Shown: one piece after another, positions 1 through 64,000 of the stretch
How positions within the stretch are numbered: position 1 is the stretch's first letter
Layout: each line of letters begins with the position of its first letter
Assembly: GCF_022848905.1 (NCBI RefSeq)
Contig: NZ_JAFIRA010000004.1
Coordinates: forward strand, 1-64,000
Source: Thermostichus vulcanus str. 'Rupite'
GTDB taxonomy: Bacteria > Cyanobacteriota > Cyanobacteriia > Thermostichales > Thermostichaceae
Reading direction: 5' to 3'
Length of the DNA: 64,000 bases
The notes under the pieces: model-generated
What the model was told of the DNA's origin: nothing
What the model saw: the letters and a program-made list of their open reading frames with translations, nothing else
The model's database searches: none
Translations under genes and position numbers: made by a program

Positions 1-2
1 GT

Positions 3-131
3 AATCTTGCGAATTGGTTGAGAGTTTATACTATTCCTGAACTATCGATAGGTCTATCCCGACTCATCGAGAAGTTAAATTCATCCCGATGGCCTTGGAT
101 GTCTACCTCAATCCTGTTCTCCTCTGCTTAG
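3..131 (+). CDS. Possible 3' end of an upstream gene, cut by the window edge
   Basis: One frame is open from the first bases to a TAG at 129-131, giving about 42 residues. It would converge on mnmA with a 34-base spacer, an arrangement common in this window. I do not recognise the protein, and an open frame this short can occur by chance. Nothing else in the first 165 bases looks like a gene. Confidence 0.2.
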   Translation, partial: NLANWLRVYTIPELSIGLSRLIEKLNSSRWPWMSTSILFSSA

Positions 132-165
132 AGTGACGAAAGAGGGATATTGCATAACAAGTGGA

Positions 166-1311
166 TCAAAATGAACGGGAAGGGCGCTCTAGGATCCCGC
201 CGCCCAGCAGTAGATCCCCGTGGTACCAAACGGCGGCCTGTCCGGGGGTGACGCCAAACTGGGGTTCTTCAAACTGCAAACGCACTCGGTCTTCGGATTC
301 TGGGATCAACGTCGCTGCCACCGCAGCCGTCCGATAGCGCACCTGCACCTCCACCGGCAGGGGATCCCTGGCAGGTGCCATCGAGACCCAATTCACCTGC
401 TTTACCGTCGCTTCCGTCTGGGTGGCTTCTTCCCGTGTCCCAACAATGACTCGGTTCATGGCCGCATCAATGCGCACCACATAAAGCGGATGGGGGGCGG
501 CAATACCCAAACCCTTGCGCTGACCGACGGTGTAGTGGTGAATGCCCTCATGGGATCCCAGTACCCGTCCTTGGGTATCGACGATGTCCCCTGGCTTTTG
601 CCCGAGGTACTGATCCAAAAAGTTCCGCATCGAGCCGTGGGTTTCGATCAAACACAGATCCTGGCTTTCCGGCTTGGCGGCGGTGGCCAGACCATACTGA
701 GCTGCGATCTCACGGGTTTGAGCTTTGGTGTATTCCCCCAACGGAAACAAGGTTCCGGCCAGGTGCTCTTGGCTGAGGTCGTAGAGGAAATAGGATTGAT
801 CTTTTTGCCGATCCACCGCCCGCAGCAATTGGTAACGCCCCGACTCGGCATCGAAACGCACCCGCGCATAGTGGCCGGTGGCGATCTGCGGGATCCCGAG
901 CGTTTCTCGGGCATAGGCGAGCAAGGGGCCAAACTTCACCGTTTTGTTGCATTGGGAGCAAGGCAGGGGAGTAATACCATCTGCATAGCCCGCCACCAAG
1001 TAATCCACAATGTTGGCTTGAAACACCTCGCGGCTATCCACCACATGGTGCGGGATCCCCAACTGTTCACAAATGGTGGCCGCATCCACCAAGCCATCGG
1101 TACAGCACTGACCCTTCCCTTTCATCAACCAAAGAGTAACCCCTTCAACGGCATAGCCCTGTTCGTGCAAAATCGCTGCCACCGTCGAACTATCCACCCC
1201 GCCGGAGAGGGCCGCCACAATGCGAGGCCGTTGGGTCGGAACAGTCGAGGAGGTTGTCGAGGTCAGGAGAGAATGGCTGCTCGCGTCAGCAGGAGAAAGT
1301 CCTATCACCAT
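166..1311 (-). CDS. mnmA: tRNA-specific 2-thiouridylase MnmA
   Basis: Cytoplasmic enzyme that uses ATP to adenylate U34 of Lys, Glu and Gln tRNAs, then inserts sulfur from a persulfide relay to make 2-thiouridine. The 381-residue product has the N-terminal PP-loop SGGVDSS (36-42). The first catalytic cysteine is C121, in CSQCNK, and the second is C220, in SQDLC. Their spacing of 99 residues is close to that of the E. coli pair. The C-terminal part has the expected G-rich barrel segments ([19 protein letters not shown]). Compared with typical MnmA it has about 25 extra Ser/Thr-rich residues at the N terminus, so a later start is possible. It lies 30 bases downstream of the VOC gene on the same strand. 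Confidence 0.95.
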
Positions 1312-1341
1312 GAATCGGCTAACGGGTTCAGGATTTCTACT

Positions 1342-1788
1342 CTAGCCTTCTTCAGTCTGGCTGAGTGGGGATCCCTCTTCTGGGCATTCGTACAGTTCCA
1401 AGGGCAGATGATCCGGATCTTGGAAGAAGGTGAAATAGCGGCCCGTTAACTCATCTTTCCGAATCGGCTCCACCGGGATCCCTCGTGCGGTTAACTCTTT
1501 GACAGCCGCTGACAAGTCCGGCACTCCAAAGGCCAAATGACGCAGCCCACAAGCCTCTGGGTATTGAACCCGTGCCGGTGGATTGGGAAAGGAAAACAGC
1601 TCCAGTTGAGTCTGCTCGCCAACTTGCAAATCCAGTTTGTAGGATTGCCGTTCTGCGCGGTAGGTCTCCCGCAAGATGGGAAGGCCCAAAATCTGCGTAT
1701 AAAAGTGCTTGGAACGGCGGTAGTCCGAACAAATCAGAGCAATGTGGTGAATCCGGTTTAGTTGCACGAAAGTTGAGTCCCTAGCCAA
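1342..1788 (-). CDS. VOC (glyoxalase/dioxygenase) fold protein, YaeR/GloA2-like
   Basis: This 148-residue protein is a single vicinal-oxygen-chelate unit that closely resembles E. coli YaeR. It carries HHIA near the N terminus, ELFSFPNPP, EACGLRHLAF and FFQDPDHLPLELYE. The likely metal ligands are H15, E63, H84 and E131, the usual four positions of glyoxalase I-type metal sites. YaeR-type proteins are often annotated as glyoxalase I-like, but their substrate is not settled, so methylglyoxal detoxification is only a guess. It lies immediately upstream of mnmA and may be co-transcribed with it. Confidence 0.85.
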   Translation of the reverse strand: MARDSTFVQLNRIHHIALICSDYRRSKHFYTQILGLPILRETYRAERQSYKLDLQVGEQTQLELFSFPNPPARVQYPEACGLRHLAFGVPDLSAAVKELTARGIPVEPIRKDELTGRYFTFFQDPDHLPLELYECPEEGSPLSQTEEG

Positions 1789-1833
1789 TCCAGATCCTCA
1801 TACCATCAGGATGCCTGAAACCTTCAGGGATCC

Positions 1834-3039
1834 CTAATGTTCGGCGGCCACAATCCGGGCATTGAACCCCGCTTCAGACAAAGACCGTTGGGCCTGTTCT
1901 GCATTAGAACGTTGCTGGTAGGTGCCCACTTGAATCACGGAGCCCCGCACAAACGCATCTGGGGCATATTGTTGCAGCCGGGGCAATACCTCTTCTCCCG
2001 CCGGTACCACCACCCAAAAACTCTGGGCCTCGGAGATTGGGGGGCTTGAAGGGGAAGCTGGAGCGGGATTAGCGGCTGTGGTAGGAACGGGATCCCGTTG
2101 TAGCAGCGGTTGAGAACGACGCAGATCCGCTGGGAAAACCCCTGCTTCGTAGCCTTGGCTGGCCAGATAACGCACCTGTTCTTCTGCTGCCTGGGCATTG
2201 GCGAACCCGCCGGTACGCACCACCCGCAAGTCATCGTAAATGAGAGGTAGGGATCCGGCAATTAACTTTTCCAGAGCAGATAGTTTCTCGCCGGTTGGAT
2301 CTGCCACCAGTACCCAGTAGTTCTCTCCTTGCTCTGGGTTCGCCAAGATGGGATCTGTCGCCGGGAAGGACTCCGTCCCCATCTCCGCTACTGCCACGGC
2401 CACCGCCGGTAGTCCTCGAGCTGTTAACCAACGGGCTTGGTCTTGAGCCAGGGAGAGGCGAGAAAACTCCCCGGTTCGCAGGGCTGTTTCCCCCTGGTAT
2501 TCCACAACCGTTGCTCCCGGAAAGAAACGGCGCACCTGCTCCTCAAGGCGGGGATCCTGCGTGGGATTGGGCACTTGCGTCACAAAAGGCCGTTGGGAGG
2601 GCGAAGAAGGTTGTGAACTGGGGAGGGTTGAAGCCGGAACGTTCGCGACAGCGGGACGGAGTCCGTTTTCGGGTTGGCGAGAAGAGGCTGCTGATGGGGC
2701 TGAGTTGGGGGGGGTTACTCTAGCCGGGGGCAGAGGGGGATCCGTCTCTGCGCGGCTGACCACCCGCACCTGAAGTCCCAAGCGCTCCAGTTCTGTCTGG
2801 CGCCGTTGCGCATGGTTACGGTTGATAAAGGTTCCCGCCAAGATAAAAACCTCGTCATCCCCCTGAACCCAATAGGCATCCGGCACGTGGGTTTGCACCT
2901 GGGCCAGATCCGCTGCCGTCCCAGAAAGGACATGCACTTGGTAGCGAGTCAGGGCAAAGGCCGCCGGTGAGGTCAGGGCAACCGTCAACCAGAATCCCCC
3001 CAAAGATCCGCTCAAGGTGGCGAAAGGGCTGTTGCGCAT
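1834..3039 (-). CDS. Secreted protein with several SPOR-like repeats, function unknown
   Basis: The 401-residue product starts with a signal peptide (hydrophobic to about residue 29, ending TSPAAFA). It then carries about four copies of a 40-60 residue module. Each has a short strand with a V-x-V-G/T-G-x-F/Y core followed by an amphipathic helix (for example RTGEFSRLSLAQDQARWL, and at the C terminus VIQVGTYQQRSNAEQAQRSL). This resembles SPOR domains, which bind denuded peptidoglycan glycan strands. Between modules are Pro/Ser-rich linkers (about 110-160 and 310-335). The next gene upstream on this strand is a D,D-carboxypeptidase that begins with the same module, so a role at the cell wall is likely but inferred. 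Confidence 0.7.
   Translation of the reverse strand: MRNSPFATLSGSLGGFWLTVALTSPAAFALTRYQVHVLSGTAADLAQVQTHVPDAYWVQGDDEVFILAGTFINRNHAQRRQTELERLGLQVRVVSRAETDPPLPPARVTPPNSAPSAASSRQPENGLRPAVANVPASTLPSSQPSSPSQRPFVTQVPNPTQDPRLEEQVRRFFPGATVVEYQGETALRTGEFSRLSLAQDQARWLTARGLPAVAVAVAEMGTESFPATDPILANPEQGENYWVLVADPTGEKLSALEKLIAGSLPLIYDDLRVVRTGGFANAQAAEEQVRYLASQGYEAGVFPADLRRSQPLLQRDPVPTTAANPAPASPSSPPISEAQSFWVVVPAGEEVLPRLQQYAPDAFVRGSVIQVGTYQQRSNAEQAQRSLSEAGFNARIVAAEH
2645..2664 (+). repeat. Copy of a dispersed GGA-loop mini-hairpin repeat
   Basis: The 20 bases are identical to those at 6222-6241 inside recJ. The core folds as GGAC-GGA-GTCC. Here the repeat sits inside the SPOR-like gene, in the Pro/Ala-rich linker, on the opposite strand to that coding sequence. 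Confidence 0.55.
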
Positions 3040-3091
3040 GGATCCATCTCCTGTGTCGGAACTGGTGGCAACTCAAGGGTTCCGGGCAAAC

Positions 3092-3991
3092 TTACAAACG
3101 GGAGGCCAGACGCGCTTGGGCAAAAAGGGAGGCCGCCTGCGGGGATCCCACATAGCGCCAGTGCCAGGGTTCGTAATTGACCCCCTGTGCATTGCCCGGC
3201 GGAAAAGACAATTCAAAGCCATACTGCGGCCCATACTGGATCAGCCAAGCATAGGCAGGAGTTTGGGCAAAGCTATACTGCACATGGGTTTGCGGATGTC
3301 GTCCATCGCCAATATCAAGGGCATAGCCAGTGTGGTGTTCGCTGTAGCCAGGCGGTGCAGATAAGCGCATGGCCGCCTGTTCGGATCCCTGTCGTTGAAC
3401 CTGGCGGCGAAATAGGGCGGTTTGCACCGAGAGATCCCGAAACCCGGAGATGGGCACCAGCGAGATGCTACTGGCCTGGGCTTGCTGTTGCATTTGCCGA
3501 AACGCCTGGGCCGCTTCCCGATGCAGCCGTTCCACCCGCCCCCCTGGCCCACTCACCGCTTCCAGATCAGCCTCTAAGGCAACCGGATAGGGCCAGTGAA
3601 ACGGGATCCCCCCCGTTGGCAACCCTCCGCCTGAGCTGACCACCGGCGCTTCCGGCGACCACACCTGACCCTCCAAGCCCAGTAAGGCCAGGGATCCCAA
3701 CATCAGATCGATGCTGTCTTGTTGACGGAATGCCCCCACTTGGATCACCGAGTGAGATCCAATCTGACGGCGAAAGGCATCCGGGGCAAGGCTATGCACC
3801 CGTTCCAAGACGCCGGGGCCATCAGGAACCACCACCAGCCGTGGTGCAGCCAGAGAGGGAAGCCCCCAAGTCAGCAGAGTGACACAGAGCATGGTCAGCA
3901 CCGCAACCAGCAGGCGGGATCCTCGTTTCGGCCACCGATGACGGTTAGACAGCCAGTTGTTTTTCACGGGCGGAGCACAGATATAGTGCAC
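3092..3991 (-). CDS. Peptidase M15 (VanY-type D,D-carboxypeptidase) with N-terminal SPOR-like module
   Basis: Predicted exported enzyme that trims the terminal D-Ala of peptidoglycan stem peptides. After a basic stretch and a signal peptide or anchor (about 25-50) comes one SPOR-like module (62-112, LAPDAF...SVIQVGAFRQQ). The M15B domain follows. Zinc ligands fit the motif SxHxxGxAxD: H219 and D226 in SEHHTGYALD, and H277 in EPWHWRY. The length of 299 residues fits this architecture. It lies 52 bases upstream of the multi-SPOR gene on the same strand, and the shared module suggests that the pair acts on the same wall substrate. Confidence 0.88.
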   Translation of the reverse strand: MHYICAPPVKNNWLSNRHRWPKRGSRLLVAVLTMLCVTLLTWGLPSLAAPRLVVVPDGPGVLERVHSLAPDAFRRQIGSHSVIQVGAFRQQDSIDLMLGSLALLGLEGQVWSPEAPVVSSGGGLPTGGIPFHWPYPVALEADLEAVSGPGGRVERLHREAAQAFRQMQQQAQASSISLVPISGFRDLSVQTALFRRQVQRQGSEQAAMRLSAPPGYSEHHTGYALDIGDGRHPQTHVQYSFAQTPAYAWLIQYGPQYGFELSFPPGNAQGVNYEPWHWRYVGSPQAASLFAQARLASRL

Positions 3992-4031
3992 CTCCAGTAT
4001 AGTTATGCTGACAAGACTCCACCCCTATCAT

Positions 4032-4424
4032 TCAGCGACGGCGACGACGGATTTTCCGGGATCCCCCTATCGCAAAGCGGATCACCTCTGTTTTGTAGTG
4101 TTCAGTACCTTCGGCGTGGCGGTACACCTGAATGGCGGATCCCTGCCCAGAAGGAAGGGCAGGCAAGGGTTTTTCCGGGTTTTCCGCTTCTAGCGCAATG
4201 AAAAACTTCAGGCGCAGCAGCGCCTCTAACTTTGAAAGATGCTCAGTTTTTTCCGGCACCAACCGGCCCAAGGATACCTGTAGACGCGGCCCACGTCGCC
4301 GGGATCCGGAGCGACCCCAAAACTGCTGGGCCAACCCCCACCAAGAAGCCCGTTCAGGCGATTTCACCAATACCTTCAAGCCCGCGAGGGGATTTAGACC
4401 ATAGGTGAGCAGCAGAGAATACAT
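4032..4424 (-). CDS. Hypothetical protein with a basic C-terminal tail
   Basis: The 130-residue reading frame has no domain I recognise. It begins MYSLLLTYGLNPLAG, has no clear signal peptide, and ends in a run of arginines (IRRRRR). The centre (EHLSKLEALLRLKFFIALEAE) is probably helical. The frame ends 41 bases before the M15 gene, in the same orientation, and it is divergent from recJ. Its length and its uninterrupted frame between two real genes support it, but I cannot exclude a chance frame. Confidence 0.5.
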   Translation of the reverse strand: MYSLLLTYGLNPLAGLKVLVKSPERASWWGLAQQFWGRSGSRRRGPRLQVSLGRLVPEKTEHLSKLEALLRLKFFIALEAENPEKPLPALPSGQGSAIQVYRHAEGTEHYKTEVIRFAIGGSRKIRRRRR

Positions 4425-4525
4425 CGGCAGAAGAGAAAAGGAGACAAAAATGTTCGGGTCAAGGTCAAGCTAGAGTAATGGCGCATAGGCCAACTGTAAC
4501 ATTGTCAAACGATTCCCTGACACGT

Positions 4526-7132
4526 ATGGCCGGGATCCCTTCCCAACGCTGGCTGTTTCATCCGGTAGATCCCCAGGCTGCCCGAAAATTGGCTGAGGCG
4601 GTGGGTGTCTCGCCCTTGCTGGCCCAAATTTTACTCAACCGGGGTCTCTCTAGCCCAGAAGCTGCCCGGCAATATTGGGATCCCAATCCTGCTCAGTTGC
4701 CGGATCCAGCCGCCGATTTTGCCGATCTCCCCTTGGCGGTGCACCTTCTGGATCAGGCCATAGACAATCAGAAACCGATCGCCATTTGCGGAGACTACGA
4801 TGCCGATGGCATGACCAGCACGGCTCTACTGCTGCGGGCTTTGCGGAAACTGGGGGGCAACGTGCATTACCGCATCCCCAGTCGCATGACGGAGGGCTAT
4901 GGCCTGAATAGCCGCATGGTTCAGGCGCTGCACCGAGAAGGCTGTCATCTGATTTTGACCGTAGACAACGGCATCTCTGCCCAGGAACCGATCCAACTGG
5001 CCAAGGAACTGGGTTTGGTGGTGATCGTTACGGATCATCACGATTTGCCACCGCAGTTGCCGCCCGCCGATGCCATCCTCAACCCGAAGCAGATCCCGGA
5101 AACTTCTCCCTATCGCGGCATGGCCGGGGTTGGGGTGGCTTATTTGCTTGCCCAAGCTCTGGCAGAAAAACGCGGGGATCCCGTTCTGGGTCGCATGGCG
5201 CTGGAGCTGTTTACCCTAGGCACGATTGCTGATCTGGCCTCCCTGACCGGAGTGAATCGCCTCTGGGTGCGTCAGGGGTTGCAACTGCTACCCACCTCCC
5301 AGGTGGAAGGGATCCGTGCTCTTTTAAGGGCAACAGGGTTGCTCGCTGCAGCCGATGCTAGCCCAGAAGGGTTACGCCCGGAATCGATCGGGTTTGGCCT
5401 GGGGCCCCGCATCAACGCCGTTGGACGGATTGGCCAAGCGGGCATGGTGATTAAGTTGCTAACCACGGATGATCCGACCCAAGCAGACCGACTGGCGCAG
5501 CGCTGTGAACGGCTGAATCAGGTGCGCCAACAGATGTGTGCCCGCATCGAAACCGAAGCCCTGGAGCAAATTATCCAGCGCGGGCGGGATCTGCAACAGG
5601 ATCGGGTGTTAACGGTGCTGGGATCCCCAGAACGCAAGTGGCACAAAGGGGTGATTGGCATTGTCGCCTCACGCTTGGCAGAGCGCTACGGGTGCCCGGT
5701 GTTTATCGGCAGCCAATCGCGCCAAGGGGAAATTAGCGGCTCGGCGCGGCAAGGGATCCCGGAATTTAATGTGTTTGCCGCCCTGGAACATTGCAAAGAC
5801 CTGTTTCACAAACATGGTGGACATCCGGCAGCAGGGGGCTTTAGCCTGGCAGCCCAAGATTGGCTGACCCTGGAGGAACGACTGCGACAATTTGCCGCCC
5901 TCCACCTAGAGCCGGAGCAGATTCAACCGCTGGTGCACATCGATGTAGAAGCCCCTTTGGCGGATCTCAACCTGGAGCTTTACCAGCAACTGCAACAGTT
6001 GCAACCCTGTGGCATCGGCAATCCCGAACCCGTCTTTTGCAGCCGTAACTTACAGCTTCTGCAACAACAACCCTTTGGACGAAGCTCGCCTGAGGGCCAT
6101 GGCTCCGACAAAAGCCACCTGAAACTGCTGGTACAGGATCCCGTTCCCGTCAGCGGCGACTTGTCGCTGGATCTCCCTCTCCGATCAACCTCTGATCCCG
6201 TTGTTGCTAGGCAATGCTTAAGCGACAGCGGGACGGAGTCCCTACCCAGCAACCGTCCCCTCTGGGCCATCCGCTGGCGAGGGGCCGAGCTTTACCCCTT
6301 GCCGGAGCGAGTCGATCTGGCCTATACCCTGAAAGCGAAAACCTGGCGGGGGGAAACCCAACTGGAACTGGAAATCCTTGGCATCCAACCCGCGCAGTCC
6401 CCTCTTCCCTCTCCACCCCTTGCCAAAGTTCCAATCTCCCTTTCGCCGCCAATGCCCAAAGTCAATCCTCAGCCCACTCCTTCCGCCTCGAAATCCCTTT
6501 CTGACCTGCGGCTGATCTATCGCCCCGCCCCCCACCCCACTCAACCGCTGTACTGGCAAGCGGTGGAGCGATTTTCAACGCTGTTGCCCCAAGCACAGGG
6601 CACCATCCTCTTCTACGGATTCCGCCGTCCCACGCTTTCTCTCCATTCAGCCAGGGATCCTGGCCTGGTGGTCCATTACGACCGTCCGCAAGCGGGTCAT
6701 CGTTACGATCACCTCTGGCTGTGGAGTTGGCCCCCTTCTTTGGAGCACCTGAAGTGGCTACTGCACTGCAGCTCCAGTGCGCTTGCGCAAGGTGCGGAGC
6801 ACCAGAACCTCACCATCTCTGTCCACCGCCAAAGGATCCCCCTTGTTTCTGGTGAGGGTCTGCGGCAGCAACTGCGCCAGTATCTCCACAACGAAGACAA
6901 AGTGGATCTGCTGCGGTTGGCGCAGCAATGGTGGCTGTCTCCCCGGGTGTTGGTGGCGGGTTTGCGTTCGCTGGGTTACCCCTGCCACGACTTTGGCCCA
7001 ACGGGATCCCTAACCGAAGAACTGGAAGCCCAACAAGCTTGGTATGGTAGTTCCTGGCAAGAGGTGGCTGCTTTGCTCACGTCGGAAAGGAAGGGATCCC
7101 CGACCAAATGGACGGTTACGGCAAACGCTTAG
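4526..7132 (+). CDS. recJ: Single-stranded-DNA-specific exonuclease RecJ
   Basis: A 5'-3' single-strand exonuclease of the DHH family, acting in RecF-pathway recombination, mismatch repair and base excision repair. Key motifs are GDYDADG (residues 89-95 from this start), the DHH triad (170-172), GPRINAVGRIG (about 300) and HGGHPAAGG (430-438). The ATG at 4526 is chosen because conserved sequence (QRWLFHPVDP) starts eight residues later; an in-frame ATG at 4478 would add 16 residues. At 868 residues it is longer than the E. coli enzyme (about 580). It has an extended C-terminal region after the OB fold, with a Pro/Ser-rich linker (about 640-680), as I recall for other cyanobacteria. A dispersed repeat is inserted in frame in the OB-fold region (6201-6243). 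Confidence 0.95.
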   Translation: MAGIPSQRWLFHPVDPQAARKLAEAVGVSPLLAQILLNRGLSSPEAARQYWDPNPAQLPDPAADFADLPLAVHLLDQAIDNQKPIAICGDYDADGMTSTALLLRALRKLGGNVHYRIPSRMTEGYGLNSRMVQALHREGCHLILTVDNGISAQEPIQLAKELGLVVIVTDHHDLPPQLPPADAILNPKQIPETSPYRGMAGVGVAYLLAQALAEKRGDPVLGRMALELFTLGTIADLASLTGVNRLWVRQGLQLLPTSQVEGIRALLRATGLLAAADASPEGLRPESIGFGLGPRINAVGRIGQAGMVIKLLTTDDPTQADRLAQRCERLNQVRQQMCARIETEALEQIIQRGRDLQQDRVLTVLGSPERKWHKGVIGIVASRLAERYGCPVFIGSQSRQGEISGSARQGIPEFNVFAALEHCKDLFHKHGGHPAAGGFSLAAQDWLTLEERLRQFAALHLEPEQIQPLVHIDVEAPLADLNLELYQQLQQLQPCGIGNPEPVFCSRNLQLLQQQPFGRSSPEGHGSDKSHLKLLVQDPVPVSGDLSLDLPLRSTSDPVVARQCLSDSGTESLPSNRPLWAIRWRGAELYPLPERVDLAYTLKAKTWRGETQLELEILGIQPAQSPLPSPPLAKVPISLSPPMPKVNPQPTPSASKSLSDLRLIYRPAPHPTQPLYWQAVERFSTLLPQAQGTILFYGFRRPTLSLHSARDPGLVVHYDRPQAGHRYDHLWLWSWPPSLEHLKWLLHCSSSALAQGAEHQNLTISVHRQRIPLVSGEGLRQQLRQYLHNEDKVDLLRLAQQWWLSPRVLVAGLRSLGYPCHDFGPTGSLTEELEAQQAWYGSSWQEVAALLTSERKGSPTKWTVTANA
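6201..6243 (+). repeat. Dispersed mini-repeat inserted in frame within recJ
   Basis: The segment contains GGCAATGCTTAAGCGACAGC and then the hairpin GGGAC-GGA-GTCCC. A related copy lies at 16301-16343 in the HEAT-repeat gene in the same orientation and the same reading frame (here VARQCLSDSGTES, there AVRQALSDRGREV). A 20-base identical core occurs at 2645-2664 and a close variant at 43571-43590. It includes the palindrome GCTTAAGC. Confidence 0.65.
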
Positions 7133-7283
7133 ACCAACAAGAGTTGGTTAGTCGAGGGGGTACTCTTGCCCTGGTCGTCGGAGTTGTCTGAGGATTCATC
7201 TAGCCTAGTGGTTGGGATATTAACTGTCCGCTGGTCGTGCTCCGCACAACCCAGAGGGTCAACGCATTAAGGATGTTCTCACC

Positions 7284-8505
7284 ATGCCTCTTTCCCCGCT
7301 CAGTTGGGCAGAATTGGAAGCCCTGAGTTCCTTTCAGATGGATCGGGTGAACGGGCCGACCAACGCGCAAGCCCGCTTAAGGTTGTTTGGTCATGCAGAG
7401 GCAGAGGTCCAGGTGACCCTCTACCGAGATCACCACGCCTGGTGCCCCTACTGCCAGAAGGTTTGGTTGTGGCTGGAAGAAAAGCGGATCCCTTACCGCA
7501 TCGAGAAAGTCACGATGTTTTGCTACGGGCAAAAAGAGGATTGGTACAAGCGCAAAGTGCCCTCTGGGATGCTGCCCGCACTGGAACTTAAAGGTACCCT
7601 GGATCACCGAAAGTGACGATATTTTGCTGGCTTTGGAACAGGTTTATGGCCCTCTTGGACAAGGAATACAGGATCCGCGGGTGTTGCCGTTGCGGCGGTT
7701 GGAACGGCTATTGTTTCGGGCTTGGTGCCAGTGGCTGTGCTCGCCGGTTCGCAGCCCTTCTCAAGAGGAACAGCATCGAGCCCAATTTACCCAGGTGGTG
7801 AAAAAGGTAGAAACCACTCTCAGCCAGACTCCCGGCCCTTATTTTTTGGAGGAGTTTGGGATTGTGGATGTGGTTTTCACCCCCTTTCTGGAGCGAATGA
7901 ATGCCAGCCTGTACTACTACAAAGGCTATTCGCTGCGGGAAGAGAACCCCCATTTGCAAGCCTGGTTTACGGGCATGGAGAGTCGACCTACCTACCGGGG
8001 CACTCAGGGCGACTTTCATACCCATGTGCATGACTTGCCACCCCAGATGGGAGGTTGTTGGGGCAACGGTGAGCCCCAGATGTTCATCAACCAGCAGCGG
8101 GTGGATCATGGCCCCTGGATGGGGTTACCGGATGTGGCTTATCCAGAGCCAGAGAGCGCTCGGGCGGAAGCTCTGCATCGGGTGCTTAAGCATCGGGCCA
8201 ACTTGATTCGGGTGAATCCAGCAGAAGACAGCTTGATGGATGAAGCGTTGCGGGCGGCTCTGACCCATCTGATGACGGGAGACGTTTGTTGGCCACCGCC
8301 CGGATCCGACTCAGCCCTGCGCTATCTGCGGGATCGGATTAGCGTGCCTCGGGATATGTCGATTTACGCGGCCAAGCGCTTGCGAGAGGCTTTGGAGGCA
8401 ACCGCAGCCTTGGTGGGGGATGGACAAGGGATCCCCATTCCCACTCAACACCGACGGGATCAAGATCCGGCCAACTTCCTCAGTTCCGGGCAGGGATCCC
8501 CTTAG
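7284..8505 (+). pseudogene. Glutathione S-transferase family gene broken by a +1 frameshift
   Basis: Two overlapping frames encode the halves of one cyanobacterial GST-family protein. The first (from ATG 7284, preceded by AAGGA) has a thioredoxin-like domain with CPYC in [11 protein letters not shown] and GMLPALEL. It then runs out of frame to a TGA at 7614-7616. The continuation [19 protein letters not shown] begins at 7603 in the next frame and runs to the TAG at 8503-8505, covering the helical GST C-terminal domain ([19 protein letters not shown]). One extra base, most likely a G at 7601-7602, explains the break. The repaired product would be about 406 residues. Both halves look otherwise intact, so the lesion is either very recent or a sequencing error. 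Family members are usually assigned glutathione-dependent redox or conjugation roles; the substrate is unknown. Confidence 0.88.
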
Positions 8506-8539
8506 CCGCCGGAACCCGCAGTTGGGCTAGAGGGATCCC
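8493..8539. terminator. Hairpin across the overlapping stops of gst and nusB
   Basis: GGGATCCC at 8493-8500 pairs with GGGATCCC at 8532-8539. After one mismatch the stem continues with TTAGCC (8502-8507) against GGCTAG (8525-8530), with one G-U pair in RNA, leaving a 17-base loop. It lies exactly where the two convergent genes end, so it could act on both transcripts. No T-tract follows on either side. Confidence 0.45.
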
Positions 8540-9380
8540 CACTCAGGTGGGCCTCAGGGCGACTGTCCACCACCCGCCGCAGCACCCCATTGACAAAAGT
8601 AGCCGCTTCGGGATCCCCGTATTTCTTGGCCAATTCCACCGCTTCATTGATGGTGACCCGCACTGGGCTACTGGCCAAAATTTCCATTTCCACGACTGCC
8701 AATCGCAGGATGTCTCGTTCGATCCGGCCTAGGCGCTGCAGTTGCCACCCCACCAAAGCTGCCTGCAAGCGAGCATCAATAGCTTCTTTGTGGCTCTGTA
8801 GAGCTGTGAGCAGTTGTAGGGCGTAGGCGCGCACCTCTGGGGATTGGGCAATGTGCAACAGCTCCGGCATGGACAAGGCTGCTCCCACTCGGTTGATCGC
8901 CCCTTGGGCCAGTTGAATCACATCATCCAAAATGTGCCGAATGCTGTTTAACCGGTTTTCCAGATGGTCTAGGGATTGGCTGGCGTTGCTGAGGGCAACT
9001 TGGGCTTGATGGGTTAACCCCAGCAGTTCGCTGTGGAGCGTCTGGGCCGATTGGGCATCGGCCTTGCTAAGGACGGTTTGCAGGTGTTTCAGTTGCCGTT
9101 GAACCTGTTGAAGGCGGTCCGTAGGAGAACGGGATCCCCCAACTTCATCGGGATCCCGCGTATCGACCACCAACAGCGGATCACTCTCGTGCAGCAGACG
9201 GTCACTGCGTTGAATTTCGGCAGCCGCTGTGGAGAGGGTTTCGTGGGTTTCTTCACTCAAGGCTCGCACCGCTGCTAGCAACAAATCCTCCAGTTGTTTT
9301 TCGTTAAGTTTGGCCGCCGTGGCCGGCAGTTGGTTGACCCCCAAAAGGGCCAGTTCGCGGGCGATACGCCGAGGTTGCAT
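8502..9380 (-). CDS. nusB: Transcription antitermination factor NusB, enlarged
   Basis: NusB binds boxA RNA together with S10 (NusE) and promotes antitermination of rRNA transcription. The N terminus ([19 protein letters not shown]) and the C-terminal core ([37 protein letters not shown]) are typical of cyanobacterial NusB. The protein is 292 residues, against roughly 210 that I recall for cyanobacterial relatives. The excess is a predicted helical, Gln/Leu-rich insertion at about 75-140 and a Gly/Ser/Pro tail after residue 275. Its stop codon (TAA) overlaps the stop of the convergent gst gene. Confidence 0.9.
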
Positions 9381-9513
9381 TGCAGAATCCCTATAGCTCC
9401 AAAGACTGCCCTACTGCCGCAAGGCGGCGCGCTATCGGGCCTAGCTATGTTAGCAGGCTGTTGAGGCCCAAGGGATGTAGGTGATTGGCTGAAGGGTAGC
9501 CGAAAGGGGTTGC

Positions 9514-11676
9514 TTAACCCGCCGCAGAGTTGGGGTTGAGCACTCGAAACAGCTGAGAGGCACTTTGCTCCTTGCCAAATCGGGATTGACTGGAAACCGA
9601 GAGGGTGAGCCGCCGCTTGCTGCGAGTAATGCCCACGTACAAGAGTCGCAACCGCTCTGCCGCCAAATCCAAAAAGGCTTGTTCGGTTGCGGAGTCCGCC
9701 TGGGGATCCCAGCTCCCTTTGGGACTCAACCGGCGCAGTTGGGCCAGAGCCTCCGCCTGTAAATCCACATCTTCCAAAAAGGCCAAGCCCAGACGGCGCT
9801 CCCCGTATTGGGTGGGGAACTCATAGGCGGACAGTTGCGGGATAAAGACCTGATCCCATTCCAACCCTTTGGAGCGGTGTAGGGTGGTGACGGTAATGCT
9901 ACCTGGTTCTGGGTCGAAGGCAAGAATCTCAGAAGGTAGGTTGTTGAGGCGGTGATCCAGAATGACCTGGAACTCCTGGGCGATCTCTTGCCAATCGGTT
10001 TCCGGCAGGGATCCCAACACTTGTTCCAACTGATCGATGACGTAGCGCCCGACAAACAATTCTTCCGGCTTGCGATAGAGGCTTTGGATAACCAGGTTCA
10101 GCACCTCCGCCCAAGGGGAACGGCCCGCCCGCAGCCAACCGGAAAGAGTGCGCAGTAAAGTGGCGAGTTTTTGCCAATGGGGGCCATCCGGCAGAGCAGG
10201 AGCCTCGCCAAAAGAGGGAAACAACAATCGTTCCGGCAGGGAAGCGCGGATCCTATTCAACATTGGCTCCAGTTCCGTCCGCGGGATCCCGGCCCAATCC
10301 GCCAGAGATTCCACCGCTGCTGCCAAGCGGGTCGGTGCTGTGGGTACCGCGAACAGATCGATCACCCCCTTCAGTTGCAAGAGCACCCGCCGTTGGCTGG
10401 GGTTATTGCGCAACAGGTCAATCACCCGACTGGCCCCCATTTCCTGCAGGTAGCTGAGGGCTTTGCCGCCCATGTCGTTGGTGATCACCAGAATGGCAAC
10501 CGTCTGCTCAGGAAAGGCTTGCATAGCCTGAATGGCTTGCAGTGCCACCTGCTGTAGCTCCTCCTCTGGGGAGCCGCGCACCACCTGAAACACCACCTGA
10601 CCCTCGCTGGCGTCAGGGTTTTGCCCACCGGAGGAGGCCAGTTGAATGTGTTGTGGGGCAAGGGCCGAGCGCAGCGCTTCCAGCGGATGGGATTGATTCA
10701 CCCAATCCACCAGACGGTTGGCCAAGGCGAGAATGGGCGGGGCGCTACGGCTGGACTCTTGCAAAGTCACCTGGGGGCTAGCCCGACAAAAGGCGCGAAA
10801 CAGACGCGGCTCGGCGGTGGTGAAGGTACCCATAATGCTCTGGTTTGGATCCCCAACCCGCACCAAGTTGCCAGTGCGCTGGCTGAGCAGACGCAACAGA
10901 TCTTCCTGCAACGGGGAGCTATCCTGGGCTTCATCTTCAAACAGGTAGTCGTACCAGTTTTGCACCTGGGCCCGCAATTCCGGGCTGCGCTCCATCCATT
11001 CCACCGCCTGCCAGCCCAAATCGTCGTAGTCCAATTTGCCCAGGCGCCGCAACTCCGCCTGGTAGCTGGCATAAATGGGGGCAGCCCAGCCCAAGTACCC
11101 GCCAATATCAGCAGGGATTTTTTCTGGAGCAAGACGCAGATTTTTGGCTGTGCTGATCACCGCCTGCACCATTTGCTGAAAACTTTTTCGGAAACGGGCT
11201 CGGTTGTCTGCTACCTTGCGCGGGTTATCGTCGCTGGGGATGAGGGGATCCCACAGCTGGGTATGGTGGGTGAGCCAGGCTCGACACAGCCGACTAAGCA
11301 GCCGATCTCGCTCGTATTGCTCCAGAATGGATAGCTCCTCCTGGAGAGCTGGGGCCTCCCGCAGCACCCGCAAGGAGAGAGAATGCAAGGTAAAAGCTTG
11401 GGTAAAGCGGTTCAGATAGCCCGCCTGTTGCAAGCGCTGGTTGATGCGGCTGATCAAATTGCCCCGCGCCGAGCGCATGTAGGTAAACACCCCGATTCGC
11501 TCCGGGGCAACGCCACGGTTGAGGATCAAATCCGAAATCAACAGCTCCAGGATAAAGGTCTTGCCACTGCCAGGAACGGCGGCAATCCCCAGGGCTCCCG
11601 ACTGGTAGGCCAACGCCTGCTGCTGGGCCGGGCGGAGGATCGGCTGAGGAAACGGGGGAGACGCCAAACCAACCAT
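9514..11676 (-). CDS. UvrD/PcrA-like superfamily 1 DNA helicase
   Basis: ATP-dependent 3'-5' DNA helicase of the UvrD group. It has Walker A in AAVPGSGKTF close to the N terminus, a Walker B variant DEAQD (LFEDEAQDSSPLQ), motif V-like TTLHRSKGLEWDQV and motif VI-like LRLLYVGITRSKRRL. The ATG at 11676 is preferred because it starts 26 bases after the upstream gene ends and just before conserved sequence; the longest frame, from 11769, would overlap that gene. The product is about 720 residues. It is a distant member rather than a clear UvrD or PcrA, so no symbol is given. It is probably co-transcribed with the phosphatase gene upstream. Confidence 0.88.
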   Translation of the reverse strand: MVGLASPPFPQPILRPAQQQALAYQSGALGIAAVPGSGKTFILELLISDLILNRGVAPERIGVFTYMRSARGNLISRINQRLQQAGYLNRFTQAFTLHSLSLRVLREAPALQEELSILEQYERDRLLSRLCRAWLTHHTQLWDPLIPSDDNPRKVADNRARFRKSFQQMVQAVISTAKNLRLAPEKIPADIGGYLGWAAPIYASYQAELRRLGKLDYDDLGWQAVEWMERSPELRAQVQNWYDYLFEDEAQDSSPLQEDLLRLLSQRTGNLVRVGDPNQSIMGTFTTAEPRLFRAFCRASPQVTLQESSRSAPPILALANRLVDWVNQSHPLEALRSALAPQHIQLASSGGQNPDASEGQVVFQVVRGSPEEELQQVALQAIQAMQAFPEQTVAILVITNDMGGKALSYLQEMGASRVIDLLRNNPSQRRVLLQLKGVIDLFAVPTAPTRLAAAVESLADWAGIPRTELEPMLNRIRASLPERLLFPSFGEAPALPDGPHWQKLATLLRTLSGWLRAGRSPWAEVLNLVIQSLYRKPEELFVGRYVIDQLEQVLGSLPETDWQEIAQEFQVILDHRLNNLPSEILAFDPEPGSITVTTLHRSKGLEWDQVFIPQLSAYEFPTQYGERRLGLAFLEDVDLQAEALAQLRRLSPKGSWDPQADSATEQAFLDLAAERLRLLYVGITRSKRRLTLSVSSQSRFGKEQSASQLFRVLNPNSAAG

Positions 11677-11702
11677 CGATGGATCCCAGGTGAACTTGTA
11701 AC

Positions 11703-12578
11703 CTAGCTGAGGATAAAAGTCTCGATAGCGGCAGCCACACCATCCTGATCCACAGAGGGGGCCACCCAATCGGCATGGGGCAACAAAGCAGCAGAGGCAT
11801 TACCCATCGCCACCCCGATCCCCGCATACTGAATCATCTCAATATCGTTGTCGCTATCCCCAATCGCCATCACCTGATCCGCCGACAACCCCAGCACCTC
11901 CTCCGCCAGAAAGCGAACGGCATTGCCCTTGTTCACCGCCGGATGGGTAGCCTCCAGAAACATGGGCTCGGAACGGGTCAGGTAAAGCTGCTCACGAGAA
12001 TACTGTTGCCGCAGGGATCCCAGCAATTCGCTGATCAAATCGACATCCTCCGACATGGCCAGGATCTTGGTGGGCTTTTGCCCCCGTTGTTTGTCCGAAA
12101 GTAGCTGAAAAGGTACCTGGGAGCGCTGGGCATAGGCTTGACTGAGGGGGCTAAGCTCCCGCAAATACAGTTGATCCTCGATGTAGAGGTGCACCACCAG
12201 CGGGTGATCCTGCAATCTTTGCAACACATCCTCCGCCAGTTCCCAGTCCATGGCCCAGTGCTTGAGGGTAACTTGGCTGACGGGATCCCGAATTAACGCC
12301 CCTTGATAGCTGCACAAGGGCATATCCGCCTGGATAGCATAGTGAAACCGTTCTGCCGAGCGATGCATGCGCCCTGTGGCGATGGCCACCCGTACCCCAG
12401 CGGCCTTGGCTTTTTGGATGGCCTCCTGCACGGGCTCTGAGACCTGGTTAGAACGCCCGGCAAGCGTGCCGTCAATATCCAACACCAGCAGCCGAATCTC
12501 CCGCTGAGTAGGAGATGTGGACTCTTGCCGCTGTTCCTTGAACTGAGCCTTGGGTTGAACTGCTACCTGGGTTTGCAT
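11703..12578 (-). CDS. Cof-type HAD-IIB family phosphatase
   Basis: Haloacid-dehalogenase hydrolase with a type IIB cap; family members dephosphorylate sugar phosphates, FMN or other small molecules. The nucleophile motif is DIDGT (in LLVLDIDGTLAG), followed by ATGRM (motif II) and the C-terminal GDSDNDIEMI (motif IV). The start at 12578 (MQTQVAV) is chosen because AGGAGG lies five bases upstream; a longer frame begins at 12632 with the purine run directly against its ATG. The product is 291 residues. It precedes the helicase gene by about 26 bases. The substrate cannot be told from sequence. Confidence 0.88.
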   Translation of the reverse strand: MQTQVAVQPKAQFKEQRQESTSPTQREIRLLVLDIDGTLAGRSNQVSEPVQEAIQKAKAAGVRVAIATGRMHRSAERFHYAIQADMPLCSYQGALIRDPVSQVTLKHWAMDWELAEDVLQRLQDHPLVVHLYIEDQLYLRELSPLSQAYAQRSQVPFQLLSDKQRGQKPTKILAMSEDVDLISELLGSLRQQYSREQLYLTRSEPMFLEATHPAVNKGNAVRFLAEEVLGLSADQVMAIGDSDNDIEMIQYAGIGVAMGNASAALLPHADWVAPSVDQDGVAAAIETFILS

Positions 12579-12750
12579 TGCCCCTCCTGCTGGCAACCTC
12601 CCAGACGGTAACACGGCTCTGGTGGGATTCATCTCCTAGATGCACCGCTTAGGTGGGTCGAGGCAACCGGATCCCTCAAAACCCAGGATCGGTTCTCTCC
12701 CCTGCTCCTGCCAGAGAGAGGACGTACAATCAAAGAAGATTGGTGCCGTA

Positions 12751-13713
12751 ATGGACGAAAACACCGTGAACATGCTGAAACGAATCGGCCGCAGTTGCCG
12801 ACCCCTATTGGCCATTGCTTTGGCGTTGATCCTGGCCTTGGCCCCGGTGAGCACCGTCTGGGCTCGCAGTGGCGGTCGTATCGGCGGCGGCTCTTTCCGG
12901 GCTCCCACCTTCTCTGCTCCCCGCTCGATTGGCCCCCGCTCCGCTCCTGTGTATCCCAGTGGTGGCTATGGAGGTGGCTTTGGGTTTCCCCTGCTGTTGC
13001 CCTTTTTCTGGGGGGGTGGCGGTGGCGGCCTGTTTACGCTGCTGCTGCTGATTGGGGCAGGTAGCTTTTTGGTACGGACGTTGCGCTCCGCAGCCGACTC
13101 CGAAGACGGGGATGACCCTACCGGCCTCCGCGATCCGCAAGTGACCGTGGCTCAGGTGAAAGTGGGCCTGCTCTCTAGCGCCCGGCAACTGCAGAAAGAT
13201 ATCAACACCTTAGCCTTAGAATCCGATACCCAATCTCCAGAAGGGTTGAGCCAACTGTTGCAGAATGTCAGCCTCAGCCTGATGCGTTACAGCGACTACT
13301 GGGTCTATGGCCATGCAGAAGCTGGTAAGCTGCCCCTGTCCCGCGCCGAATCCCTCTTTTACCAAGCCTCCTTACAAGAGCGCAGCAAGTTCAGCATCGA
13401 GAGCCTCAGCAACCGTAACAATCAGTTACACCGGGCTGCACAACCGCAACCGGCGCTAGCAGGAGCCTCCGATGGGATCCCGGAAGTGGGGGAATATCTG
13501 GTTGTCACGCTGCTAGTGGCGTATCGAGGTGGTTCGGGTACACTACCTGTAGTTAATTCCGTGGCGGAGCTGCGGCAGTGCCTCATGCAGTTGGCATCCC
13601 TCTCAGCAGAGCGGGTTGTGGCCATTGAAGTGTTGTGGACGCCGCAGTTGGAGGGAGACACCCTGTCGGCAGATGCGCTTTTAACTGAGTACCCGGAAAT
13701 GCGACTCCTCTGA
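12751..13713 (+). CDS. DUF1517 family membrane protein
   Basis: From ATG 12751 the product is 320 residues. It has a hydrophobic segment (about 20-37, ending APVSTVWA) that is either a signal peptide or an anchor. A Ser/Arg/Gly-rich stretch follows, then a second hydrophobic segment preceded by a Gly run (FFWGGGGGGLFTLLLLIGAG). The cytosolic or lumenal C-terminal domain matches the DUF1517 pattern known from cyanobacteria and plastids (VTVAQVKVGLLSSARQLQ, RYSDYWVYGHAEA, EYLVVTLLVAYRG). An ATG at 12772 is an alternative start. Function is unknown. The gene is divergent from the HAD phosphatase gene. Confidence 0.85.
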   Translation: MDENTVNMLKRIGRSCRPLLAIALALILALAPVSTVWARSGGRIGGGSFRAPTFSAPRSIGPRSAPVYPSGGYGGGFGFPLLLPFFWGGGGGGLFTLLLLIGAGSFLVRTLRSAADSEDGDDPTGLRDPQVTVAQVKVGLLSSARQLQKDINTLALESDTQSPEGLSQLLQNVSLSLMRYSDYWVYGHAEAGKLPLSRAESLFYQASLQERSKFSIESLSNRNNQLHRAAQPQPALAGASDGIPEVGEYLVVTLLVAYRGGSGTLPVVNSVAELRQCLMQLASLSAERVVAIEVLWTPQLEGDTLSADALLTEYPEMRLL

Positions 13714-13794
13714 GGGCCTTTGGGTGAACAGGGAGCGGCTGCGGCTGAGTGCCTCAACTCTTCAGGATCCCCGCCGTTTGGTTTGGGAGGTTCT

Positions 13795-14619
13795 ATGTCT
13801 GGGTATGATGCTTCAGCCGGGGGTCATCGCTCCCCCTGGAAGTCTGGCCAAGCTAGGCAAGCGGATTCTCTACTGGATGATTTGTTCGACGACCTAGAAC
13901 ACAGCTTCGATGAAGGGTTGGGGGAGGTTGAGGAGTACCCCTATTTCGGCACGCGGCCTCCATTACGTTCCCGGCGTTCTCAGTCCTCTGGAGGGATGTT
14001 GCTGGGGATGGCTTTGGCCGCTACTTTTGTGGCAGGACTCGCCTTCTGGATGACTCTACGCCCACGGGCAGTGGTTTTTTCAACAAGCAGAGAGTTCAGG
14101 GGGGAATTGCCCTTTTTGGAGAAGGAGAGTGACCCTTCAGAAGGGGATCCCTTGTTGGCAACACCGACCTCCCTGCTGGAGCAGGCATCCGATTCTTCCT
14201 TCACGATGACAAATCCTCAGGAAGATTCGCCTAAGGTACCCGAGGGAAATGCCGCTGCTCCAAAGGACTCTGTCCCTCTGGCGCCAACAGGGACAGCGGC
14301 CATTGCGGCAGAACCCGCTCCAGCCCGAGCAGCCTCTCCTGCTGTCTCTGCACCCTCGGTGCCCGCAGCTCCTCCAGTTCCCCCAGCGCCAGTACGGATC
14401 CCACCCCAGCCGGTGCCGCAGATGAAACTGGTGGGGTTGATCCACGATCCGGGCGCCCCCAAAGCCCTGATTTTGATTGACAATGTGGTGCGGCAGGTGC
14501 CAGTGGGGCACCCTGTTAAAGCCGAGTGGCGGGTTACCTCCATTAGCCCCTACGGAGTGGCCGTCAGCAATGGTGCCCAAAGTTTCACCTTGCAGTTGGG
14601 ATTAACGCAGCGGATTTGA
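13795..14619 (+). CDS. Single-pass protein with a PilP/GspC-like C-terminal domain
   Basis: The start at 13795 has GGGAGG seven bases upstream. The 274-residue product has a soluble acidic N terminus, one membrane helix (LLGMALAATFVAGLAFWM), a long Ala/Pro-rich linker (AAPPVPPAPVRIPPQP) and a small C-terminal beta domain. That domain (KLVGLIHDPGAPKALILI, VPVGHPVKAEWRVTSIS, GVAVSN) has the rhythm of the periplasmic domains of PilP and GspC, which dock onto secretins. This is a pattern resemblance, not a firm match, and no pilus genes are nearby. The lipoprotein cyclophilin gene starts 50 bases downstream. Confidence 0.65.
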   Translation: MSGYDASAGGHRSPWKSGQARQADSLLDDLFDDLEHSFDEGLGEVEEYPYFGTRPPLRSRRSQSSGGMLLGMALAATFVAGLAFWMTLRPRAVVFSTSREFRGELPFLEKESDPSEGDPLLATPTSLLEQASDSSFTMTNPQEDSPKVPEGNAAAPKDSVPLAPTGTAAIAAEPAPARAASPAVSAPSVPAAPPVPPAPVRIPPQPVPQMKLVGLIHDPGAPKALILIDNVVRQVPVGHPVKAEWRVTSISPYGVAVSNGAQSFTLQLGLTQRI

Positions 14620-14669
14620 AGCATGGGATCTGGGGGGATCTCAATCGCGGATGGAGAGGGAGGGGGCAC

Positions 14670-15425
14670 ATGAACCGATACGCAGCAGGAATGGTTTTGG
14701 TTCTGGGGCACTTCTGCTTCGGCCTGCTCGGTTGTCGAAGCACGACTCCGGCACTGGAATCTCTCACTGAACATGGGATCCCAGTTGCCTATGCCGATCG
14801 CCCACAGTTGCGGGGCAAAGCTGTGGTGGAATTGGAGCTGCAAACCGCTCAGGCGGGGTTGGGCAAGGTGATTCTCGAGATCCATGGAGAGTCTGCCCCC
14901 CTCACGGGTGGCCAGTTTATTGATTTGGTGCAGCGCGGCTTTTACAACGGCCTCACCTTCCATCGGGTCGAGAAAGATCCGCAGCCGTTTGTGGTTCAGG
15001 GTGGAGATCCCCGTGGGGATGGCACGGGTGGCGCAACCGAACCGGGCAGCAACCGTATGCGTACAATTCCCCTGGAAATTCAAGTGCGGGGGGAACCCCA
15101 GCCCCGTTACAACACCTTGATCGAGGATCCCGTGACTTTGCGTAATTTGGCTCTACCCCATCGTTCGGGGGCGGTGGCCATGGCTCGTTCTAGCCCACTG
15201 GATTCCGCATCTTCTCAGTTTTATATCAGCCTGTCTTCCCTGCCGATTTTGGATGGGCGTTACGCCGTGTTCGGGTACGTCATTGAAGGGATGGAATGGG
15301 TGGATAAGGTGCAGGTGGGGGATGTGATTCGCTCAGCACGGGTGATCGAGGGGGAAGAATGGCTCACGGTTCCAGCAGCAGTCTCCCAGCAACAGGCACA
15401 AGAACAATCGCTTCAAGAACCCTAA
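14670..15425 (+). CDS. Lipoprotein peptidyl-prolyl cis-trans isomerase, cyclophilin type
   Basis: Folding catalyst that isomerises Xaa-Pro bonds, predicted to be anchored outside the plasma membrane. The start at 14670 follows a GGAGGG site; the signal peptide ends in the lipobox LLGC with C22 as the lipidation site. The cyclophilin domain has FIDLVQRGFYNGLTFHRV, VVQGGDPRGDGTGG and SQFYISLSSLPILDGRYAVFGYV. The usual FHR and QGGDP positions are kept, and an insertion of about 30 residues precedes GAVAMARS, a layout I associate with cyanobacterial lumenal or periplasmic isomerases. It sits 50 bases after the one-helix gene and may share its transcript. Confidence 0.9.
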   Translation: MNRYAAGMVLVLGHFCFGLLGCRSTTPALESLTEHGIPVAYADRPQLRGKAVVELELQTAQAGLGKVILEIHGESAPLTGGQFIDLVQRGFYNGLTFHRVEKDPQPFVVQGGDPRGDGTGGATEPGSNRMRTIPLEIQVRGEPQPRYNTLIEDPVTLRNLALPHRSGAVAMARSSPLDSASSQFYISLSSLPILDGRYAVFGYVIEGMEWVDKVQVGDVIRSARVIEGEEWLTVPAAVSQQQAQEQSLQEP

Positions 15426-15585
15426 CCTGGGGATCCCAGCAGCTTATGATGGGCGACAGCAACGGTTGGCAGCTCCTTGACGCCGGTCTGGTTTGGAGCA
15501 TCTTGTCGCAGTTGCTTCCTATTTGCTGTAGCTCAGCTCTTCTGCCCTCTCTGCCAGCGGCCTCATCTGCCAAAGGCACCCTTTC

Positions 15586-16383
15586 ATGTACGAAGACGCT
15601 TTTTCTCCACTAGAACCGCTGGACGAACTCCCGCCGCATCCGCCCCCAGATGTGGATGTGGAGGTGATGTTGCAGCAACTGGAGGATAGGGATCCCTATT
15701 TGCGGATGCAAGCGGCGCGAGCCTTCTGCGATCTGGAAGAACCCCGTGCTGTCCAGCAACTGTTGACCTTGGTGCGGGATCCCTGTCCGTTGGTGCGGGT
15801 GGGAGCCGCCTACGCTTTGGGGCGTAACCCGGATCCTGGTGGAGTGGAGGTGTTGATCGAGGGCTTGCGCTGGGATTGGAATGGCTATGTGCGCAAGGGC
15901 TTGGTTTGGGCCTTGGGCAATGCTAAGGATCCCCGCGCCTATCCAGTCCTGATGGAGGTTTTGGCTAACGATATTACCGCCGTGCGCCTGTGGGCCGCCA
16001 GTGCTCTCGGACAACTAGCCCAAGCACAAGTCTTACCCTGCTCAGCCCTACCGGAGGTTGCCATGGCCCTCTGCCGGGGCTTGGCCGGGGATCCGGTTGC
16101 ACCTGTGCGGGGTAATTGTGCCTGGAGCTTGGGTATCCTTGGGCAGCAGCTGAAGCAGCTCCTGTCTGATCCGGATGCAGATCAAACCCCCTACCAAGCT
16201 CTGAAGGAGCAGCTGTTGCTCAGTGCCAGTGGTGATCCTGATTGGGGAGTACGGGATGATGCGCGGCTCTCTTTGCAAAAGCTAGCGGATCCCGGCTGCC
16301 GTGCTGTTAGGCAAGCCTTAAGCGACAGGGGGAGGGAAGTCTTTGTGCTGGAGCAACCGGATCAGCTGGATTGCTTGGAGTAA
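15586..16383 (+). CDS. HEAT-repeat protein
   Basis: The 265-residue protein is built from about five helical HEAT units (DRDPYLRMQAARAFCDLEEP, LVRVGAAYALGRNPDPGG, YVRKGLVWALGNAKDP, AVRLWAASALGQLA, VRGNCAWSLGILGQQL). In cyanobacteria such repeats occur in phycobilin lyases (CpcE/F), in NblB-like proteins and in many adaptors. With no partner gene adjacent, assignment to bilin chemistry would be a guess. The C-terminal 25 residues contain a copy of the dispersed mini-repeat also found in recJ (16301-16343), which probably extends the original C terminus. Confidence 0.8.
   Translation: MYEDAFSPLEPLDELPPHPPPDVDVEVMLQQLEDRDPYLRMQAARAFCDLEEPRAVQQLLTLVRDPCPLVRVGAAYALGRNPDPGGVEVLIEGLRWDWNGYVRKGLVWALGNAKDPRAYPVLMEVLANDITAVRLWAASALGQLAQAQVLPCSALPEVAMALCRGLAGDPVAPVRGNCAWSLGILGQQLKQLLSDPDADQTPYQALKEQLLLSASGDPDWGVRDDARLSLQKLADPGCRAVRQALSDRGREVFVLEQPDQLDCLE
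16301..16343 (+). repeat. Second in-frame copy of the recJ mini-repeat
   Basis: It aligns base for base with 6201-6243, without gaps through the TTAAGCGACAG core, and is read in the same frame. The GGA-loop hairpin has decayed here (GGGAGGGAAGTC). Confidence 0.6.
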
Positions 16384-16398
16384 AGTACCCGACGCTAG

Positions 16399-16442
16399 GC
16401 CTACGGCACGGTAGGCGAACGCCCTCCGGCAGAGCGTGCGCC
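16399..16442. repeat. Two tandem hairpins between convergent genes
   Basis: The first hairpin is perfect: GCCTAC (16399-16404), loop GGCACG, GTAGGC (16411-16416). The second, overlapping its 3' side, pairs 16414-16425 with 16431-16442 with two mismatches. The sequence style (CTACGG, CTCCGGCAGAGCG) recurs near 53917-53960. It resembles the dispersed palindromic repeats seen in many cyanobacterial genomes. It may also end transcription of the HEAT gene, whose stop is 16 bases upstream. Confidence 0.5.
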
Positions 16443-16470
16443 TCCTGCTGCTTTAGCTGAGGATTACAGA

Positions 16471-18600
16471 TCATTCATTTGCACAAACCAAGCAACGCTT
16501 GAGAATAAGCGTCCCCACCTGATCTACTGTTCCCCGCCAACCCGCCTCAATCACAGCTGTTGCCTCTGGTAACTCCACAATAGCTGGCCCCTGCACGTGA
16601 GACCCTATTCCCATCTGCAGCCGGTCATAAACGGGTACCTTTTGGAAGGCTCCTCCGAACCAAGCCCACCGCTGGCCCCGAGGGGGGCAAACTTCAACTG
16701 ACAGATCTCTAAGCAAGGGGTCAGGAGCTACCAAGGGCACTTTCGGCAAAGCCTGCACCGCCTGCAACCGCAACTGGATCACTTCTACCGGTTGAGCCGG
16801 ATCCTGCCAGCCATAGCGCTGTTGATGGGTGGCATGAAATTGTTGCTCAATACACTCAACCGGATCCGACAGCTGTACTGGGATCCCCAACTCGAAAGAC
16901 TGACCGCGGTAGCGCAGATCCAAGCTGAACTGTAAAGCCGGATTCTGCAAATCCAAGTGGGCCTGCTGAACCAGGGGGACTGCCCAATCACTGAGGGTGG
17001 ATCCCACCTGGTGAAGGGAGCGGAGAGGACGCAAAACCGCCCGCCGATAATCGCGCCGTAGATCTGCCAAAGCCATCCCCAGGGCCGAGAGAACACCACA
17101 GGCTGCCGGGATCAAGATTGTGCGCATCCCCAAAGCTTCTGCTAGGGCACAAGCATGCATCGGCCCTGCCCCCCCAAAGGCCAACAGGGCAAAATCTGCG
17201 GGATCCAAGCCCCGTTCAACGCTGATCACCCGCAAAGCCCGCACCATTGCTCCATTGGCTAGGGTTCGGATCCCCACCGCCACCTCCTGCACACTCAAGC
17301 CCAAGGGATCCGCCACGGTGCGAAGGGCCTGCTCAGCCAAGTCCCGCCGCAGCTGCACCGCATCTCCCAACCAGCCCCCGTCCGGCAAATAGCCCAACCA
17401 AAGGTTGGCATCCGTAACGGTCGGAGCTGTTCCCCCCCGCCCATAGCAGGCTGGCCCCGGATTCGATCCGGCGCTTTCTGGCCCCACCTGCAACCCACCC
17501 CCTGGCATCAATTGGGCCAGGGATCCACCGCCAGCACTGACGGTATGCAGATCAATTTGCGGCTGTTGCACAGGCAACCCACCCACCACAGCTGCAGGAC
17601 TCACCTGTGGGATCCCATTCTGGATCAAGGCCACATCCGTGCTGGTTCCCCCCATATCAAAGCTGAGCAAATTCCCATAGCCGCTCAACTGGCCCAGATA
17701 GGCTCCCCCATACACTCCCCCGGCTGGCCCCGAGAGCAAAGCCACCGAAGCATGGGCCGCCGCCTGAGCAATAGAAGTTACTCCACCGGAAGACTGCATA
17801 ATCAGGGGTTGCGGGATCCCCCTCTGTTCACATCCTTGCGCCAACCGGTGCAAATAACCCGCCAGAGCGGGACTGAGGTAGGCATCGATTGCGGTGGTGC
17901 TGAAACGTTCGTATTCCCGGAACTCCGGCGCCACTTCACAGGAAAGGGAAATATGGAGGTTTGGGAAGGCTTTTCTCAGGGCTGCCCCCAACCGCTGTTC
18001 ATGCTCTGGGTAGAGAAAAGAAAACAAGAACCCCACTGCAATCGACCGGATCCCATCCCGTTCCACCTGTTCCGCCACGATCTGAATCACCCGCTGGATC
18101 TCCGCCTCGGTAAGAGGTTCCAGGACCCCGCCCACACTGCAGCGCTCCTGCACCTCCAGGCAATAATGGCGGGGTACCACTGGCTCCGGTTTGGGTTGAG
18201 TCAGATCGTAAAGGGAGGGGCGATTTTGCCGGGCAATGGCCAAGATATCCCGAAAACCCGCCGTGGTGAGAAATACAGTTGGGGATCCCTTGCGCTCCAG
18301 GAGGGCGTTGGTAGCCACCGTCATGCCATGGCAGAACAGATCGATTTCAACCGGGCCGATTTTGTCTAGGGCCGCAAACACCCCCAATTCTGGGCTAGGG
18401 GTAGAGAGCACTTTTGCCGTCCGAATTTGCCCATCCTGCAGCACCACCAAATCCGTAAAGGTCCCCCCCACATCGATCCCCAGACGCACCCAGCTTTGTC
18501 CGGGATCCCGTTGCTTGGCTACGGAGAGATTATCAGAGGCATGAAGTGCAACTTCTACCACGTCCGGCCACCCCAATGGTTTAGCCCATTTTCGGGTCAA
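16471..18600 (-). CDS. Hydantoinase/5-oxoprolinase A-type subunit (HyuA), orphan
   Basis: ATP-dependent ring-opening amidohydrolase subunit of the family that hydrolyses 5-oxoproline, N-methylhydantoin or acetone-carboxylase substrates. It has the actin-fold ATP motifs (GIDVGGTFTDLV near the N terminus, SFDMGGTSTDVALI in the middle), the SGPAGG loop, and the conserved NPGPACYGRGGTAPTVTDA. At 709 residues it matches the A subunit alone. No HyuB-type gene lies on either side, so it either works with a distant partner or has another role. Cyanobacterial 5-oxoprolinase would recycle pyroglutamate to glutamate, but the substrate is not determined by sequence. The start is uncertain; conserved sequence begins near residue 38. 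Confidence 0.85.
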   Translation of the reverse strand: MTRKWAKPLGWPDVVEVALHASDNLSVAKQRDPGQSWVRLGIDVGGTFTDLVVLQDGQIRTAKVLSTPSPELGVFAALDKIGPVEIDLFCHGMTVATNALLERKGSPTVFLTTAGFRDILAIARQNRPSLYDLTQPKPEPVVPRHYCLEVQERCSVGGVLEPLTEAEIQRVIQIVAEQVERDGIRSIAVGFLFSFLYPEHEQRLGAALRKAFPNLHISLSCEVAPEFREYERFSTTAIDAYLSPALAGYLHRLAQGCEQRGIPQPLIMQSSGGVTSIAQAAAHASVALLSGPAGGVYGGAYLGQLSGYGNLLSFDMGGTSTDVALIQNGIPQVSPAAVVGGLPVQQPQIDLHTVSAGGGSLAQLMPGGGLQVGPESAGSNPGPACYGRGGTAPTVTDANLWLGYLPDGGWLGDAVQLRRDLAEQALRTVADPLGLSVQEVAVGIRTLANGAMVRALRVISVERGLDPADFALLAFGGAGPMHACALAEALGMRTILIPAACGVLSALGMALADLRRDYRRAVLRPLRSLHQVGSTLSDWAVPLVQQAHLDLQNPALQFSLDLRYRGQSFELGIPVQLSDPVECIEQQFHATHQQRYGWQDPAQPVEVIQLRLQAVQALPKVPLVAPDPLLRDLSVEVCPPRGQRWAWFGGAFQKVPVYDRLQMGIGSHVQGPAIVELPEATAVIEAGWRGTVDQVGTLILKRCLVCANE

Positions 18601-18614
18601 TATTCAGGTTAAGG

Positions 18615-20015
18615 TTATGGGTGGCGCTTACGTACTGGTTTGGTTTCTGGGTGCTCCTCCACAGCTTCGGATTCCAAAAGCTGACGGAACTCCGGCTGAT
18701 CCAAACGATAATCCCGTTGCTCAATCAAATCCCGATCCGTGGAGTAAATGGTATCGGACTCCCGCACCACCTCTTGACGGCTGAAGCGGCGGGCAAAATT
18801 GAGCTTCCGCAACAGCGCTTCGCTGGGATCCTTCAGCTTCTCCTGCCAAAATTGCCGAACTCGGTTACGGCGCTCCACCTGCCGATTGCGGCCCTGTAGA
18901 GTGAACCAGCGAAGGGTGGGTACAGCCAGGAATAGGGTGCCGTAGAGGAACAGAAAGCCAATCAAGGGATAGATAAAAGCCAAAAAGGCATTGCTCCCGG
19001 CAGCGGCTGCCACTTCCCCGCGTGCTCCGTAAAGAATCGCTGCCAGAAAGAAATTGAGAACTCCCAGTCCACCGGCCAGGGTCAGCTGACCAGGTGTGGC
19101 CCGGCTGAAGATCCAGGGTTTCTCTTGCAGTGCGCCAGGGATCCGCTTTGACTTGCGCTCTGCCGCCACCACCTGCAGCTCAGGAAAACGATAGACAATG
19201 TCCCCTTCCTCGCTGACCTCCGGTTGACCATCAAACTTAATCAAAATCGGCAGCATGTAATCTTCGTATTCCAGGGCAGGGGATCCCGGCTCCACATCCA
19301 AATAGGGCAACACCTGTTCCGCCGCAATGACCCCCCCGTTGGCCCGAATCACCTGACCAATCAAGGCATAGCGCTCTTCCTCCAGATCAGCGTTGGGATC
19401 CCCATCCCCAAACAGGAAACTGTACACTGCCTCCAAGAAGTTCAGCTCCGATTTTTCCTGGGGTTGCTGGCGAGGACGCGCCCGTCCCGAATAACCCTGA
19501 TACCCGTAGTCGGGATAGGGTTGCCAAAAGGGGTTGCCAATCCAAAGATTGGGAAAGTAGTAAAAACCCAACCCACCCCGCGAACGACCCCGATTGTTGT
19601 TGTCATCGCCACGGTTGGCCGCCATCTGCAGCGCGATCAACGCCAGGATGATCAAGACAATCGACACCACCAGCATGATGCCGAAGGAAACTCGCAACCC
19701 GTAGAGAAACCCCTTCCAAAGCTTGCGCCGCAGAGCAGCAGCCCGATCCTGTTGTTCTTTACGGCTGAGAATGCTGCGAAACTCGCGTGGGAAAACGTAG
19801 GCAATCTCTCCCTGTTCTGAAACTTGTAAATGTCCCTCTGCCTTTTGCGCCAGATTAAGCAGCTCTTGTTTGGCCTCGTGTAAAGCCAAGCCCGTGCTGG
19901 AGGCAATATCTCCCAGGGTGACCCGCAGGCCCAGCTGTTCTACCGCATCCATCACCAATGTTTGTGCAGCCACTCTTGACCTCCGCTTGTCGCCCAAATC
20001 CGCTAGGGATCCCAT
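18615..20015 (-). CDS. Membrane protein with a duplicated winged-helix-like module
   Basis: From ATG 20015 the product is 466 residues. The N-terminal module (LGDIASSTGLALHEAKQELLNLA then VSEQGEIAYVFP) is followed by a membrane helix (FGIMLVVSIVLIILALIALQ), an Arg/Gly/Tyr-rich segment (FYYFPNLWIGNPFWQPYPDYG) and a second copy of the module (GGVIAAEQVLPYL...VSEEGDIVYRFPEL). Two or three further helices (LGVLNFFLAAILYG, AFLAFIYPLIGFLFLYGTLF) and a basic cytosolic tail complete it. I recall similar uncharacterised proteins in cyanobacteria but no function. It lies 14 bases upstream of hyuA on the same strand. Confidence 0.75.
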   Translation of the reverse strand: MGSLADLGDKRRSRVAAQTLVMDAVEQLGLRVTLGDIASSTGLALHEAKQELLNLAQKAEGHLQVSEQGEIAYVFPREFRSILSRKEQQDRAAALRRKLWKGFLYGLRVSFGIMLVVSIVLIILALIALQMAANRGDDNNNRGRSRGGLGFYYFPNLWIGNPFWQPYPDYGYQGYSGRARPRQQPQEKSELNFLEAVYSFLFGDGDPNADLEEERYALIGQVIRANGGVIAAEQVLPYLDVEPGSPALEYEDYMLPILIKFDGQPEVSEEGDIVYRFPELQVVAAERKSKRIPGALQEKPWIFSRATPGQLTLAGGLGVLNFFLAAILYGARGEVAAAAGSNAFLAFIYPLIGFLFLYGTLFLAVPTLRWFTLQGRNRQVERRNRVRQFWQEKLKDPSEALLRKLNFARRFSRQEVVRESDTIYSTDRDLIEQRDYRLDQPEFRQLLESEAVEEHPETKPVRKRHP

Positions 20016-20193
20016 TCTGATACTCGATACAGGATCTGCTCTGACGGAGCTAAACCTATCGTCTATTCCCAGTATCTCTCCTGAACCTAGCAGCGGCGAG
20101 GGCTGGTATCCGTCCCTGCTCGGGATCCTTGAGGGTGAGATTGCTAGGATCAAAGTCTAAACTCGATACCCCGATACAAAAGGCAGGCCAGCC

Positions 20194-20646
20194 ATGACTT
20201 CTCTTGCCCCGAATGCCTCCGGGGATCCCTGTCCCCAAACGGATCCGATGTCGGCGGGTATTGTGACGGTGCGACCGGCAGCAGAAACCCTAACGCTGCA
20301 AAAGTTGCCCTACTTTGTCGGCATTTCCCAGGCTACGGCAGGCGCCAAGGGCATTTCCATGAACCGGGTGGTGATCCCGCCAGGGGGTGCAGCAGAACCT
20401 CACTTTCACCGCGACTACGAAACGGCTATTTATTTGCTCAAAGGCCGGGTCGAAACCCGTTATGGCCCTGGACTGCGGCAATCGGTGATCAACGAGGCTG
20501 GGGACTTTATTTTTATTCCGCCTGGCGTGCCCCATCAACCCTTCAATTTGGATCCTGATGAACCGGCCTACGCTCTGGTGGCCCGCAACGATCCCAATGA
20601 GCAGGAAAATGTGGTGCTTTACAACCTAACTTCTGCGGAGCATTAA
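20194..20646 (+). CDS. Cupin-domain protein
   Basis: A single-domain cupin of 150 residues. Motif 1 is PHFHRDYETAIYLLKGRVET and motif 2 is GDFIFIPPGVPHQPFN, giving the usual His/His/Glu and His metal ligands. Small cupins of this type include isomerases, dioxygenases and sugar-binding regulators, so no reaction is assigned. It is divergent from the duplicated-module membrane protein and lies 550 bases before urtA in the same direction. The gap contains an NtcA-like site, so it is probably not part of the urt operon. Confidence 0.85.
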   Translation: MTSLAPNASGDPCPQTDPMSAGIVTVRPAAETLTLQKLPYFVGISQATAGAKGISMNRVVIPPGGAAEPHFHRDYETAIYLLKGRVETRYGPGLRQSVINEAGDFIFIPPGVPHQPFNLDPDEPAYALVARNDPNEQENVVLYNLTSAEH

Positions 20647-21198
20647 AGAGTCCTTCAACAGTTGTATTCACAAATTATTTAGAATCGCTCAGAATTATTC
20701 AACAGAATTACAATCCAACAGAGAATTACATCTGTGGGCTGGCTGGGCAGCGCTCCTGCGCCGACAGGATCGCTCGAGCACCGAAAATTTTCCTGTTCTC
20801 CTTGGGACTAGATAACTAGCAAAGGGATCCCTTTTGGCCAGAAACTTCTTAAGGGATAGTTAAGTCCATGAAAATACAGAGGGGTTAGTTCCTTCATGTT
20901 ACTCATGAGGCAAGGGATGTAGGGATCACAGGAATAGCATCAGTGAAAAAGTATTCTGTGATACGATTCACTCTCGGCCAAATGGGTTTGATGTTACGAG
21001 ATTCGGCCAACAGTGATGAACGCCGCTTCCTTTGCCTGTCTGATGGAACCTTGCGCCTTTCGACTTTATGGGGTGTAGGAACTCGGCAGCCAATCTGGTA
21101 GGAATGCGATAGGTTCAGAAGTAGGACTAGGCCGAACACTGTCCAGAAAGATGACAATCCTTGAAAACTGGAACCCGTTTCATCTCGGAGACTAAAAC
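20647..21198 (+). other. Long intergenic region upstream of urtA
   Basis: About 550 bases with no convincing gene. The first third is AT-rich with repeated GAATTA/AATTAT blocks (20680-20730). A candidate NtcA-type promoter lies at 20864-20905. A frame on the minus strand at 20903-21157 would give 84 residues but looks like chance. The urtA ribosome-binding site (CGGAG, eight bases before the ATG) is at the end. Confidence 0.5.
20864..20905 (+). promoter_or_regulatory. Candidate NtcA-activated promoter for the urt operon
   Basis: GTC-N8-TAC at 20864-20877 differs from the NtcA consensus GTA-N8-TAC by one base. Exactly 22 bases later lies TACTCA, which matches the first two bases of the TAN3T -10 element but not the last. 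The 22-base spacing is the classical class II NtcA arrangement. Urea transport genes are known NtcA targets in cyanobacteria. The predicted leader would be almost 290 bases. Confidence 0.45.
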
Positions 21199-22476
21199 AT
21201 GGCTCATTCTCTTAATCGTCGCCAGCTCATCAAAATGGGTGCCCTAGCTGGGGCGGGGGTAGCTCTCGGGCCGCACCTTTGGGTCAAGCGTTCTCTGCCT
21301 GCCTATGCTCAAGGGGAAACGATCAGAGTCGGGATCCTGCACTCCCTTAGCGGTACCATGGCAATTTCGGAAACCAGTGTGGTGGATGCCGAGCGACTGG
21401 CCATTAAAGAGATCAATGCTGCCGGTGGGGTGCTGGGGAAACAGATTGAGGCAATTGTGGAGGATGGAGCCTCCGATTGGCCCACTTTTGCCGAGAAAGC
21501 CACTAAGTTGATCGACTCTGACAAGGTGGCAACGGTGTTTGGCTGCTGGACTTCCGCCAGCCGTAAGGCTGTGCTGCCGGTGTTTGAATCCAAGCAGCAC
21601 CAGCTCTGGTATCCGGTGCAGTACGAAGGGCAGGAATGCTCCAAAAACATCTTCTACACGGGAGCTGCTCCCAACCAGCAGATTGAGCCTTCAGTGGAAT
21701 GGCTGCTCAACAACAAAGGCAAAGAATTCTTCCTGGTGGGATCCGATTACGTGTTCCCCCGCACCGCCAACACCATCATCAAGGCGCAACTGGAAGCCCT
21801 GGGTGGCAAGGTGGTGGGTGAAGACTACCTGCCTCTGGGCAACACGGAAGTGACTCCGATCATCAGCAAAATCCGAGCCGCTCTCCCCAATGGCGGCGTC
21901 ATTTACAATAGCTTGAACGGTGACAGCAACGTGGCCTTCTTCACCCAGTTGCAAGGGGCAGGGTTGGGGCCGGATCGTTACCCCTCCATGTCCGTCAGTA
22001 TCGCTGAAGAAGAAGTGCAGGCCATCGGCCCCGAATTTCTGGAAGGGCACTATGCTGCCTGGAACTACTTCATGACGGTGGATACCCCGGCCAACAAAAA
22101 GTTTGTGGAGGCTTTCCGGGCAGAATACGGCCAAAACCGTGTCACCAACGACCCGATGGAAGCCGCCTATATCATGGTTTACATCTGGAAGCAGGCGGTG
22201 GAGAAAGCCGGAACCGTAGAGATCGATGCAGTGCGGCAAGCTGCCTACGGCCAGACCTTCGATGCTCCAGAAGGGATGGTGACTATGAACACCAACCACC
22301 ATCTCACCAAGTATGTGCGGATTGGGCAAGTGCGTTCCGACGGGCTGTTTGAGGTGATTTCAGCCACTGATGCCGTAGATCCCTTGCCCTGGAACCAGTT
22401 TGTGGCGGAAACCAAGGGCTACGCCTGTGACTGGTCGGATCCAGCCAAGGGCGGTCGTTACAAAGTGGAAGCGTAA
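21199..22476 (+). CDS. urtA: Urea ABC transporter substrate-binding protein UrtA
   Basis: Periplasmic high-affinity urea receptor of the UrtABCDE importer. The 425-residue protein starts with a Tat-like signal ([18 protein letters not shown]...PAYA), followed by the type I binding fold ([70 protein letters not shown]). The WTSASRK and QYEGQE segments are characteristic of UrtA rather than of branched-chain amino acid receptors. It is the first gene of urtABC-uma2-urtDE, with a CGGAG site upstream. A strong hairpin (22493-22534) separates it from urtB. Confidence 0.95.
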
Positions 22477-22492
22477 TCTCAGTGTCTGAAGG

Positions 22493-22534
22493 TCGGGATC
22501 CCCTGGCTAGGACTGAGGCCAGAAGGGATCCCGA
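22493..22534 (+). terminator. Compound hairpin between urtA and urtB built on two GGGATCCC octamers
   Basis: Outer stem: TCGGGATCCC (22493-22502) pairs with GGGATCCCGA (22525-22534). Inner stem: CTGGC (22503-22507) pairs with GCCAG (22518-22522), with a two-base AA bulge on the 3' side and a ten-base apical loop. That is 15 pairs in total, beginning 16 bases after the urtA stop. ATTTACTGTT follows, a weak T-rich stretch. It may be a partial terminator or an mRNA-protecting structure that favours UrtA over the permeases. Confidence 0.6.
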
Positions 22535-22611
22535 TTTACTGTTCAGGGAGGGGGTTGAGTCTTCCTTCCATGAAGCTTCCCTAGGTTCGTTCGCACAAGG
22601 ATCGCCAGCTT

Positions 22612-23769
22612 ATGACCTTGCTCTTCGACAGTTTGTTTAATGGCATCAGTATCGGCACTGTCCTGCTGATTGCGGCTTTGGGCTTGGCGATTGTCTTTGG
22701 CCTCATGGGGGTAATCAATATGGCCCACGGCGAGCTGATGATGTTGGGGGCCTACACCACCTTTGTGGTGCAAAATGGCTTCCGACAATTGGGGGATCCC
22801 TGGCGGGATTTCTACATTTTTCCAGCTTTGATTGCGGCTTTCTTGGTCACCGCTTTGGTGGGGTGGGGTCTGGAACGGGGGGTGATCCGCTTCTTGTACG
22901 GTCGTCCACTGGAAACTCTACTGGCCACCTGGGGAGTCAGCCTAATCTTGCAGCAGTTTGTACGCAGCGTTAATTGGGTGCTGGCGTTACGGCTGGGGGG
23001 GTTTGGTTTGCTGTTTTTTGGAGGCTGGTGGTTGCTGGCCAAACGGGTGGATTGGCAGCGGATCAAAGGCTGGGTACTCACCTTACTGCTGGTGCTTTCC
23101 ACGGCGATTGTGACCGTGGGTGGGCGGGTGTTGGCGCAAACCTATGCCCTAGCGGTTACACAACCCTGGTTTGGGGCTCAAAACAAGGACGTGACTGCCC
23201 CCCGTTGGCTGCGAGGTGGGATCCCAGTGGGCAATCTCTTCCTACCCAATACTCGCCTGTTTATCATTAGCCTCACCCTTCTCTGCATCATCGGTCTGTA
23301 CATTTTTCTGCAGCGCACCCGCTGGGGACTGCGCATCCGGGCGGTCACGCAAAATCGGGCCATGAGTGCTTGTGTGGGGATCCCGACCCGAACCGTGGAT
23401 GCCCTTACCTTCGCGATTGGATCTGGTCTAGCGGGGGTGGCAGGAGTGGCGGTCAGTTTGCTGGGATCCGTGGGGCCCAATACCGGTCAAAACTACATCG
23501 TTGATACCTTCATGGTGGTTGTGGTGGGCGGTGTGGGCAAGCTCTTGGGCAGCATTATGGCAGCTTTAGGCATTGGTATTGCCAACTTTTTGATTGGTTC
23601 CGGCACCTTGGCCTTGATCCTTCCGGGAGTACCCCTATTGACGGATACCCTGAACTTTTTTGCCACCACCAGTATGGCGAAGGTGATGGTTTTTGCTCTG
23701 ATTGTGGCCTTTTTGCAGGTGCGCCCGCGGGGTCTTTTCCCGGAAAAAGGTCGAACAGTGGATGCCTAG
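22612..23769 (+). CDS. urtB: Urea ABC transporter permease UrtB
   Basis: Membrane subunit of the LivH type, 385 residues with eight or more hydrophobic helices. It begins MTLLFDSLFNGISIGTVLLI, with the conserved GLAIVFGLMGVINMAHGELMMLGAY and the coupling-helix region IRAVTQNRAMSACVGI. The second half has GLAGVAGVAVSLLGSVGPNTGQNYIVD and VVVVGGVGKLLGS. An AAGGA site lies ten bases upstream. The central region (residues about 100-200) includes an extra hydrophobic stretch compared with LivH, as expected for UrtB. Confidence 0.93.
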   Translation: MTLLFDSLFNGISIGTVLLIAALGLAIVFGLMGVINMAHGELMMLGAYTTFVVQNGFRQLGDPWRDFYIFPALIAAFLVTALVGWGLERGVIRFLYGRPLETLLATWGVSLILQQFVRSVNWVLALRLGGFGLLFFGGWWLLAKRVDWQRIKGWVLTLLLVLSTAIVTVGGRVLAQTYALAVTQPWFGAQNKDVTAPRWLRGGIPVGNLFLPNTRLFIISLTLLCIIGLYIFLQRTRWGLRIRAVTQNRAMSACVGIPTRTVDALTFAIGSGLAGVAGVAVSLLGSVGPNTGQNYIVDTFMVVVVGGVGKLLGSIMAALGIGIANFLIGSGTLALILPGVPLLTDTLNFFATTSMAKVMVFALIVAFLQVRPRGLFPEKGRTVDA

Positions 23770-23784
23770 AACGGAGAAACGAAG

Positions 23785-24924
23785 GTGCTTCACGCTCCCA
23801 ATACTGCTGATGTCATGGCTACTCCCGCTCAACGTCGGGATCCCAACTCTCGCCACAAACTGCTATTGGAGGGTGGGATCCTAGTTGGAGTGGTGCTAGC
23901 GCTGATCTTCTTGGCTCCGGCGATGGTGTCCAGTTTCCGTCTCAATTTATTGGGGCGGTTTCTGGCTCTGAGCATTGTGGCCCTGGGGATTGACCTGATC
24001 TGGGGCTATACGGGAATGCTTAGCCTGGGACATGGAGTGTTTTTCGCCCTCGGGGGCTATGCGCTGGGGATGCACCTGAATTTGCAGCTACCCGATGGTC
24101 GGATCCCGGAGTTTTTTAGTTTGTATGGGGTAACAGAATTACCCTGGTTTTGGCGACCTTTTTATTCGTTTCCATTGACAGCCATTGCTATTGTTCTGAT
24201 CCCAACTTTGGTGGCAGCAGCACTGGGTTATTTGGTGGTCAGAAATCGGATCCGAGGCGTTTATTTCTCGATTCTAACTCAAGCCACCACCATTATTTTC
24301 TTTAACTTCTTCAACGGCCAACAACGCTTGATCAACGGCACCAACGGATTGACAGATTTTAGAACTCTGTTTGGGATCAATGTGAATTCTTCCGAGATGC
24401 GCTTTGCCGTTTATGTGACAACCATTGTGTTTGTAGCCTTGGCCTACCTACTCTGCCGGTGGCTGACCAGTGGTCTCTTTGGGCGGATCCTAGTGGCCAT
24501 TCGAGATGATGAACCGCGGGTGCGCTTTTCGGGTTATGACCCAACTGGATTTAAGGTGTTGGTTTTTGCAGCATCTGCCGGATTGGCAGGAATCGCCGGA
24601 GCTCTATTTACCTTGCAGACAGGGATCATTTCCCCCAATGCCATGTCGATTCCTTTTTCCATTGAAATGGTGATCTGGGTTGCTGTGGGAGGTCGGGCTA
24701 GCTTGGTGGGGGCTGTAATCGGAGCAGTGTTGGTGAATTTCGCCAAGAGTCTTCTCAGTGAGAATTTCCCGGAAATTTGGCTCTTCTTCCAGGGGGGCTT
24801 ATTCCTGCTGGTGGTGCTGGTGCTGCCAGATGGATTGGTGGGTTGGGTACGTACCCAGGGCAAACAACTGTGGGTCACCTTTCAACTTTGGCGTCGGCGC
24901 TTGGCCGATACTTCCCCAGCTTAG
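23785..24924 (+). CDS. urtC: Urea ABC transporter permease UrtC
   Basis: Second membrane subunit, LivM type, 379 residues. It has LGIDLIWGYTGMLSLGHGVFFALGGYALGM, the family's most conserved stretch, and the coupling segment LVAIRDDEPRVRFSGYDPTGFKVLVFA. The GTG at 23785 is chosen because GGAG lies eight bases before it; an ATG at 23815 has no site. It begins 15 bases after urtB. A uma2-like gene sits between it and urtD. Confidence 0.93.
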   Translation: MLHAPNTADVMATPAQRRDPNSRHKLLLEGGILVGVVLALIFLAPAMVSSFRLNLLGRFLALSIVALGIDLIWGYTGMLSLGHGVFFALGGYALGMHLNLQLPDGRIPEFFSLYGVTELPWFWRPFYSFPLTAIAIVLIPTLVAAALGYLVVRNRIRGVYFSILTQATTIIFFNFFNGQQRLINGTNGLTDFRTLFGINVNSSEMRFAVYVTTIVFVALAYLLCRWLTSGLFGRILVAIRDDEPRVRFSGYDPTGFKVLVFAASAGLAGIAGALFTLQTGIISPNAMSIPFSIEMVIWVAVGGRASLVGAVIGAVLVNFAKSLLSENFPEIWLFFQGGLFLLVVLVLPDGLVGWVRTQGKQLWVTFQLWRRRLADTSPA

Positions 24925-24956
24925 TAGACAGTTTAAGGTAGAAGGGATCCAAACTG

Positions 24957-25535
24957 ATGGGGCAGATCACGATGGCCACTACCCTCACTTCCCCCCACTC
25001 TCTGGAGGAGTTCCTAAAGTTGCCGGAGGAGAAACCGGCGCTGGAGTTTTTCGACCATCGAATTTACCAAAAACCTATGCCCAGGCGCCGACATAGTATC
25101 CTTCAGTTTGAGATTTCCTCTGCCATTAACCAGATAGCCAAGCCGGCAAAAATCGCCTATGCCTTTCCTGAACTCCGCTGTACGTTTGCAGGACGCTCAA
25201 TCGTGCCTGACATTGTTGTCTTACTCTGGGAGCATATTGAGTTTGGTAGTGATGGAGAACCGCGTGATGATGTCTTGATCTCGCCAGATTGGATGATCGA
25301 GATCCTTTCCCCTGAGAAAAACTCTGGATGGGTGATCCGTAAGATTTTGTTTTCCCTGGAACAAGGAGGACAGCTCGGCTGGCTTGTGGATCCGGGCGAT
25401 TGCTCAGTGGTTGCCTTCTTTCCAGATCGCCTGCCCAAAAGTTTACAGGGATCCGACCCATTGCCCGTTTTGTCCGGGATCCCTTGGCCAATCAGTGCCG
25501 ATCAACTGTTTGATTGGTTGAAAATGAGTGTTTAA
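24957..25535 (+). CDS. Uma2 family (DUF820) putative restriction-endonuclease-fold protein
   Basis: The 192-residue protein matches the Uma2/DUF820 family, expanded in cyanobacteria, with a PD-(D/E)XK nuclease fold. It has EEFLKLPEEKPALEFFDHRIYQKPMP at the N terminus, then the acidic core VPDIVVLLWEHIEF and PDWMIEILSPEKNSG; the candidate catalytic acids are D in VPDIVV and E in IEILSP. The lysine after the E is replaced by S-P-E-K, as in many members. The biological role is unknown. It interrupts the urt operon in the same orientation, 32 bases after urtC and 32 before urtD, so it is probably co-transcribed with it. Confidence 0.9.
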   Translation: MGQITMATTLTSPHSLEEFLKLPEEKPALEFFDHRIYQKPMPRRRHSILQFEISSAINQIAKPAKIAYAFPELRCTFAGRSIVPDIVVLLWEHIEFGSDGEPRDDVLISPDWMIEILSPEKNSGWVIRKILFSLEQGGQLGWLVDPGDCSVVAFFPDRLPKSLQGSDPLPVLSGIPWPISADQLFDWLKMSV

Positions 25536-25567
25536 CCTCTGGCCTTTTCTTCTTGGATGCAATCCCT

Positions 25568-26335
25568 ATGCTCACTGCAGCTCCTGCCGCTACCCGACAA
25601 ATTTTACAAATCCAGGATCTCACCGTCAGTTTTGATGGGTTTAAGGCTCTCAATGGGTTGAACTTTTCCTTAGATGAAGGGGAATTACGGGTGGTCATTG
25701 GCCCAAATGGAGCGGGCAAAACCACCTTCTTAGATGTGTTGACAGGCAAGGTCAAACCCACCAAGGGACGTGTCTTATTTAAGGGGAAAGATCTAATTAA
25801 ACTCAAAGAGTATCAAATCTCGAACCTTGGGATTGGTCGTAAGTTTCAAACGCCGCGTGTTTATCAAAATCTCAGCCCACGTCAGAATCTGGAATTATCT
25901 TTTAACCCCAATAAGGGAGTGTTCTCCACCTTACTTGGCAAGCGAGACCTAACGGATAAAATCGATGCCTTGCTAGAAACAATTGGCCTTACCCATAAGG
26001 ATCGGATCCCGGCAGGTTTGCTCTCCCACGGGGAAAAACAGTGGCTAGAAATCGGCATGGTCATTGCTCAGGATCCTAATTTGCTGTTGCTGGATGAATG
26101 CGTGGCCGGGATGACGGATAAAGAAACAGAAGCGACAGGAGAACTGATCCAATCTCTGGCCAAAGATCACACCATTGTGGTGATCGAGCATGATATGGTG
26201 TTTGTCCGGCAAATTGCCCGGAAAGTTACCGTTTTGCACCAAGGGGCACTGTTGTGTGAGGGCAGCTTTGAGGAGGTAAAAAATGATCCACGGGTGATTG
26301 AAGTCTATCTCGGCTCTCACAAGGCCAAAGGATAA
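25568..26335 (+). CDS. urtD: Urea ABC transporter ATPase UrtD
   Basis: LivG-type ATP-binding subunit, 255 residues from ATG 25568. It has Walker A GPNGAGKTT, signature LSHGEKQWLEIGM and the switch histidine in VVIEHDMVFVRQIA. The Walker B region reads LLLLDECVAGMTDKETE, with Cys at residue 178 where nearly all ABC ATPases have Pro (DEP); the catalytic Glu is intact. A longer frame from 25514 overlaps the uma2 gene and lacks homology, so the later ATG is preferred. With UrtE it would form the nucleotide-binding heterodimer. Confidence 0.93.
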   Translation: MLTAAPAATRQILQIQDLTVSFDGFKALNGLNFSLDEGELRVVIGPNGAGKTTFLDVLTGKVKPTKGRVLFKGKDLIKLKEYQISNLGIGRKFQTPRVYQNLSPRQNLELSFNPNKGVFSTLLGKRDLTDKIDALLETIGLTHKDRIPAGLLSHGEKQWLEIGMVIAQDPNLLLLDECVAGMTDKETEATGELIQSLAKDHTIVVIEHDMVFVRQIARKVTVLHQGALLCEGSFEEVKNDPRVIEVYLGSHKAKG

Positions 26336-26385
26336 TTATCACTTATTTGATTAATCCCATTATGGAAACAGGGCAAAGGAATCCG

Positions 26386-27138
26386 ATGAATACAGAAGAG
26401 GCTACCGCGACTCAAAACCTATCCCAGAATGATTCTAGGCCTCTGCTAGAGGTTTCCAACTTGAAGGTCTACTATGGGCAAAGCCTAATTGTGAAGGATC
26501 TCTCCTTCAAGATCTTTCCGGGTCAGGCGGTTTGCCTTCTGGGTCGCAATGGTATGGGTAAAACCACCACTCTAAAAGCCCTGATGGGACTTCTGAAGGA
26601 CTGTACAGGCAGCATCACGTTCAATGGGGAGCCCATTGCTCATTATCCCCCTAACCTGCGGGCCCGTGCTGGGATCGGCTATGTGCCTCAGGGGCGAGAA
26701 ATTTTTCCCCGCCTAACCGTAGAAGAGAATCTTTTGATTGGGTTAGAAGCTGCGCCTGCCAAAGAACGGGTTGTACCAGAGTTTGTCTATGAGCTATTTC
26801 CGATGCTTCGTTCTTTCCTGAAGCGACTCGGAGGAGATTTAAGCGGTGGGCAACAGCAACAATTGGCCATCGCTAGGGCCTTGGTAGCGGATCCAAAAGT
26901 GTTATTGCTAGATGAACCCACAGAAGGGATCCAACCCTCCATCATTATCGAGATCGAAGAAGCGATCACCCGTATTAAACAGGAACGGGGTGTTTCCGTA
27001 CTGCTAGTGGAACAGTATTTCGAGTTTGCCCAGAGCTTAGCTGACTACTTTTATTTGGTAGAAAACGGTTCCCTGATCATGGAAGGCTTGACTAGCCAGA
27101 TGGATGAGGAAAAAGTTCGCTCTCATCTCTCGGTTTAA
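26386..27138 (+). CDS. urtE: Urea ABC transporter ATPase UrtE
   Basis: LivF-type ATP-binding subunit. It has Walker A GRNGMGKTT, signature DLSGGQQQQLAIARAL, Walker B KVLLLDEPTEGIQPSI and the switch histidine replaced by Gln (LLVEQYFEF), as is usual in LivF-like subunits. The ATG at 26386 has AAAGG six bases upstream; ATG 26362 and a TTG at 26347 are upstream alternatives. The 50 residues before the domain are polar and variable. It is the last gene of the urt operon, with a hairpin 12 bases after its stop. Confidence 0.93.
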   Translation: MNTEEATATQNLSQNDSRPLLEVSNLKVYYGQSLIVKDLSFKIFPGQAVCLLGRNGMGKTTTLKALMGLLKDCTGSITFNGEPIAHYPPNLRARAGIGYVPQGREIFPRLTVEENLLIGLEAAPAKERVVPEFVYELFPMLRSFLKRLGGDLSGGQQQQLAIARALVADPKVLLLDEPTEGIQPSIIIEIEEAITRIKQERGVSVLLVEQYFEFAQSLADYFYLVENGSLIMEGLTSQMDEEKVRSHLSV

Positions 27139-27150
27139 GAGAGATTGGGA

Positions 27151-27168
27151 AGGGGTACCCGAACCCCT
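27151..27168 (+). terminator. Hairpin downstream of urtE
   Basis: AGGGGT (27151-27156) pairs with ACCCCT (27163-27168) across a six-base loop, 12 bases after the urtE stop. No T-run follows, so it is a candidate terminator only. Confidence 0.4.
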
Positions 27169-27245
27169 CGACATTTGGATTTGGTTGTCTTGATGGCTCT
27201 CCCGAACTTATGGTGATAACGTTTCATGAACGCCAACGCCTCTCA

Positions 27246-27299
27246 TCCTACGGACGACCCGGAGGGTCATCGTCCTACGGACGACCTGGAGGGTCATAG
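27246..27299. repeat. Two tandem 27-bp repeats with GGA-loop hairpins
   Basis: Units 27246-27272 and 27273-27299 differ at two positions. Each contains CGACC(C/T)GGAGGGTC, which folds as GACCC-GGA-GGGTC in the first copy. This is the same loop as in the recJ mini-repeat. They lie between the convergent urtE and glcF genes. Confidence 0.7.
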
Positions 27300-27323
27300 C
27301 GGCCCCAACATGAGTCATCTAGC

Positions 27324-27340
27324 AGGGGGTTAATCCCCCT
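27324..27340. terminator. Hairpin between urtE and glcF
   Basis: AGGGGG (27324-27329), loop TTAAT, CCCCCT (27335-27340). It is usable on either strand but followed by no T-run; it may end either convergent transcript. Confidence 0.35.
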
Positions 27341-27369
27341 CACGACAGCGTCTAGCCCTTTTGAAATTT

Positions 27370-27403
27370 GAAATGGGTTGGTTCATGAAATGGGTTGGTT
27401 CAC
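27370..27403. repeat. Two tandem 17-bp repeats overlapping the glcF stop codon
   Basis: GAAATGGGTTGGTTCAT (27370-27386) is followed directly by GAAATGGGTTGGTTCAC (27387-27403). The second copy contains the glcF stop (27400-27402 on the minus strand), so the duplication arose at the very end of the gene. Confidence 0.7.
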
Positions 27404-28746
27404 TGGAATCCAGGCTGGGGTGACATGGCCCGATCCAGCAGCTCCATCGGGTGAACAATCGGGATCCCCTGCCGACCCTGCAAGTCTAAGTGTTTCTGGA
27501 TTTGTAAGCGGCAGCCGATGTTGGCGGAGACAATCCCTTGAGCGCCCGTATTGAGGAGGTTTTGCACTTTTTGGGATCCCAGCTCAGCCGCAACCTTAGG
27601 TTGCAATAGGTTGTAAACCCCAGAACTGCCACAGCAGAGGGCCGCATCCACCGGATCCCGCAGTTCTAACCCAGGAATTTGCCGCAACAGTTGGCGGGGT
27701 TCTTGGCTGAGCCGTTGCCCATGCAGCATATGGCAGGCATCCTGATACACCAGCACCAGCGGTTCCGGTTGCAGCGGCTGCAAAGGAGTGGTGAGACCCA
27801 CCTGAGCCAGAAACTCCTGAATATCCTTCACCTGGGCGGCAAAACGGGCGGCTCTCTCTTTGTAGACGGGATCCTGGCCCAGAAGGTGACCATATTCTTT
27901 TAGGGTGTGTCCGCAGCCGGAGGCATTGATCAAGATCGCATCCAACTCAGGTTCATAGGGTGCGAAAGCATCCATCATCTGCCGGGCCAAGGTTTTCGCC
28001 TGCTGGAGTTGCCCTTGATGGTGGGGCAAAGCCGCACAACAGCCCTGCGCCGGTGGAATCACCACCTCACAGCCATTGCGGGTCAAGACACGAATACTGG
28101 CCTCATTCACCTGCGGGGTAAAGAGCCGTTGCACACAGCCCAGCACCAACCCCACCCGAAAGCGTCGTTCTCCCACCGCCGGGATCCGCTCGGGGTACTG
28201 CTTCGGCAAAAGTTGCTCGGGTTGAAGCGGGGGCATGAGAGATTCCATTGCCGCCAGCCGGGGGGAGACCTTTTCCAGCCTTTTGCGGATCCAAGCGCGG
28301 ACTTTCCCTCCCATGCGCTGGTAGAGCCAGAGGGGCCACAACAAAGGCCGCAGCCGCCCTGGATAGGGAAACACCGTGAAGAGGAATTGGCGATACAGCC
28401 GATCCCAAAGGCTGCGTGGGTAGTTGCGCTCAATTTGCGGTCGGGTGGCAGCGATCAACCGGTCGTACTGCACCCCAGACGGACAGGCCGTGACACAGGC
28501 CAGGCAGCCCAGGCAACTGTCAAAATGGGAAACCGTGGCCGGAGACAGGGCAATTTGACCCTGATTGAGGGCATCCATTTGGTAGATGCGTCCCCGCGGA
28601 GAATCGGTTTCTTTGCCAATGACGCGGTAGCTGGGGCAGGTGGTCAGGCAAAAGCCGCAATGGACACAGGCATCGATCAATTTTGGATCCGGGGGATCCA
28701 CTCCATCGAACATTGGCCCTTGCGACAACGCCACTGGCTCAGACAT
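27400..28746 (-). CDS. glcF: Glycolate oxidase iron-sulfur subunit GlcF-like
   Basis: Two-cluster electron-transfer protein, 448 residues. The N terminus has two [4Fe-4S] motifs (CVHCGFCLTTCP and CLGCLACVTACP) and the C-terminal half has two CCG-type domains (CCAALPHHQG, CCGSSGVYNLLQP). This is the layout of GlcF, which passes electrons from the GlcD/E flavoprotein during glycolate oxidation in photorespiration. No GlcD-like gene is adjacent, so it may serve another flavoprotein dehydrogenase. The gene converges on the urt operon. Confidence 0.85.
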   Translation of the reverse strand: MSEPVALSQGPMFDGVDPPDPKLIDACVHCGFCLTTCPSYRVIGKETDSPRGRIYQMDALNQGQIALSPATVSHFDSCLGCLACVTACPSGVQYDRLIAATRPQIERNYPRSLWDRLYRQFLFTVFPYPGRLRPLLWPLWLYQRMGGKVRAWIRKRLEKVSPRLAAMESLMPPLQPEQLLPKQYPERIPAVGERRFRVGLVLGCVQRLFTPQVNEASIRVLTRNGCEVVIPPAQGCCAALPHHQGQLQQAKTLARQMMDAFAPYEPELDAILINASGCGHTLKEYGHLLGQDPVYKERAARFAAQVKDIQEFLAQVGLTTPLQPLQPEPLVLVYQDACHMLHGQRLSQEPRQLLRQIPGLELRDPVDAALCCGSSGVYNLLQPKVAAELGSQKVQNLLNTGAQGIVSANIGCRLQIQKHLDLQGRQGIPIVHPMELLDRAMSPQPGFQ

Positions 28747-28841
28747 ATCCGGTTCTCAGAAGACAATCAGCAGATAAAAAGAGATTAAGACACCATAAAT
28801 AAAATAAGCTTGCCGTCGGGATCCCATTCATCTCCAACGAC

Positions 28842-29093
28842 CTAGAGTTCTTGCCGTTGCAGCAACTCTTTGAGCAAAGACAGGGCCTCACTGTCGAAGT
28901 TGTTGTGGGTGATGGCCTCTTGCAAGAAGGCTTTCTCTGCTTCAGAAATCTGCCCATCCTGCAAAATTAAGGTTTTCAGGCCATCCGCCTCAAAGCGGTC
29001 GATGAGGTTGTCTTCTAAAAAGAAGGCCAGTGCCTGCCGCAGTGACTCAATCTTGTCTTCTGTTCTCTCTTCTGGCTCTACAGGATCCGCCAT
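28842..29093 (-). CDS. Small acidic helical protein, unknown
   Basis: The 83-residue product is acidic and probably all helical (ESLRQALAFFLEDNLIDRFEADGLKTLIL, ISEAEKAFLQEAITHNNFD). The pattern of acidic turns between helices recalls TerB or EF-hand-like small domains, but I cannot assign it. It is upstream of glcF on the same strand with a 95-base gap, and divergent from the secreted protein gene at 29268. Confidence 0.6.
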   Translation of the reverse strand: MADPVEPEERTEDKIESLRQALAFFLEDNLIDRFEADGLKTLILQDGQISEAEKAFLQEAITHNNFDSEALSLLKELLQRQEL

Positions 29094-29267
29094 TTGCCCG
29101 ACTCGCTGCCACCGTTCCTCTGCATCTTAATCTCGGAACAGCCTCTCAGACGCAAGTCCCGCCCATCCAAACTCGCCTTTTGCGCGTACTACCCTGTAGA
29201 TACCCAACGGACAAGAAGTAGAAAAGACTTGCCCAGTGGATCCCATCCCTCCTCATCCTTGGAACCA

Positions 29268-29588
29268 ATGAACATGCGACACCTTCTCCTTTCCACCTTC
29301 TGGTTAGCGACGCTCTCCAGCTTGAGCCTGTCTGGGTCAGCGCTAGCCCAGGCGAACCTGCGGGAACTTCCTCCTGATCTGGCGGAACAACTGACCACAG
29401 AACAAATTTTGCAAGCCTGCGCCAGCAACCAGGCGGATACTTTGCCCAGCCCCTTCCCGGATGTGGTGCCGAGCGATTGGGCCTACAAAGCGGTGCTCAC
29501 CCTCTACTACTGTGGTGCTTATCGTGGGGCAATTCCCCCAGAGTCCTACCGGCGCTACCTGGAGCAACAGCGGGGATCCCAAACCTAG
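29268..29588 (+). CDS. Small secreted protein with a single SLH-like motif
   Basis: From ATG 29268 (or 29274) the product is about 106 residues. It has a signal peptide ending GSALAQA, then a short acidic stretch. The segment PFPDVVPSDWAYKAVLTLYYCG resembles the start of a surface-layer homology repeat (FPDV-P-DWAY-A). SLH repeats anchor envelope proteins to the cell wall; one incomplete copy may not be enough. The longer frame from 29094 begins with a non-conserved segment and is not preferred. Confidence 0.65.
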   Translation: MNMRHLLLSTFWLATLSSLSLSGSALAQANLRELPPDLAEQLTTEQILQACASNQADTLPSPFPDVVPSDWAYKAVLTLYYCGAYRGAIPPESYRRYLEQQRGSQT

Positions 29589-29645
29589 TCCAAGAGGGGG
29601 CTCCATTCTGCCAAAACCCAGTCAAAACCCAAATGAACGCTCACC

Positions 29646-31526
29646 TCAAGCCGGATACAGCTCCTTCAGCAGGTGGGCATAGCGCTCTGCCACGGGGTTG
29701 CGCTTGATCTTCAGGGTTTGGGTCATGAGTCCGTTTTCCACGCTCAGGGGTTCCGGCAAGAAGCGAAAATCCCCAATTTGGTCATCCGGTCGATACCCTG
29801 GCCGCTGCTGGATGCGGGTGCGCAGTTCCTCCAAAATCAGGGAACGCACCTGTGGACTGGCCAGCCACTCCGGTTCAGCAGTCGGGATCCCTTGTTCGGT
29901 AGCCCAGGCCTGCAGAGCCTCGAGATTGGGGTAGATCAGGGCCGCCAATTTTTTCTGATCCTGCCCAACCACCACAATTTGGCTGATGTAGGGGCATTGC
30001 AGACACACATCCTCAAGCGGTTGCGGCTCAATGTTTTCTCCATTGGAGAGGACAATCGTATCTTTGGCCCGCCCGGTGATCACCAGTTGCCCATCGGGGG
30101 TCAGCCAGCCCAGGTCTCCGGTATCAAACCAGCCGTCTGCAGTCAGCACTTTCGCAGTGGCTTCTGGGTTGTTGTAGTAACCCATCATCACTTGGGGGCC
30201 ACGCGCCGTAATCAGCCCCTTTTCGCCTTGGGGTAGAGGCTGGCGGGTTTCCGGATCAAGGATCCGGAACTCGGTGCCAGGCAAAGGGGGGCCAGCCGTA
30301 CCGCGCACATTCCACTCAGGCCGCCGCGCACACAGTACCGGCGAGGTTTCTGTGAGGCCATAACCATTCAAAATCGAAATTCCAACCACCTCGTAGAACA
30401 AATCTAGATAAGCCGGCAGGGATCCGCCGCCACTGATGGCGTGTTGAAAGTTAGGCCCTAGGGCTTGCCGCACTTTTTTGTAGATCAGCAGATCCCCCAA
30501 TTTGTGCAATGGCAGCAGCAGCAGGTGTTGCAAGCGGGCCCGCAGACGCTCGGAGGGACTAGCCCCATAGTGCAAAATGGACTGGTTCCGTGCCACACGG
30601 CCCGCCAACACGTAGCGTTCGCTCAACCGGATCAACCCACGAATGATTCGCTGCATCAGGGCACTTTTTTCATTAAATTGTCGCTGGATCCCGTCATAAA
30701 CGGTTTCCCAAATGCGGGGAACAGCAACGAGAAAATGGGGCGCTTCTTGTTTGAAATCCTGCTTGATAAAACGGGGATTGGTATAGACCAACGTACAAGC
30801 GCGGCTGAGAAGAAAATATTCACAAGCCCGTTCGTAAGAGTGCCAAGTGGGCAGAATGGTCAACACTCTATCACCCGGTTGCGGCTGCACAATCACATGC
30901 AGATTCTCGACTTGGTGCATGAGGTTGCCGTGACTAAGCATCACCCCTTTCGGTCGGCCAGAGGTACCGGAGGTATAGATAATGGTGGCCAGTTGGGAGC
31001 GCTCTAGGCGTGGGGCTTCGAAGCCATGATCCCGTCCTTTTTGCAGCCATTGTGAGAAGTTCAATACTTCTGTTTGTTCCTCATCGGAGAGCAAAAGCAC
31101 CCGTTCAATACCCAGCGCCCGTACATCCGACTGGATCCGCTTCAAGGTTTTCAGATCCTGCACAATCAAGGTTGTACTGCCGGAGTGGCGCAGAATATAA
31201 CCCAGCTCCTCCGGGTCAGCGATGGCGCTGCGAGGGACATTCACAGCCCCCGTAAACATCGTGGCCAAGTCCGCCATCAGCCAGCGGGGAGAGTTATCGG
31301 CAATCAGGGCAACTCGATCTCCAGGGCGGATCCCCAGGGCTTGTAGTCCGCTCGCCAGTGTTTGCACCTGTTGGAATAGCTTGCTGTAAGTGATTTCGAA
31401 AACCGGCTGCACATGGGGATCCCGCAGAGCGATGTGCTGAGGAAATTGTTCGGCTAACCTCTGCCAGACGTTCAGCAGTGTCGTCCCAGGGGCAGTGGGG
31501 GTAGCAGAAGCGATGGCAGTCGTCAT
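29646..31526 (-). CDS. aas: Acyl-ACP synthetase / long-chain fatty acid ligase, cyanobacterial type
   Basis: Adenylate-forming enzyme that activates free fatty acids; in cyanobacteria this family (slr1609-like) recycles fatty acids released from membranes onto ACP. The 626-residue protein has the AMP-binding core IIYTSGTSGRPKGVMLSHGN, the LPTWHSYER segment, NGYGLTETSP, GWFDTGDLGWL and ITGRAKDTIVLSNGENIEP with the downstream catalytic region. The size and the central insertion (residues about 270-330) fit the cyanobacterial/plastid Aas group better than FadD. A palindrome lies just upstream of its start. Confidence 0.9.
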   Translation of the reverse strand: MTTAIASATPTAPGTTLLNVWQRLAEQFPQHIALRDPHVQPVFEITYSKLFQQVQTLASGLQALGIRPGDRVALIADNSPRWLMADLATMFTGAVNVPRSAIADPEELGYILRHSGSTTLIVQDLKTLKRIQSDVRALGIERVLLLSDEEQTEVLNFSQWLQKGRDHGFEAPRLERSQLATIIYTSGTSGRPKGVMLSHGNLMHQVENLHVIVQPQPGDRVLTILPTWHSYERACEYFLLSRACTLVYTNPRFIKQDFKQEAPHFLVAVPRIWETVYDGIQRQFNEKSALMQRIIRGLIRLSERYVLAGRVARNQSILHYGASPSERLRARLQHLLLLPLHKLGDLLIYKKVRQALGPNFQHAISGGGSLPAYLDLFYEVVGISILNGYGLTETSPVLCARRPEWNVRGTAGPPLPGTEFRILDPETRQPLPQGEKGLITARGPQVMMGYYNNPEATAKVLTADGWFDTGDLGWLTPDGQLVITGRAKDTIVLSNGENIEPQPLEDVCLQCPYISQIVVVGQDQKKLAALIYPNLEALQAWATEQGIPTAEPEWLASPQVRSLILEELRTRIQQRPGYRPDDQIGDFRFLPEPLSVENGLMTQTLKIKRNPVAERYAHLLKELYPA

Positions 31527-31828
31527 AATCTGTACCGTAAATCACATTTACAGTCTAGTAAACCAGGGTTTTGCCTCCGGGATTCCTCAGGACAGTTTAC
31601 GATCTGTCACCGGATGGGCGGCCCACGCCTGGGCTGAGGAGAGATCCCCAAAAACAAACCGATGCCAACTTGCAGTCGGCAACGATCTCTTCATCAAAGC
31701 TGCAAGTCCCTCGCAAGATGCGTCAGGATAGAAATAAGACAGAAATAAGCTCGACCTAAGTGTTCCTCACATACCCAAAGATACCCAAAGAGGTTCTTTC
31801 GTCATCAGTTATCAATCTGGAGGATTAT
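31527..31828. other. Intergenic region between aas and a small gene
   Basis: About 300 bases without a gene. It holds the aas upstream palindrome (31537-31551) and two short tandem duplications: AGAAATAAG twice at about 31731-31749 and ATACCCAAAG twice at about 31771-31791. Confidence 0.5.
31537..31551 (-). promoter_or_regulatory. Palindromic operator candidate upstream of aas
   Basis: GTAAAT-CAC-ATTTAC is a perfect inverted repeat 11 bases from the aas start codon. A further GTAAA element (31558-31562) combines with one half to form a second, six-base-spaced inverted repeat. Three spaced half-sites next to a start codon suggest repressor binding. The spacing (GTA-N9-TAC) does not fit NtcA. 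Confidence 0.4.
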
Positions 31829-31954
31829 ATGAAAACCTCTACAAAGCCTTCTAGGAATTCACAAGCCAAACTCTACAGGGATCCCTTATCTCCAGAGTTG
31901 TATGATGACCCTGAAGCAAGATTTCACCATCGGGATCCCGATGTCCATCCATAG
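31829..31954 (+). CDS. Possible 41-residue protein
   Basis: An ATG with a strong site (GGAGG five bases upstream) opens a 41-residue frame beginning MKTSTKPSRNSQAK and containing YRDPLSPELYDDPEARFHH. It is highly charged with no membrane segment. Both RDP tripeptides come from GGGATCCC copies. It is followed 49 bases later by pcm, which has a similar site, so the two may be co-transcribed. No homologue comes to mind. Confidence 0.4.
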   Translation: MKTSTKPSRNSQAKLYRDPLSPELYDDPEARFHHRDPDVHP

Positions 31955-32003
31955 CAGAGGGGGGCGAGGAAGCCCCTAGCAGCTCATTATCCTTGGAGGT
32001 TGT

Positions 32004-32702
32004 ATGCCAGTGGTCAGACCGTTTTCGTCTTTTTGTGAAGGCAATTCCCACTCTTTATCCGGGATCCCTGAGGCGAAGGCTTTTGATCCGTTTGCCCTAG
32101 AGCGAGAGCAAATGGTTAGAGAGCAAATTGGGCAACGGGGCATCCGGGATCGACGGGTACTACAGGCTATGCAAAAAGTTCCTCGTCATCGTTTTGTACC
32201 GCTTGAACAACAGGCTCATGCCTATACGGATCGCCCGCTCTCCATTGGCTACAATCAAACGATTTCTCAGCCTTATATTGTTGCGTTGATGACAGAAGCA
32301 GCCCAACTGAAGCCAGAATCGGTGGTGCTGGAAATTGGTACTGGCTCCGGTTATCAAACGGCAGTTTTGGCAGAGTTAGCTCAACAGGTTTACAGTCTAG
32401 AACGGATCCCGGCCTTGGCAGAGCAAGCGCAGCAAACGCTATACGCCCTGGGCTATCGGAATATCCACATTCGCCAAGGGGATGGGTACCAAGGTTGGCC
32501 AGAACATGCTCCTTACGATGCCATTGTGGTGACGGCAGCCCCTCCGACTCTGCCGCCCCTGTTGCCGGACCAGTTGGCGATGGGAGGAACATGGGTGGTT
32601 CCGGTGGGGGAGGGATGCCAATCTTTGTTGATCCTCCACAAAACACCCCAAGGGTTGATCCAAAAGGGCTCTTTCCCAGTTCAGTTTGTCCCAATGCTTT
32701 AG
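32004..32702 (+). CDS. pcm: Protein-L-isoaspartate O-methyltransferase
   Basis: Cytosolic repair enzyme that methylates abnormal isoaspartyl residues with SAM so they can revert to aspartate. The 232-residue product has the family sequence REQIGQRGIRDRRVLQAMQKVPRHRFVP, then PLSIGYNQTISQPYIVALM, the SAM site VVLEIGTGSGYQTAVLAEL and YDAIVVTAAPPTLPPLL. A TTGGAGG site precedes the ATG. The first 30 residues are not conserved, so an internal start (M37) is conceivable. It converges on the GDPD gene with an eight-base gap. Confidence 0.93.
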   Translation: MPVVRPFSSFCEGNSHSLSGIPEAKAFDPFALEREQMVREQIGQRGIRDRRVLQAMQKVPRHRFVPLEQQAHAYTDRPLSIGYNQTISQPYIVALMTEAAQLKPESVVLEIGTGSGYQTAVLAELAQQVYSLERIPALAEQAQQTLYALGYRNIHIRQGDGYQGWPEHAPYDAIVVTAAPPTLPPLLPDQLAMGGTWVVPVGEGCQSLLILHKTPQGLIQKGSFPVQFVPML

Positions 32703-32710
32703 ATTGATCT

Positions 32711-33466
32711 TTAAGCTGATCCATCATCTGATTCACCAGAAAGACTGGCACGAATTTGTAAAGCCAGTTGCGGGTCATCCGTAATCAATCCCTGGATGAT
32801 CTTCGACTGCAAACAAGCTCTCATTTGCTCAGGATCGTTCACCGTCCAGACATAGAGTGGGATCCCGGCCTCGGTTGCCAGGTTGAGAAACTCTGGGTTA
32901 ATCCAACTGTGGTGAGGGGCAAGAAAATCAGCACCTAAATCCCGGCTGTACTGGAATAGAGATCCGGTTGTGTATTCAGTTGTCTGTGAATCTTGAGATT
33001 CCGGGGCTTTCCTGTCTACCAGGAGGCCAACTTTGAGTTCTGGATCCCATATTTTTACCCGCTGTACCACCTGCGGCAAAAAGGAGGTGATGACATAGTG
33101 ATCTGGATATTGCTCTGGGGTGAGACTATCGCGGATTAAGGCTAGAACCTGCTCTTCATAACCTGCTTCTTTGAGTTCGATATCGAGGGTGATTTTGCCC
33201 TTGATGTGCAACAGGGTTTCTTGAAGGGTGGGAATCGTGGGTTTGTGGGCTTGAATCTCCGCCCAGGTTAAGGTTGCTAAGGGTTGTCCCCCCAAGTCAG
33301 CATCGTGAAAAATGAGCAGGATCCCGTCTTGGCTGCGGCGGACATCCAGCTCAATTTGGTCGGCACCGATGGTGATGGCGGCAGTGAAGGCTTCTAGGGT
33401 ATTTTCTTCTGCCTGGGTGTGATCTCCACGGTGGGCGATCACCCGGCACAGGTTTTGGGTGGTCAT
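32711..33466 (-). CDS. Glycerophosphodiester phosphodiesterase
   Basis: Hydrolyses glycerophosphodiesters to glycerol 3-phosphate and an alcohol, for phospholipid head-group recycling. From ATG 33466 the product is 251 residues and begins with the catalytic segment RVIAHRGD, followed by EENTLEAF, GADQIELDVRRSQDGILLIFHD (active-site E and D) and ITLDIELKE. The C-terminal PLYVWTVNDPEQM and GLITDDP are also typical. The frame continues upstream to 33826 through a segment from an unrelated protein; the domain itself is complete from 33466, so I take that as the start. No clear Shine-Dalgarno precedes it. Confidence 0.88.
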   Translation of the reverse strand: MTTQNLCRVIAHRGDHTQAEENTLEAFTAAITIGADQIELDVRRSQDGILLIFHDADLGGQPLATLTWAEIQAHKPTIPTLQETLLHIKGKITLDIELKEAGYEEQVLALIRDSLTPEQYPDHYVITSFLPQVVQRVKIWDPELKVGLLVDRKAPESQDSQTTEYTTGSLFQYSRDLGADFLAPHHSWINPEFLNLATEAGIPLYVWTVNDPEQMRACLQSKIIQGLITDDPQLALQIRASLSGESDDGSA

Positions 33467-33826
33467 ACTGCTGGTTATAAAGTTGCTTGTCAAATCATGT
33501 CTGCATGTTGGGGGTTGGGCTCTGAGCTTTGGGCTGCCATCAGAATACGCTCCCGATGGCGCAGGGTGGTAAAGGCCACTTCCCAGGGCAGGGTGAAGGT
33601 GGGGATGATGGCGACTGACCACGGTAGCGAGGGCCTGTCCAAAAGCATAGTACTCGCCGGTGGAACTGCCGGTGGCTGAGTGCAACACGTAGCTAAGGCT
33701 GTAATAATGGGCCACCCCCCAACCCACTCCGCCGATCCCCGCCAAACTGAGGAACACCACCGCAAGCACAAACCGACGTCGCTGCATTTCCATAGCAACG
33801 CTGAGGGGATCCCCGACACCCCGCAA
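33467..33826 (-). pseudogene. Remnant of a TAXI-type TRAP transporter binding protein fused to the GDPD frame
   Basis: The upstream part of the GDPD open frame reads as the N terminus of a TAXI-family solute receptor. It has a signal anchor (RRRFVLAVVFLSLAGIGGVGW), then YVLHSATGSSTGEYYAFGQA and LATVVSRHHPHLH. The similarity stops at about residue 80, and the following 40 residues (LHPALGSGLYHPAP onward) look like out-of-frame sequence leading into GDPD. A TAXI receptor is normally 300 residues or more, so most of the gene is missing. The simplest reading is a deletion that joined the remnant to the next gene. Confidence 0.65.
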
Positions 33827-33844
33827 GTCTTCACTGCCAGTATC

Positions 33845-34453
33845 TCAGCCCCACTGGGGAAGATATCCGGAAAAATCCTGTTTCTTGACAAACTGAAAGG
33901 GCCCCGATAGGGATCCCCAAATCACCTGATCCGTTTCTGGATCCCGCCCTTGATCCAGGCTGTGAAAATAGTCGGCCCCAATCTCAAACTCGCTGTACAG
34001 ATAGGTGGTTTTACCCTTGCGCTCCACGATACACCCCTTACCGGGCACACTCTGACCTCGATAGCTGGATCCCGTCCATTCCACCTGAGTGATACATCCG
34101 GGCAAGGGTTCCAGCCCCGCTGCGGTCAGACCGGCCAATTTCCCCAACTCCCGACCGGCACACTTATAAGAATCCGGAGCCGTGAGAGCATAGTTTTGAA
34201 TGCGGATCCCGTCTGGGGACTCGAACAGGTGCAACACCCGTTGCCGATAGGGCTGCTCAGGATAAATATCGTACAGTTGCTCCACGTAAAACCCCACCCC
34301 ATTCAACACCGACCAGGGCAAGGGGCACTGATACACATGGATATTGGCAAACCAAACCGGCTCTGTGATCGCCTGTTGCAGGTTATTGAAGTGTCCAGCC
34401 ATCCAGGTGGCCAGTTGCGCCAGTTGTGGAGAAACAGACGGAGAAGTAGACAT
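33845..34453 (-). CDS. Phycobilin:biliprotein lyase, CpcT/CpeT family
   Basis: Chromophore lyase of the T type, which attaches phycocyanobilin to the second (Cys-153-type) site of phycobiliprotein beta subunits. The 202-residue product has the family landmarks LATWMAGHFNNLQQA, NIHVYQCPLPW, GFYVEQLYDIYPEQPYRQRVLHL, LPGCITQVEWTGSSYRGQSVPGKGC and EFEIGADYFHSLDQGRDPETDQVIWGS. CpcT and CpeT cannot be separated by eye. Its substrate may be the phycocyanin beta subunit encoded at the right end of the window (63861). Confidence 0.9.
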   Translation of the reverse strand: MSTSPSVSPQLAQLATWMAGHFNNLQQAITEPVWFANIHVYQCPLPWSVLNGVGFYVEQLYDIYPEQPYRQRVLHLFESPDGIRIQNYALTAPDSYKCAGRELGKLAGLTAAGLEPLPGCITQVEWTGSSYRGQSVPGKGCIVERKGKTTYLYSEFEIGADYFHSLDQGRDPETDQVIWGSLSGPFQFVKKQDFSGYLPQWG

Positions 34454-34629
34454 AGATCGAGCCAGGGATCCCGACAGTGCAAACGTTCCTATTATCTCCA
34501 GCGATGAACCGGCACACTCTACAGAAACAGCGAGACATAGCGTTAAAAATGGCTGCGGGGTTGGGTTGAAAGAACGGGCTACAGTGGAGAAGCGAAATCA
34601 CTGTACCTTTGGGATCTTGTTTGAGAGTT

Positions 34630-35766
34630 ATGTCCGCCCCATCCCTTCCCCTGCTTGGACAATCTCTATCCGCACTGAAAGACTGGGCCACTGCCCAAGG
34701 GCAACCCGCCTATCGTGGGCAACAACTGCACAACTGGATTTACCAAAAAGGGATCCGCTCTCTGGACAAGGTGACGGTGTTTCCCAAAGGGTGGCGAGAG
34801 GCGCTAAAGGACTACCCAGTGGGGCGATCCGAGATGGTACAACGGACAGAAGCCCGCGATGGCACGGTGAAATATCTGTTGGGGTTGACGGATGGGCAGT
34901 TGATCGAGACGGTGGGGATCCCGACCAGCAAGCGTCTGACGGTGTGTGTCTCCTCTCAGGTGGGCTGCCCCATGGCCTGTGACTTTTGTGCCACAGGCAA
35001 AATGGGCTATCGGCGCAACCTGGAGCTGCACGAAATTTTGGATCAGGTTTTGACGGTACAGGAGGATTTTGGCCGCCGCGTTAGCCACATTGTGTTTATG
35101 GGCATGGGAGAACCCCTCCTCAACCGCGACACGGTGGTGCGAGCCATTCGCAGTCTCAATCAAGAGATTGGCATCGGCCAGCGACACATCACCCTATCCA
35201 CTGTGGGAGTACCTCGGCAAATCCCCTGGCTGGCCCAGCAAGATTTACAAATTACCTTGGCCGTTAGCCTCCATGCCCCCAACCAGGAACTGCGGCAACA
35301 GTTGATCCCGTCGGCAGTCCATTATCCATTGGCGTCTTTAATCCAGGATTGCCGAGACTACATGCTCAGCAGCGGGCGACGGGTAAGTTTTGAGTACACA
35401 TTGCTAGGGGGAGTTAACGATCTGCCGATCCATGCTCGGCAATTGGCGGAACTGTTGCGCAGCGCCAGCCAGTCAGGGGTACAACTGCATGTGAACCTGA
35501 TCCCCTACAACCCCATCTCTGAGGCTGACTATCAACGCCCTCACCCGACACGGGTCGAAGAGTTTGTCCGACAACTAGAGCAGCACCATGTGCAGGCCAG
35601 TGTGCGCCAAACCCGTGGCTTGGATGGCAATGCTGCCTGTGGCCAACTTCGGGGATCCTTTCTACAAAATCGCGCCGTTTTGGTAACCACTCCCCAGTTA
35701 CCGGCAGGCAATGGGATTCCTAATTGCCCTTACCTGAGGGAGCCAGAGGGGAACCTCAAAGCTTAA
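34630..35766 (+). CDS. rlmN: 23S rRNA/tRNA adenine-C2 methyltransferase RlmN
   Basis: Radical SAM enzyme that methylates C2 of A2503 in 23S rRNA and A37 in some tRNAs. From ATG 34630 it is 378 residues. It has the radical SAM cluster motif [11 protein letters not shown], the methyl-carrying region [32 protein letters not shown], and the second catalytic cysteine in [10 protein letters not shown] near the C terminus. A start seven codons earlier (34609) is possible but not conserved. It is divergent from the lyase gene and convergent with crtB. Confidence 0.95.
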
Positions 35767-35875
35767 CCCCAGAGCAAGTTAGCCGATCCAAGGGATCCCA
35801 GTTTGCGCTGCAGTAAACGTTCTCTCCTTGCTTTGGGTTCCCAAACACCCCCTAAGATGTTCCACCCCCGTTCAA

Positions 35876-36763
35876 TCAATAACCATAGTAGTTGGAGCGC
35901 CACCAAGCCACCGGCAGGGCCAAAGCCTTACTGAGGGTAGAGACATAGGCACGGGTGCGAAACACCTGGTAGTGATTGCGCTCAATCGCATTCAGGATTT
36001 GTCGATACAGCATCAACGAAGCCGCCACCGGCCAACGAGAATCCGGCTGTAGGGTGCGGATCCCTTGTTCTGCTTGTGCATAGAGCTGTCGAGCTCGTTT
36101 AATTTCATAATCCATCAGGGCAATCCAACGCTCATCGATCACGTAGTTGAACAAATCCCGTTCAGAATAGTTGAAGCGACGTAGATCCTCCAGAGGCAGA
36201 TAAATGCGTCCCCGCCGCGCATCTTCCCCCACATCCCGCAAAATGTTGGTCAGTTGCATGGCAATGCCCAGAGCCACCGCTTCTTCGGTGCCATCCAAGC
36301 CGGGCACAAACCCCATGATCTCAGAAGACATCAAGCCCACTACCCCTGCCACCCGGTAGCAATAAAGGCGCAAATCTTCCCAAGTGGAGTAGCGTTGGGT
36401 ATCCAGATCCATGCTTTGGCCCAACAGCATTTCCCGAAAGGGTTGGATGGAGAGCTGATAGGTTTGGATGGCATCGATCAGAGCCAAGTCGGTGGGGGTT
36501 TGCGGTTCGCCCCCTTGAAAAAGGGCTTCCAAATGGGATCCCCAGTGCTCCAGTTTGCTACGGGTCACCTCTACCTGGGTGTTGCTGGCTTCCAGACCAT
36601 CCAACAACTCATCGGTTTGCCGCAACCAAGCATAAATGGCCCAAATGGCATGGCGCTTCGGTCGAGGCAACAACAGGGATCCCAGATAAAAAGTTTTGGC
36701 GTGCTTGGCCGTAATCTGGCGACAGAGGGCGATGGATTGATCAAGCGGACTCATCTGGCTCAT
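35876..36763 (-). CDS. crtB: Phytoene synthase
   Basis: Condenses two geranylgeranyl diphosphates to 15-cis-phytoene, the first committed step of carotenoid synthesis. It has the diphosphate-Mg motif TDELLDG (first Asp-rich motif) and the second motif VGEDARRGRIYLP, plus KTFYLGSLLLPRPKRHAIWAIYAWLR. The longest frame starts at GTG 36814; I prefer ATG 36763 or 36754, the latter with GGAG upstream, giving about 295 residues. It follows crtP on the same strand, the usual cyanobacterial order. The 145-base gap contains no gene. Confidence 0.93.
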   Translation of the reverse strand: MSQMSPLDQSIALCRQITAKHAKTFYLGSLLLPRPKRHAIWAIYAWLRQTDELLDGLEASNTQVEVTRSKLEHWGSHLEALFQGGEPQTPTDLALIDAIQTYQLSIQPFREMLLGQSMDLDTQRYSTWEDLRLYCYRVAGVVGLMSSEIMGFVPGLDGTEEAVALGIAMQLTNILRDVGEDARRGRIYLPLEDLRRFNYSERDLFNYVIDERWIALMDYEIKRARQLYAQAEQGIRTLQPDSRWPVAASLMLYRQILNAIERNHYQVFRTRAYVSTLSKALALPVAWWRSNYYGY

Positions 36764-36908
36764 CTCCAGGGGCGCAGGGCCAGGGCAAAACAGGGATCCG
36801 GACAAGAAAGGCACATCATAAACACTACGGGAAAGGGGACACAGTAGATCAGCCTAGGTAGCAAAGTCGGGGGAAATCCGGGTGGAGGCTTCTCTAATTG
36901 GTAGCGAT

Positions 36909-38657
<1,749 letters not shown>

Positions 38658-39206
38658 CTAGCGGCGGTAGCTCAACTGCCCAGAAACCGTCCGCACTGGA
38701 CGACGTTTGCGCCAGCGTTTCCAACTAGAGACCATCCAATCGCTGAGGGTGTGGTTCATGGATCCCAGTTCTAGGCCCATACCAATCCAAAACAGCAGCT
38801 CGGCATGCACTTGTAGCAGTTGCCAAAGATCGCTGCGCCACACCCAAGGTTGCCACATCCACCAGCCCAACCGGGATCCCAACCAAGCCCACAAAAGCCC
38901 AAACCCCCCTACCCACAAGCCCAAGTACAGCACCCGCACCGCCGTACCCAGAATCGGCCCATGGGACCAAAGGGAGCGATGCCGCATCCACTTGCGGTAG
39001 GGCAGCCAAATCCAGCGCAAGAACAGCCAGCGTTGATACTGCCGAGAATGGGTATCCAGATCCCCAGAAAACATCAGGCCACTGAACAGATAAGCGGATC
39101 CCACAGCCAAAGCAACGGTGGTACTGTTTCCCAGCAAACCGGCAGCCACAGTGATGGTTGGAGCCGTCCAGAGGGTAATGCGGTCGTGGGTGGATCCCAG
39201 CGGCAT
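38658..39206 (-). CDS. DUF2227 putative metal-binding membrane protein
   Basis: The 182-residue product has the conserved polar cluster of this family: HDRITL at the N terminus, SGDLDTHSRQYQRW and RHRSLWSHGP, with His and Asp residues likely to bind a metal. There are three or four hydrophobic segments (TVAAGLLGNSTTVALAVGSA, VLYLGLWVGGFGLLWAWLG, AELLFWIGMGLELG) and a basic C terminus. The fold resembles YdjM-type metal-dependent membrane hydrolases, but no substrate is known. Confidence 0.82.
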   Translation of the reverse strand: MPLGSTHDRITLWTAPTITVAAGLLGNSTTVALAVGSAYLFSGLMFSGDLDTHSRQYQRWLFLRWIWLPYRKWMRHRSLWSHGPILGTAVRVLYLGLWVGGFGLLWAWLGSRLGWWMWQPWVWRSDLWQLLQVHAELLFWIGMGLELGSMNHTLSDWMVSSWKRWRKRRPVRTVSGQLSYRR

Positions 39207-39384
39207 AGGGCAAGGGTACGCAACTGCGGCTTAGTCTACCCGCTCGATGGGGAGAAAGCTTGCCCTCACCCGGGATCCCCTATCCCTGCCTCGACGCGAG
39301 AGCCAGACGAGAAAGCCCAAAGCAACGCTACAGTAACGCTACAGTAAAGTTCTCAGGAAAGTTCTCGGGATCCCTTGCACAGCC

Positions 39385-41256
39385 ATGACTGCCCCCCTGA
39401 TCCAAAACCGCGACCTTCTGGAAAACCGCCTCAAAGAGCTTCCTGCCGAACCTGGAGTGTATTTGATGCGGGATGCTACGGATCAGATTCTCTATGTCGG
39501 CAAGTCAAAAAAGTTGCGCTCGCGGGTGCGCTCCTACTTCCGGTTTACCAGTGATCTGTCTCCTCGTATTCAGCGCATGGTGATGCAGGTTTGTGAGATT
39601 GAATTTATCGTCACGGACAATGAAAGTGAAGCCTTAGCCCTAGAAGATAACCTGATCAAAACCCATCAGCCTCCCTATAATGTTCTTCTCAAAGATGATA
39701 AAAAATATCCCTATCTGTGCATTACTTGGTCAAATACTTACCCTCATCTTTATATCACCCGTCACCGTCGCCTCAATCAAAATCAAGACAAATACTATGG
39801 CCCCTATACTGACGTGGGCTTGCTGCGCTATACCCTTGGTTTAGTGAAGCGCATTTTTCCGCTGCGGCAACGGCCCAAACCGCTCTATAAAGATCGCACC
39901 TGTCTCAACTACGATATCGGGCGCTGTCCGGGGGTATGCCAAGGCTTGATCAGCCCGGAGGACTATCGCAAAACCCTATCCCAGGTGGCAATGATCTTTC
40001 AGGGCCAAACCGATGAGCTGGTGAAAGAGTTACACCAGAAAATGATCCAAGCCGCAGAACAAGAAAACTACGAAGCTGCGGCCCGCTTCCGAGATCAAAT
40101 TCGGGGATTGGAACAACTAGGGGAATCCCAGAAGGTTTCCTTGCCCAACTCCACCGTCAGCCGTGATGCGCTGGCCTTGGCCATGAATGATTCCCGGGCT
40201 TGCATTCAACTGTTTCAAGTGCGGGTGGGCAAATTGGTGGGGCGCTTGGGCTTCATTGCCGAAAATCAAGGCGATGACCCGGCGTTGATTTTGCAACGGG
40301 TGTTGCAAGAGCACTATCAACACTGCGATCCGGTAGAGATCCCGTCGGAGATTTTGACCCAGTATGAGTTGCCGGAACAGGATTTTTTGGAGGCTTGGTT
40401 GAGCCAGAAAAAAGGGCGTAAAGTCAGCCTGGTGGCCCCGCAGCGGCAGAGCAAAGCCGAATTAATCGAGTTGGTGGAACGGAATGCTGAACTGGAACTG
40501 ACCCGTACCCAACGCTTGGCGGATCGGGATGCGGCGGCTCTGGAACGCTTAGCAGAGGTGCTGGACTTGCCGGAAGCCCCGCGGCGGTTGGAAGCCTACG
40601 ATATTTCCCACATTCAGGGATCCGATGCCGTGGGCAGTCAGGTGGTGTTCATCGATGGGCTGCCCGCCAAGCAGTATTATCGGCGCTACAAAATTCGCAA
40701 TCCTGAGGTGCGACCCGGTCGTTCCGATGATTTTGCTAGCCATGCGGAGGTGGCGCGGCGTCGCTTTGGCAAAATGACCCCTCAGGATCAACCGGATCTG
40801 GTGCTGATCGATGGGGGCAAGGGGCAACTGTCGGCAGTGCTGGCGGTGCTGGCGGATCTGGGTTTGGATCATCTGCCGGTGATCGGGTTGGCCAAGCGGG
40901 AGGAGGAGATCTTCTTGCCGGGGGATCCCACCCCCATCCGTCTGGATCCTCAGGATCCGGCCCGGTTATTGTTGCAACGCCTACGGGATGAAGCCCACCG
41001 ATTTGCCATTACCTTTCATCATCAGCAGCGGAAGGTTCGTCAACAGGCTTCTACGTTAGATGAAATCCCCGGGCTAGGCAAACATCGACAAAAACTTCTA
41101 CTGGAGGAGTTCCGCTCCATTGCCCGCATCCAGATGGCTTCGGTGGAACAGTTGGCTCAGGTGCCCGGCATTGGCCCGAAGCTTGCCCGGCAGATTTACC
41201 TCTACTTTCACCCCGATTCCCAAGCTGAATCTCTAGAGACAGTACAGGTGGGTTAA
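39385..41256 (+). CDS. uvrC: Excinuclease ABC subunit C
   Basis: Makes both incisions in nucleotide excision repair with UvrA and UvrB. The 623-residue protein has an N-terminal GIY-YIG nuclease (PGVYLMRD and [17 protein letters not shown]), a UvrB-interacting UVR motif ([20 protein letters not shown]), an RNase H-like C-terminal nuclease ([20 protein letters not shown] and [14 protein letters not shown]), and helix-hairpin-helix repeats at the end ([26 protein letters not shown]). All domains are intact. The end converges on the pentapeptide gene with a 51-base gap holding a CGGGATCCCG palindrome. Confidence 0.96.
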
Positions 41257-41307
41257 GGCAATAGCCGGGATCCCGAGGAGCCACCCCGTAAAATTCATCC
41301 GAAAACC

Positions 41308-42546
41308 CTAAAGAATGGTGTACTCATCGAACAGGGATCCCTGCAAATGTGCCCCACTCAGGTTGGCTCCCCGCAAATTGGTACCCCGTAGGTCAGTCTG
41401 GCTCAAATTGGCCTCCTCTAAATCTGCCTCCCGTAGGTCACTGGCCCGCAGATCTGCCCCCGCGAGATTGGCTAGCCGCAAACAGGCACGGCGTAAATAG
41501 GCATCCGTGAGATTGGCTTGGGGCAACGGCCAGAGGGTACGCGGTTGGTTGAGAATGCGCCAGACCTGCCTCCATTTGCTGTCCAGCTGGGTTTGAGCAT
41601 CAAGGGTGGTTCCCCGCAAAATGGCTTGTCCCAGGTCAGCCGCCTGCAGATTGGCTCTGCTCAGATCGGCTCCTCCTAGGTGACAGCCGCGTAGGTTAGC
41701 GCCGCGCAAATCGGCATGGGCGAGGTTGGCTCCACGCAGATCGGATCCCTCTAGATCCACTTGAAACAGACGAGCTTGTCGTAGGTCAGCCCCTTGTAAG
41801 GAGGTGGTGTGGAGAATCGCTCCGCTGAAGTCTGTGGCGGTGAGGTTGGCCCGATCCATCTGGGCAGAGTGAAGATAAGCTCCGTGTAGGTTTGCACCCG
41901 CCAAATCCATATCCACCAGGTATCGGGCATCCAGATCCTGCCTAAGGATTTGCCATACCCGTTGCCATTTCTCGGCCATTTGGGTTTCTGGGGTGAGGTG
42001 AGCACCCCGCAGCAGGGATCCCTGTAAATTCGCTCCCGTCAAATCAGCTTGGTGCAAATCGGCGCCAGTGAGGCGGGCATAGCTGAGATCGGCCCCCATG
42101 AGATTGGCCTGGCGCAAATTGGCTTCGCCCAAATCGGCATGGCTGAGGTTAGCCTGCTGTAAATCTGCTCCCTGCAGATGGGATCCCTCCAGGCGGCTGT
42201 AGCTGAGATCGGCATAGCCAAGAATGGCTCCGCTCAAGCGGGCACTGCTCAAATCAGCCCGACTCAAATGGGCTCGCCACAGGTTGGCCTGACGGAGGTT
42301 GGCTCGACAGAGATTGGCCTGTTCCAGGTTGGCCTGGCGCAGGTTGGCTTCCCAGAGGGTGGTTCCCACCAAAACCGCCCGGTAGAGCACAACCTCACAC
42401 AGACGGATCCCTGAGAGATCGGCTCCGCTCAGGTTAATTTCGTGCAGATCGGATCCCCGCAACCCTGTCTGGCTCAAGTCCAATCGCTTGAAATCTCGCT
42501 CCCCCTGGGCATAGCGATGCAGCAGTTGCTGGGCTGGATGGAGCAT
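41308..42546 (-). CDS. Pentapeptide-repeat protein
   Basis: From ATG 42546 the product is 412 residues, almost entirely A(D/N)LXX repeats (GADLSGIRL, QANLEQANLCRANLRQANL). These form a square right-handed beta-helix. The array is broken twice by similar non-repeat inserts of about 25-30 residues (PETQMAEKWQRVWQILRQ and DAQTQLDSKWRQVWRILNQ), giving three repeat blocks. Function is unknown; some family members mimic DNA, but most cyanobacterial ones are uncharacterised. It starts two bases after the DCC gene and is probably co-transcribed with it. The longer frame to 42723 would overlap that gene. Confidence 0.85.
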   Translation of the reverse strand: MLHPAQQLLHRYAQGERDFKRLDLSQTGLRGSDLHEINLSGADLSGIRLCEVVLYRAVLVGTTLWEANLRQANLEQANLCRANLRQANLWRAHLSRADLSSARLSGAILGYADLSYSRLEGSHLQGADLQQANLSHADLGEANLRQANLMGADLSYARLTGADLHQADLTGANLQGSLLRGAHLTPETQMAEKWQRVWQILRQDLDARYLVDMDLAGANLHGAYLHSAQMDRANLTATDFSGAILHTTSLQGADLRQARLFQVDLEGSDLRGANLAHADLRGANLRGCHLGGADLSRANLQAADLGQAILRGTTLDAQTQLDSKWRQVWRILNQPRTLWPLPQANLTDAYLRRACLRLANLAGADLRASDLREADLEEANLSQTDLRGTNLRGANLSGAHLQGSLFDEYTIL

Positions 42547-42548
42547 GT

Positions 42549-42977
42549 TTAGTCTGGGGTGGCAACCGGATCCCGCCCCTGACAGCGACCACAGACGGGG
42601 TAGGCAGATGGGTAAAGGGTATCGCGGCGACCAAACCACTTGTAACGGTGATCGCGGATTTGGGCGTACCCTTGATTCGCCAAGGGTTTCAGGCCCGGGA
42701 TGCCACGGTACAAGCTCAGCCACAGGTCTCCACCGGGCAGGAGGGCGGCGATCTGTTCGGCAGCTGCGGCTCCCTGCCAGCGTTGATTGGACTGTTCCAA
42801 GTCGATCAGAATCATGCCCAGCTCAACGTCTGCCGGTTGGATCCCCCATTCCGCCAGGGTAGACGCATCTTGCATGGGAGCGTAACAAAACCGTTGCCCG
42901 CGATCCAGGTGTTCCAACACCTTGACCCCGTTGGCGCAGAGGTTGCACAGCCCATCAAAAATGACCAAATACCGCAT
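42549..42977 (-). CDS. DCC-family (DUF393) thiol-disulfide oxidoreductase-like protein
   Basis: A small thioredoxin-fold-like protein with the diagnostic motif FDGLCNLC near the N terminus (MRYLVIFDGLCNLCANGV). About 142 residues from ATG 42977; a start six codons earlier overlaps def. Family members are predicted oxidoreductases, but no partner is known. The C terminus adds a CGRC pair (YPVCGRCQGRDP) that may be a second redox or metal site. It lies between def and the pentapeptide gene with nearly no spacing. Confidence 0.85.
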   Translation of the reverse strand: MRYLVIFDGLCNLCANGVKVLEHLDRGQRFCYAPMQDASTLAEWGIQPADVELGMILIDLEQSNQRWQGAAAAEQIAALLPGGDLWLSLYRGIPGLKPLANQGYAQIRDHRYKWFGRRDTLYPSAYPVCGRCQGRDPVATPD

Positions 42978-42987
42978 GATCGTTCCC

Positions 42988-43521
42988 TCAAGCAACCGTT
43001 ACGGGTTGTCCCAAAATTTGTGCTTGATACTCGGCTTCCGAGAGCAATTGCTGTGGATGTCGCTGCAAAAACACTCGACCGATCAGATGATCGTATTCAT
43101 GCTGGAAAATCCGCGCGGGGAAGTCCTGCCAAACCACCCTCTGCCGGGATCCCTGCGGCGTGTAATACTCCACCTCCACCTCCCGCGAGCGGGCCACCAA
43201 CCCGCGCCGATCCGGTACACTCAAACAGCCTTCCCACCCCAGCACCTGTTCAGAGCTAGCCGCCAGCAGCTGCGGATTGATCATCACCAAAGGCTGCATC
43301 TGCGGGGCATCAGGATAACGGGGATTGGGACGAGAGGCGACAATCAGCACCTGCAGCAGGGATCCCACCTGAGGAGCGGCTAACCCCACCCCATTGGAGT
43401 CCTTCAAGGTGCTCAACATACTCTCGATTAGGCGGTGCAAATCCGGATCGCGAAAGTGACTCACTGGCTCCGCCACCTGAGTCAGGATGGGATCCCCAAT
43501 TTGGCGTAGGCGCAAGGTCAT
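42988..43521 (-). CDS. def: Peptide deformylase
   Basis: Removes the formyl group from the initiator methionine of nascent proteins, using a bound Fe2+ or other metal. All three motifs are present: GVGLAAPQVG, EGCLSVP (metal-ligand Cys) and HEYDHLIG (two metal-ligand His and the catalytic Glu). The 177-residue length is normal. It is the first gene of the def-DCC-pentapeptide run. Confidence 0.95.
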   Translation of the reverse strand: MTLRLRQIGDPILTQVAEPVSHFRDPDLHRLIESMLSTLKDSNGVGLAAPQVGSLLQVLIVASRPNPRYPDAPQMQPLVMINPQLLAASSEQVLGWEGCLSVPDRRGLVARSREVEVEYYTPQGSRQRVVWQDFPARIFQHEYDHLIGRVFLQRHPQQLLSEAEYQAQILGQPVTVA

Positions 43522-43570
43522 GCAAACTCTCGTCAGACAAACTCTCTCCAGTCTAACGGGGATCCCATTC

Positions 43571-43590
43571 GCGCCAGCGGGACGAAGTCC
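43571..43590 (+). repeat. Intergenic copy of the GGA-loop mini-repeat
   Basis: The sequence GCGCCAGCGGGACGAAGTCC differs by two bases from the 20-base core at 2645-2664 and 6222-6241. It folds as GGGAC-GAA-GTCC and lies between the purF stop and the def start. Confidence 0.5.
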
Positions 43591-43594
43591 TCAC

Positions 43595-45181
43595 CTAGCG
43601 GTCTTTGCCAGCAGCGGCCAGTTCCAGCACCAGCTTCGAGCGTTTGAGTCCTTCCGGAATCGGGATCGGATAGTTGCCGGTAAAGCAAGCGGAACAAAAG
43701 GAACTGGGATCCTTTCCGGTAGCGGCCAGCATGCCTTCCCAGCTTAAGTAGGCCAAAGAATCCACACCAATCTTCTGGGCAATCTCTTCTACAGAATGGT
43801 GGGCGGCAATCAGCTGATCTTGGGTATCTGTATCAATGCCGTAGAAGCAAGGGTGGGTGACCGGAGGGCTGGAAATGCGCATATGCACCTCTGTGGCCCC
43901 CGCCTGGCGCAAGGCTTTGACAATTTTCTGGCTGGTGGTACCCCGCACAATCGAGTCATCCACGATCACCACCCGCTTCCCCCGCAACACATCGTCTAAC
44001 GGGTTGAGTTTCATGCGAATGCCCCGCTCCCGCATCGATTGTGTCGGTTGAATGAAGGTGCGGCCCACATAGCGATTTTTGATCAACCCTTCGGTGTAGG
44101 GGATCCCCAGTTGACGAGAAAAACCAATCGCTGCCGGCGTGCCGGAATCGGGCACCGACATTACCCAGTCCACCTCTGCCGGAGCTTCCTTGGCCAGTTG
44201 TTCCCCCAGGCGCACCCGGTAGGAATAGAGGCTCTCCTCCTGCATCCAGCTATCGGGGCGGGCAAAGTAGATCATCTCAAAAATGCAAAGCTTGGGAGTT
44301 GCTTCCGCCCAGCGTTGGGTTTGCAGCCCCTGTCGGGTAATCCACACCAGTTCCCCCGGCTCCACCTGCCGCAGATAGTCGGCCCCAATAATATCGAGAG
44401 CACAGGTTTCGGAGGCCAGAACATAGTGCAGGGGATCCGCCTCTGGGTGACTGAGGGTACCGTCGCTACAGATGATCTCTCGTGGCAACAGGTCATCGAG
44501 GGCGGGGTTATTGCTCAACAGGCCCAGTACCAAAGGACGCACCCCATGGGGATCCCGTGCCCCGATCAACCCTTCCGGGGTACCGATCACCAGGCTAAAG
44601 GCGCCCTGGCACCGTTGCAAAGCCTGACGGGTGGCCCCAAGCCAGTCTTGTCCTTGGTTGACGGCTTGGGCAATGGCATGGGCGATACATTCAGAGTCGG
44701 TGCTGCTCACCAAATGCCGATCCTCAGCCTCCAGTTCTTGCCGCAGTTGCTCGGCATTCACCAAATTGCCATTGTGGGCCAAAGCCAAAGGCCCCAAACG
44801 GGTTTCGACGATCACCGGCTGGGCATTGGCAATACGACTGGATCCCGTGGTGGAATAGCGGGTATGGCCGACCACCAACTCCCCCGTCAGTTGGGCCAGA
44901 TTCACTTCATCAAACACCTGGGAAACCAAGCCCATCGCCTTGTGAACTCGGCAAAATTCCCCCTCAAATGTGGCGATCCCAGCCGATTCCTGGCCACGAT
45001 GCTGCAGGGCGAACAAGCCAAAATAAGCTAGCTTGGCCACATTTTCCCCTGGGGCTAAGGTACCAAACACCCCACACGCTTCCTTCGGCCCTTCCTTGAT
45101 ATCCCCGCTATCCCCTAACTCAGCAGGCTGCACTTGCCCTCCCCATTTGGGAGATAGTTCTGCTCCTGCCCTTACTGTCAT
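43595..45181 (-). CDS. purF: Amidophosphoribosyltransferase
   Basis: First enzyme of purine synthesis: it transfers glutamine ammonia to PRPP to make phosphoribosylamine. The class II amidotransferase nucleophile is C36 in EACGVFG, exposed by removing the preceding propeptide, as in the B. subtilis type. It then has LQHRGQESAGI, GHTRYSTTGSS and the PRPP-binding VVIVDDSIVRGTTS. The 528-residue length fits the Fe-S-containing group, with cysteines near the C terminus (FCSACFTG). A 72-base gap separates it from def. Confidence 0.95.
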   Translation of the reverse strand: MTVRAGAELSPKWGGQVQPAELGDSGDIKEGPKEACGVFGTLAPGENVAKLAYFGLFALQHRGQESAGIATFEGEFCRVHKAMGLVSQVFDEVNLAQLTGELVVGHTRYSTTGSSRIANAQPVIVETRLGPLALAHNGNLVNAEQLRQELEAEDRHLVSSTDSECIAHAIAQAVNQGQDWLGATRQALQRCQGAFSLVIGTPEGLIGARDPHGVRPLVLGLLSNNPALDDLLPREIICSDGTLSHPEADPLHYVLASETCALDIIGADYLRQVEPGELVWITRQGLQTQRWAEATPKLCIFEMIYFARPDSWMQEESLYSYRVRLGEQLAKEAPAEVDWVMSVPDSGTPAAIGFSRQLGIPYTEGLIKNRYVGRTFIQPTQSMRERGIRMKLNPLDDVLRGKRVVIVDDSIVRGTTSQKIVKALRQAGATEVHMRISSPPVTHPCFYGIDTDTQDQLIAAHHSVEEIAQKIGVDSLAYLSWEGMLAATGKDPSSFCSACFTGNYPIPIPEGLKRSKLVLELAAAGKDR

Positions 45182-45566
45182 GGATCCCCTCGTTGGTGTA
45201 GCGACTAACAGTTTAACTTGGCAGGCCGGGAGTGGAGCCGATGCCTGTCTGGGATCAACGCCAGATCAACAGGCTCCTGACAGATCCAACCGCTCAAAAC
45301 CAACGGAGAGGGTCTCAGATGTTCTAAGGGAATGGGGAGTGGAACTCAAAGGATCCCTTACCAGAAGGAGAATCCTCTAAGTGGAGTAAACACTGCTAAT
45401 AGTGTTTGCAAAAAACTGGGGCTCTATTTATAGTGTTAGCAGCAAATCCAATCCGCCTGCTTTCCCTTTTTAGGAAGCAGGAAATGTTCCATTTGAATCC
45501 ATCTGAGCTGAATCGAGCCCAGATCTGTAGCGCAACAACCCCCCAAACTGTGAGGAGCCAGAGCCC
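45182..45566. other. Divergent promoter region between purF and a lipoprotein gene
   Basis: About 385 bases with no gene. It holds a perfect inverted repeat at 45388-45407 (AAACACT-GCTAAT-AGTGTTT) and a related half-copy TAGTGTTAGCAGC at about 45432-45444. A second hairpin, CCTGCTTTCC against GGAAGCAGG, lies at 45456-45481. A GAGG site precedes the lipoprotein gene. Confidence 0.5.
45388..45407. promoter_or_regulatory. Perfect 7+7 inverted repeat, operator candidate
   Basis: AAACACT (45388-45394) pairs with AGTGTTT (45401-45407) around GCTAAT. A nearby partial copy, TAGTGTTAGCAG, shares the core in the other orientation. It is placed about 180 bases before the lipoprotein gene and 205 before purF. 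The binding protein is unknown. Confidence 0.35.
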
Positions 45567-46340
45567 ATGAAACTCCAGCCTTTGCGATCCCACCCGAGTC
45601 AAGCGTTGGCCATTTCTTTAGTTAAAGCCAGTGTAGCCGCTCTCGTGCCGTTGTCACTCCTAGCCTGTCAAGAAGACGCCCGCGAACAGCCCACAGTCAC
45701 CATCACGCCCATACCGGCGGTGGCTCCAACGCCCAACCCGATCCTGACTCCCAACCCGATCCTAACTCCCAACCCTCTCCCGACCCCACTGCCCTCGCCA
45801 GCGCCCACCCCGTTCCCTACCCTCAGCCCCTCTCCCTCCCCCAGCCCCTCCCCCACTGCGACTGGCTCAGCCGAGGCTCCCTCGATTGCCATTGTTGCCC
45901 TAACGGATGCACGACAGACCGTGCCCTTTAATGTGTTGGTGGCTGTCACCACTCCTGCCGGTTTGGGTACCGGAATCAGCTTCCGGGTTGAGGTGAAACA
46001 AAGCCCCCTGACGCTGACGTTTGATTTCACCGCAGCTGCGGTGGGGTGCCAGGCCAATAGCAAAACCTGCATCGGCACCATCCCCATCACCATTCCCACC
46101 ACGGTTCCGACGGGAGCTTACGAAGTCACGGTGATGGTGGCTGATACCCAGGGCAAAATAGGTTCCGCCAAAGCCCCCCTGATGGTGTTGCCAGCCCCGA
46201 GTGCTTCTCCTTCGCCAACGCCGACCAGTACCGGCACCCCCAATCCCTTCCCTTCGGTGTCACCTGCTCCTAGCCCGAGCCCCAGTCCGACAGTCAGCCC
46301 TTCTCCGACAGCTAGCCCAACAGCTACCCCAACCCCCTAG
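45567..46340 (+). CDS. Lipoprotein with Pro/Ser-rich linkers around a small beta domain
   Basis: The 257-residue product has a lipoprotein signal (LVPLSLLAC, lipidated C34). A long Pro-rich linker follows, with a tandem TPNPIL repeat and a PSPSPSPSP run (about 45-97). The middle domain of about 100 residues (IVALTDARQTVPFNVLVAVT, GAYEVTVMVADTQGKIGSA) looks like an immunoglobulin-like beta sandwich, and the C terminus is a second Pro/Ser/Thr-rich tail (SPSPTVSPSPTASPTATPTP). A surface or periplasmic spacer role is plausible. Its stop codon overlaps that of the convergent aminotransferase gene. Confidence 0.75.
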   Translation: MKLQPLRSHPSQALAISLVKASVAALVPLSLLACQEDAREQPTVTITPIPAVAPTPNPILTPNPILTPNPLPTPLPSPAPTPFPTLSPSPSPSPSPTATGSAEAPSIAIVALTDARQTVPFNVLVAVTTPAGLGTGISFRVEVKQSPLTLTFDFTAAAVGCQANSKTCIGTIPITIPTTVPTGAYEVTVMVADTQGKIGSAKAPLMVLPAPSASPSPTPTSTGTPNPFPSVSPAPSPSPSPTVSPSPTASPTATPTP

Positions 46341-47671
46341 GCCAGTTCTTGAAGCACCTGCCTCAGGGTGGCGATCAAGTGCTCAATATGGGTTTCCTCG
46401 ATGATCAAGGGTGGGGAGAGCGCAATAATATCCCCAGTGGTGCGGATCAATACCCCGCGCTCATAGCAGCGTAAGAAGGCCTCAAAGGCCCGTGCGGTCG
46501 GTCGGCCAGGGATCCCTTCCAGTTCCACGGCGCCGACCAAACCCAGGTTGCGCACATCGATCACGTGGGGCAATCCTTTCAGGGAATGGATGGCTGCTTC
46601 CCAGAGGGGAGCCAAGCGGGCGGCTCGCTCGAACAACCCTTCCTGTTGGTACAGCTTCAAGGTGGCCAAGCCGGCGGCACTGGCGACAGGGTGTCCGGAA
46701 TAGGTGTAGCCGTGGAACAGCTCAATGGGACTCTCGGCGGAGTCCATGAAGGTGTTGTAAATCTCCTGCTTAACAATCACTGCTCCCATCGGAATGGTGC
46801 CGTTGGTCAGGCCCTTGGCACAGCAAATCAGATCCGGCACAACCCCAAAGTAGTTGGCCGCAAAGGGGGATCCCAGGCGACCAAACCCAGTGATCACCTC
46901 ATCAAAAATCAGCAGAATGCCGTATTTGTCACAGATGGCCCGCAGCTTTTCCAAATAGCCCACCGGCGGGATCAGTACACCCGTTGAACCGGCCACCGGC
47001 TCTACGATTACTGCCGCAATCGTGCTGGCATCATGCAGGGCGACAATGCGTTCCAATTCTTCCGCCAGATGGGATCCCCACCGGGGCAAACCACGACTGA
47101 AGGCATTGTGCTCCAGGTTATGGGTATGGGGTAGGTGGTCTACTCCGGGGACGAGGCTGCCGAAATACTTGCGGTTACTGGAAATTCCACCAACCGAAAT
47201 ACCCCCGAAGCCAACGCCGTGGTAACCGCGCTCTCTGCCGATCAACCGCTGGCGGGATCCCTGGCCGCGGACACGGTGATAAGCAATGGCAATCTTCAGG
47301 GCCGTATCCACCGCTTCTGAGCCGGAATTGGCAAAAAAGACGTGATCCAGACCGGGGGGAGTCAATTGGATGAGCTGATCCGCCAGTTCAAAGGCTTTGG
47401 GATGGCCCATTTGAAAGGCTGGGGCATAGTCCAGTTGAGCCACCTGCTGTTGGATTGCTTCCACAATCGCTGGGCGACAGTGGCCGGCATTCACGCACCA
47501 AAGTCCAGCGGTTCCGTCCAGAATTTGCCGGCCATCGTGGCTGGTGTAGTGCATGCCTTGGGCAGCCACCAACAACCGTGGATTGGCCTTGAACTGCCGA
47601 TTGGCCGTGAAGGGCATCCAGAAGGGTTCTAGGTTCAGTTCAGCGTGTAGCTCTAAAACTGCATTTTTCAT
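46337..47671 (-). CDS. Class III omega-amino acid:pyruvate aminotransferase
   Basis: PLP enzyme that moves an omega-amino group (beta-alanine or similar) to pyruvate or another keto acid. From ATG 47671 it is 444 residues. It has WMPFTANRQFKANPRLLVAA and GTAGLWCVNAGH, the signature of the beta-alanine:pyruvate subgroup, then FANSGSEAVDTALK, FDEVITGFGRLGSPFAA and the PLP lysine in CCAKGLTNG. The first 27 residues of the longer frame (to 47752) overlap nadK and are not conserved. Which amine it uses cannot be told. Confidence 0.88.
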   Translation of the reverse strand: MKNAVLELHAELNLEPFWMPFTANRQFKANPRLLVAAQGMHYTSHDGRQILDGTAGLWCVNAGHCRPAIVEAIQQQVAQLDYAPAFQMGHPKAFELADQLIQLTPPGLDHVFFANSGSEAVDTALKIAIAYHRVRGQGSRQRLIGRERGYHGVGFGGISVGGISSNRKYFGSLVPGVDHLPHTHNLEHNAFSRGLPRWGSHLAEELERIVALHDASTIAAVIVEPVAGSTGVLIPPVGYLEKLRAICDKYGILLIFDEVITGFGRLGSPFAANYFGVVPDLICCAKGLTNGTIPMGAVIVKQEIYNTFMDSAESPIELFHGYTYSGHPVASAAGLATLKLYQQEGLFERAARLAPLWEAAIHSLKGLPHVIDVRNLGLVGAVELEGIPGRPTARAFEAFLRCYERGVLIRTTGDIIALSPPLIIEETHIEHLIATLRQVLQELA

Positions 47672-47717
47672 CGTCTCTGGCACAGTAAGTCCCTCCCAAA
47701 TCCGCATTCTGGCTAAC

Positions 47718-48641
47718 TCAGGGCAACTCCACCGAAGTGGGCTTGGAGGCATGGGGTAACCCCCAGCCTAGCTTCTCACGCATAATGCGGAAAAATTCCG
47801 GCCGCTGCAAACGCATTAGGTCTGTCCAATAGGGTGCGCGCACCACGCGGATTTGATCTTCGGGCATGATGTAACATCCTGCATTGCCATCCACCACCAA
47901 AACCAAAGGTTGGGGGGTGACGGGGCTAATCCACACTTCCTCGGAATCTTCAAACACCAAAGCCCGGGAGGCCATGGAATGGGGACAAATCGGGATCAAC
48001 TGCAATACAGGGACTCTTGGTGTGAGGACTGGCCCCCCTGCGGAGAGGGCATAGGCGGTGGAACCGGTGGGTGTTGCCAAGATCACGCCATCAGCGGCCA
48101 CATCCAGAGGAGAGTGCTGCCCAATGGTTACCTCGAAATGGCACATGCTGGTCAAGGGTTCGCGGTGCAACACCATCTCATTCAGGCTCAAGACTTCCCA
48201 GCGCAATTGGTTGTCTCGATACACCTGTGCCAGTAACATGCTGCGCCGATCCAGGGTGTAGTCTCCGGCAATGGCTGCTTCAGCCGCTTCTTCCAAATGA
48301 GAAAGGTAGGTTTCCGTCAAAAAACCTAGGTGACCTGTGTTAACAGCCAACAAAGGGATCCCTTTTGGGGCCAATTGCCGGGCTGCTGCCAGTACGGTGC
48401 CGTCTCCTCCCAGCACCACGGCAAATTGCATCGAGGAGTCAAACCCGGCTGGGGCTAAGCTATCCACCTGGGTTAGACAAATGGGGCTATCCGGCTTAGC
48501 ATAGCCGAGGATCCCTCCCCAATTGGGGGCAACACAGACCTCCCAGCCTTGCTGCTGAAACCATTGCGATAACGTCTCGCTACTGCGCTTGGCGGCGGGT
48601 TTGGCATCGTTGTAGAGGATCCCGGCTTTGGGCTTGGTCAT
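47718..48641 (-). CDS. nadK: NAD kinase
   Basis: Phosphorylates NAD to NADP. From ATG 48641 the product is 307 residues and starts [15 protein letters not shown]. It has the catalytic motif [25 protein letters not shown], the conserved NEMVLHR and the Gly-rich [16 protein letters not shown]. Cyanobacteria commonly carry two NAD kinases; this one has the general bacterial layout, and I cannot say which paralogue it is. It lies 46 bases upstream of the aminotransferase gene on the same strand. Confidence 0.92.
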
Positions 48642-48904
48642 GGGGCAAGGGTGAGGCAGGAGTGCCAAAACTCTATCAGTTCTATAGGCCCTTCTGCCGG
48701 AATGGACTGAAATCGAACACAAAACCGGACACAGAGGGGGAACCAGTTGCCGCTGAGGAGGTTGTGTGGGGTTTGAGCCCTCAAGGATCTGTACTTCCTC
48801 AAGTATTGGCACATCAGTATTTGCACAACTACAAGCTTCTCGTTTTCTGCCTGGCCATAGCTACTGAGGATTTGGCAGAATCAGGAAAGAGGCTGGCCTG
48901 AACG

Positions 48905-49318
48905 ATGGAACGGGGATTGCTTTGGCTACCCTTGCTGACGGGGTTCTTTGGCTTGGCTGCTCTAGGCTGGTGGGAATTTCGCAAGGTGGAAACCTACCGC
49001 ACTTGGGCTCAGAATTTTGCGCGGAGCAAATACGATCTTTATGCAGTGTTGGGCTGGACGGATACGCAGCTCACTTGGGGTAAGCCCTCTCCTTTTGGCC
49101 CGCGCGACCTCAAGACCCTAAACCTCAAGGATGTGCAGGCGGTTTGGCTGTTGTTGGATGAACAGCGCTTGCAGCAGGATCAGAACCCTCTGCAAAGTAA
49201 GCCTCCTCGTCAAATTGAGCTGGAGTTTCAACCTCAAGGGATCCGGATCCCGTTTAGTCAGCTGGATCTGGCCTTGGTGTGGTGGCAGGCGCTTTGTCAT
49301 GCGCTGGAGCAGAACTGA
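48905..49318 (+). CDS. Small membrane-anchored protein, unknown
   Basis: The 137-residue product has one N-terminal membrane helix (LLWLPLLTGFFGLAALGWW). A soluble domain follows with KYDLYAVLGWTDTQLTWGKP and two short beta-rich stretches (QAVWLLLDEQRL, RQIELEFQPQGIRIPF). It looks like an intact protein of cyanobacterial style but matches no domain I know. The 263 bases before it hold no other convincing gene. Confidence 0.65.
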   Translation: MERGLLWLPLLTGFFGLAALGWWEFRKVETYRTWAQNFARSKYDLYAVLGWTDTQLTWGKPSPFGPRDLKTLNLKDVQAVWLLLDEQRLQQDQNPLQSKPPRQIELEFQPQGIRIPFSQLDLALVWWQALCHALEQN

Positions 49319-49392
49319 TTCAGATGATTGATTTCGATATTCGAGTATTCTCTGCAAGTGTTCGAGGCTCATCCTGAAGGGAAGACTCGGCC

Positions 49393-50025
49393 CTAAGGTA
49401 GGAAAACCATGCCCAAATCGCTGGGATTGAGGCTGGGATCCAGTTGGGTGTTGGTATCGTAGAGCGCACCCGTTAAGTCAGCCCCGACCAAGAAAGCACC
49501 CCGTAGGTCAGCCCCCCGCAAATCGGCATTGTGGAGCCTGGCCCCGGTTAAATCGGTCTGGCGTAGGGTGGCTCGACGCAGATCCGCCTCACTCAAATCC
49601 GCCACCTGTAGGTTCGCACCCGTCAGATCTGCTTGTTGCAGATTGGCGTGGGATAGATCCGCCTCCCACAAAAAAGCCCCCGATTGATCTGAGTCGCTCA
49701 GGTTGGCTTGGCTCAAATCTGCCAAATTCAAGATCGACTGGGAAAGGTCAGCCGCTTGTAAATTGGCCTGTTTCAGGATCACCTCTTTCAGGTTGGCCCC
49801 TTGTAAATCCACACCCGGCAGCTCTGCCCCCGTTAGATCACAGGCTGGGCAATCTTTGGTCGGGGAGACGATTTGAGATCGGCCCAACTGGGCATCCAAC
49901 TCCAACTGCGCGGAAGCCATAGCTCCGAACATCCCGAAGGCCAGCAATGTCCCCATAAAGAAGCTTTGTTGGGTTAAACCCAACGGCTTTACAGACTGGC
50001 TGCGAGTCCATCCCATGATTTTCAC
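49393..50025 (-). CDS. Exported pentapeptide-repeat protein
   Basis: The 210-residue product has a signal peptide (SFFMGTLLAFGMFGAMASAQ). A Cys pair follows (DCPACDLTGAEL), then about 20 pentapeptide repeats (QANLQAADLSQSILNLADLS, GADLRGAFLVGADLTGALYD). The TKDCPACDLTGAELPG opening is a layout I recall from exported cyanobacterial pentapeptide proteins, possibly of the periplasm or thylakoid lumen. It is the second pentapeptide gene of the window and shares no close sequence with the first. Confidence 0.82.
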   Translation of the reverse strand: MKIMGWTRSQSVKPLGLTQQSFFMGTLLAFGMFGAMASAQLELDAQLGRSQIVSPTKDCPACDLTGAELPGVDLQGANLKEVILKQANLQAADLSQSILNLADLSQANLSDSDQSGAFLWEADLSHANLQQADLTGANLQVADLSEADLRRATLRQTDLTGARLHNADLRGADLRGAFLVGADLTGALYDTNTQLDPSLNPSDLGMVFLP

Positions 50026-50157
50026 CGGGATCCCCTAACTTCGGCAGGTTATGGGTGTGTTGAGAAGGCTTCTACTACTGATGGTATCCGCTTTGATCCA
50101 GTTTCTCGGGGATCCCCTATATCTTGGGGTTGTCGGGGGTTAAAAATAGCTACCAAT

Positions 50158-50997
50158 TTAGGGCAACTCCGGCTGACAATGGGGACAAAAATGGGCCGAG
50201 CGTCCTGCCAGTTTAAGCCTCTGAATCGGTGTGCCGCACACCCGACAGGGATCCCCTTCTCGACCATAAACCCAGGCTTGCCCCTGGTAGTTGCCATTGA
50301 GCCCATTCAGATCGCGGTAATCCCGCAGGGTGGTGCCCCGTTGCGCTAACCCTGCCTGCAAGACCCTGACAAGAGTTTCTCGTAAACGGGCTATGGCGGT
50401 GCTAGAGAGCTGGAAAGCGGGTGTTGTCGGGTGAATGCCACTCAAAAAGAGGGCTTCGTCCGCATAAATGTTGCCTACCCCCGCCACCAGAGTTTGATCC
50501 AGCAGGGCGGTTTTGATGGGTCGTTTGCTCCGCTCCAAAGCTGTTTGAAAATATTCATCGGAAAACGCTGTCGAAAAAGGCTCTGGCCCCAACCTTTGCA
50601 AGGTCGTGATCACCTGCTCTGGGGCTACTCCGGCGGGCACCAACCACATTTGACCAAAGGTGCGCTGATCTACAAAGCGTAGCTCCCATCCCCCTTCTAG
50701 GCCGAAACGCACACGGGTATAGGCTGACAAAGGGATGGATCCCTTGAGCCAGAGCATTTGTCCGGTCATGCGCAGATGCACGCCCAAACTTGCCCCAGAA
50801 TCCAGGGATCCCAACAAATATTTTCCCCGCCGCTGCCAACCCGTAAAGCAAGCACCGATTAGGCCCTGCCGAAAGCCTTCCACCGCCGGATAAGCAATGG
50901 TACGAGGCAAAAGCACCTCTACCCTCAGGACGACTGACCTGAGGGTGAGGCCCTGTAAATCTTGCCTAACCGTTTCAACCTCCGGCAGTTCTGGCAC
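50158..50997 (-). CDS. mutM: Formamidopyrimidine-DNA glycosylase
   Basis: Bifunctional glycosylase/AP lyase that removes 8-oxoguanine and ring-opened purines. The catalytic P2 and E3 are in MPELPEVETVRQ, the conserved lysine region is HLRMTGQML, and NIYADEALFLSGIHP and the C-terminal zinc finger (CRVCGTPIQ, FCPHCQ) are complete. At 279 residues it is full length. It is 76 bases upstream of psaE's distal end, in the same orientation, and oxidative damage repair next to a photosystem gene is probably coincidental. Confidence 0.96.
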   Translation of the reverse strand: MPELPEVETVRQDLQGLTLRSVVLRVEVLLPRTIAYPAVEGFRQGLIGACFTGWQRRGKYLLGSLDSGASLGVHLRMTGQMLWLKGSIPLSAYTRVRFGLEGGWELRFVDQRTFGQMWLVPAGVAPEQVITTLQRLGPEPFSTAFSDEYFQTALERSKRPIKTALLDQTLVAGVGNIYADEALFLSGIHPTTPAFQLSSTAIARLRETLVRVLQAGLAQRGTTLRDYRDLNGLNGNYQGQAWVYGREGDPCRVCGTPIQRLKLAGRSAHFCPHCQPELP

Positions 50998-51073
50998 GGA
51001 ACGACAAGCTCAAGCGACACAACTCCCGGCCAACGGATCCCGGTTTGGGTCTTGGGTTAGACATTTCAGTGGC

Positions 51074-51310
51074 TTAGGCGGTAGGAGCAGCAGGAGCAGC
51101 TTTGGCCTTGGCTTTGGGAACTTCCAACACTTCCAACTCATCTTCACGGAAATTGTTGGTGTTGATGTTGTAGTAATTGATTTTGTCGAAACGGACGATG
51201 ACAGGGTACAAAATACCGCTGGTATCCACAGCTGCGACGGTTCCCACATCCCGATACCAGTAGGATTCCTTCCGCAGCACACGCACTTTGGCACCACGCT
51301 GAATCGCCAT
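51074..51310 (-). CDS. psaE: Photosystem I subunit PsaE
   Basis: Stromal-side subunit of photosystem I, involved in ferredoxin docking and cyclic electron flow. From ATG 51310 it is 78 residues: [20 protein letters not shown], then [18 protein letters not shown] and [14 protein letters not shown]. These form the SH3-like barrel common to all PsaE. GGAG lies nine bases upstream of this start. The extra tail rich in Ala/Lys/Pro ([13 protein letters not shown]) is longer than I recall for many PsaE sequences. A five-codon longer start at 51325 exists. Confidence 0.97.
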
Positions 51311-51420
51311 GAGGGTTATCTCCATTAACCTGAACTCAGATTACCTTAGTCAATGAGGAGGCTGCGATTTCTGAATTTTTGTGACAGGGATCCCTCTCCA
51401 TCCTTTCCGGTTAACTGCAA

Positions 51421-52356
51421 ATGAAGCGTCGAATTTGTGGGGCTTGGCTGTGTGGATCAGCCTTGGCTTGGGGCCTGCAGACGGGATCCAAAAGTTTTGC
51501 GCAGCCACAACTGCCCCATCCACGGGATTTTGCAGCCGTTCTTAACCTGAAAACAGGGCGAAGGGCCGCTCTTTGGCAAGCGGAACAAGCCTCCCGGATT
51601 CAGGCGAGTCCTGGCTCGACAGTGAAATGTGCTGTTGCTGCGGCAGCTCTGGAAACGGGGATCAGCCACAGAGAGCGAACGATTCACTGCCCAGGATGGT
51701 GGGATCCGCCACCGCAGCTGGGGCTGGGGCGCCTGCCCTGCTGGGATTCTCGCGGCCATGGATCCCTAACGTTATCTGAAGCCTTGGCCCAGTCCTGCAA
51801 TGTGCATTTTTACCAGTTGGGGTGGGAACTGGGGGCAGGGGCTCTCTCCGAGTGGTTACGCCGCTTTGGCTTAGGAAATGGCCTGCCACCGGCTATAGAA
51901 ACCGCTCCTCCTCCCCTGCTGGCCACAGGTCAGCTTCCCGGTTGGCAGGTGGATCCCTGGGATTTGCTGGCCTATGGAGCCGCCATTGCCCGACGCGGGA
52001 TCCCCCTGGAGGGAGAAGTGCGGATCCCAGCCATTCATCTGGCCGAGCCCGTTTGGGATGCGATTCACGCGGGCTTGCGGTTGGCTGCCCTTGCCGGTAC
52101 CTGCCGAGGGATTGCCCCAGAAGGGATCCCGGTGGCTGCTAAATCAGGGACGATTCTCAATCCTCGTCGAGTTGGGCAGCGAACTCTGTGGGCCGAGGAT
52201 TTTCAATCTTGGTTGTTGGCCTTTTGGCCCCTGCCACAACCTGACCGGGCTCTGGTTTTGCATCTGCATCAAGGCAAAGCCTATGAAGCTGCCATCCCTA
52301 TAGCCCGTCAGATCATTGAAACCATTGGGTTGTCCTCGCGCTTCTTGCAACCATGA
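51421..52356 (+). CDS. Miniature penicillin-binding-protein transpeptidase
   Basis: A serine acyltransferase of the PBP/beta-lactamase fold with all three motifs: S66-x-x-K69 (in PGSTVKC), S125-C126-N127 and K241-S242-G243-T244. A signal peptide precedes it (about 1-27, ending KSFAQ). At 311 residues it is only the transpeptidase domain: no glycosyltransferase, dimerisation or PASTA region. It may be a peptidoglycan transpeptidase or D,D-carboxypeptidase. The shortened spacing between motifs sets it apart from class A and B PBPs. It is divergent from psaE and is followed by hli. Confidence 0.82.
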   Translation: MKRRICGAWLCGSALAWGLQTGSKSFAQPQLPHPRDFAAVLNLKTGRRAALWQAEQASRIQASPGSTVKCAVAAAALETGISHRERTIHCPGWWDPPPQLGLGRLPCWDSRGHGSLTLSEALAQSCNVHFYQLGWELGAGALSEWLRRFGLGNGLPPAIETAPPPLLATGQLPGWQVDPWDLLAYGAAIARRGIPLEGEVRIPAIHLAEPVWDAIHAGLRLAALAGTCRGIAPEGIPVAAKSGTILNPRRVGQRTLWAEDFQSWLLAFWPLPQPDRALVLHLHQGKAYEAAIPIARQIIETIGLSSRFLQP

Positions 52357-52374
52357 AGAAATGCAAACTATACT
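52345..52374 (+). promoter_or_regulatory. Candidate promoter of hli
   Basis: TTGCAA (52345-52350), an 18-base spacer and TATACT (52369-52374) make a sigma-70-type promoter. It overlaps the end of the transpeptidase gene and predicts a leader of about 70 bases before the hli start. I did not find an HLR1 element. Confidence 0.4.
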
Positions 52375-52453
52375 AAGGGCTAGGTATCGTTCTTGTTTGT
52401 GATTCTTCACACGCTCTTTTTCACCCTTGCTCCCACTCATCTCGGAGGTTCTC

Positions 52454-52606
52454 ATGTCTAACCCGAATTTGTCTGAACCGAAGTTTGGCTTTAATGAGTA
52501 TGCAGAGCGCCTCAATGGTCGTGCTGCGATGATCGGTTTTGTCTTGGCGATTGTCATTGAAGCGGTTACTGGCCAGGGTGTTGCTTCTTGGCTGGGCTTG
52601 CTCTAA
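52454..52606 (+). CDS. High-light-inducible one-helix protein (Hli/Scp)
   Basis: The 50-residue frame has CGGAGG five bases before its ATG. It begins MSNPNLSEPKFGFNEYAERL, and the chlorophyll-binding helix follows with E-x-x-N-G-R-A-A-M-I-G-F (ERLNGRAAMIGF), the signature of the Hli family. These thylakoid proteins bind chlorophyll and carotenoid to quench excess energy and assist photosystem II repair. A terminator follows at 52695-52722. It is too short to appear in size-filtered gene calls. Confidence 0.93.
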   Translation: MSNPNLSEPKFGFNEYAERLNGRAAMIGFVLAIVIEAVTGQGVASWLGLL

Positions 52607-52694
52607 ACCTGATCTCTTCTACAGTTGGAGACAAGTTGATTCTTTCTGGATTCCCTCTGTAGTTCAACATCTCCAAATTAAATACAAAAAATTA

Positions 52695-52722
52695 GGGATG
52701 CTCTTGTTAGCATCCCTTTTTT
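52695..52722 (+). terminator. Rho-independent terminator after hli
   Basis: GGGATGC (52695-52701), loop TCTTGTTA, GCATCCC (52710-52716), then six T's. This is the only classical terminator I found in the window. It is 89 bases after the hli stop. Confidence 0.85.
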
Positions 52723-52817
52723 AGTGAATCAATCAAGATTTCCTTTTAGATAAAATTTTAGATAACTCTTAGATAAAGATGAGCCTAGCCATCCTCTAGG
52801 AGGAGGTTATTTCCGGG

Positions 52818-53219
52818 TCATTTCCGTCTCAGATTGCGAGCCATGTTGCGGAAGATGTCCATGTCGGATCCCGCTTGGCGACGAGGATTTGCCTGACTAC
52901 TGGTGCTGCTTGTGGGGGCGGATCCCTGTTCAGAAGTGGCTTCAGCAGTTTTGGGTTCTTCCGTGGTCAGCTTGACCTTGCCAAGAGAAGAAATTTGCTC
53001 TACAACTTCTATCTTTTCCGTCGCACCAAAATCCAAGAAAGTGTGCTTCACTGTTTTTGGGGTGCGCATGTAGTCGATATTACCAAGGGTTTTGGCTTCA
53101 TCGGGATCTAAGAAAAAAGTGTTGTCTTTTGACTTTGTGGGTTTAGAGACAGACTCTGCAGTGGGTATGGAATCCCCCTTGCCACGAGAACCCAAAAGAC
53201 GTCTGAAGATACCTACCAT
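52818..53219 (-). CDS. Conserved cyanobacterial hypothetical protein
   Basis: The 133-residue product has a basic amphipathic start (MVGIFRRLLGSRGKG) and no membrane helix. Its central segment, FFLDPDEAKTLGNIDYMRTPKTVKHTF, is of a type I recall from many cyanobacteria. The C terminus is low complexity Ser/Thr/Ala-rich with a final basic helix (DIFRNMARNLRRK). Function is unknown. It converges on hli. Confidence 0.7.
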   Translation of the reverse strand: MVGIFRRLLGSRGKGDSIPTAESVSKPTKSKDNTFFLDPDEAKTLGNIDYMRTPKTVKHTFLDFGATEKIEVVEQISSLGKVKLTTEEPKTAEATSEQGSAPTSSTSSQANPRRQAGSDMDIFRNMARNLRRK

Positions 53220-53614
53220 GGTTGTTCTGCCTGCAATGCGAGGGTTGGATAAACTGACTCAGAAGATGGGCTGACTTCCCTCGACCTGGGATCCGAAGGT
53301 TGTGCCCAATCATGAAAATATGTTAAGTCAGTTTGGGATAATATGCCCCCTGCTTGTGCTGAAGATTTTCCCTACTTGGCGCTCATGCTCTGAATGTCCA
53401 CAGCAAATCAGGACGGATCCCAGCAACCGTCCCAAGACTTGTGCCCGAAGATTGGATGAAGCAATCTTGGGAGTCACTTCAGCGAATTTAGGGATCCCGC
53501 TAGACCACTGTCATACAAGCTAGCAACCCAAAGATCCGTACTGATCCGCTTTTCTTAGTGTAGTCTGGCACTTCATGATCAGTGTTGGGAGTGGGATTTG
53601 CCCCAGGAGGAACC
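53220..53614. other. Intergenic region with no convincing gene
   Basis: About 395 bases. A plus-strand frame (53302-53523) would give 73 residues but has no recognisable features or good ribosome-binding site. The region must carry promoters for the flanking divergent genes. I see no RNA gene. Confidence 0.4.
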
Positions 53615-53782
53615 ATGACCATCCAATCGATTGTTGAGGAAATACTGCGAACCCGCTGTTTTACCTCACAACATGAAACCCTGATCCATCGCTTATTGTG
53701 TGATCGTTGTTTTGACGATAGGGATTTAATTGCATTGGCTAACCTAACGGAAGCGATGATTCAGGGTGCCGTTCTTCGCTAA
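53615..53782 (+). CDS. Small conserved-type cyanobacterial protein
   Basis: The 55-residue product begins MTIQSIVEEILRTRCFTSQH and continues RLLCDRCFDDRDLIALANL. AGGAGG lies four bases before the ATG. The segment IEEIL...LTHQHE...LL...D is a pattern I have seen in short cyanobacterial proteins of unknown role. It has two Cys in a CDRC pair, possibly redox or metal binding. A hairpin follows 11 bases after the stop. Confidence 0.7.
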   Translation: MTIQSIVEEILRTRCFTSQHETLIHRLLCDRCFDDRDLIALANLTEAMIQGAVLR

Positions 53783-53792
53783 GCGGCCACTG

Positions 53793-53810
53793 CTGTAGAG
53801 TTGTCTACAG
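53793..53810 (+). terminator. Hairpin after the 55-residue gene
   Basis: CTGTAGA (53793-53799), loop GTTG, TCTACAG (53804-53810). A perfect 7-bp stem 11 bases downstream of the stop, but with no T-run. Confidence 0.45.
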
Positions 53811-54492
53811 AAATCTGTGTTGAACAATTCGTATTGAGCGGTGAGAACAGTCTTCGCCCAGACCTTCTCCCCATTCACATCTGCTTGAGTGCTAGCTGCT
53901 TACGCCTCAGACTGGCTTGCTGTAGCGAGAGGCCTGCGGAGCGTAGTACACTCCGATTTTCAGTGGGCTGCCTAGGTTGAGAGCTGTGCCGATACAGCGA
54001 GCCAAGATTTGGATGTCCAGCCGATGATCGACCGGTTCTGTAACCCTCTCGTTTAGAACATTAGAAGCAGAAGCCTTTTTACTCATCGTCATCAAAGCCC
54101 TTAAATTAACTTAAAGTAAAACGATTAAACAAACGGAAAAATCCTGGTGCTAGCTTAGAGCTTTACATCTTTCCCTTGCGTCGGTAGTCTCACCGATTTA
54201 TTCCGCAAGAAATTAGAGCTTTTTCGAGGGTTCAAGGGCCATTTTCTCAGGGATCCCACTGAAAGCGGAGATTGAGTGATCGCTTCTTCCAGCCGCTTGC
54301 TGCGGCTGCGCACGTTTTCTGGCTCACGCCACCCCCCAAGCTGATGCTTACAGCAGGCTTCGCCAACGGCTATGTTGCTACGCAACGCAACTGCTCTGCA
54401 TCGCTTGTGCAACAACGCGAGGGGCGGAGTACTGCGACGGATCTTGGTAGATCTACGCCATTTGCCAAGTCGTTTTTCCACACCTACGCATA

Positions 54493-54619
54493 GCATTAAA
54501 CGACCAAGTGTTTGAGCAATACTACGCAGACGATGTGGTGATGCAGGAAGCTGATTGGGCTGACCCCAGGGATCCCTGGGGCCCATTTTTTTGGGGAATG
54601 CTCCGACCAACCCCCTAAG
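54493..54619 (+). pseudogene. Fragment of a SnoaL-like/NTF2-fold gene
   Basis: The frame reads ALNDQVFEQYYADDVVMQEA and then runs into unrelated sequence ending at a TAA at 54617-54619. The EQYYADDVVMQE stretch is typical of the first helix and strand of SnoaL-like proteins (about 120-150 residues). No upstream start, and no remainder of the domain, is present. The residue match is short, so this is a tentative call. Confidence 0.4.
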
Positions 54620-54658
54620 ATAGTCCTAGAGATTGCCCTGCGTTTTCCTTGGGTACCC

Positions 54659-55576
54659 ATGACTGCTTCTCCTGTTGCTGCCCCCACCCTCACCAGTCGC
54701 CTAGTGAATGGCCTGCTGTCCATCAAACCTCTGTTTAATTGGGCCAAAGGGCAGGCGCGTACCCTGATGATCAATCGGGCCGCAGAAATTGGTGTGGATT
54801 GGTTGGGTCGGGTCAAAACCTTTATGGCAGAAGACCTATCGGCAGAGTTGGCGGCTGTAGAGGATCCGCAGCTGGTTTATCCCGACTATTACCTGCGCCC
54901 CTTTCATGCCTATGATGCCGGGAACTTGAGTTGGGAAGCCGCTACTGAAGTGGAAGTGGCTGCCTATGCCGTCCATGCCCGCATTTGGCCGGATGCCGGC
55001 GCACAAGGGGATCCCCGTCTGCGTCAGAGCTATCACCAGGTGTTGCAGGAGCGGATCCCGGCCTTACCGCAACGGATTCTGGATTTGGGCTGTAGCGTCG
55101 GCATGAGCACCTTTGCCCTGCAGGATCTCTACCCGCAAGCCGAAGTGCTCGGGCTGGATCTTTCCCCTTATTTTTTGGCAGTAGGCAACATTCGAGCCAA
55201 GGAGCAACAGCGGCAGGTGCAGTGGATCCATGCCCCGGCAGAGTCCAGTGGCTTACCGGCAGCCAGTTTTGACTTGGTTTCCGCCTGTCTGCTGTTTCAC
55301 GAGTTGCCCCAGTCAGCAGCCCAGGCCGTTTTGGAAGAGGCCCGTCGTTTGCTCAAGCCCGGTGGCTATTTTGCCCTCATGGATATGAACCCGGCCTCAC
55401 CAGTGTATGCCCAGATGTCCCCGGCGATTCTCACCCTCCTGAAAAGCACAGAGCCTTACCTGGATCAGTACTTTAGCCTCGACATAGCCCAAACCTTGGA
55501 ACAAGCGGGGTTCGAAGACATCACCCTGCAACCCAACACGCCTCGCCATCGAGTAATTGTTGCCCGAGCAAGCTGA
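54659..55576 (+). CDS. Class I SAM-dependent methyltransferase
   Basis: The 305-residue product has an N-terminal helical extension of about 130 residues (LLSIKPLFNWAKGQARTLM, YPDYYLRPFHAYDAGNLSW). The methyltransferase core follows: motif I RILDLGCSVGMSTFAL, the acidic strand end VLGLDLSPYF, post-I FDLVSACLLFHEL and RLLKPGGYFALMDMNP. This resembles the UbiE/COQ5-like group. The extension and YPDYYLRPFHAY are features I recall in cyanobacterial paralogues; the substrate is unknown. Its end lies three bases from the convergent natH gene. Confidence 0.85.
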   Translation: MTASPVAAPTLTSRLVNGLLSIKPLFNWAKGQARTLMINRAAEIGVDWLGRVKTFMAEDLSAELAAVEDPQLVYPDYYLRPFHAYDAGNLSWEAATEVEVAAYAVHARIWPDAGAQGDPRLRQSYHQVLQERIPALPQRILDLGCSVGMSTFALQDLYPQAEVLGLDLSPYFLAVGNIRAKEQQRQVQWIHAPAESSGLPAASFDLVSACLLFHELPQSAAQAVLEEARRLLKPGGYFALMDMNPASPVYAQMSPAILTLLKSTEPYLDQYFSLDIAQTLEQAGFEDITLQPNTPRHRVIVARAS

Positions 55577-55579
55577 TTT

Positions 55580-56785
55580 TTATCGTTTGCCCAAACCAAG
55601 GGCTTTTTCCACTTGCTTGGCGGCATAGGCCATAGCAAAGCAGAAAATAAAATAGATCACTCCAATGAAGAACAGCACTTCTTTTTGGGTACCCAGCCAG
55701 TTGGGATTGGTAAACACCACCCGACCCGCCTGCAACAGATCGATCATGCCGATAATGAACACCAGCGAAGTATCTTTGAAAAGCGTGAGAAACTCATTCA
55801 CCAACGCCGGTACTGAGGCTCGCAACGCCTGGGGCAGAATAACCAAAGCTGTGATCTGAAAGGGGTTGAGGCCCACGGCTCGTGCCGCTTCCACCTGACC
55901 TCGGGATACCGCCTGCAAACCACCGCGCACATCCTCCGCCACATACACCGCCGTGAAGAGGATGAAGGCCACCTCAGCCCGGATGATCAGGTTGACAGTG
56001 ATCCCCCCCAAAAAGAAAGGCACCAACAGCCAGGCAGCGAACAAAATGGTGGTTAAGGGAACACCCCGAATGAGTTCGATCAACAAGGTACAGAAAATCC
56101 TAACCACCGGCAGCGCGTGATTGGCTCGCCCCAAAGCCAGCAGCACCCCGATGGGAAAGGCAATAATCAAAGCTGCCGCTGCCAACATCAAAGTCAGCAA
56201 CAAACCGGACAGTTGTTCGGCCCGAACCCCTGGCAAATTGGGGGTAAGGGTGCCCAGCAGCAACTCCAAACAAATCGGCAGCACCAAAGCCCAGACCAAT
56301 ATGGAAGCCAACCGCCAAGACGCTCGGCCCCGACTGATGGCAATGGCGGCAAAGGTCACCCCAGCACAACCCGCCAACCACCCCTGGGATTGTTCCCCCA
56401 AGGGCAATAGGGCTGCCAACCCCATGCAGGCTCCCAAACCGATCATGTACTGCAACAGCACTCCACCCCAGGCTCCAGCTGCCACACCCAAGGTGGCCAA
56501 CACAATACCCAATACCACCCATACTCGCCACAGTTGCGACTGCGGATAAGTGCCACTGGCAAAGATTTTCAGGTTAGCTGGGATCACTGCCCAATTGGCT
56601 TGGGTAAAGGCCCAGTTCCAGAAGAGGGAGAGCGCCCAGACCAGCACCAAACCAGAGACCAGGGTCAGTAGGGTGCTGAACCAAGAGTCGAACAGGTTAC
56701 GGCGCACCCAAGCGACAGGACTGAGCTTTTCTTGAGGGGGCAACCTATTCTCTTCGGCAAGGGAAGTCGATACGCTGCTGGCCAT
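55580..56785 (-). CDS. natH: Amino acid ABC transporter permease NatH-like (AapM/BztC type)
   Basis: Second membrane subunit of a polar amino acid importer, 401 residues. It has a long N-terminal part with extra helices (STLLTLVSGLVLVWALSLFWNW and others). The C-terminal HisM-type domain includes RAVGLNPFQITALVILPQALRASVPALVNEFLTLFKDTSLVFIIGM. The layout matches AapM/BztC and cyanobacterial NatH. It begins three bases after natG, so they are translationally linked. The transporter should take up acidic and neutral polar amino acids, judging from characterised relatives. Confidence 0.85.
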   Translation of the reverse strand: MASSVSTSLAEENRLPPQEKLSPVAWVRRNLFDSWFSTLLTLVSGLVLVWALSLFWNWAFTQANWAVIPANLKIFASGTYPQSQLWRVWVVLGIVLATLGVAAGAWGGVLLQYMIGLGACMGLAALLPLGEQSQGWLAGCAGVTFAAIAISRGRASWRLASILVWALVLPICLELLLGTLTPNLPGVRAEQLSGLLLTLMLAAAALIIAFPIGVLLALGRANHALPVVRIFCTLLIELIRGVPLTTILFAAWLLVPFFLGGITVNLIIRAEVAFILFTAVYVAEDVRGGLQAVSRGQVEAARAVGLNPFQITALVILPQALRASVPALVNEFLTLFKDTSLVFIIGMIDLLQAGRVVFTNPNWLGTQKEVLFFIGVIYFIFCFAMAYAAKQVEKALGLGKR

Positions 56786-56788
56786 GGG

Positions 56789-57958
56789 TTATCGCTCCAC
56801 CAATTTGACACGGGCATTGATCCAGTTCATACCGTAGGAGACCACTAGGTTTATGGCGAGGTAGGTGGCCATGATGATGGCAAACATTTCCACCGAGCGC
56901 CCCGACTGGTTGATGATGGTGCTGCTGATGTTAAACAGGTCGGAAAAGCCAACCGCAATCGCCAAGCTGGAGTTCTTGATCAGGGTGAGATACTGGGTAT
57001 TCAAGGACGGGATCATGATCCGCAGCGCCTGCGGCACGATCACCAGCTGAAAGGTGCTCAATTCTGTTAGGCCAATCGCTCGAGAGGCCTCCCACTGACC
57101 CCGCTGCACCGCCAAGAAGGATCCCCGTACCACCTCGGCAATGTAGCAGCCGGTGTAGGTGACCAAACCCAGCAACATGGCGGTAAACTCTGCCGAAAGT
57201 TGGGTTCCACCCCGGAAGTTAAAGCGATCCAGCACTGGAACATCCACTCGCAATGGCGGCTCGGGGAAAAGAATCCAACAGGCGACCGCCAGCAGCAGCA
57301 CCCCTAACCCTATCAAGCTGTTTCGCTGGATTGGTCCCACATCCGGGCGGCGGGCCAAGAGCAGTTTGCGGATCCCCCAAGCGGCTCCGGCCAAGATGAC
57401 GACTGTCGGGATCAGCCACCCACTGGGATCCAAACTGGGTAGGTTAATCCCCCGCTGACTGATGAAGAAAAAGCCCCCAATCGAGTAGCTGTTGCGGACT
57501 GCGGGCAACGTCAGGATCACCCCTTGGTACCAGAAGATGACGATCAGCAGCACCGGGACATTGCGAAAGATCTCGGTGATGACTGTGGCCAATTGACGGG
57601 CTAGCCAGTTGCTGGAGAGGCGAGCCACCCCCAAGATCATCCCCATCACTGTCGCCAACACAATGCTGATGGAGGATAGCCAAAGGGTATTCACCACCCC
57701 GACTACAAAAGCCTTTAGGTAGCTCTCCGAGGGGTCATAAGGGATCCCTTCGGTGATGCCAAAGTTGGCGGAATTGCCCAAAAAGCGAAACCCAAAGGTT
57801 ATCCCCAAGCGGCGCAGGCTACTGGTCAGGTTCTGGGTAAGGATCCCGAACACCACCAGCACTGCAATGACAAAAGCCACTTGCAAGAGAATTTTGAGGA
57901 TACGTTCGTCTCGCCACCAGGTGGGCTGAATATGGGGTTGGCTGGAAAGAGAAGTCAT
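56789..57958 (-). CDS. natG: Amino acid ABC transporter permease NatG-like (AapQ/BztB type)
   Basis: First membrane subunit, 389 residues, with a helix near the N terminus (ILLQVAFVIAVLVVFGIL). It has a large periplasmic insertion (residues 50-100 and 170-240) typical of the Aap/Bzt group. The HisM-type core is FRNVPVLLIVIFWYQGVIL and then ASRAIGLTELSTFQLVIVPQALRIMIPSLNTQYLTLIKNSSLAIAVGF. With NatH it forms the heterodimeric channel. The 155-base gap before it, after natF, holds a compound hairpin. Confidence 0.85.
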   Translation of the reverse strand: MTSLSSQPHIQPTWWRDERILKILLQVAFVIAVLVVFGILTQNLTSSLRRLGITFGFRFLGNSANFGITEGIPYDPSESYLKAFVVGVVNTLWLSSISIVLATVMGMILGVARLSSNWLARQLATVITEIFRNVPVLLIVIFWYQGVILTLPAVRNSYSIGGFFFISQRGINLPSLDPSGWLIPTVVILAGAAWGIRKLLLARRPDVGPIQRNSLIGLGVLLLAVACWILFPEPPLRVDVPVLDRFNFRGGTQLSAEFTAMLLGLVTYTGCYIAEVVRGSFLAVQRGQWEASRAIGLTELSTFQLVIVPQALRIMIPSLNTQYLTLIKNSSLAIAVGFSDLFNISSTIINQSGRSVEMFAIIMATYLAINLVVSYGMNWINARVKLVER

Positions 57959-58034
57959 GGGTCTCTAGGCAGTCCAAACAGACAAGTCCAAACAAGTCCA
58001 AAAGATGCTAGGAGAAAGCTCTACTTTTCCCCCA

Positions 58035-58071
58035 AGGGATCCCCATCCAGTCTGTGCCAGACGGGATCCCT
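58035..58071 (-). terminator. Compound hairpin between natF and natG built on two GGGATCCC octamers
   Basis: Read on the minus strand: AGGGATCCC (58071-58063) pairs with GGGATCCCT (58043-58035). Inside it GTCTG (58062-58058), loop GCA, CAGAC (58054-58050) form a second stem, with six unpaired bases on the 3' side (58049-58044). Fourteen pairs in total. It begins 43 bases after the natF stop. The downstream sequence is G/A-rich rather than T-rich, so it is more likely a 3'-end stabiliser or a partial block than a classical terminator. It parallels the urtA-urtB hairpin. Confidence 0.55.
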
Positions 58072-58113
58072 GTTTTGGAGGTCAGATCAGCAGCATGGGA
58101 GCTGGGTTCCGAA

Positions 58114-59151
58114 TTAGCGGAAGGGAGGCGCGTACTGGATCCCACCCTGGGTATAGGGCTGGTTCAAGCCACGAGCTACTCCCAAGGGAGTCAGATGGCG
58201 ATCGAAGATCTCACCATAGTTGCCGACTGCCTTGATCACGTTGACCGTCCAATCCGGTTCCAACCCCAGCAATTCCCCTAGGTTGCCATCTTGGCCCAGA
58301 AACCGCCGGATATCGGGATCCTCAGAGCTGAGGAACTCCTCGACATTGGCGCTGGTAATCCCCTTTTCTTCTGCGTAGAAGAGGGCGTAGACTGTCCAGT
58401 TCATGATGTCGGAAAAGCTCTCATCCCCTTGCGACACCAACGGTCCCAAGGGTTCTTTGGAGATCACTTCCTCTAGGATGACGTGATCATCAGGGTTTTG
58501 CAGGGTTGCCCGGCGAGAGATCAACGCACTTTGGTCGGAGGTGATGGCATCACAGCGTCCTTCTTCATAGGCATTGAAGGAGGAATCGTCCCCATCAAAA
58601 GTCACCGGCGTAAAGGCAATGCCGCGAGCCCGGAAGGTATCCGCCAGGTTTAGCTCCGTGGTGGTACCGGCAATCACACAGATGGTGGCTCCATCCAAGT
58701 CTGCCAGATCTTCAACTCCCAACTCCTTCTTCACCATGAACCCTTGGCCATCGTAGTAGGTGGTGGGGCCAAAGGTGACTGCCCATTCCCGGTCACGAGT
58801 TAGGGTCCAGGTGGTGTTGCGGCTCATAATGTCCACTTCGCCAGACTGCATTGCCGACTGACGGTTGGCAGCCGTGAGATAGACATATTGAATTTTGTCC
58901 GGATCCCCGAAAAGGGCAGCAGCGACAGCGCGGCAAATGTCGATGTCGAAGCCGACGTAGTTTCCATTTTCATCAATGTTGCCAAACCCCGGTAGCTGGT
59001 TATTCACACCACAGATCAGCTCGCCCCGAGCTTTCACCCGATCAGTAATCGGCCCTATCTGGGCTTGGGCAGGAATCGACTGCACACCCATGGATACAGC
59101 CAAAGCTCCGGCCAGGAGAGCCAACCCGTTTAATTGCTTCATCAATTTCAT
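58114..59151 (-). CDS. natF: Amino acid ABC transporter substrate-binding protein NatF-like (AapJ/BztA type)
   Basis: Periplasmic receptor of a general polar amino acid importer, 345 residues. The signal peptide ends QSIPAQA. The core has RGELICGVNNQLPGFGNID, NYVGFDIDICRAVAAALFGD, NRQSAMQSGEVDIMSRNTTWT and GRCDAITSDQSALISRR, all landmarks of the AapJ/BztA family. GAGG lies seven bases upstream of the ATG. It is the first gene of natF-natG-natH; a hairpin after it may keep the receptor in excess. Confidence 0.9.
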   Translation of the reverse strand: MKLMKQLNGLALLAGALAVSMGVQSIPAQAQIGPITDRVKARGELICGVNNQLPGFGNIDENGNYVGFDIDICRAVAAALFGDPDKIQYVYLTAANRQSAMQSGEVDIMSRNTTWTLTRDREWAVTFGPTTYYDGQGFMVKKELGVEDLADLDGATICVIAGTTTELNLADTFRARGIAFTPVTFDGDDSSFNAYEEGRCDAITSDQSALISRRATLQNPDDHVILEEVISKEPLGPLVSQGDESFSDIMNWTVYALFYAEEKGITSANVEEFLSSEDPDIRRFLGQDGNLGELLGLEPDWTVNVIKAVGNYGEIFDRHLTPLGVARGLNQPYTQGGIQYAPPFR

Positions 59152-59314
59152 AGAATGACCTCATGCAGAATTACGTAAGGCTACTAAAACCTGTCCTTTG
59201 CAAAAAGCCTCACACGTTAGGGTGTGTAGCAATGTTACAAAGACTACGGTTATTGCTTAGCTAGTTCTGCAATGGTACCAATGCTTGCTTTCATGAAGGA
59301 GAGCTCACCTGCCC

Positions 59315-60103
59315 ATGGAACGATCCTCGCGTGTTATGTCTTCAACCCCTCCAGAAACCACATCCAGCACCGATATCATCCAATGTGAAGATGTTCACAA
59401 GTGGTACGGTGAGTTTCACGTTCTCAAGGGCATTACCACCAGCATCCGGCGGGGGGAAGTGGTGGTGGTCTGTGGCCCCTCGGGGTCGGGGAAATCCACC
59501 TTCATCCGCACCATCAACCGTTTGGAGGAGCATCAGCAGGGCCGCATCATTGTCGATGGCATTGAGCTGACCAATGACCTGCGCAATATCGATGCCATTC
59601 GCCGGGAAGTGGGGATGGTGTTTCAACAGTTCAACCTGTTTCCCCATTTAACAGTTTTACAAAATGTAACACTCGGCCCAATTCATGTGAAGAAAATGAA
59701 AAAGGTCGAGGCGATCGAACGGGCGATGGAGTTACTCAACCGGGTTGGGATTGCCGAGCAAGCGGAAAAATATCCTGGGCAACTATCAGGGGGGCAGCAG
59801 CAACGGGTAGCGATCGCCCGCGCTTTGGCCATGAGTCCGGCGGTAATGCTTTTTGATGAACCCACTTCTGCTTTGGATCCGGAGATGATCAAAGAAGTGC
59901 TGGATGTGATGCGGGAGCTGGCTCAGTCGGGAATGACAATGGTATGTGTCACCCATGAAATGGGTTTTGCCCGTGAGGTGGCGGATCGGATTATCTTCTT
60001 CGACCGAGGCAAAATCGTTGAAGAAAATACCCCATACGAGTTTTTCAATAACCCTAGGGAGGAGCGCTCCCGCCTGTTCCTGTCGCAAATTCTTTCCCAC
60101 TAG
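59315..60103 (+). CDS. Amino acid ABC transporter ATPase (BgtA/AapP/BztD type)
   Basis: Polar amino acid transporter ATPase, 262 residues, with Walker [10 protein letters not shown], signature [16 protein letters not shown], Walker [14 protein letters not shown] and the switch histidine in VCVTHEMGF. It is transcribed divergently from natFGH, with a 163-base gap, and should power that permease; in Anabaena the related ATPase BgtA serves two transporters. An ATG 21 bases downstream (59336) is an alternative start; AAGGAG lies 13 bases before the first ATG, rather far. It shares its stop codon bases with the convergent methyltransferase gene. Confidence 0.9.
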
Positions 60104-60852
60104 AGGGGTGTAAGTCGTGCCAGAAAGGCCCCCTCGGGATCTTGATAGATAATTTGTCCTTGCCAACCGGCGGATTGGGCATGCTGTAGGAGCGTTTCCG
60201 GATCCACGAACAACCAGGGAATGGGATCCCCTCGCTGCCCCTGATACTCTGGGGTAAATTGCACCACCCTTGCTGGGGGGTCGGTTTCGTCTGCAGATCC
60301 ATCGACTTCCGCCAGTTCATCCACGGGATCCCCTAGGTCGGTGGAATCTAGGAGAAGCTGCCCGGTCGGTTGAATCCAATCCTGAGCCAAGGTTAAAAAT
60401 CGATCCAGCCCCGCCAGGGATCCGACTAAGCCAAGGCCATTCATCAGCATCAGCAGCGTGTCGAAGCGAAATTCCGGCCCTGCCCATTGAAAAATATCCG
60501 CCTCAACCAGGTGACGGATCCCGCGTTCTTCCATGATCTGGAGGGCGACTGGCGAGCGATCCAGAGCCCAAACAGATAGCCCCCGTTCCTGCAGCAACAA
60601 GGCGTGACGACCCGTCCCCGCCCCAATATCCAGCACCCGTCCACGGCACAGATCCAGGGCCAAGGCTTCCGTTTCCGGCAATTCCGGGGTAAAAAACACC
60701 TCCGCTGAAATCCGCTGGGCCTCTTCGATCGGGATCCCGTCGGGGGAGTGAGCATGCATCAAAATAGGCCCCTGGGGCTGCCCCCGATGCCAATCCCATA
60801 GCGCCTGATCCAAGGGATCCCAACCTTGATTTTTTCCGGTAGCCTCTATCAT
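60100..60852 (-). CDS. Class I SAM-dependent methyltransferase
   Basis: From ATG 60852 the product is 250 residues. Motif I is [16 protein letters not shown], followed by [11 protein letters not shown], a region with [15 protein letters not shown] and the late strand [12 protein letters not shown]. The [10 protein letters not shown] segment is typical of a family of small-molecule methyltransferases in cyanobacteria and actinobacteria; the substrate is unknown. The frame can be extended to 61113, but that part overlaps the small gene on the other strand and looks non-coding. The stop codon overlaps the stop of the ATPase gene. Confidence 0.85.
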
Positions 60853-60879
60853 GGTAGAGAACGCTAGAACGTTGACCCG

Positions 60880-61104
60880 ATGGCGATCATCGCATTTCTC
60901 TACGCTGCTGCTCTTGTGCTTTTGCTGACCGGATTGGTGGTTTGGGCCACCTCCAAAGCTCAGCGGGTCAGCCTGGATGCTCTGGAATCTACCGTGCCCA
61001 CCCGCACCACACCGGAGGAAAGCGCTGAAGTTCCACCTGCTTCCATTTTGGAACAGCTCGAGCGTCAGTATCGCAACAGCCCCTCCTACAATGCCGATCC
61101 CTGA
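60880..61104 (+). CDS. Small single-pass membrane protein, unknown
   Basis: The 74-residue product has one membrane helix (AIIAFLYAAALVLLLTGLVVWA). A short polar tail ends LEQLERQYRNSPSYNADP, a helical stretch. It starts 27 bases from the divergent methyltransferase gene and ends 48 bases before the tethered binding protein gene in the same direction. It resembles small cyanobacterial thylakoid or plasma membrane proteins in style only. Confidence 0.55.
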   Translation: MAIIAFLYAAALVLLLTGLVVWATSKAQRVSLDALESTVPTRTTPEESAEVPPASILEQLERQYRNSPSYNADP

Positions 61105-61152
61105 GGTTTTCACGGGATCCCTCTTGTTTGTTCCGATTCCTTTTTTGGATTC

Positions 61153-62586
61153 ATGGCTGCCAAATCCCCGCCGCCCATCGTCTATATCACTTTGGGTCTG
61201 CTGTTAATCGGTGGGGGGTACTACGGGGTACGCTCCGGGCGCATCCGCTGGCCTGAGACACTTTCGTTACCTCAAGTTCAGCTGCCAGGTTTGGGGGGAG
61301 GGTCGAGTCCGGGGGTAAGAACCGGATCCCTAACCCTTAGCAGTGGCGAACGCAGCCTGTTTGCCGATAGCCGACCGACGACGACAGCCGCCGCCGAGCT
61401 ATTGCGCCAAGGGAACCTGGCCGCCGCCATTCCGGTGTTGGAGACGGCTCTGCAGAACTACCGCAACGACCCAGAAGCGCGCATTTTCTTGAACAATGCC
61501 CGTGCCCAACAGCAGAGGGATCCCCTCAGCATCGCCGTGGTGGTGCCCATTTCCAGCAACCCTGACCGCGCCAAGGAAACCCTGCGGGGGGTGGCCCAAG
61601 CCCAGGAGGATTTTGCCCGTCGCGGAGGATTCGGAGGGCGGCTGTTGCGGGTGGTGATTGCCGATGATGGGGACAATCCCGAGCAGGCTGCCGCAGTAGC
61701 CAGAGCCTTGGTGAACCAACCGGAGATTCTCGGGGTGGTGGGCCACAACGCCAGTGATGCCACAATCGCTGCCGCCGCTGTTTATCAGGCCGCCGGGCTA
61801 GCGATGATCTCCTCCACCTCCACCAGCACTCAAATCAGCACCCTAGGCAATGCGATTTTCCGCACGGTGCCCTCCGACCAAATTGCCGGTACCCAATTGG
61901 CCCGCTATGCCCTAAATACCTTGCGCTTGCAACGGGCGGCGATTTTTTACAATCCCAACAGCGCCTATAGCTCCAGCTTGCGCAATGCCTTTGCCACCAC
62001 CCTAGCCAGTGAAGGGGGACAGATCACCACCGAGTTTGATCTATCCGCCCCCGACTTCAACCCCCAGTCCAGCCTCAGAATGGCGGTGAACCAGGGAGCT
62101 GAGTTGGCTTTTTTGGCTCCAACCGCCGCAGTGGCACCCCAAGCTTTGGCCTTGGCCCAGGAAAATGCCCTCCAGGAAGGCCCTCTTACCCTCTTGGGGG
62201 GAGATGTGCTGTTTAGCTTCAACACGCTGCAACAGGGAGGGGCCACAGTGGAGGGCCTGGTGGTGGCGGTACCCTGGCACCCGGAGATCCCCCGTAACCG
62301 CGACTTTGCCCAGGCAGCAGCGCAGCTGTGGGGGGGGCAGGTCAATTGGCGGACGGCTTTGGCCTACGATGCCACCCATGCCTTTTTGCAGGCCTTTAGC
62401 TTCGGCTCCACCAACCGCAGTGCAGTCCTCGCCCGTTTGGGTGATCCAAACTTTCTAGTCCAAGACGGGGCTTCTGGGCAGGTGCGCTTTTTGCCCTCCG
62501 GCGACCGCGATGCCCCGAACGTGCTGGTGCGCGTTGAACGGGGGAATCGCTCCGGCACAGGTTACGATTTTGTGCCGCTCCCCTAG
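61153..62586 (+). CDS. Membrane-tethered LivK-like substrate-binding protein
   Basis: The 477-residue product has an N-terminal membrane anchor (IVYITLGLLLIGGGYYGV), a Gly/Ser/Pro-rich spacer and a TPR-like helical segment (LLRQGNLAAAIPVLETALQNYRNDPEARIFLNNA). The type I periplasmic-binding fold follows (IAVVVPISSNPDRAKETLRGVAQAQEDF, LGVVGHNASDATIAAAAVYQAAGL, AIFYNPNSAYSSSLRNAFATTL). No ABC permease genes are adjacent, so it may be a ligand sensor rather than a transport component. The TPR segment between anchor and receptor is unusual. trpA follows 51 bases later. Confidence 0.82.
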   Translation: MAAKSPPPIVYITLGLLLIGGGYYGVRSGRIRWPETLSLPQVQLPGLGGGSSPGVRTGSLTLSSGERSLFADSRPTTTAAAELLRQGNLAAAIPVLETALQNYRNDPEARIFLNNARAQQQRDPLSIAVVVPISSNPDRAKETLRGVAQAQEDFARRGGFGGRLLRVVIADDGDNPEQAAAVARALVNQPEILGVVGHNASDATIAAAAVYQAAGLAMISSTSTSTQISTLGNAIFRTVPSDQIAGTQLARYALNTLRLQRAAIFYNPNSAYSSSLRNAFATTLASEGGQITTEFDLSAPDFNPQSSLRMAVNQGAELAFLAPTAAVAPQALALAQENALQEGPLTLLGGDVLFSFNTLQQGGATVEGLVVAVPWHPEIPRNRDFAQAAAQLWGGQVNWRTALAYDATHAFLQAFSFGSTNRSAVLARLGDPNFLVQDGASGQVRFLPSGDRDAPNVLVRVERGNRSGTGYDFVPLP

Positions 62587-62637
62587 GGCTCCCGGCAAAC
62601 GCTACAGTGGGTGGTGCTCTGGACTCGACGGATCCCC

Positions 62638-63447
62638 ATGCCCAGCCCGATTACAGCCCGCTTTCAAGACCTGCGCAACCGAGGAGAAACAGCCCTTATC
62701 CCCTACATCACCGCTGGGGATCCCGATCTATCGACCACCTTTGCAGCCTTGCAGGTTTTGGATCAAAACGGTGCAGACCTGATCGAGCTGGGGGTGCCCT
62801 ATTCGGATCCCTTGGCGGATGGCCCGGTCATTCAAGCGGCAGCCACCCGTGCCCTTAACCGCGGGGTTACCTTGCGTGCCATTTTGCAGGGTTTGAGTCA
62901 GCTTGCTTTGCAAGCTCCCCTCATCCTGTTCACCTACTACAACCCCATCCACCAAATTGGGATCCCGAAATTTATGCAACAACTGCGAACAGCAGGTTGT
63001 GCCGGCTTGGTGGTGCCGGATCTGCCTCTGGAAGAAGCCGAACCCTTGCGACAGGCAGCCCAAGCTGAACAGATGGATCTGATCCTGCTGGTGGCCCCAA
63101 CCAGCCCTGTGGAGCGGATGCACCAGATTGCCCAGCATTCCAGCGGCTTTATCTATCTGGTCAGTACCACCGGCGTGACCGGACAACGGGCTACCCTAGC
63201 GGAGCGGATCCCGACCTTGTTGCAGCAGCTGCGCCAACAAACTCCCTTGCCCATTGGGGTAGGCTTTGGCATCTCCAGTCCGGAACAAGCCCGCCAAATC
63301 GCTCTTTGGGGAGCAGATGCCGCCATCGTCGGCAGTGCCTTTGTGCAGCGTCTGGCGCAGGCAGCTACTCCGGCCCAAGGGTTACAACAGATCGGCCAGT
63401 TCTGTCGGGAGCTGAAAGCGGCCCTTCAGGATACGGCAAAGGTTTAG
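62638..63447 (+). CDS. trpA: Tryptophan synthase alpha subunit
   Basis: Converts indole-3-glycerol phosphate to indole and glyceraldehyde 3-phosphate; the indole is channelled to TrpB. From ATG 62638 it is 269 residues: [33 protein letters not shown] (catalytic Glu and Asp) and the phosphate-binding TTGVTG and GFGISSPEQ. The frame can be extended nine codons to 62611, but that part is not conserved. It stands alone without trpB. In cyanobacteria trp genes are scattered. The downstream gap leads to the cpc operon. Confidence 0.95.
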
Positions 63448-63860
63448 ATCGACTCAGGGGATCCCGCACTCAGTTTGCCCAAACCTTAAAACAAATGTTT
63501 ACAATTCGCAAGCCCAACGCCCTCAAGATAGCCTTCTTTTTGCCGCCTAAAGCCTATGAACCTCAAGCAGAGCAGAGATTTTGACGGTTATCTTTTTGTA
63601 AATCTTCACAAAACACTCATCCATCCCACGCTATAAAATTAACCTGGATGCTCGGCTGTCTGAAAGTCGCAGAAGTTCTTGACCTGTCTAAAAATTTAGG
63701 GTTTCGGTGGGGGTAGATTTTGATCGAGCCTGCTGCCACAGGATCCCTGGTTTTTGGAGGGCAAAGGGGATCCCTCATCCACGTCCATCTGGGATCCGGC
63801 TTCTGAGAAGTCCAGCCAGTCGCTCATTCGGTTTTTGGAAAGACCAGAAGGAGATCAATC
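63448..63860 (+). promoter_or_regulatory. Long leader of the phycocyanin operon
   Basis: About 410 bases without a gene. The left part pairs AAGGTTT (just before the trpA stop) with AAACCTT (63482-63488), a weak stem with a long loop. TATAAA at 63632-63637 is a good -10 element; the best -35 candidate, TTCACA (63605-63610), is spaced 21 bases away, which is too far. From there to the cpcB ATG is 225 bases, long leaders being usual for cpc. Three GGATCC-type sites lie within it (63739, 63767, 63790). AAGGAG precedes the ATG. Confidence 0.45.
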
Positions 63861-64000
63861 ATGCAAGACGCCTTTACCCGGGTGATTGCTCAGGCAGATA
63901 CACGCGGTGCTTTTTTAAGTGATCAAGAGTTTGACCGTTTGGCCGCTTTGGTGGCTGAAGGCAACAAGCGCCTCGACACCGTGAACCGCATTACCAGCAA
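63861..64000 (+). CDS. cpcB: Phycocyanin beta subunit, N-terminal part (cut by window end)
   Basis: The first 46 residues start [18 protein letters not shown] and continue [17 protein letters not shown], the conserved start of CpcB (F-T-R-V-x-x-Q-A-D and NKRLD-VNRIT). AAGGAG lies about eight bases upstream. CpcB carries two bilins, one attached at Cys-82 and one at Cys-153 positions that lie beyond the window. It opens the cpc operon, which should continue with cpcA. The CpcT/CpeT lyase at 33845 is the expected enzyme for the second site. Phycoerythrocyanin beta is less likely. Confidence 0.9.

Follow-up and report, generated by a model that had tools for sequence, protein, structure and literature searches.

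The window analysed here, a stretch of 64,000 nucleotides, contains a urea ABC transporter operon in which the genes for the substrate-binding protein (urtA) and a permease (urtB) are separated by a gap of 135 nt (22477–22611). The original prediction placed a hairpin at 22493–22534 in this gap, with two octamer arms, a flanking TC/GA and an inner CTGGC/GCCAG stem. The sequence matches that description, and the naming of the flanking genes as urtA and urtB is borne out by scores above the cut-offs of TIGR03407 and TIGR03409. The features at this locus are:

21199–22476, forward strand: urtA, urea ABC transporter substrate-binding protein (TIGR03407, 604.8 bits against a cut-off of 492.75)
22492–22535, forward strand: intercistronic hairpin with two GGGATCCC arms, outer TC/GA (plus a G·U pair), inner CTGGC/GCCAG and a 3′ AA bulge, without a U-tract
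22495–22502, no strand assigned: left arm GGGATCCC, a HIP1 derivative by its count and PMC4390886
22503–22522, forward strand: inner stem CTGGC/GCCAG and loop, assessed by shuffling given the arms and by comparison with relatives
22525–22532, no strand assigned: right arm GGGATCCC, a HIP1 derivative on the same grounds
22612–23769, forward strand: urtB, urea ABC permease (TIGR03409, 372 bits against a cut-off of 250.3)

The outer stem pairs TCGGGATCCC (22493–22502) with GGGATCCCGA (22525–22534), and the inner stem pairs CTGGC (22503–22507) with GCCAG (22518–22522), leaving AA bulged at 22523–22524; the structure is lengthened by a G·U pair between 22492 and 22535 and by one inner U·G pair. Folding of the RNA from 22450 to 22620 gives a z score of −4.4, with none of 200 dinucleotide shuffles equally good, and the hairpin is the strongest among the eight co-directional gaps in the window. 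It is a stable stem-loop set between a binding-protein gene and a permease gene in a single operon, as expected of the malE–malF type. There are several things that it is not. First, the sequence directly 3′ of the stem is GATTTACTG and not a U-tract, so that it does not qualify as an intrinsic terminator, and a scan of the gap for promoter-like and terminator-like sites found none. Second, the Rfam covariance models gave no credible match to a known family, and a plasmid search found no match. Third, the gap sequence is single copy in the genome, so the hairpin is not a dispersed whole palindromic unit of the REP kind; the iterated part is the octamer only. Further downstream, an Uma2-family open reading frame (PF05685, a putative restriction endonuclease; 24957–25535, forward strand) lies between urtC and urtD and breaks the urt operon.

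The octamer GGGATCCC is reported to prevail among HIP1 derivatives in Synechococcus JA-3-3Ab and JA-2-3B (PMC4390886), and this signature assigns the window to a cyanobacterium of the JA-type Synechococcus group, from hot springs. Here it behaves as such a derivative, with 118 copies in the 64-kb window where 2.4 are expected, and octamers lying 12–32 nt from one another form 105 pairs genome-wide (43–89 in five sister species). Because the octamer is so dense, an octamer–octamer stem is cheap in this genome, and both the density and the 105 close pairs favour the view that the hairpin is a by-product: the octamers would be kept for some reason at the level of DNA (a HIP function, e.g. methylation) and stand 22 nt apart by chance, the hairpin having no role in RNA and its inner stem being accidental. 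The general conservation of the octamers points the same way. Among aligned cases between the window and one related genome (G001), 65% of octamers are conserved as against 16% of arbitrary 8-mers, and preservation of the arms is therefore weak evidence, and no proof, of selection for a hairpin. Nor are octamer pairs generally enriched between genes, since 4 of 47 in 1.2 Mb of G001 are intergenic where about 12% of the DNA is; a class-wide recruitment of the pairs into intergenic gaps was rejected on this count. Finally, the inner stem at urtA–urtB, given the octamers, beats chance slightly and marginally: when the inner 22 nt are shuffled, about 4% of the shuffles fold at least as well (p about 0.04), and the pair ranks third in stability among 50 tabulated from this genome.

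Two other settings of the octamer were recorded. A third octamer pair follows a pflB-like gene and has equal octamer spacing in three species (G001 contig C1, 493685–493730; G002 contig C1, 256881–256926; G000 contig C12, 9301–9346); it was set aside, its inner stems being no better than shuffles (p 0.06–0.34). The pyruvate formate-lyase-like gene upstream is named from the G001 sequence, and orthology across the three species is apparent through the similarity of the inner sequences. In addition, a CRISPR-like array on contig C2 of the window's species, at about 17.1–20 kb (L272, 1639–3905 and on), holds about 44 copies spaced 72–80 nt apart of a repeat, GTTTCCAATTTATGGGGATCCCTAATGAATAGGGAC, that includes GGGATCCC.

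Comparison within the genus covered six species genomes, those of the window's species (G000) and of G001–G005. An octamer-pair hairpin is present between urtA and urtB in G004, G001, G002 and G003, that is, in four species beside the window's; one arm in G003 is GGGATTCC, with pairing retained through G·U, and the counterpart in G001 comes third among the 73 of one sample from that genome. The sequences 3′ of the arms in the genus (GATTTACT, GCCTTAGT, GCTCTGCT and GCCTAGAT) are without a U-tract. The inner stem, CTGGC/GCCAG in G000, is TTGGT/GCCAG in the nearest species, G004 (two one-sided changes to G·U), where it is worse than shuffles (p 0.68) and the whole gap has a z score of +0.18. In the clade of G003, G001 and G002 it is imperfect, with one mismatch and an alignment that requires a 2-nt indel, and in G005 the octamer pair is lost and a longer gap carries a different hairpin (z −2.4). 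With G·U-only change, mismatch and loss among the relatives, the compensatory changes in CTGGC/GCCAG by which the original prediction was to be checked have no clean case. In the G005 gap (L004, 194 nt), copies of TTCTCAGGAT(C/T)G in a near-tandem arrangement make a long hairpin in place of the octamer pair. An additional hairpin in the window at about 22541–22575 was dropped, as 5 of its 13 pairs are broken in G004.

The other clear boundary between binding-protein and permease genes in the window, within an amino-acid transporter locus, also has an octamer pair (58036–58070). The features are:

56789–57958, reverse strand: amino-acid ABC permease gene (PF00528, TIGR01726)
58034–58072, reverse strand: second octamer-pair hairpin, in the gap between the binding-protein and permease genes (octamers at 58036–58043 and 58063–58070; inner stem of 6–7 bp with a 1-nt bulge)
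58114–59151, reverse strand: SBP_bac_3 (family-3) amino-acid ABC substrate-binding-protein gene (PF00497)

This second element is recognisable in all six species, with 27 nt from the start of one octamer to that of the other and an alignment of 41 columns that is free of gaps. In G000, G001, G002 and G005 neither octamer is altered; the right one is AGGATCCC in G004, and the left one is GGAATCCC in G003. The structural model has a stem of eight octamer pairs and an inner stem of seven, with a loop of four bases and a single bulged base; 95.6% of cells are paired under it, and at most 67% if it is slid by one column. Variation among standard pairs is seen at five of the seven inner positions, two of which have changed on both sides (G-C with A-U, and G-C with U-A); the inner stem reads AUUCGGU/ACCGGAU in G004 and GGUUGGU/ACCGGCC in G001. 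In a fixed register 6, 7 and 7 of the seven inner positions pair in three lineages, with a joint shuffle p below 1e-5 (0 of 100,000 trials) if the lineages are independent, and the covariation score is reached by 18 of 500 column shuffles. Since the independent lineages are few and the score is reached by that many shuffles, the covariation is moderate evidence, and at that strength the inner stem appears to keep its pairing through sequence change.

Two relatives show variants of the amino-acid locus. In G005 the binding-protein gene (contig C35, 8865–9532; L275, L281) matches residues 175–345 only, its open reading frame being 215 aa long, and is truncated, frameshifted or misassembled; the octamer-pair hairpin 3′ of it is intact. 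In a sister genus (G007, L283) GGGATCCTG...CAGGATTCC stands in the corresponding gap as an imperfect, octamer-like hairpin with a z score of −0.1.

Outside the genus, urtA–urtB gaps were taken from 57 genomes, of which 55 could be folded, and compared with 261 co-directional gaps, comparable in length and drawn from the same regions (up to 20 kb); these controls rest on a simple ORF caller, and in one family (f24) they show much structure of their own. For the best local hairpin the median z is −2.77 in the urtA–urtB gaps and −0.64 in the controls (p 6e-12; 1e-9 with pairing by genome and 4e-5 with pairing by 18 families), and the longest gapless stem is at least 11 bp in 60% of urtA–urtB gaps as against 23% of controls. 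Grouping by shared 12-mers divides the 35 hairpins of z below −2 into 30 sets, so that most are unrelated in sequence; they start at a median of 40 nt past the urtA stop codon, and only 8 of the 35 have at least five T in the next 8 nt. Median gap lengths within the operon are 139 nt for A–B, 13 for B–C, −26 for C–D and 6 for D–E, and the end of urtA is thus the one place with a long structured gap. For the amino-acid binding-protein gap in other cyanobacteria, the excess of structure is no more than weak (p 0.05 over 14 folded gaps).

These comparisons bear on the by-product explanation in three ways. First, cyanobacteria outside the genus have a hairpin of other sequence in the same gap. Second, maintenance of octamers does not explain the covariation of the inner stem in the second element. 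Third, binding-protein–permease boundaries account for two of the window's three listed close octamer pairs, an observation made post hoc. Set against the points in its favour, they leave an origin of the hairpin as a by-product of octamer maintenance unlikely. A hairpin at this position could instead halt or slow some of the RNA polymerase and lower transcription of urtBCDE, and terminator-like sites are indeed found in 24% of urtA–urtB gaps elsewhere and in 9% of controls. To our knowledge cyanobacteria are without Rho, so that a non-canonical terminator is possible. Terminators within transcripts of PCC 7942 often reduce downstream transcription (PMC3219970). However, the U-tract is missing both in the genus and from most hairpins elsewhere, and the gap in the window has no terminator-like site; we regard attenuation or pausing as distinctly improbable. 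Least credible by far is the settling of a dispersed REP- or MITE-like insertion in a tolerant gap, which would suit the highly iterated arms and the parallel with malE–malF, where REP is used, but is disfavoured by the single copy of the gap sequence and by three unrelated hairpins tested in other cyanobacteria, none of which has a near-identical second copy in its own genome (a dispersed-repeat origin being unsupported in all three tests).

From the structure and its position, the recurrence of hairpins at the urtA–urtB boundary across cyanobacteria and the covariation of the second element, we infer action as RNA, protection of urtA and a change in subunit ratio. The recurrence and the covariation favour this reading despite the marginal inner stem, and on balance we lean towards the hairpin being an mRNA element of the urtA 3′ region that raises UrtA over the membrane complex. 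The original prediction, of an iterated palindrome turned into an intercistronic mRNA hairpin favouring urtA, gains from both lines of evidence and is left without clean compensation in the inner stem at urtA–urtB. The hairpin most likely works as a stabilising or processing hairpin of the malE–malF type. The transcript of urtABCDE is probably cleaved, or comes to an end, on the far side of the hairpin; the stem would halt 3′-to-5′ trimming and leave the urtA message more durable than that of urtBCDE, which would yield soluble binding protein in excess of the membrane complex. In JA-type Synechococcus the arms consist of two iterated GGGATCCC copies, with inner and outer pairs added, and a sister element of like design lies 3′ of the amino-acid binding-protein gene. 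The comparisons suggest, without proof, that the hairpin sets the ratio of urea-binding protein to membrane-channel protein.

Published observations fall on both sides of the stabilising model. In E. coli, where ABC-operon messages decay unevenly, the stabilised segment is a binding-protein gene in five instances, malE included, and 3′ hairpins are present at 76% of 5′-stabilised boundaries (PMC5927463). The anatomy at urtA–urtB fits that pattern, with the binding-protein gene first, the hairpin soon after its stop codon, no U-tract, and permeases and ATPases downstream. Counting against the model, hairpins without U-tracts are not tied to longer half-life in PCC 7002, where half-life increases along operons, the opposite of what the model needs (PMC7406221), and stabilising structures are largely absent at U-less 3′ ends in PCC 7942 (PMC13289151). 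In Microcystis under low nitrogen the urtA transcript changes −1.5-fold and those of urtB, urtC and urtD +2.2-fold or more, a response that shows uncoupling, whatever its cause (PMC3720943). It is possible, though we hold it with some doubt, that JA-type Synechococcus has co-opted the HIP palindrome found throughout its genome as ready-made stem arms, that the 3′ ends of messages for binding proteins are marked by octamer pairs with private covarying inner stems, and that the hairpin which cyanobacteria generally retain at urtA–urtB is replaceable and non-homologous.

The element differs from that of malE–malF in having arms of a HIP-derivative octamer and not of REP, in its Rho-less cyanobacterial host, and in being described here from its sequence. 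It shares with malE–malF and other differential-decay boundaries of E. coli a stable hairpin without a U-tract, a place between binding-protein and permease genes, and a position at the start of an ABC operon (PMC5927463). The octamer is identical to the highly iterated HIP1 derivative of JA-type Synechococcus, but the paper describing it, in which a word search finds no mention of a hairpin, treats it as a DNA motif linked to methyltransferases (PMC4390886). There is a likeness too to Clostridium operons subject to selective RNA processing and stabilisation (PMC4423207, PMC8219983), where the proportions of subunits are proposed to be set by stem-loops lying 3′ of particular genes; those systems belong to another phylum and other operons, and have processing-site maps in their support.

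How mRNA 3′ ends are defined and protected in Rho-less cyanobacteria is an open question (PMC13289151), and HIP palindromes are not known to have a settled function. A hairpin of unrelated sequence that recurs at one operon boundary phylum-wide offers a testable site, and its octamer-pair version provides an example of how a repeat of the DNA level could serve again as RNA structure.
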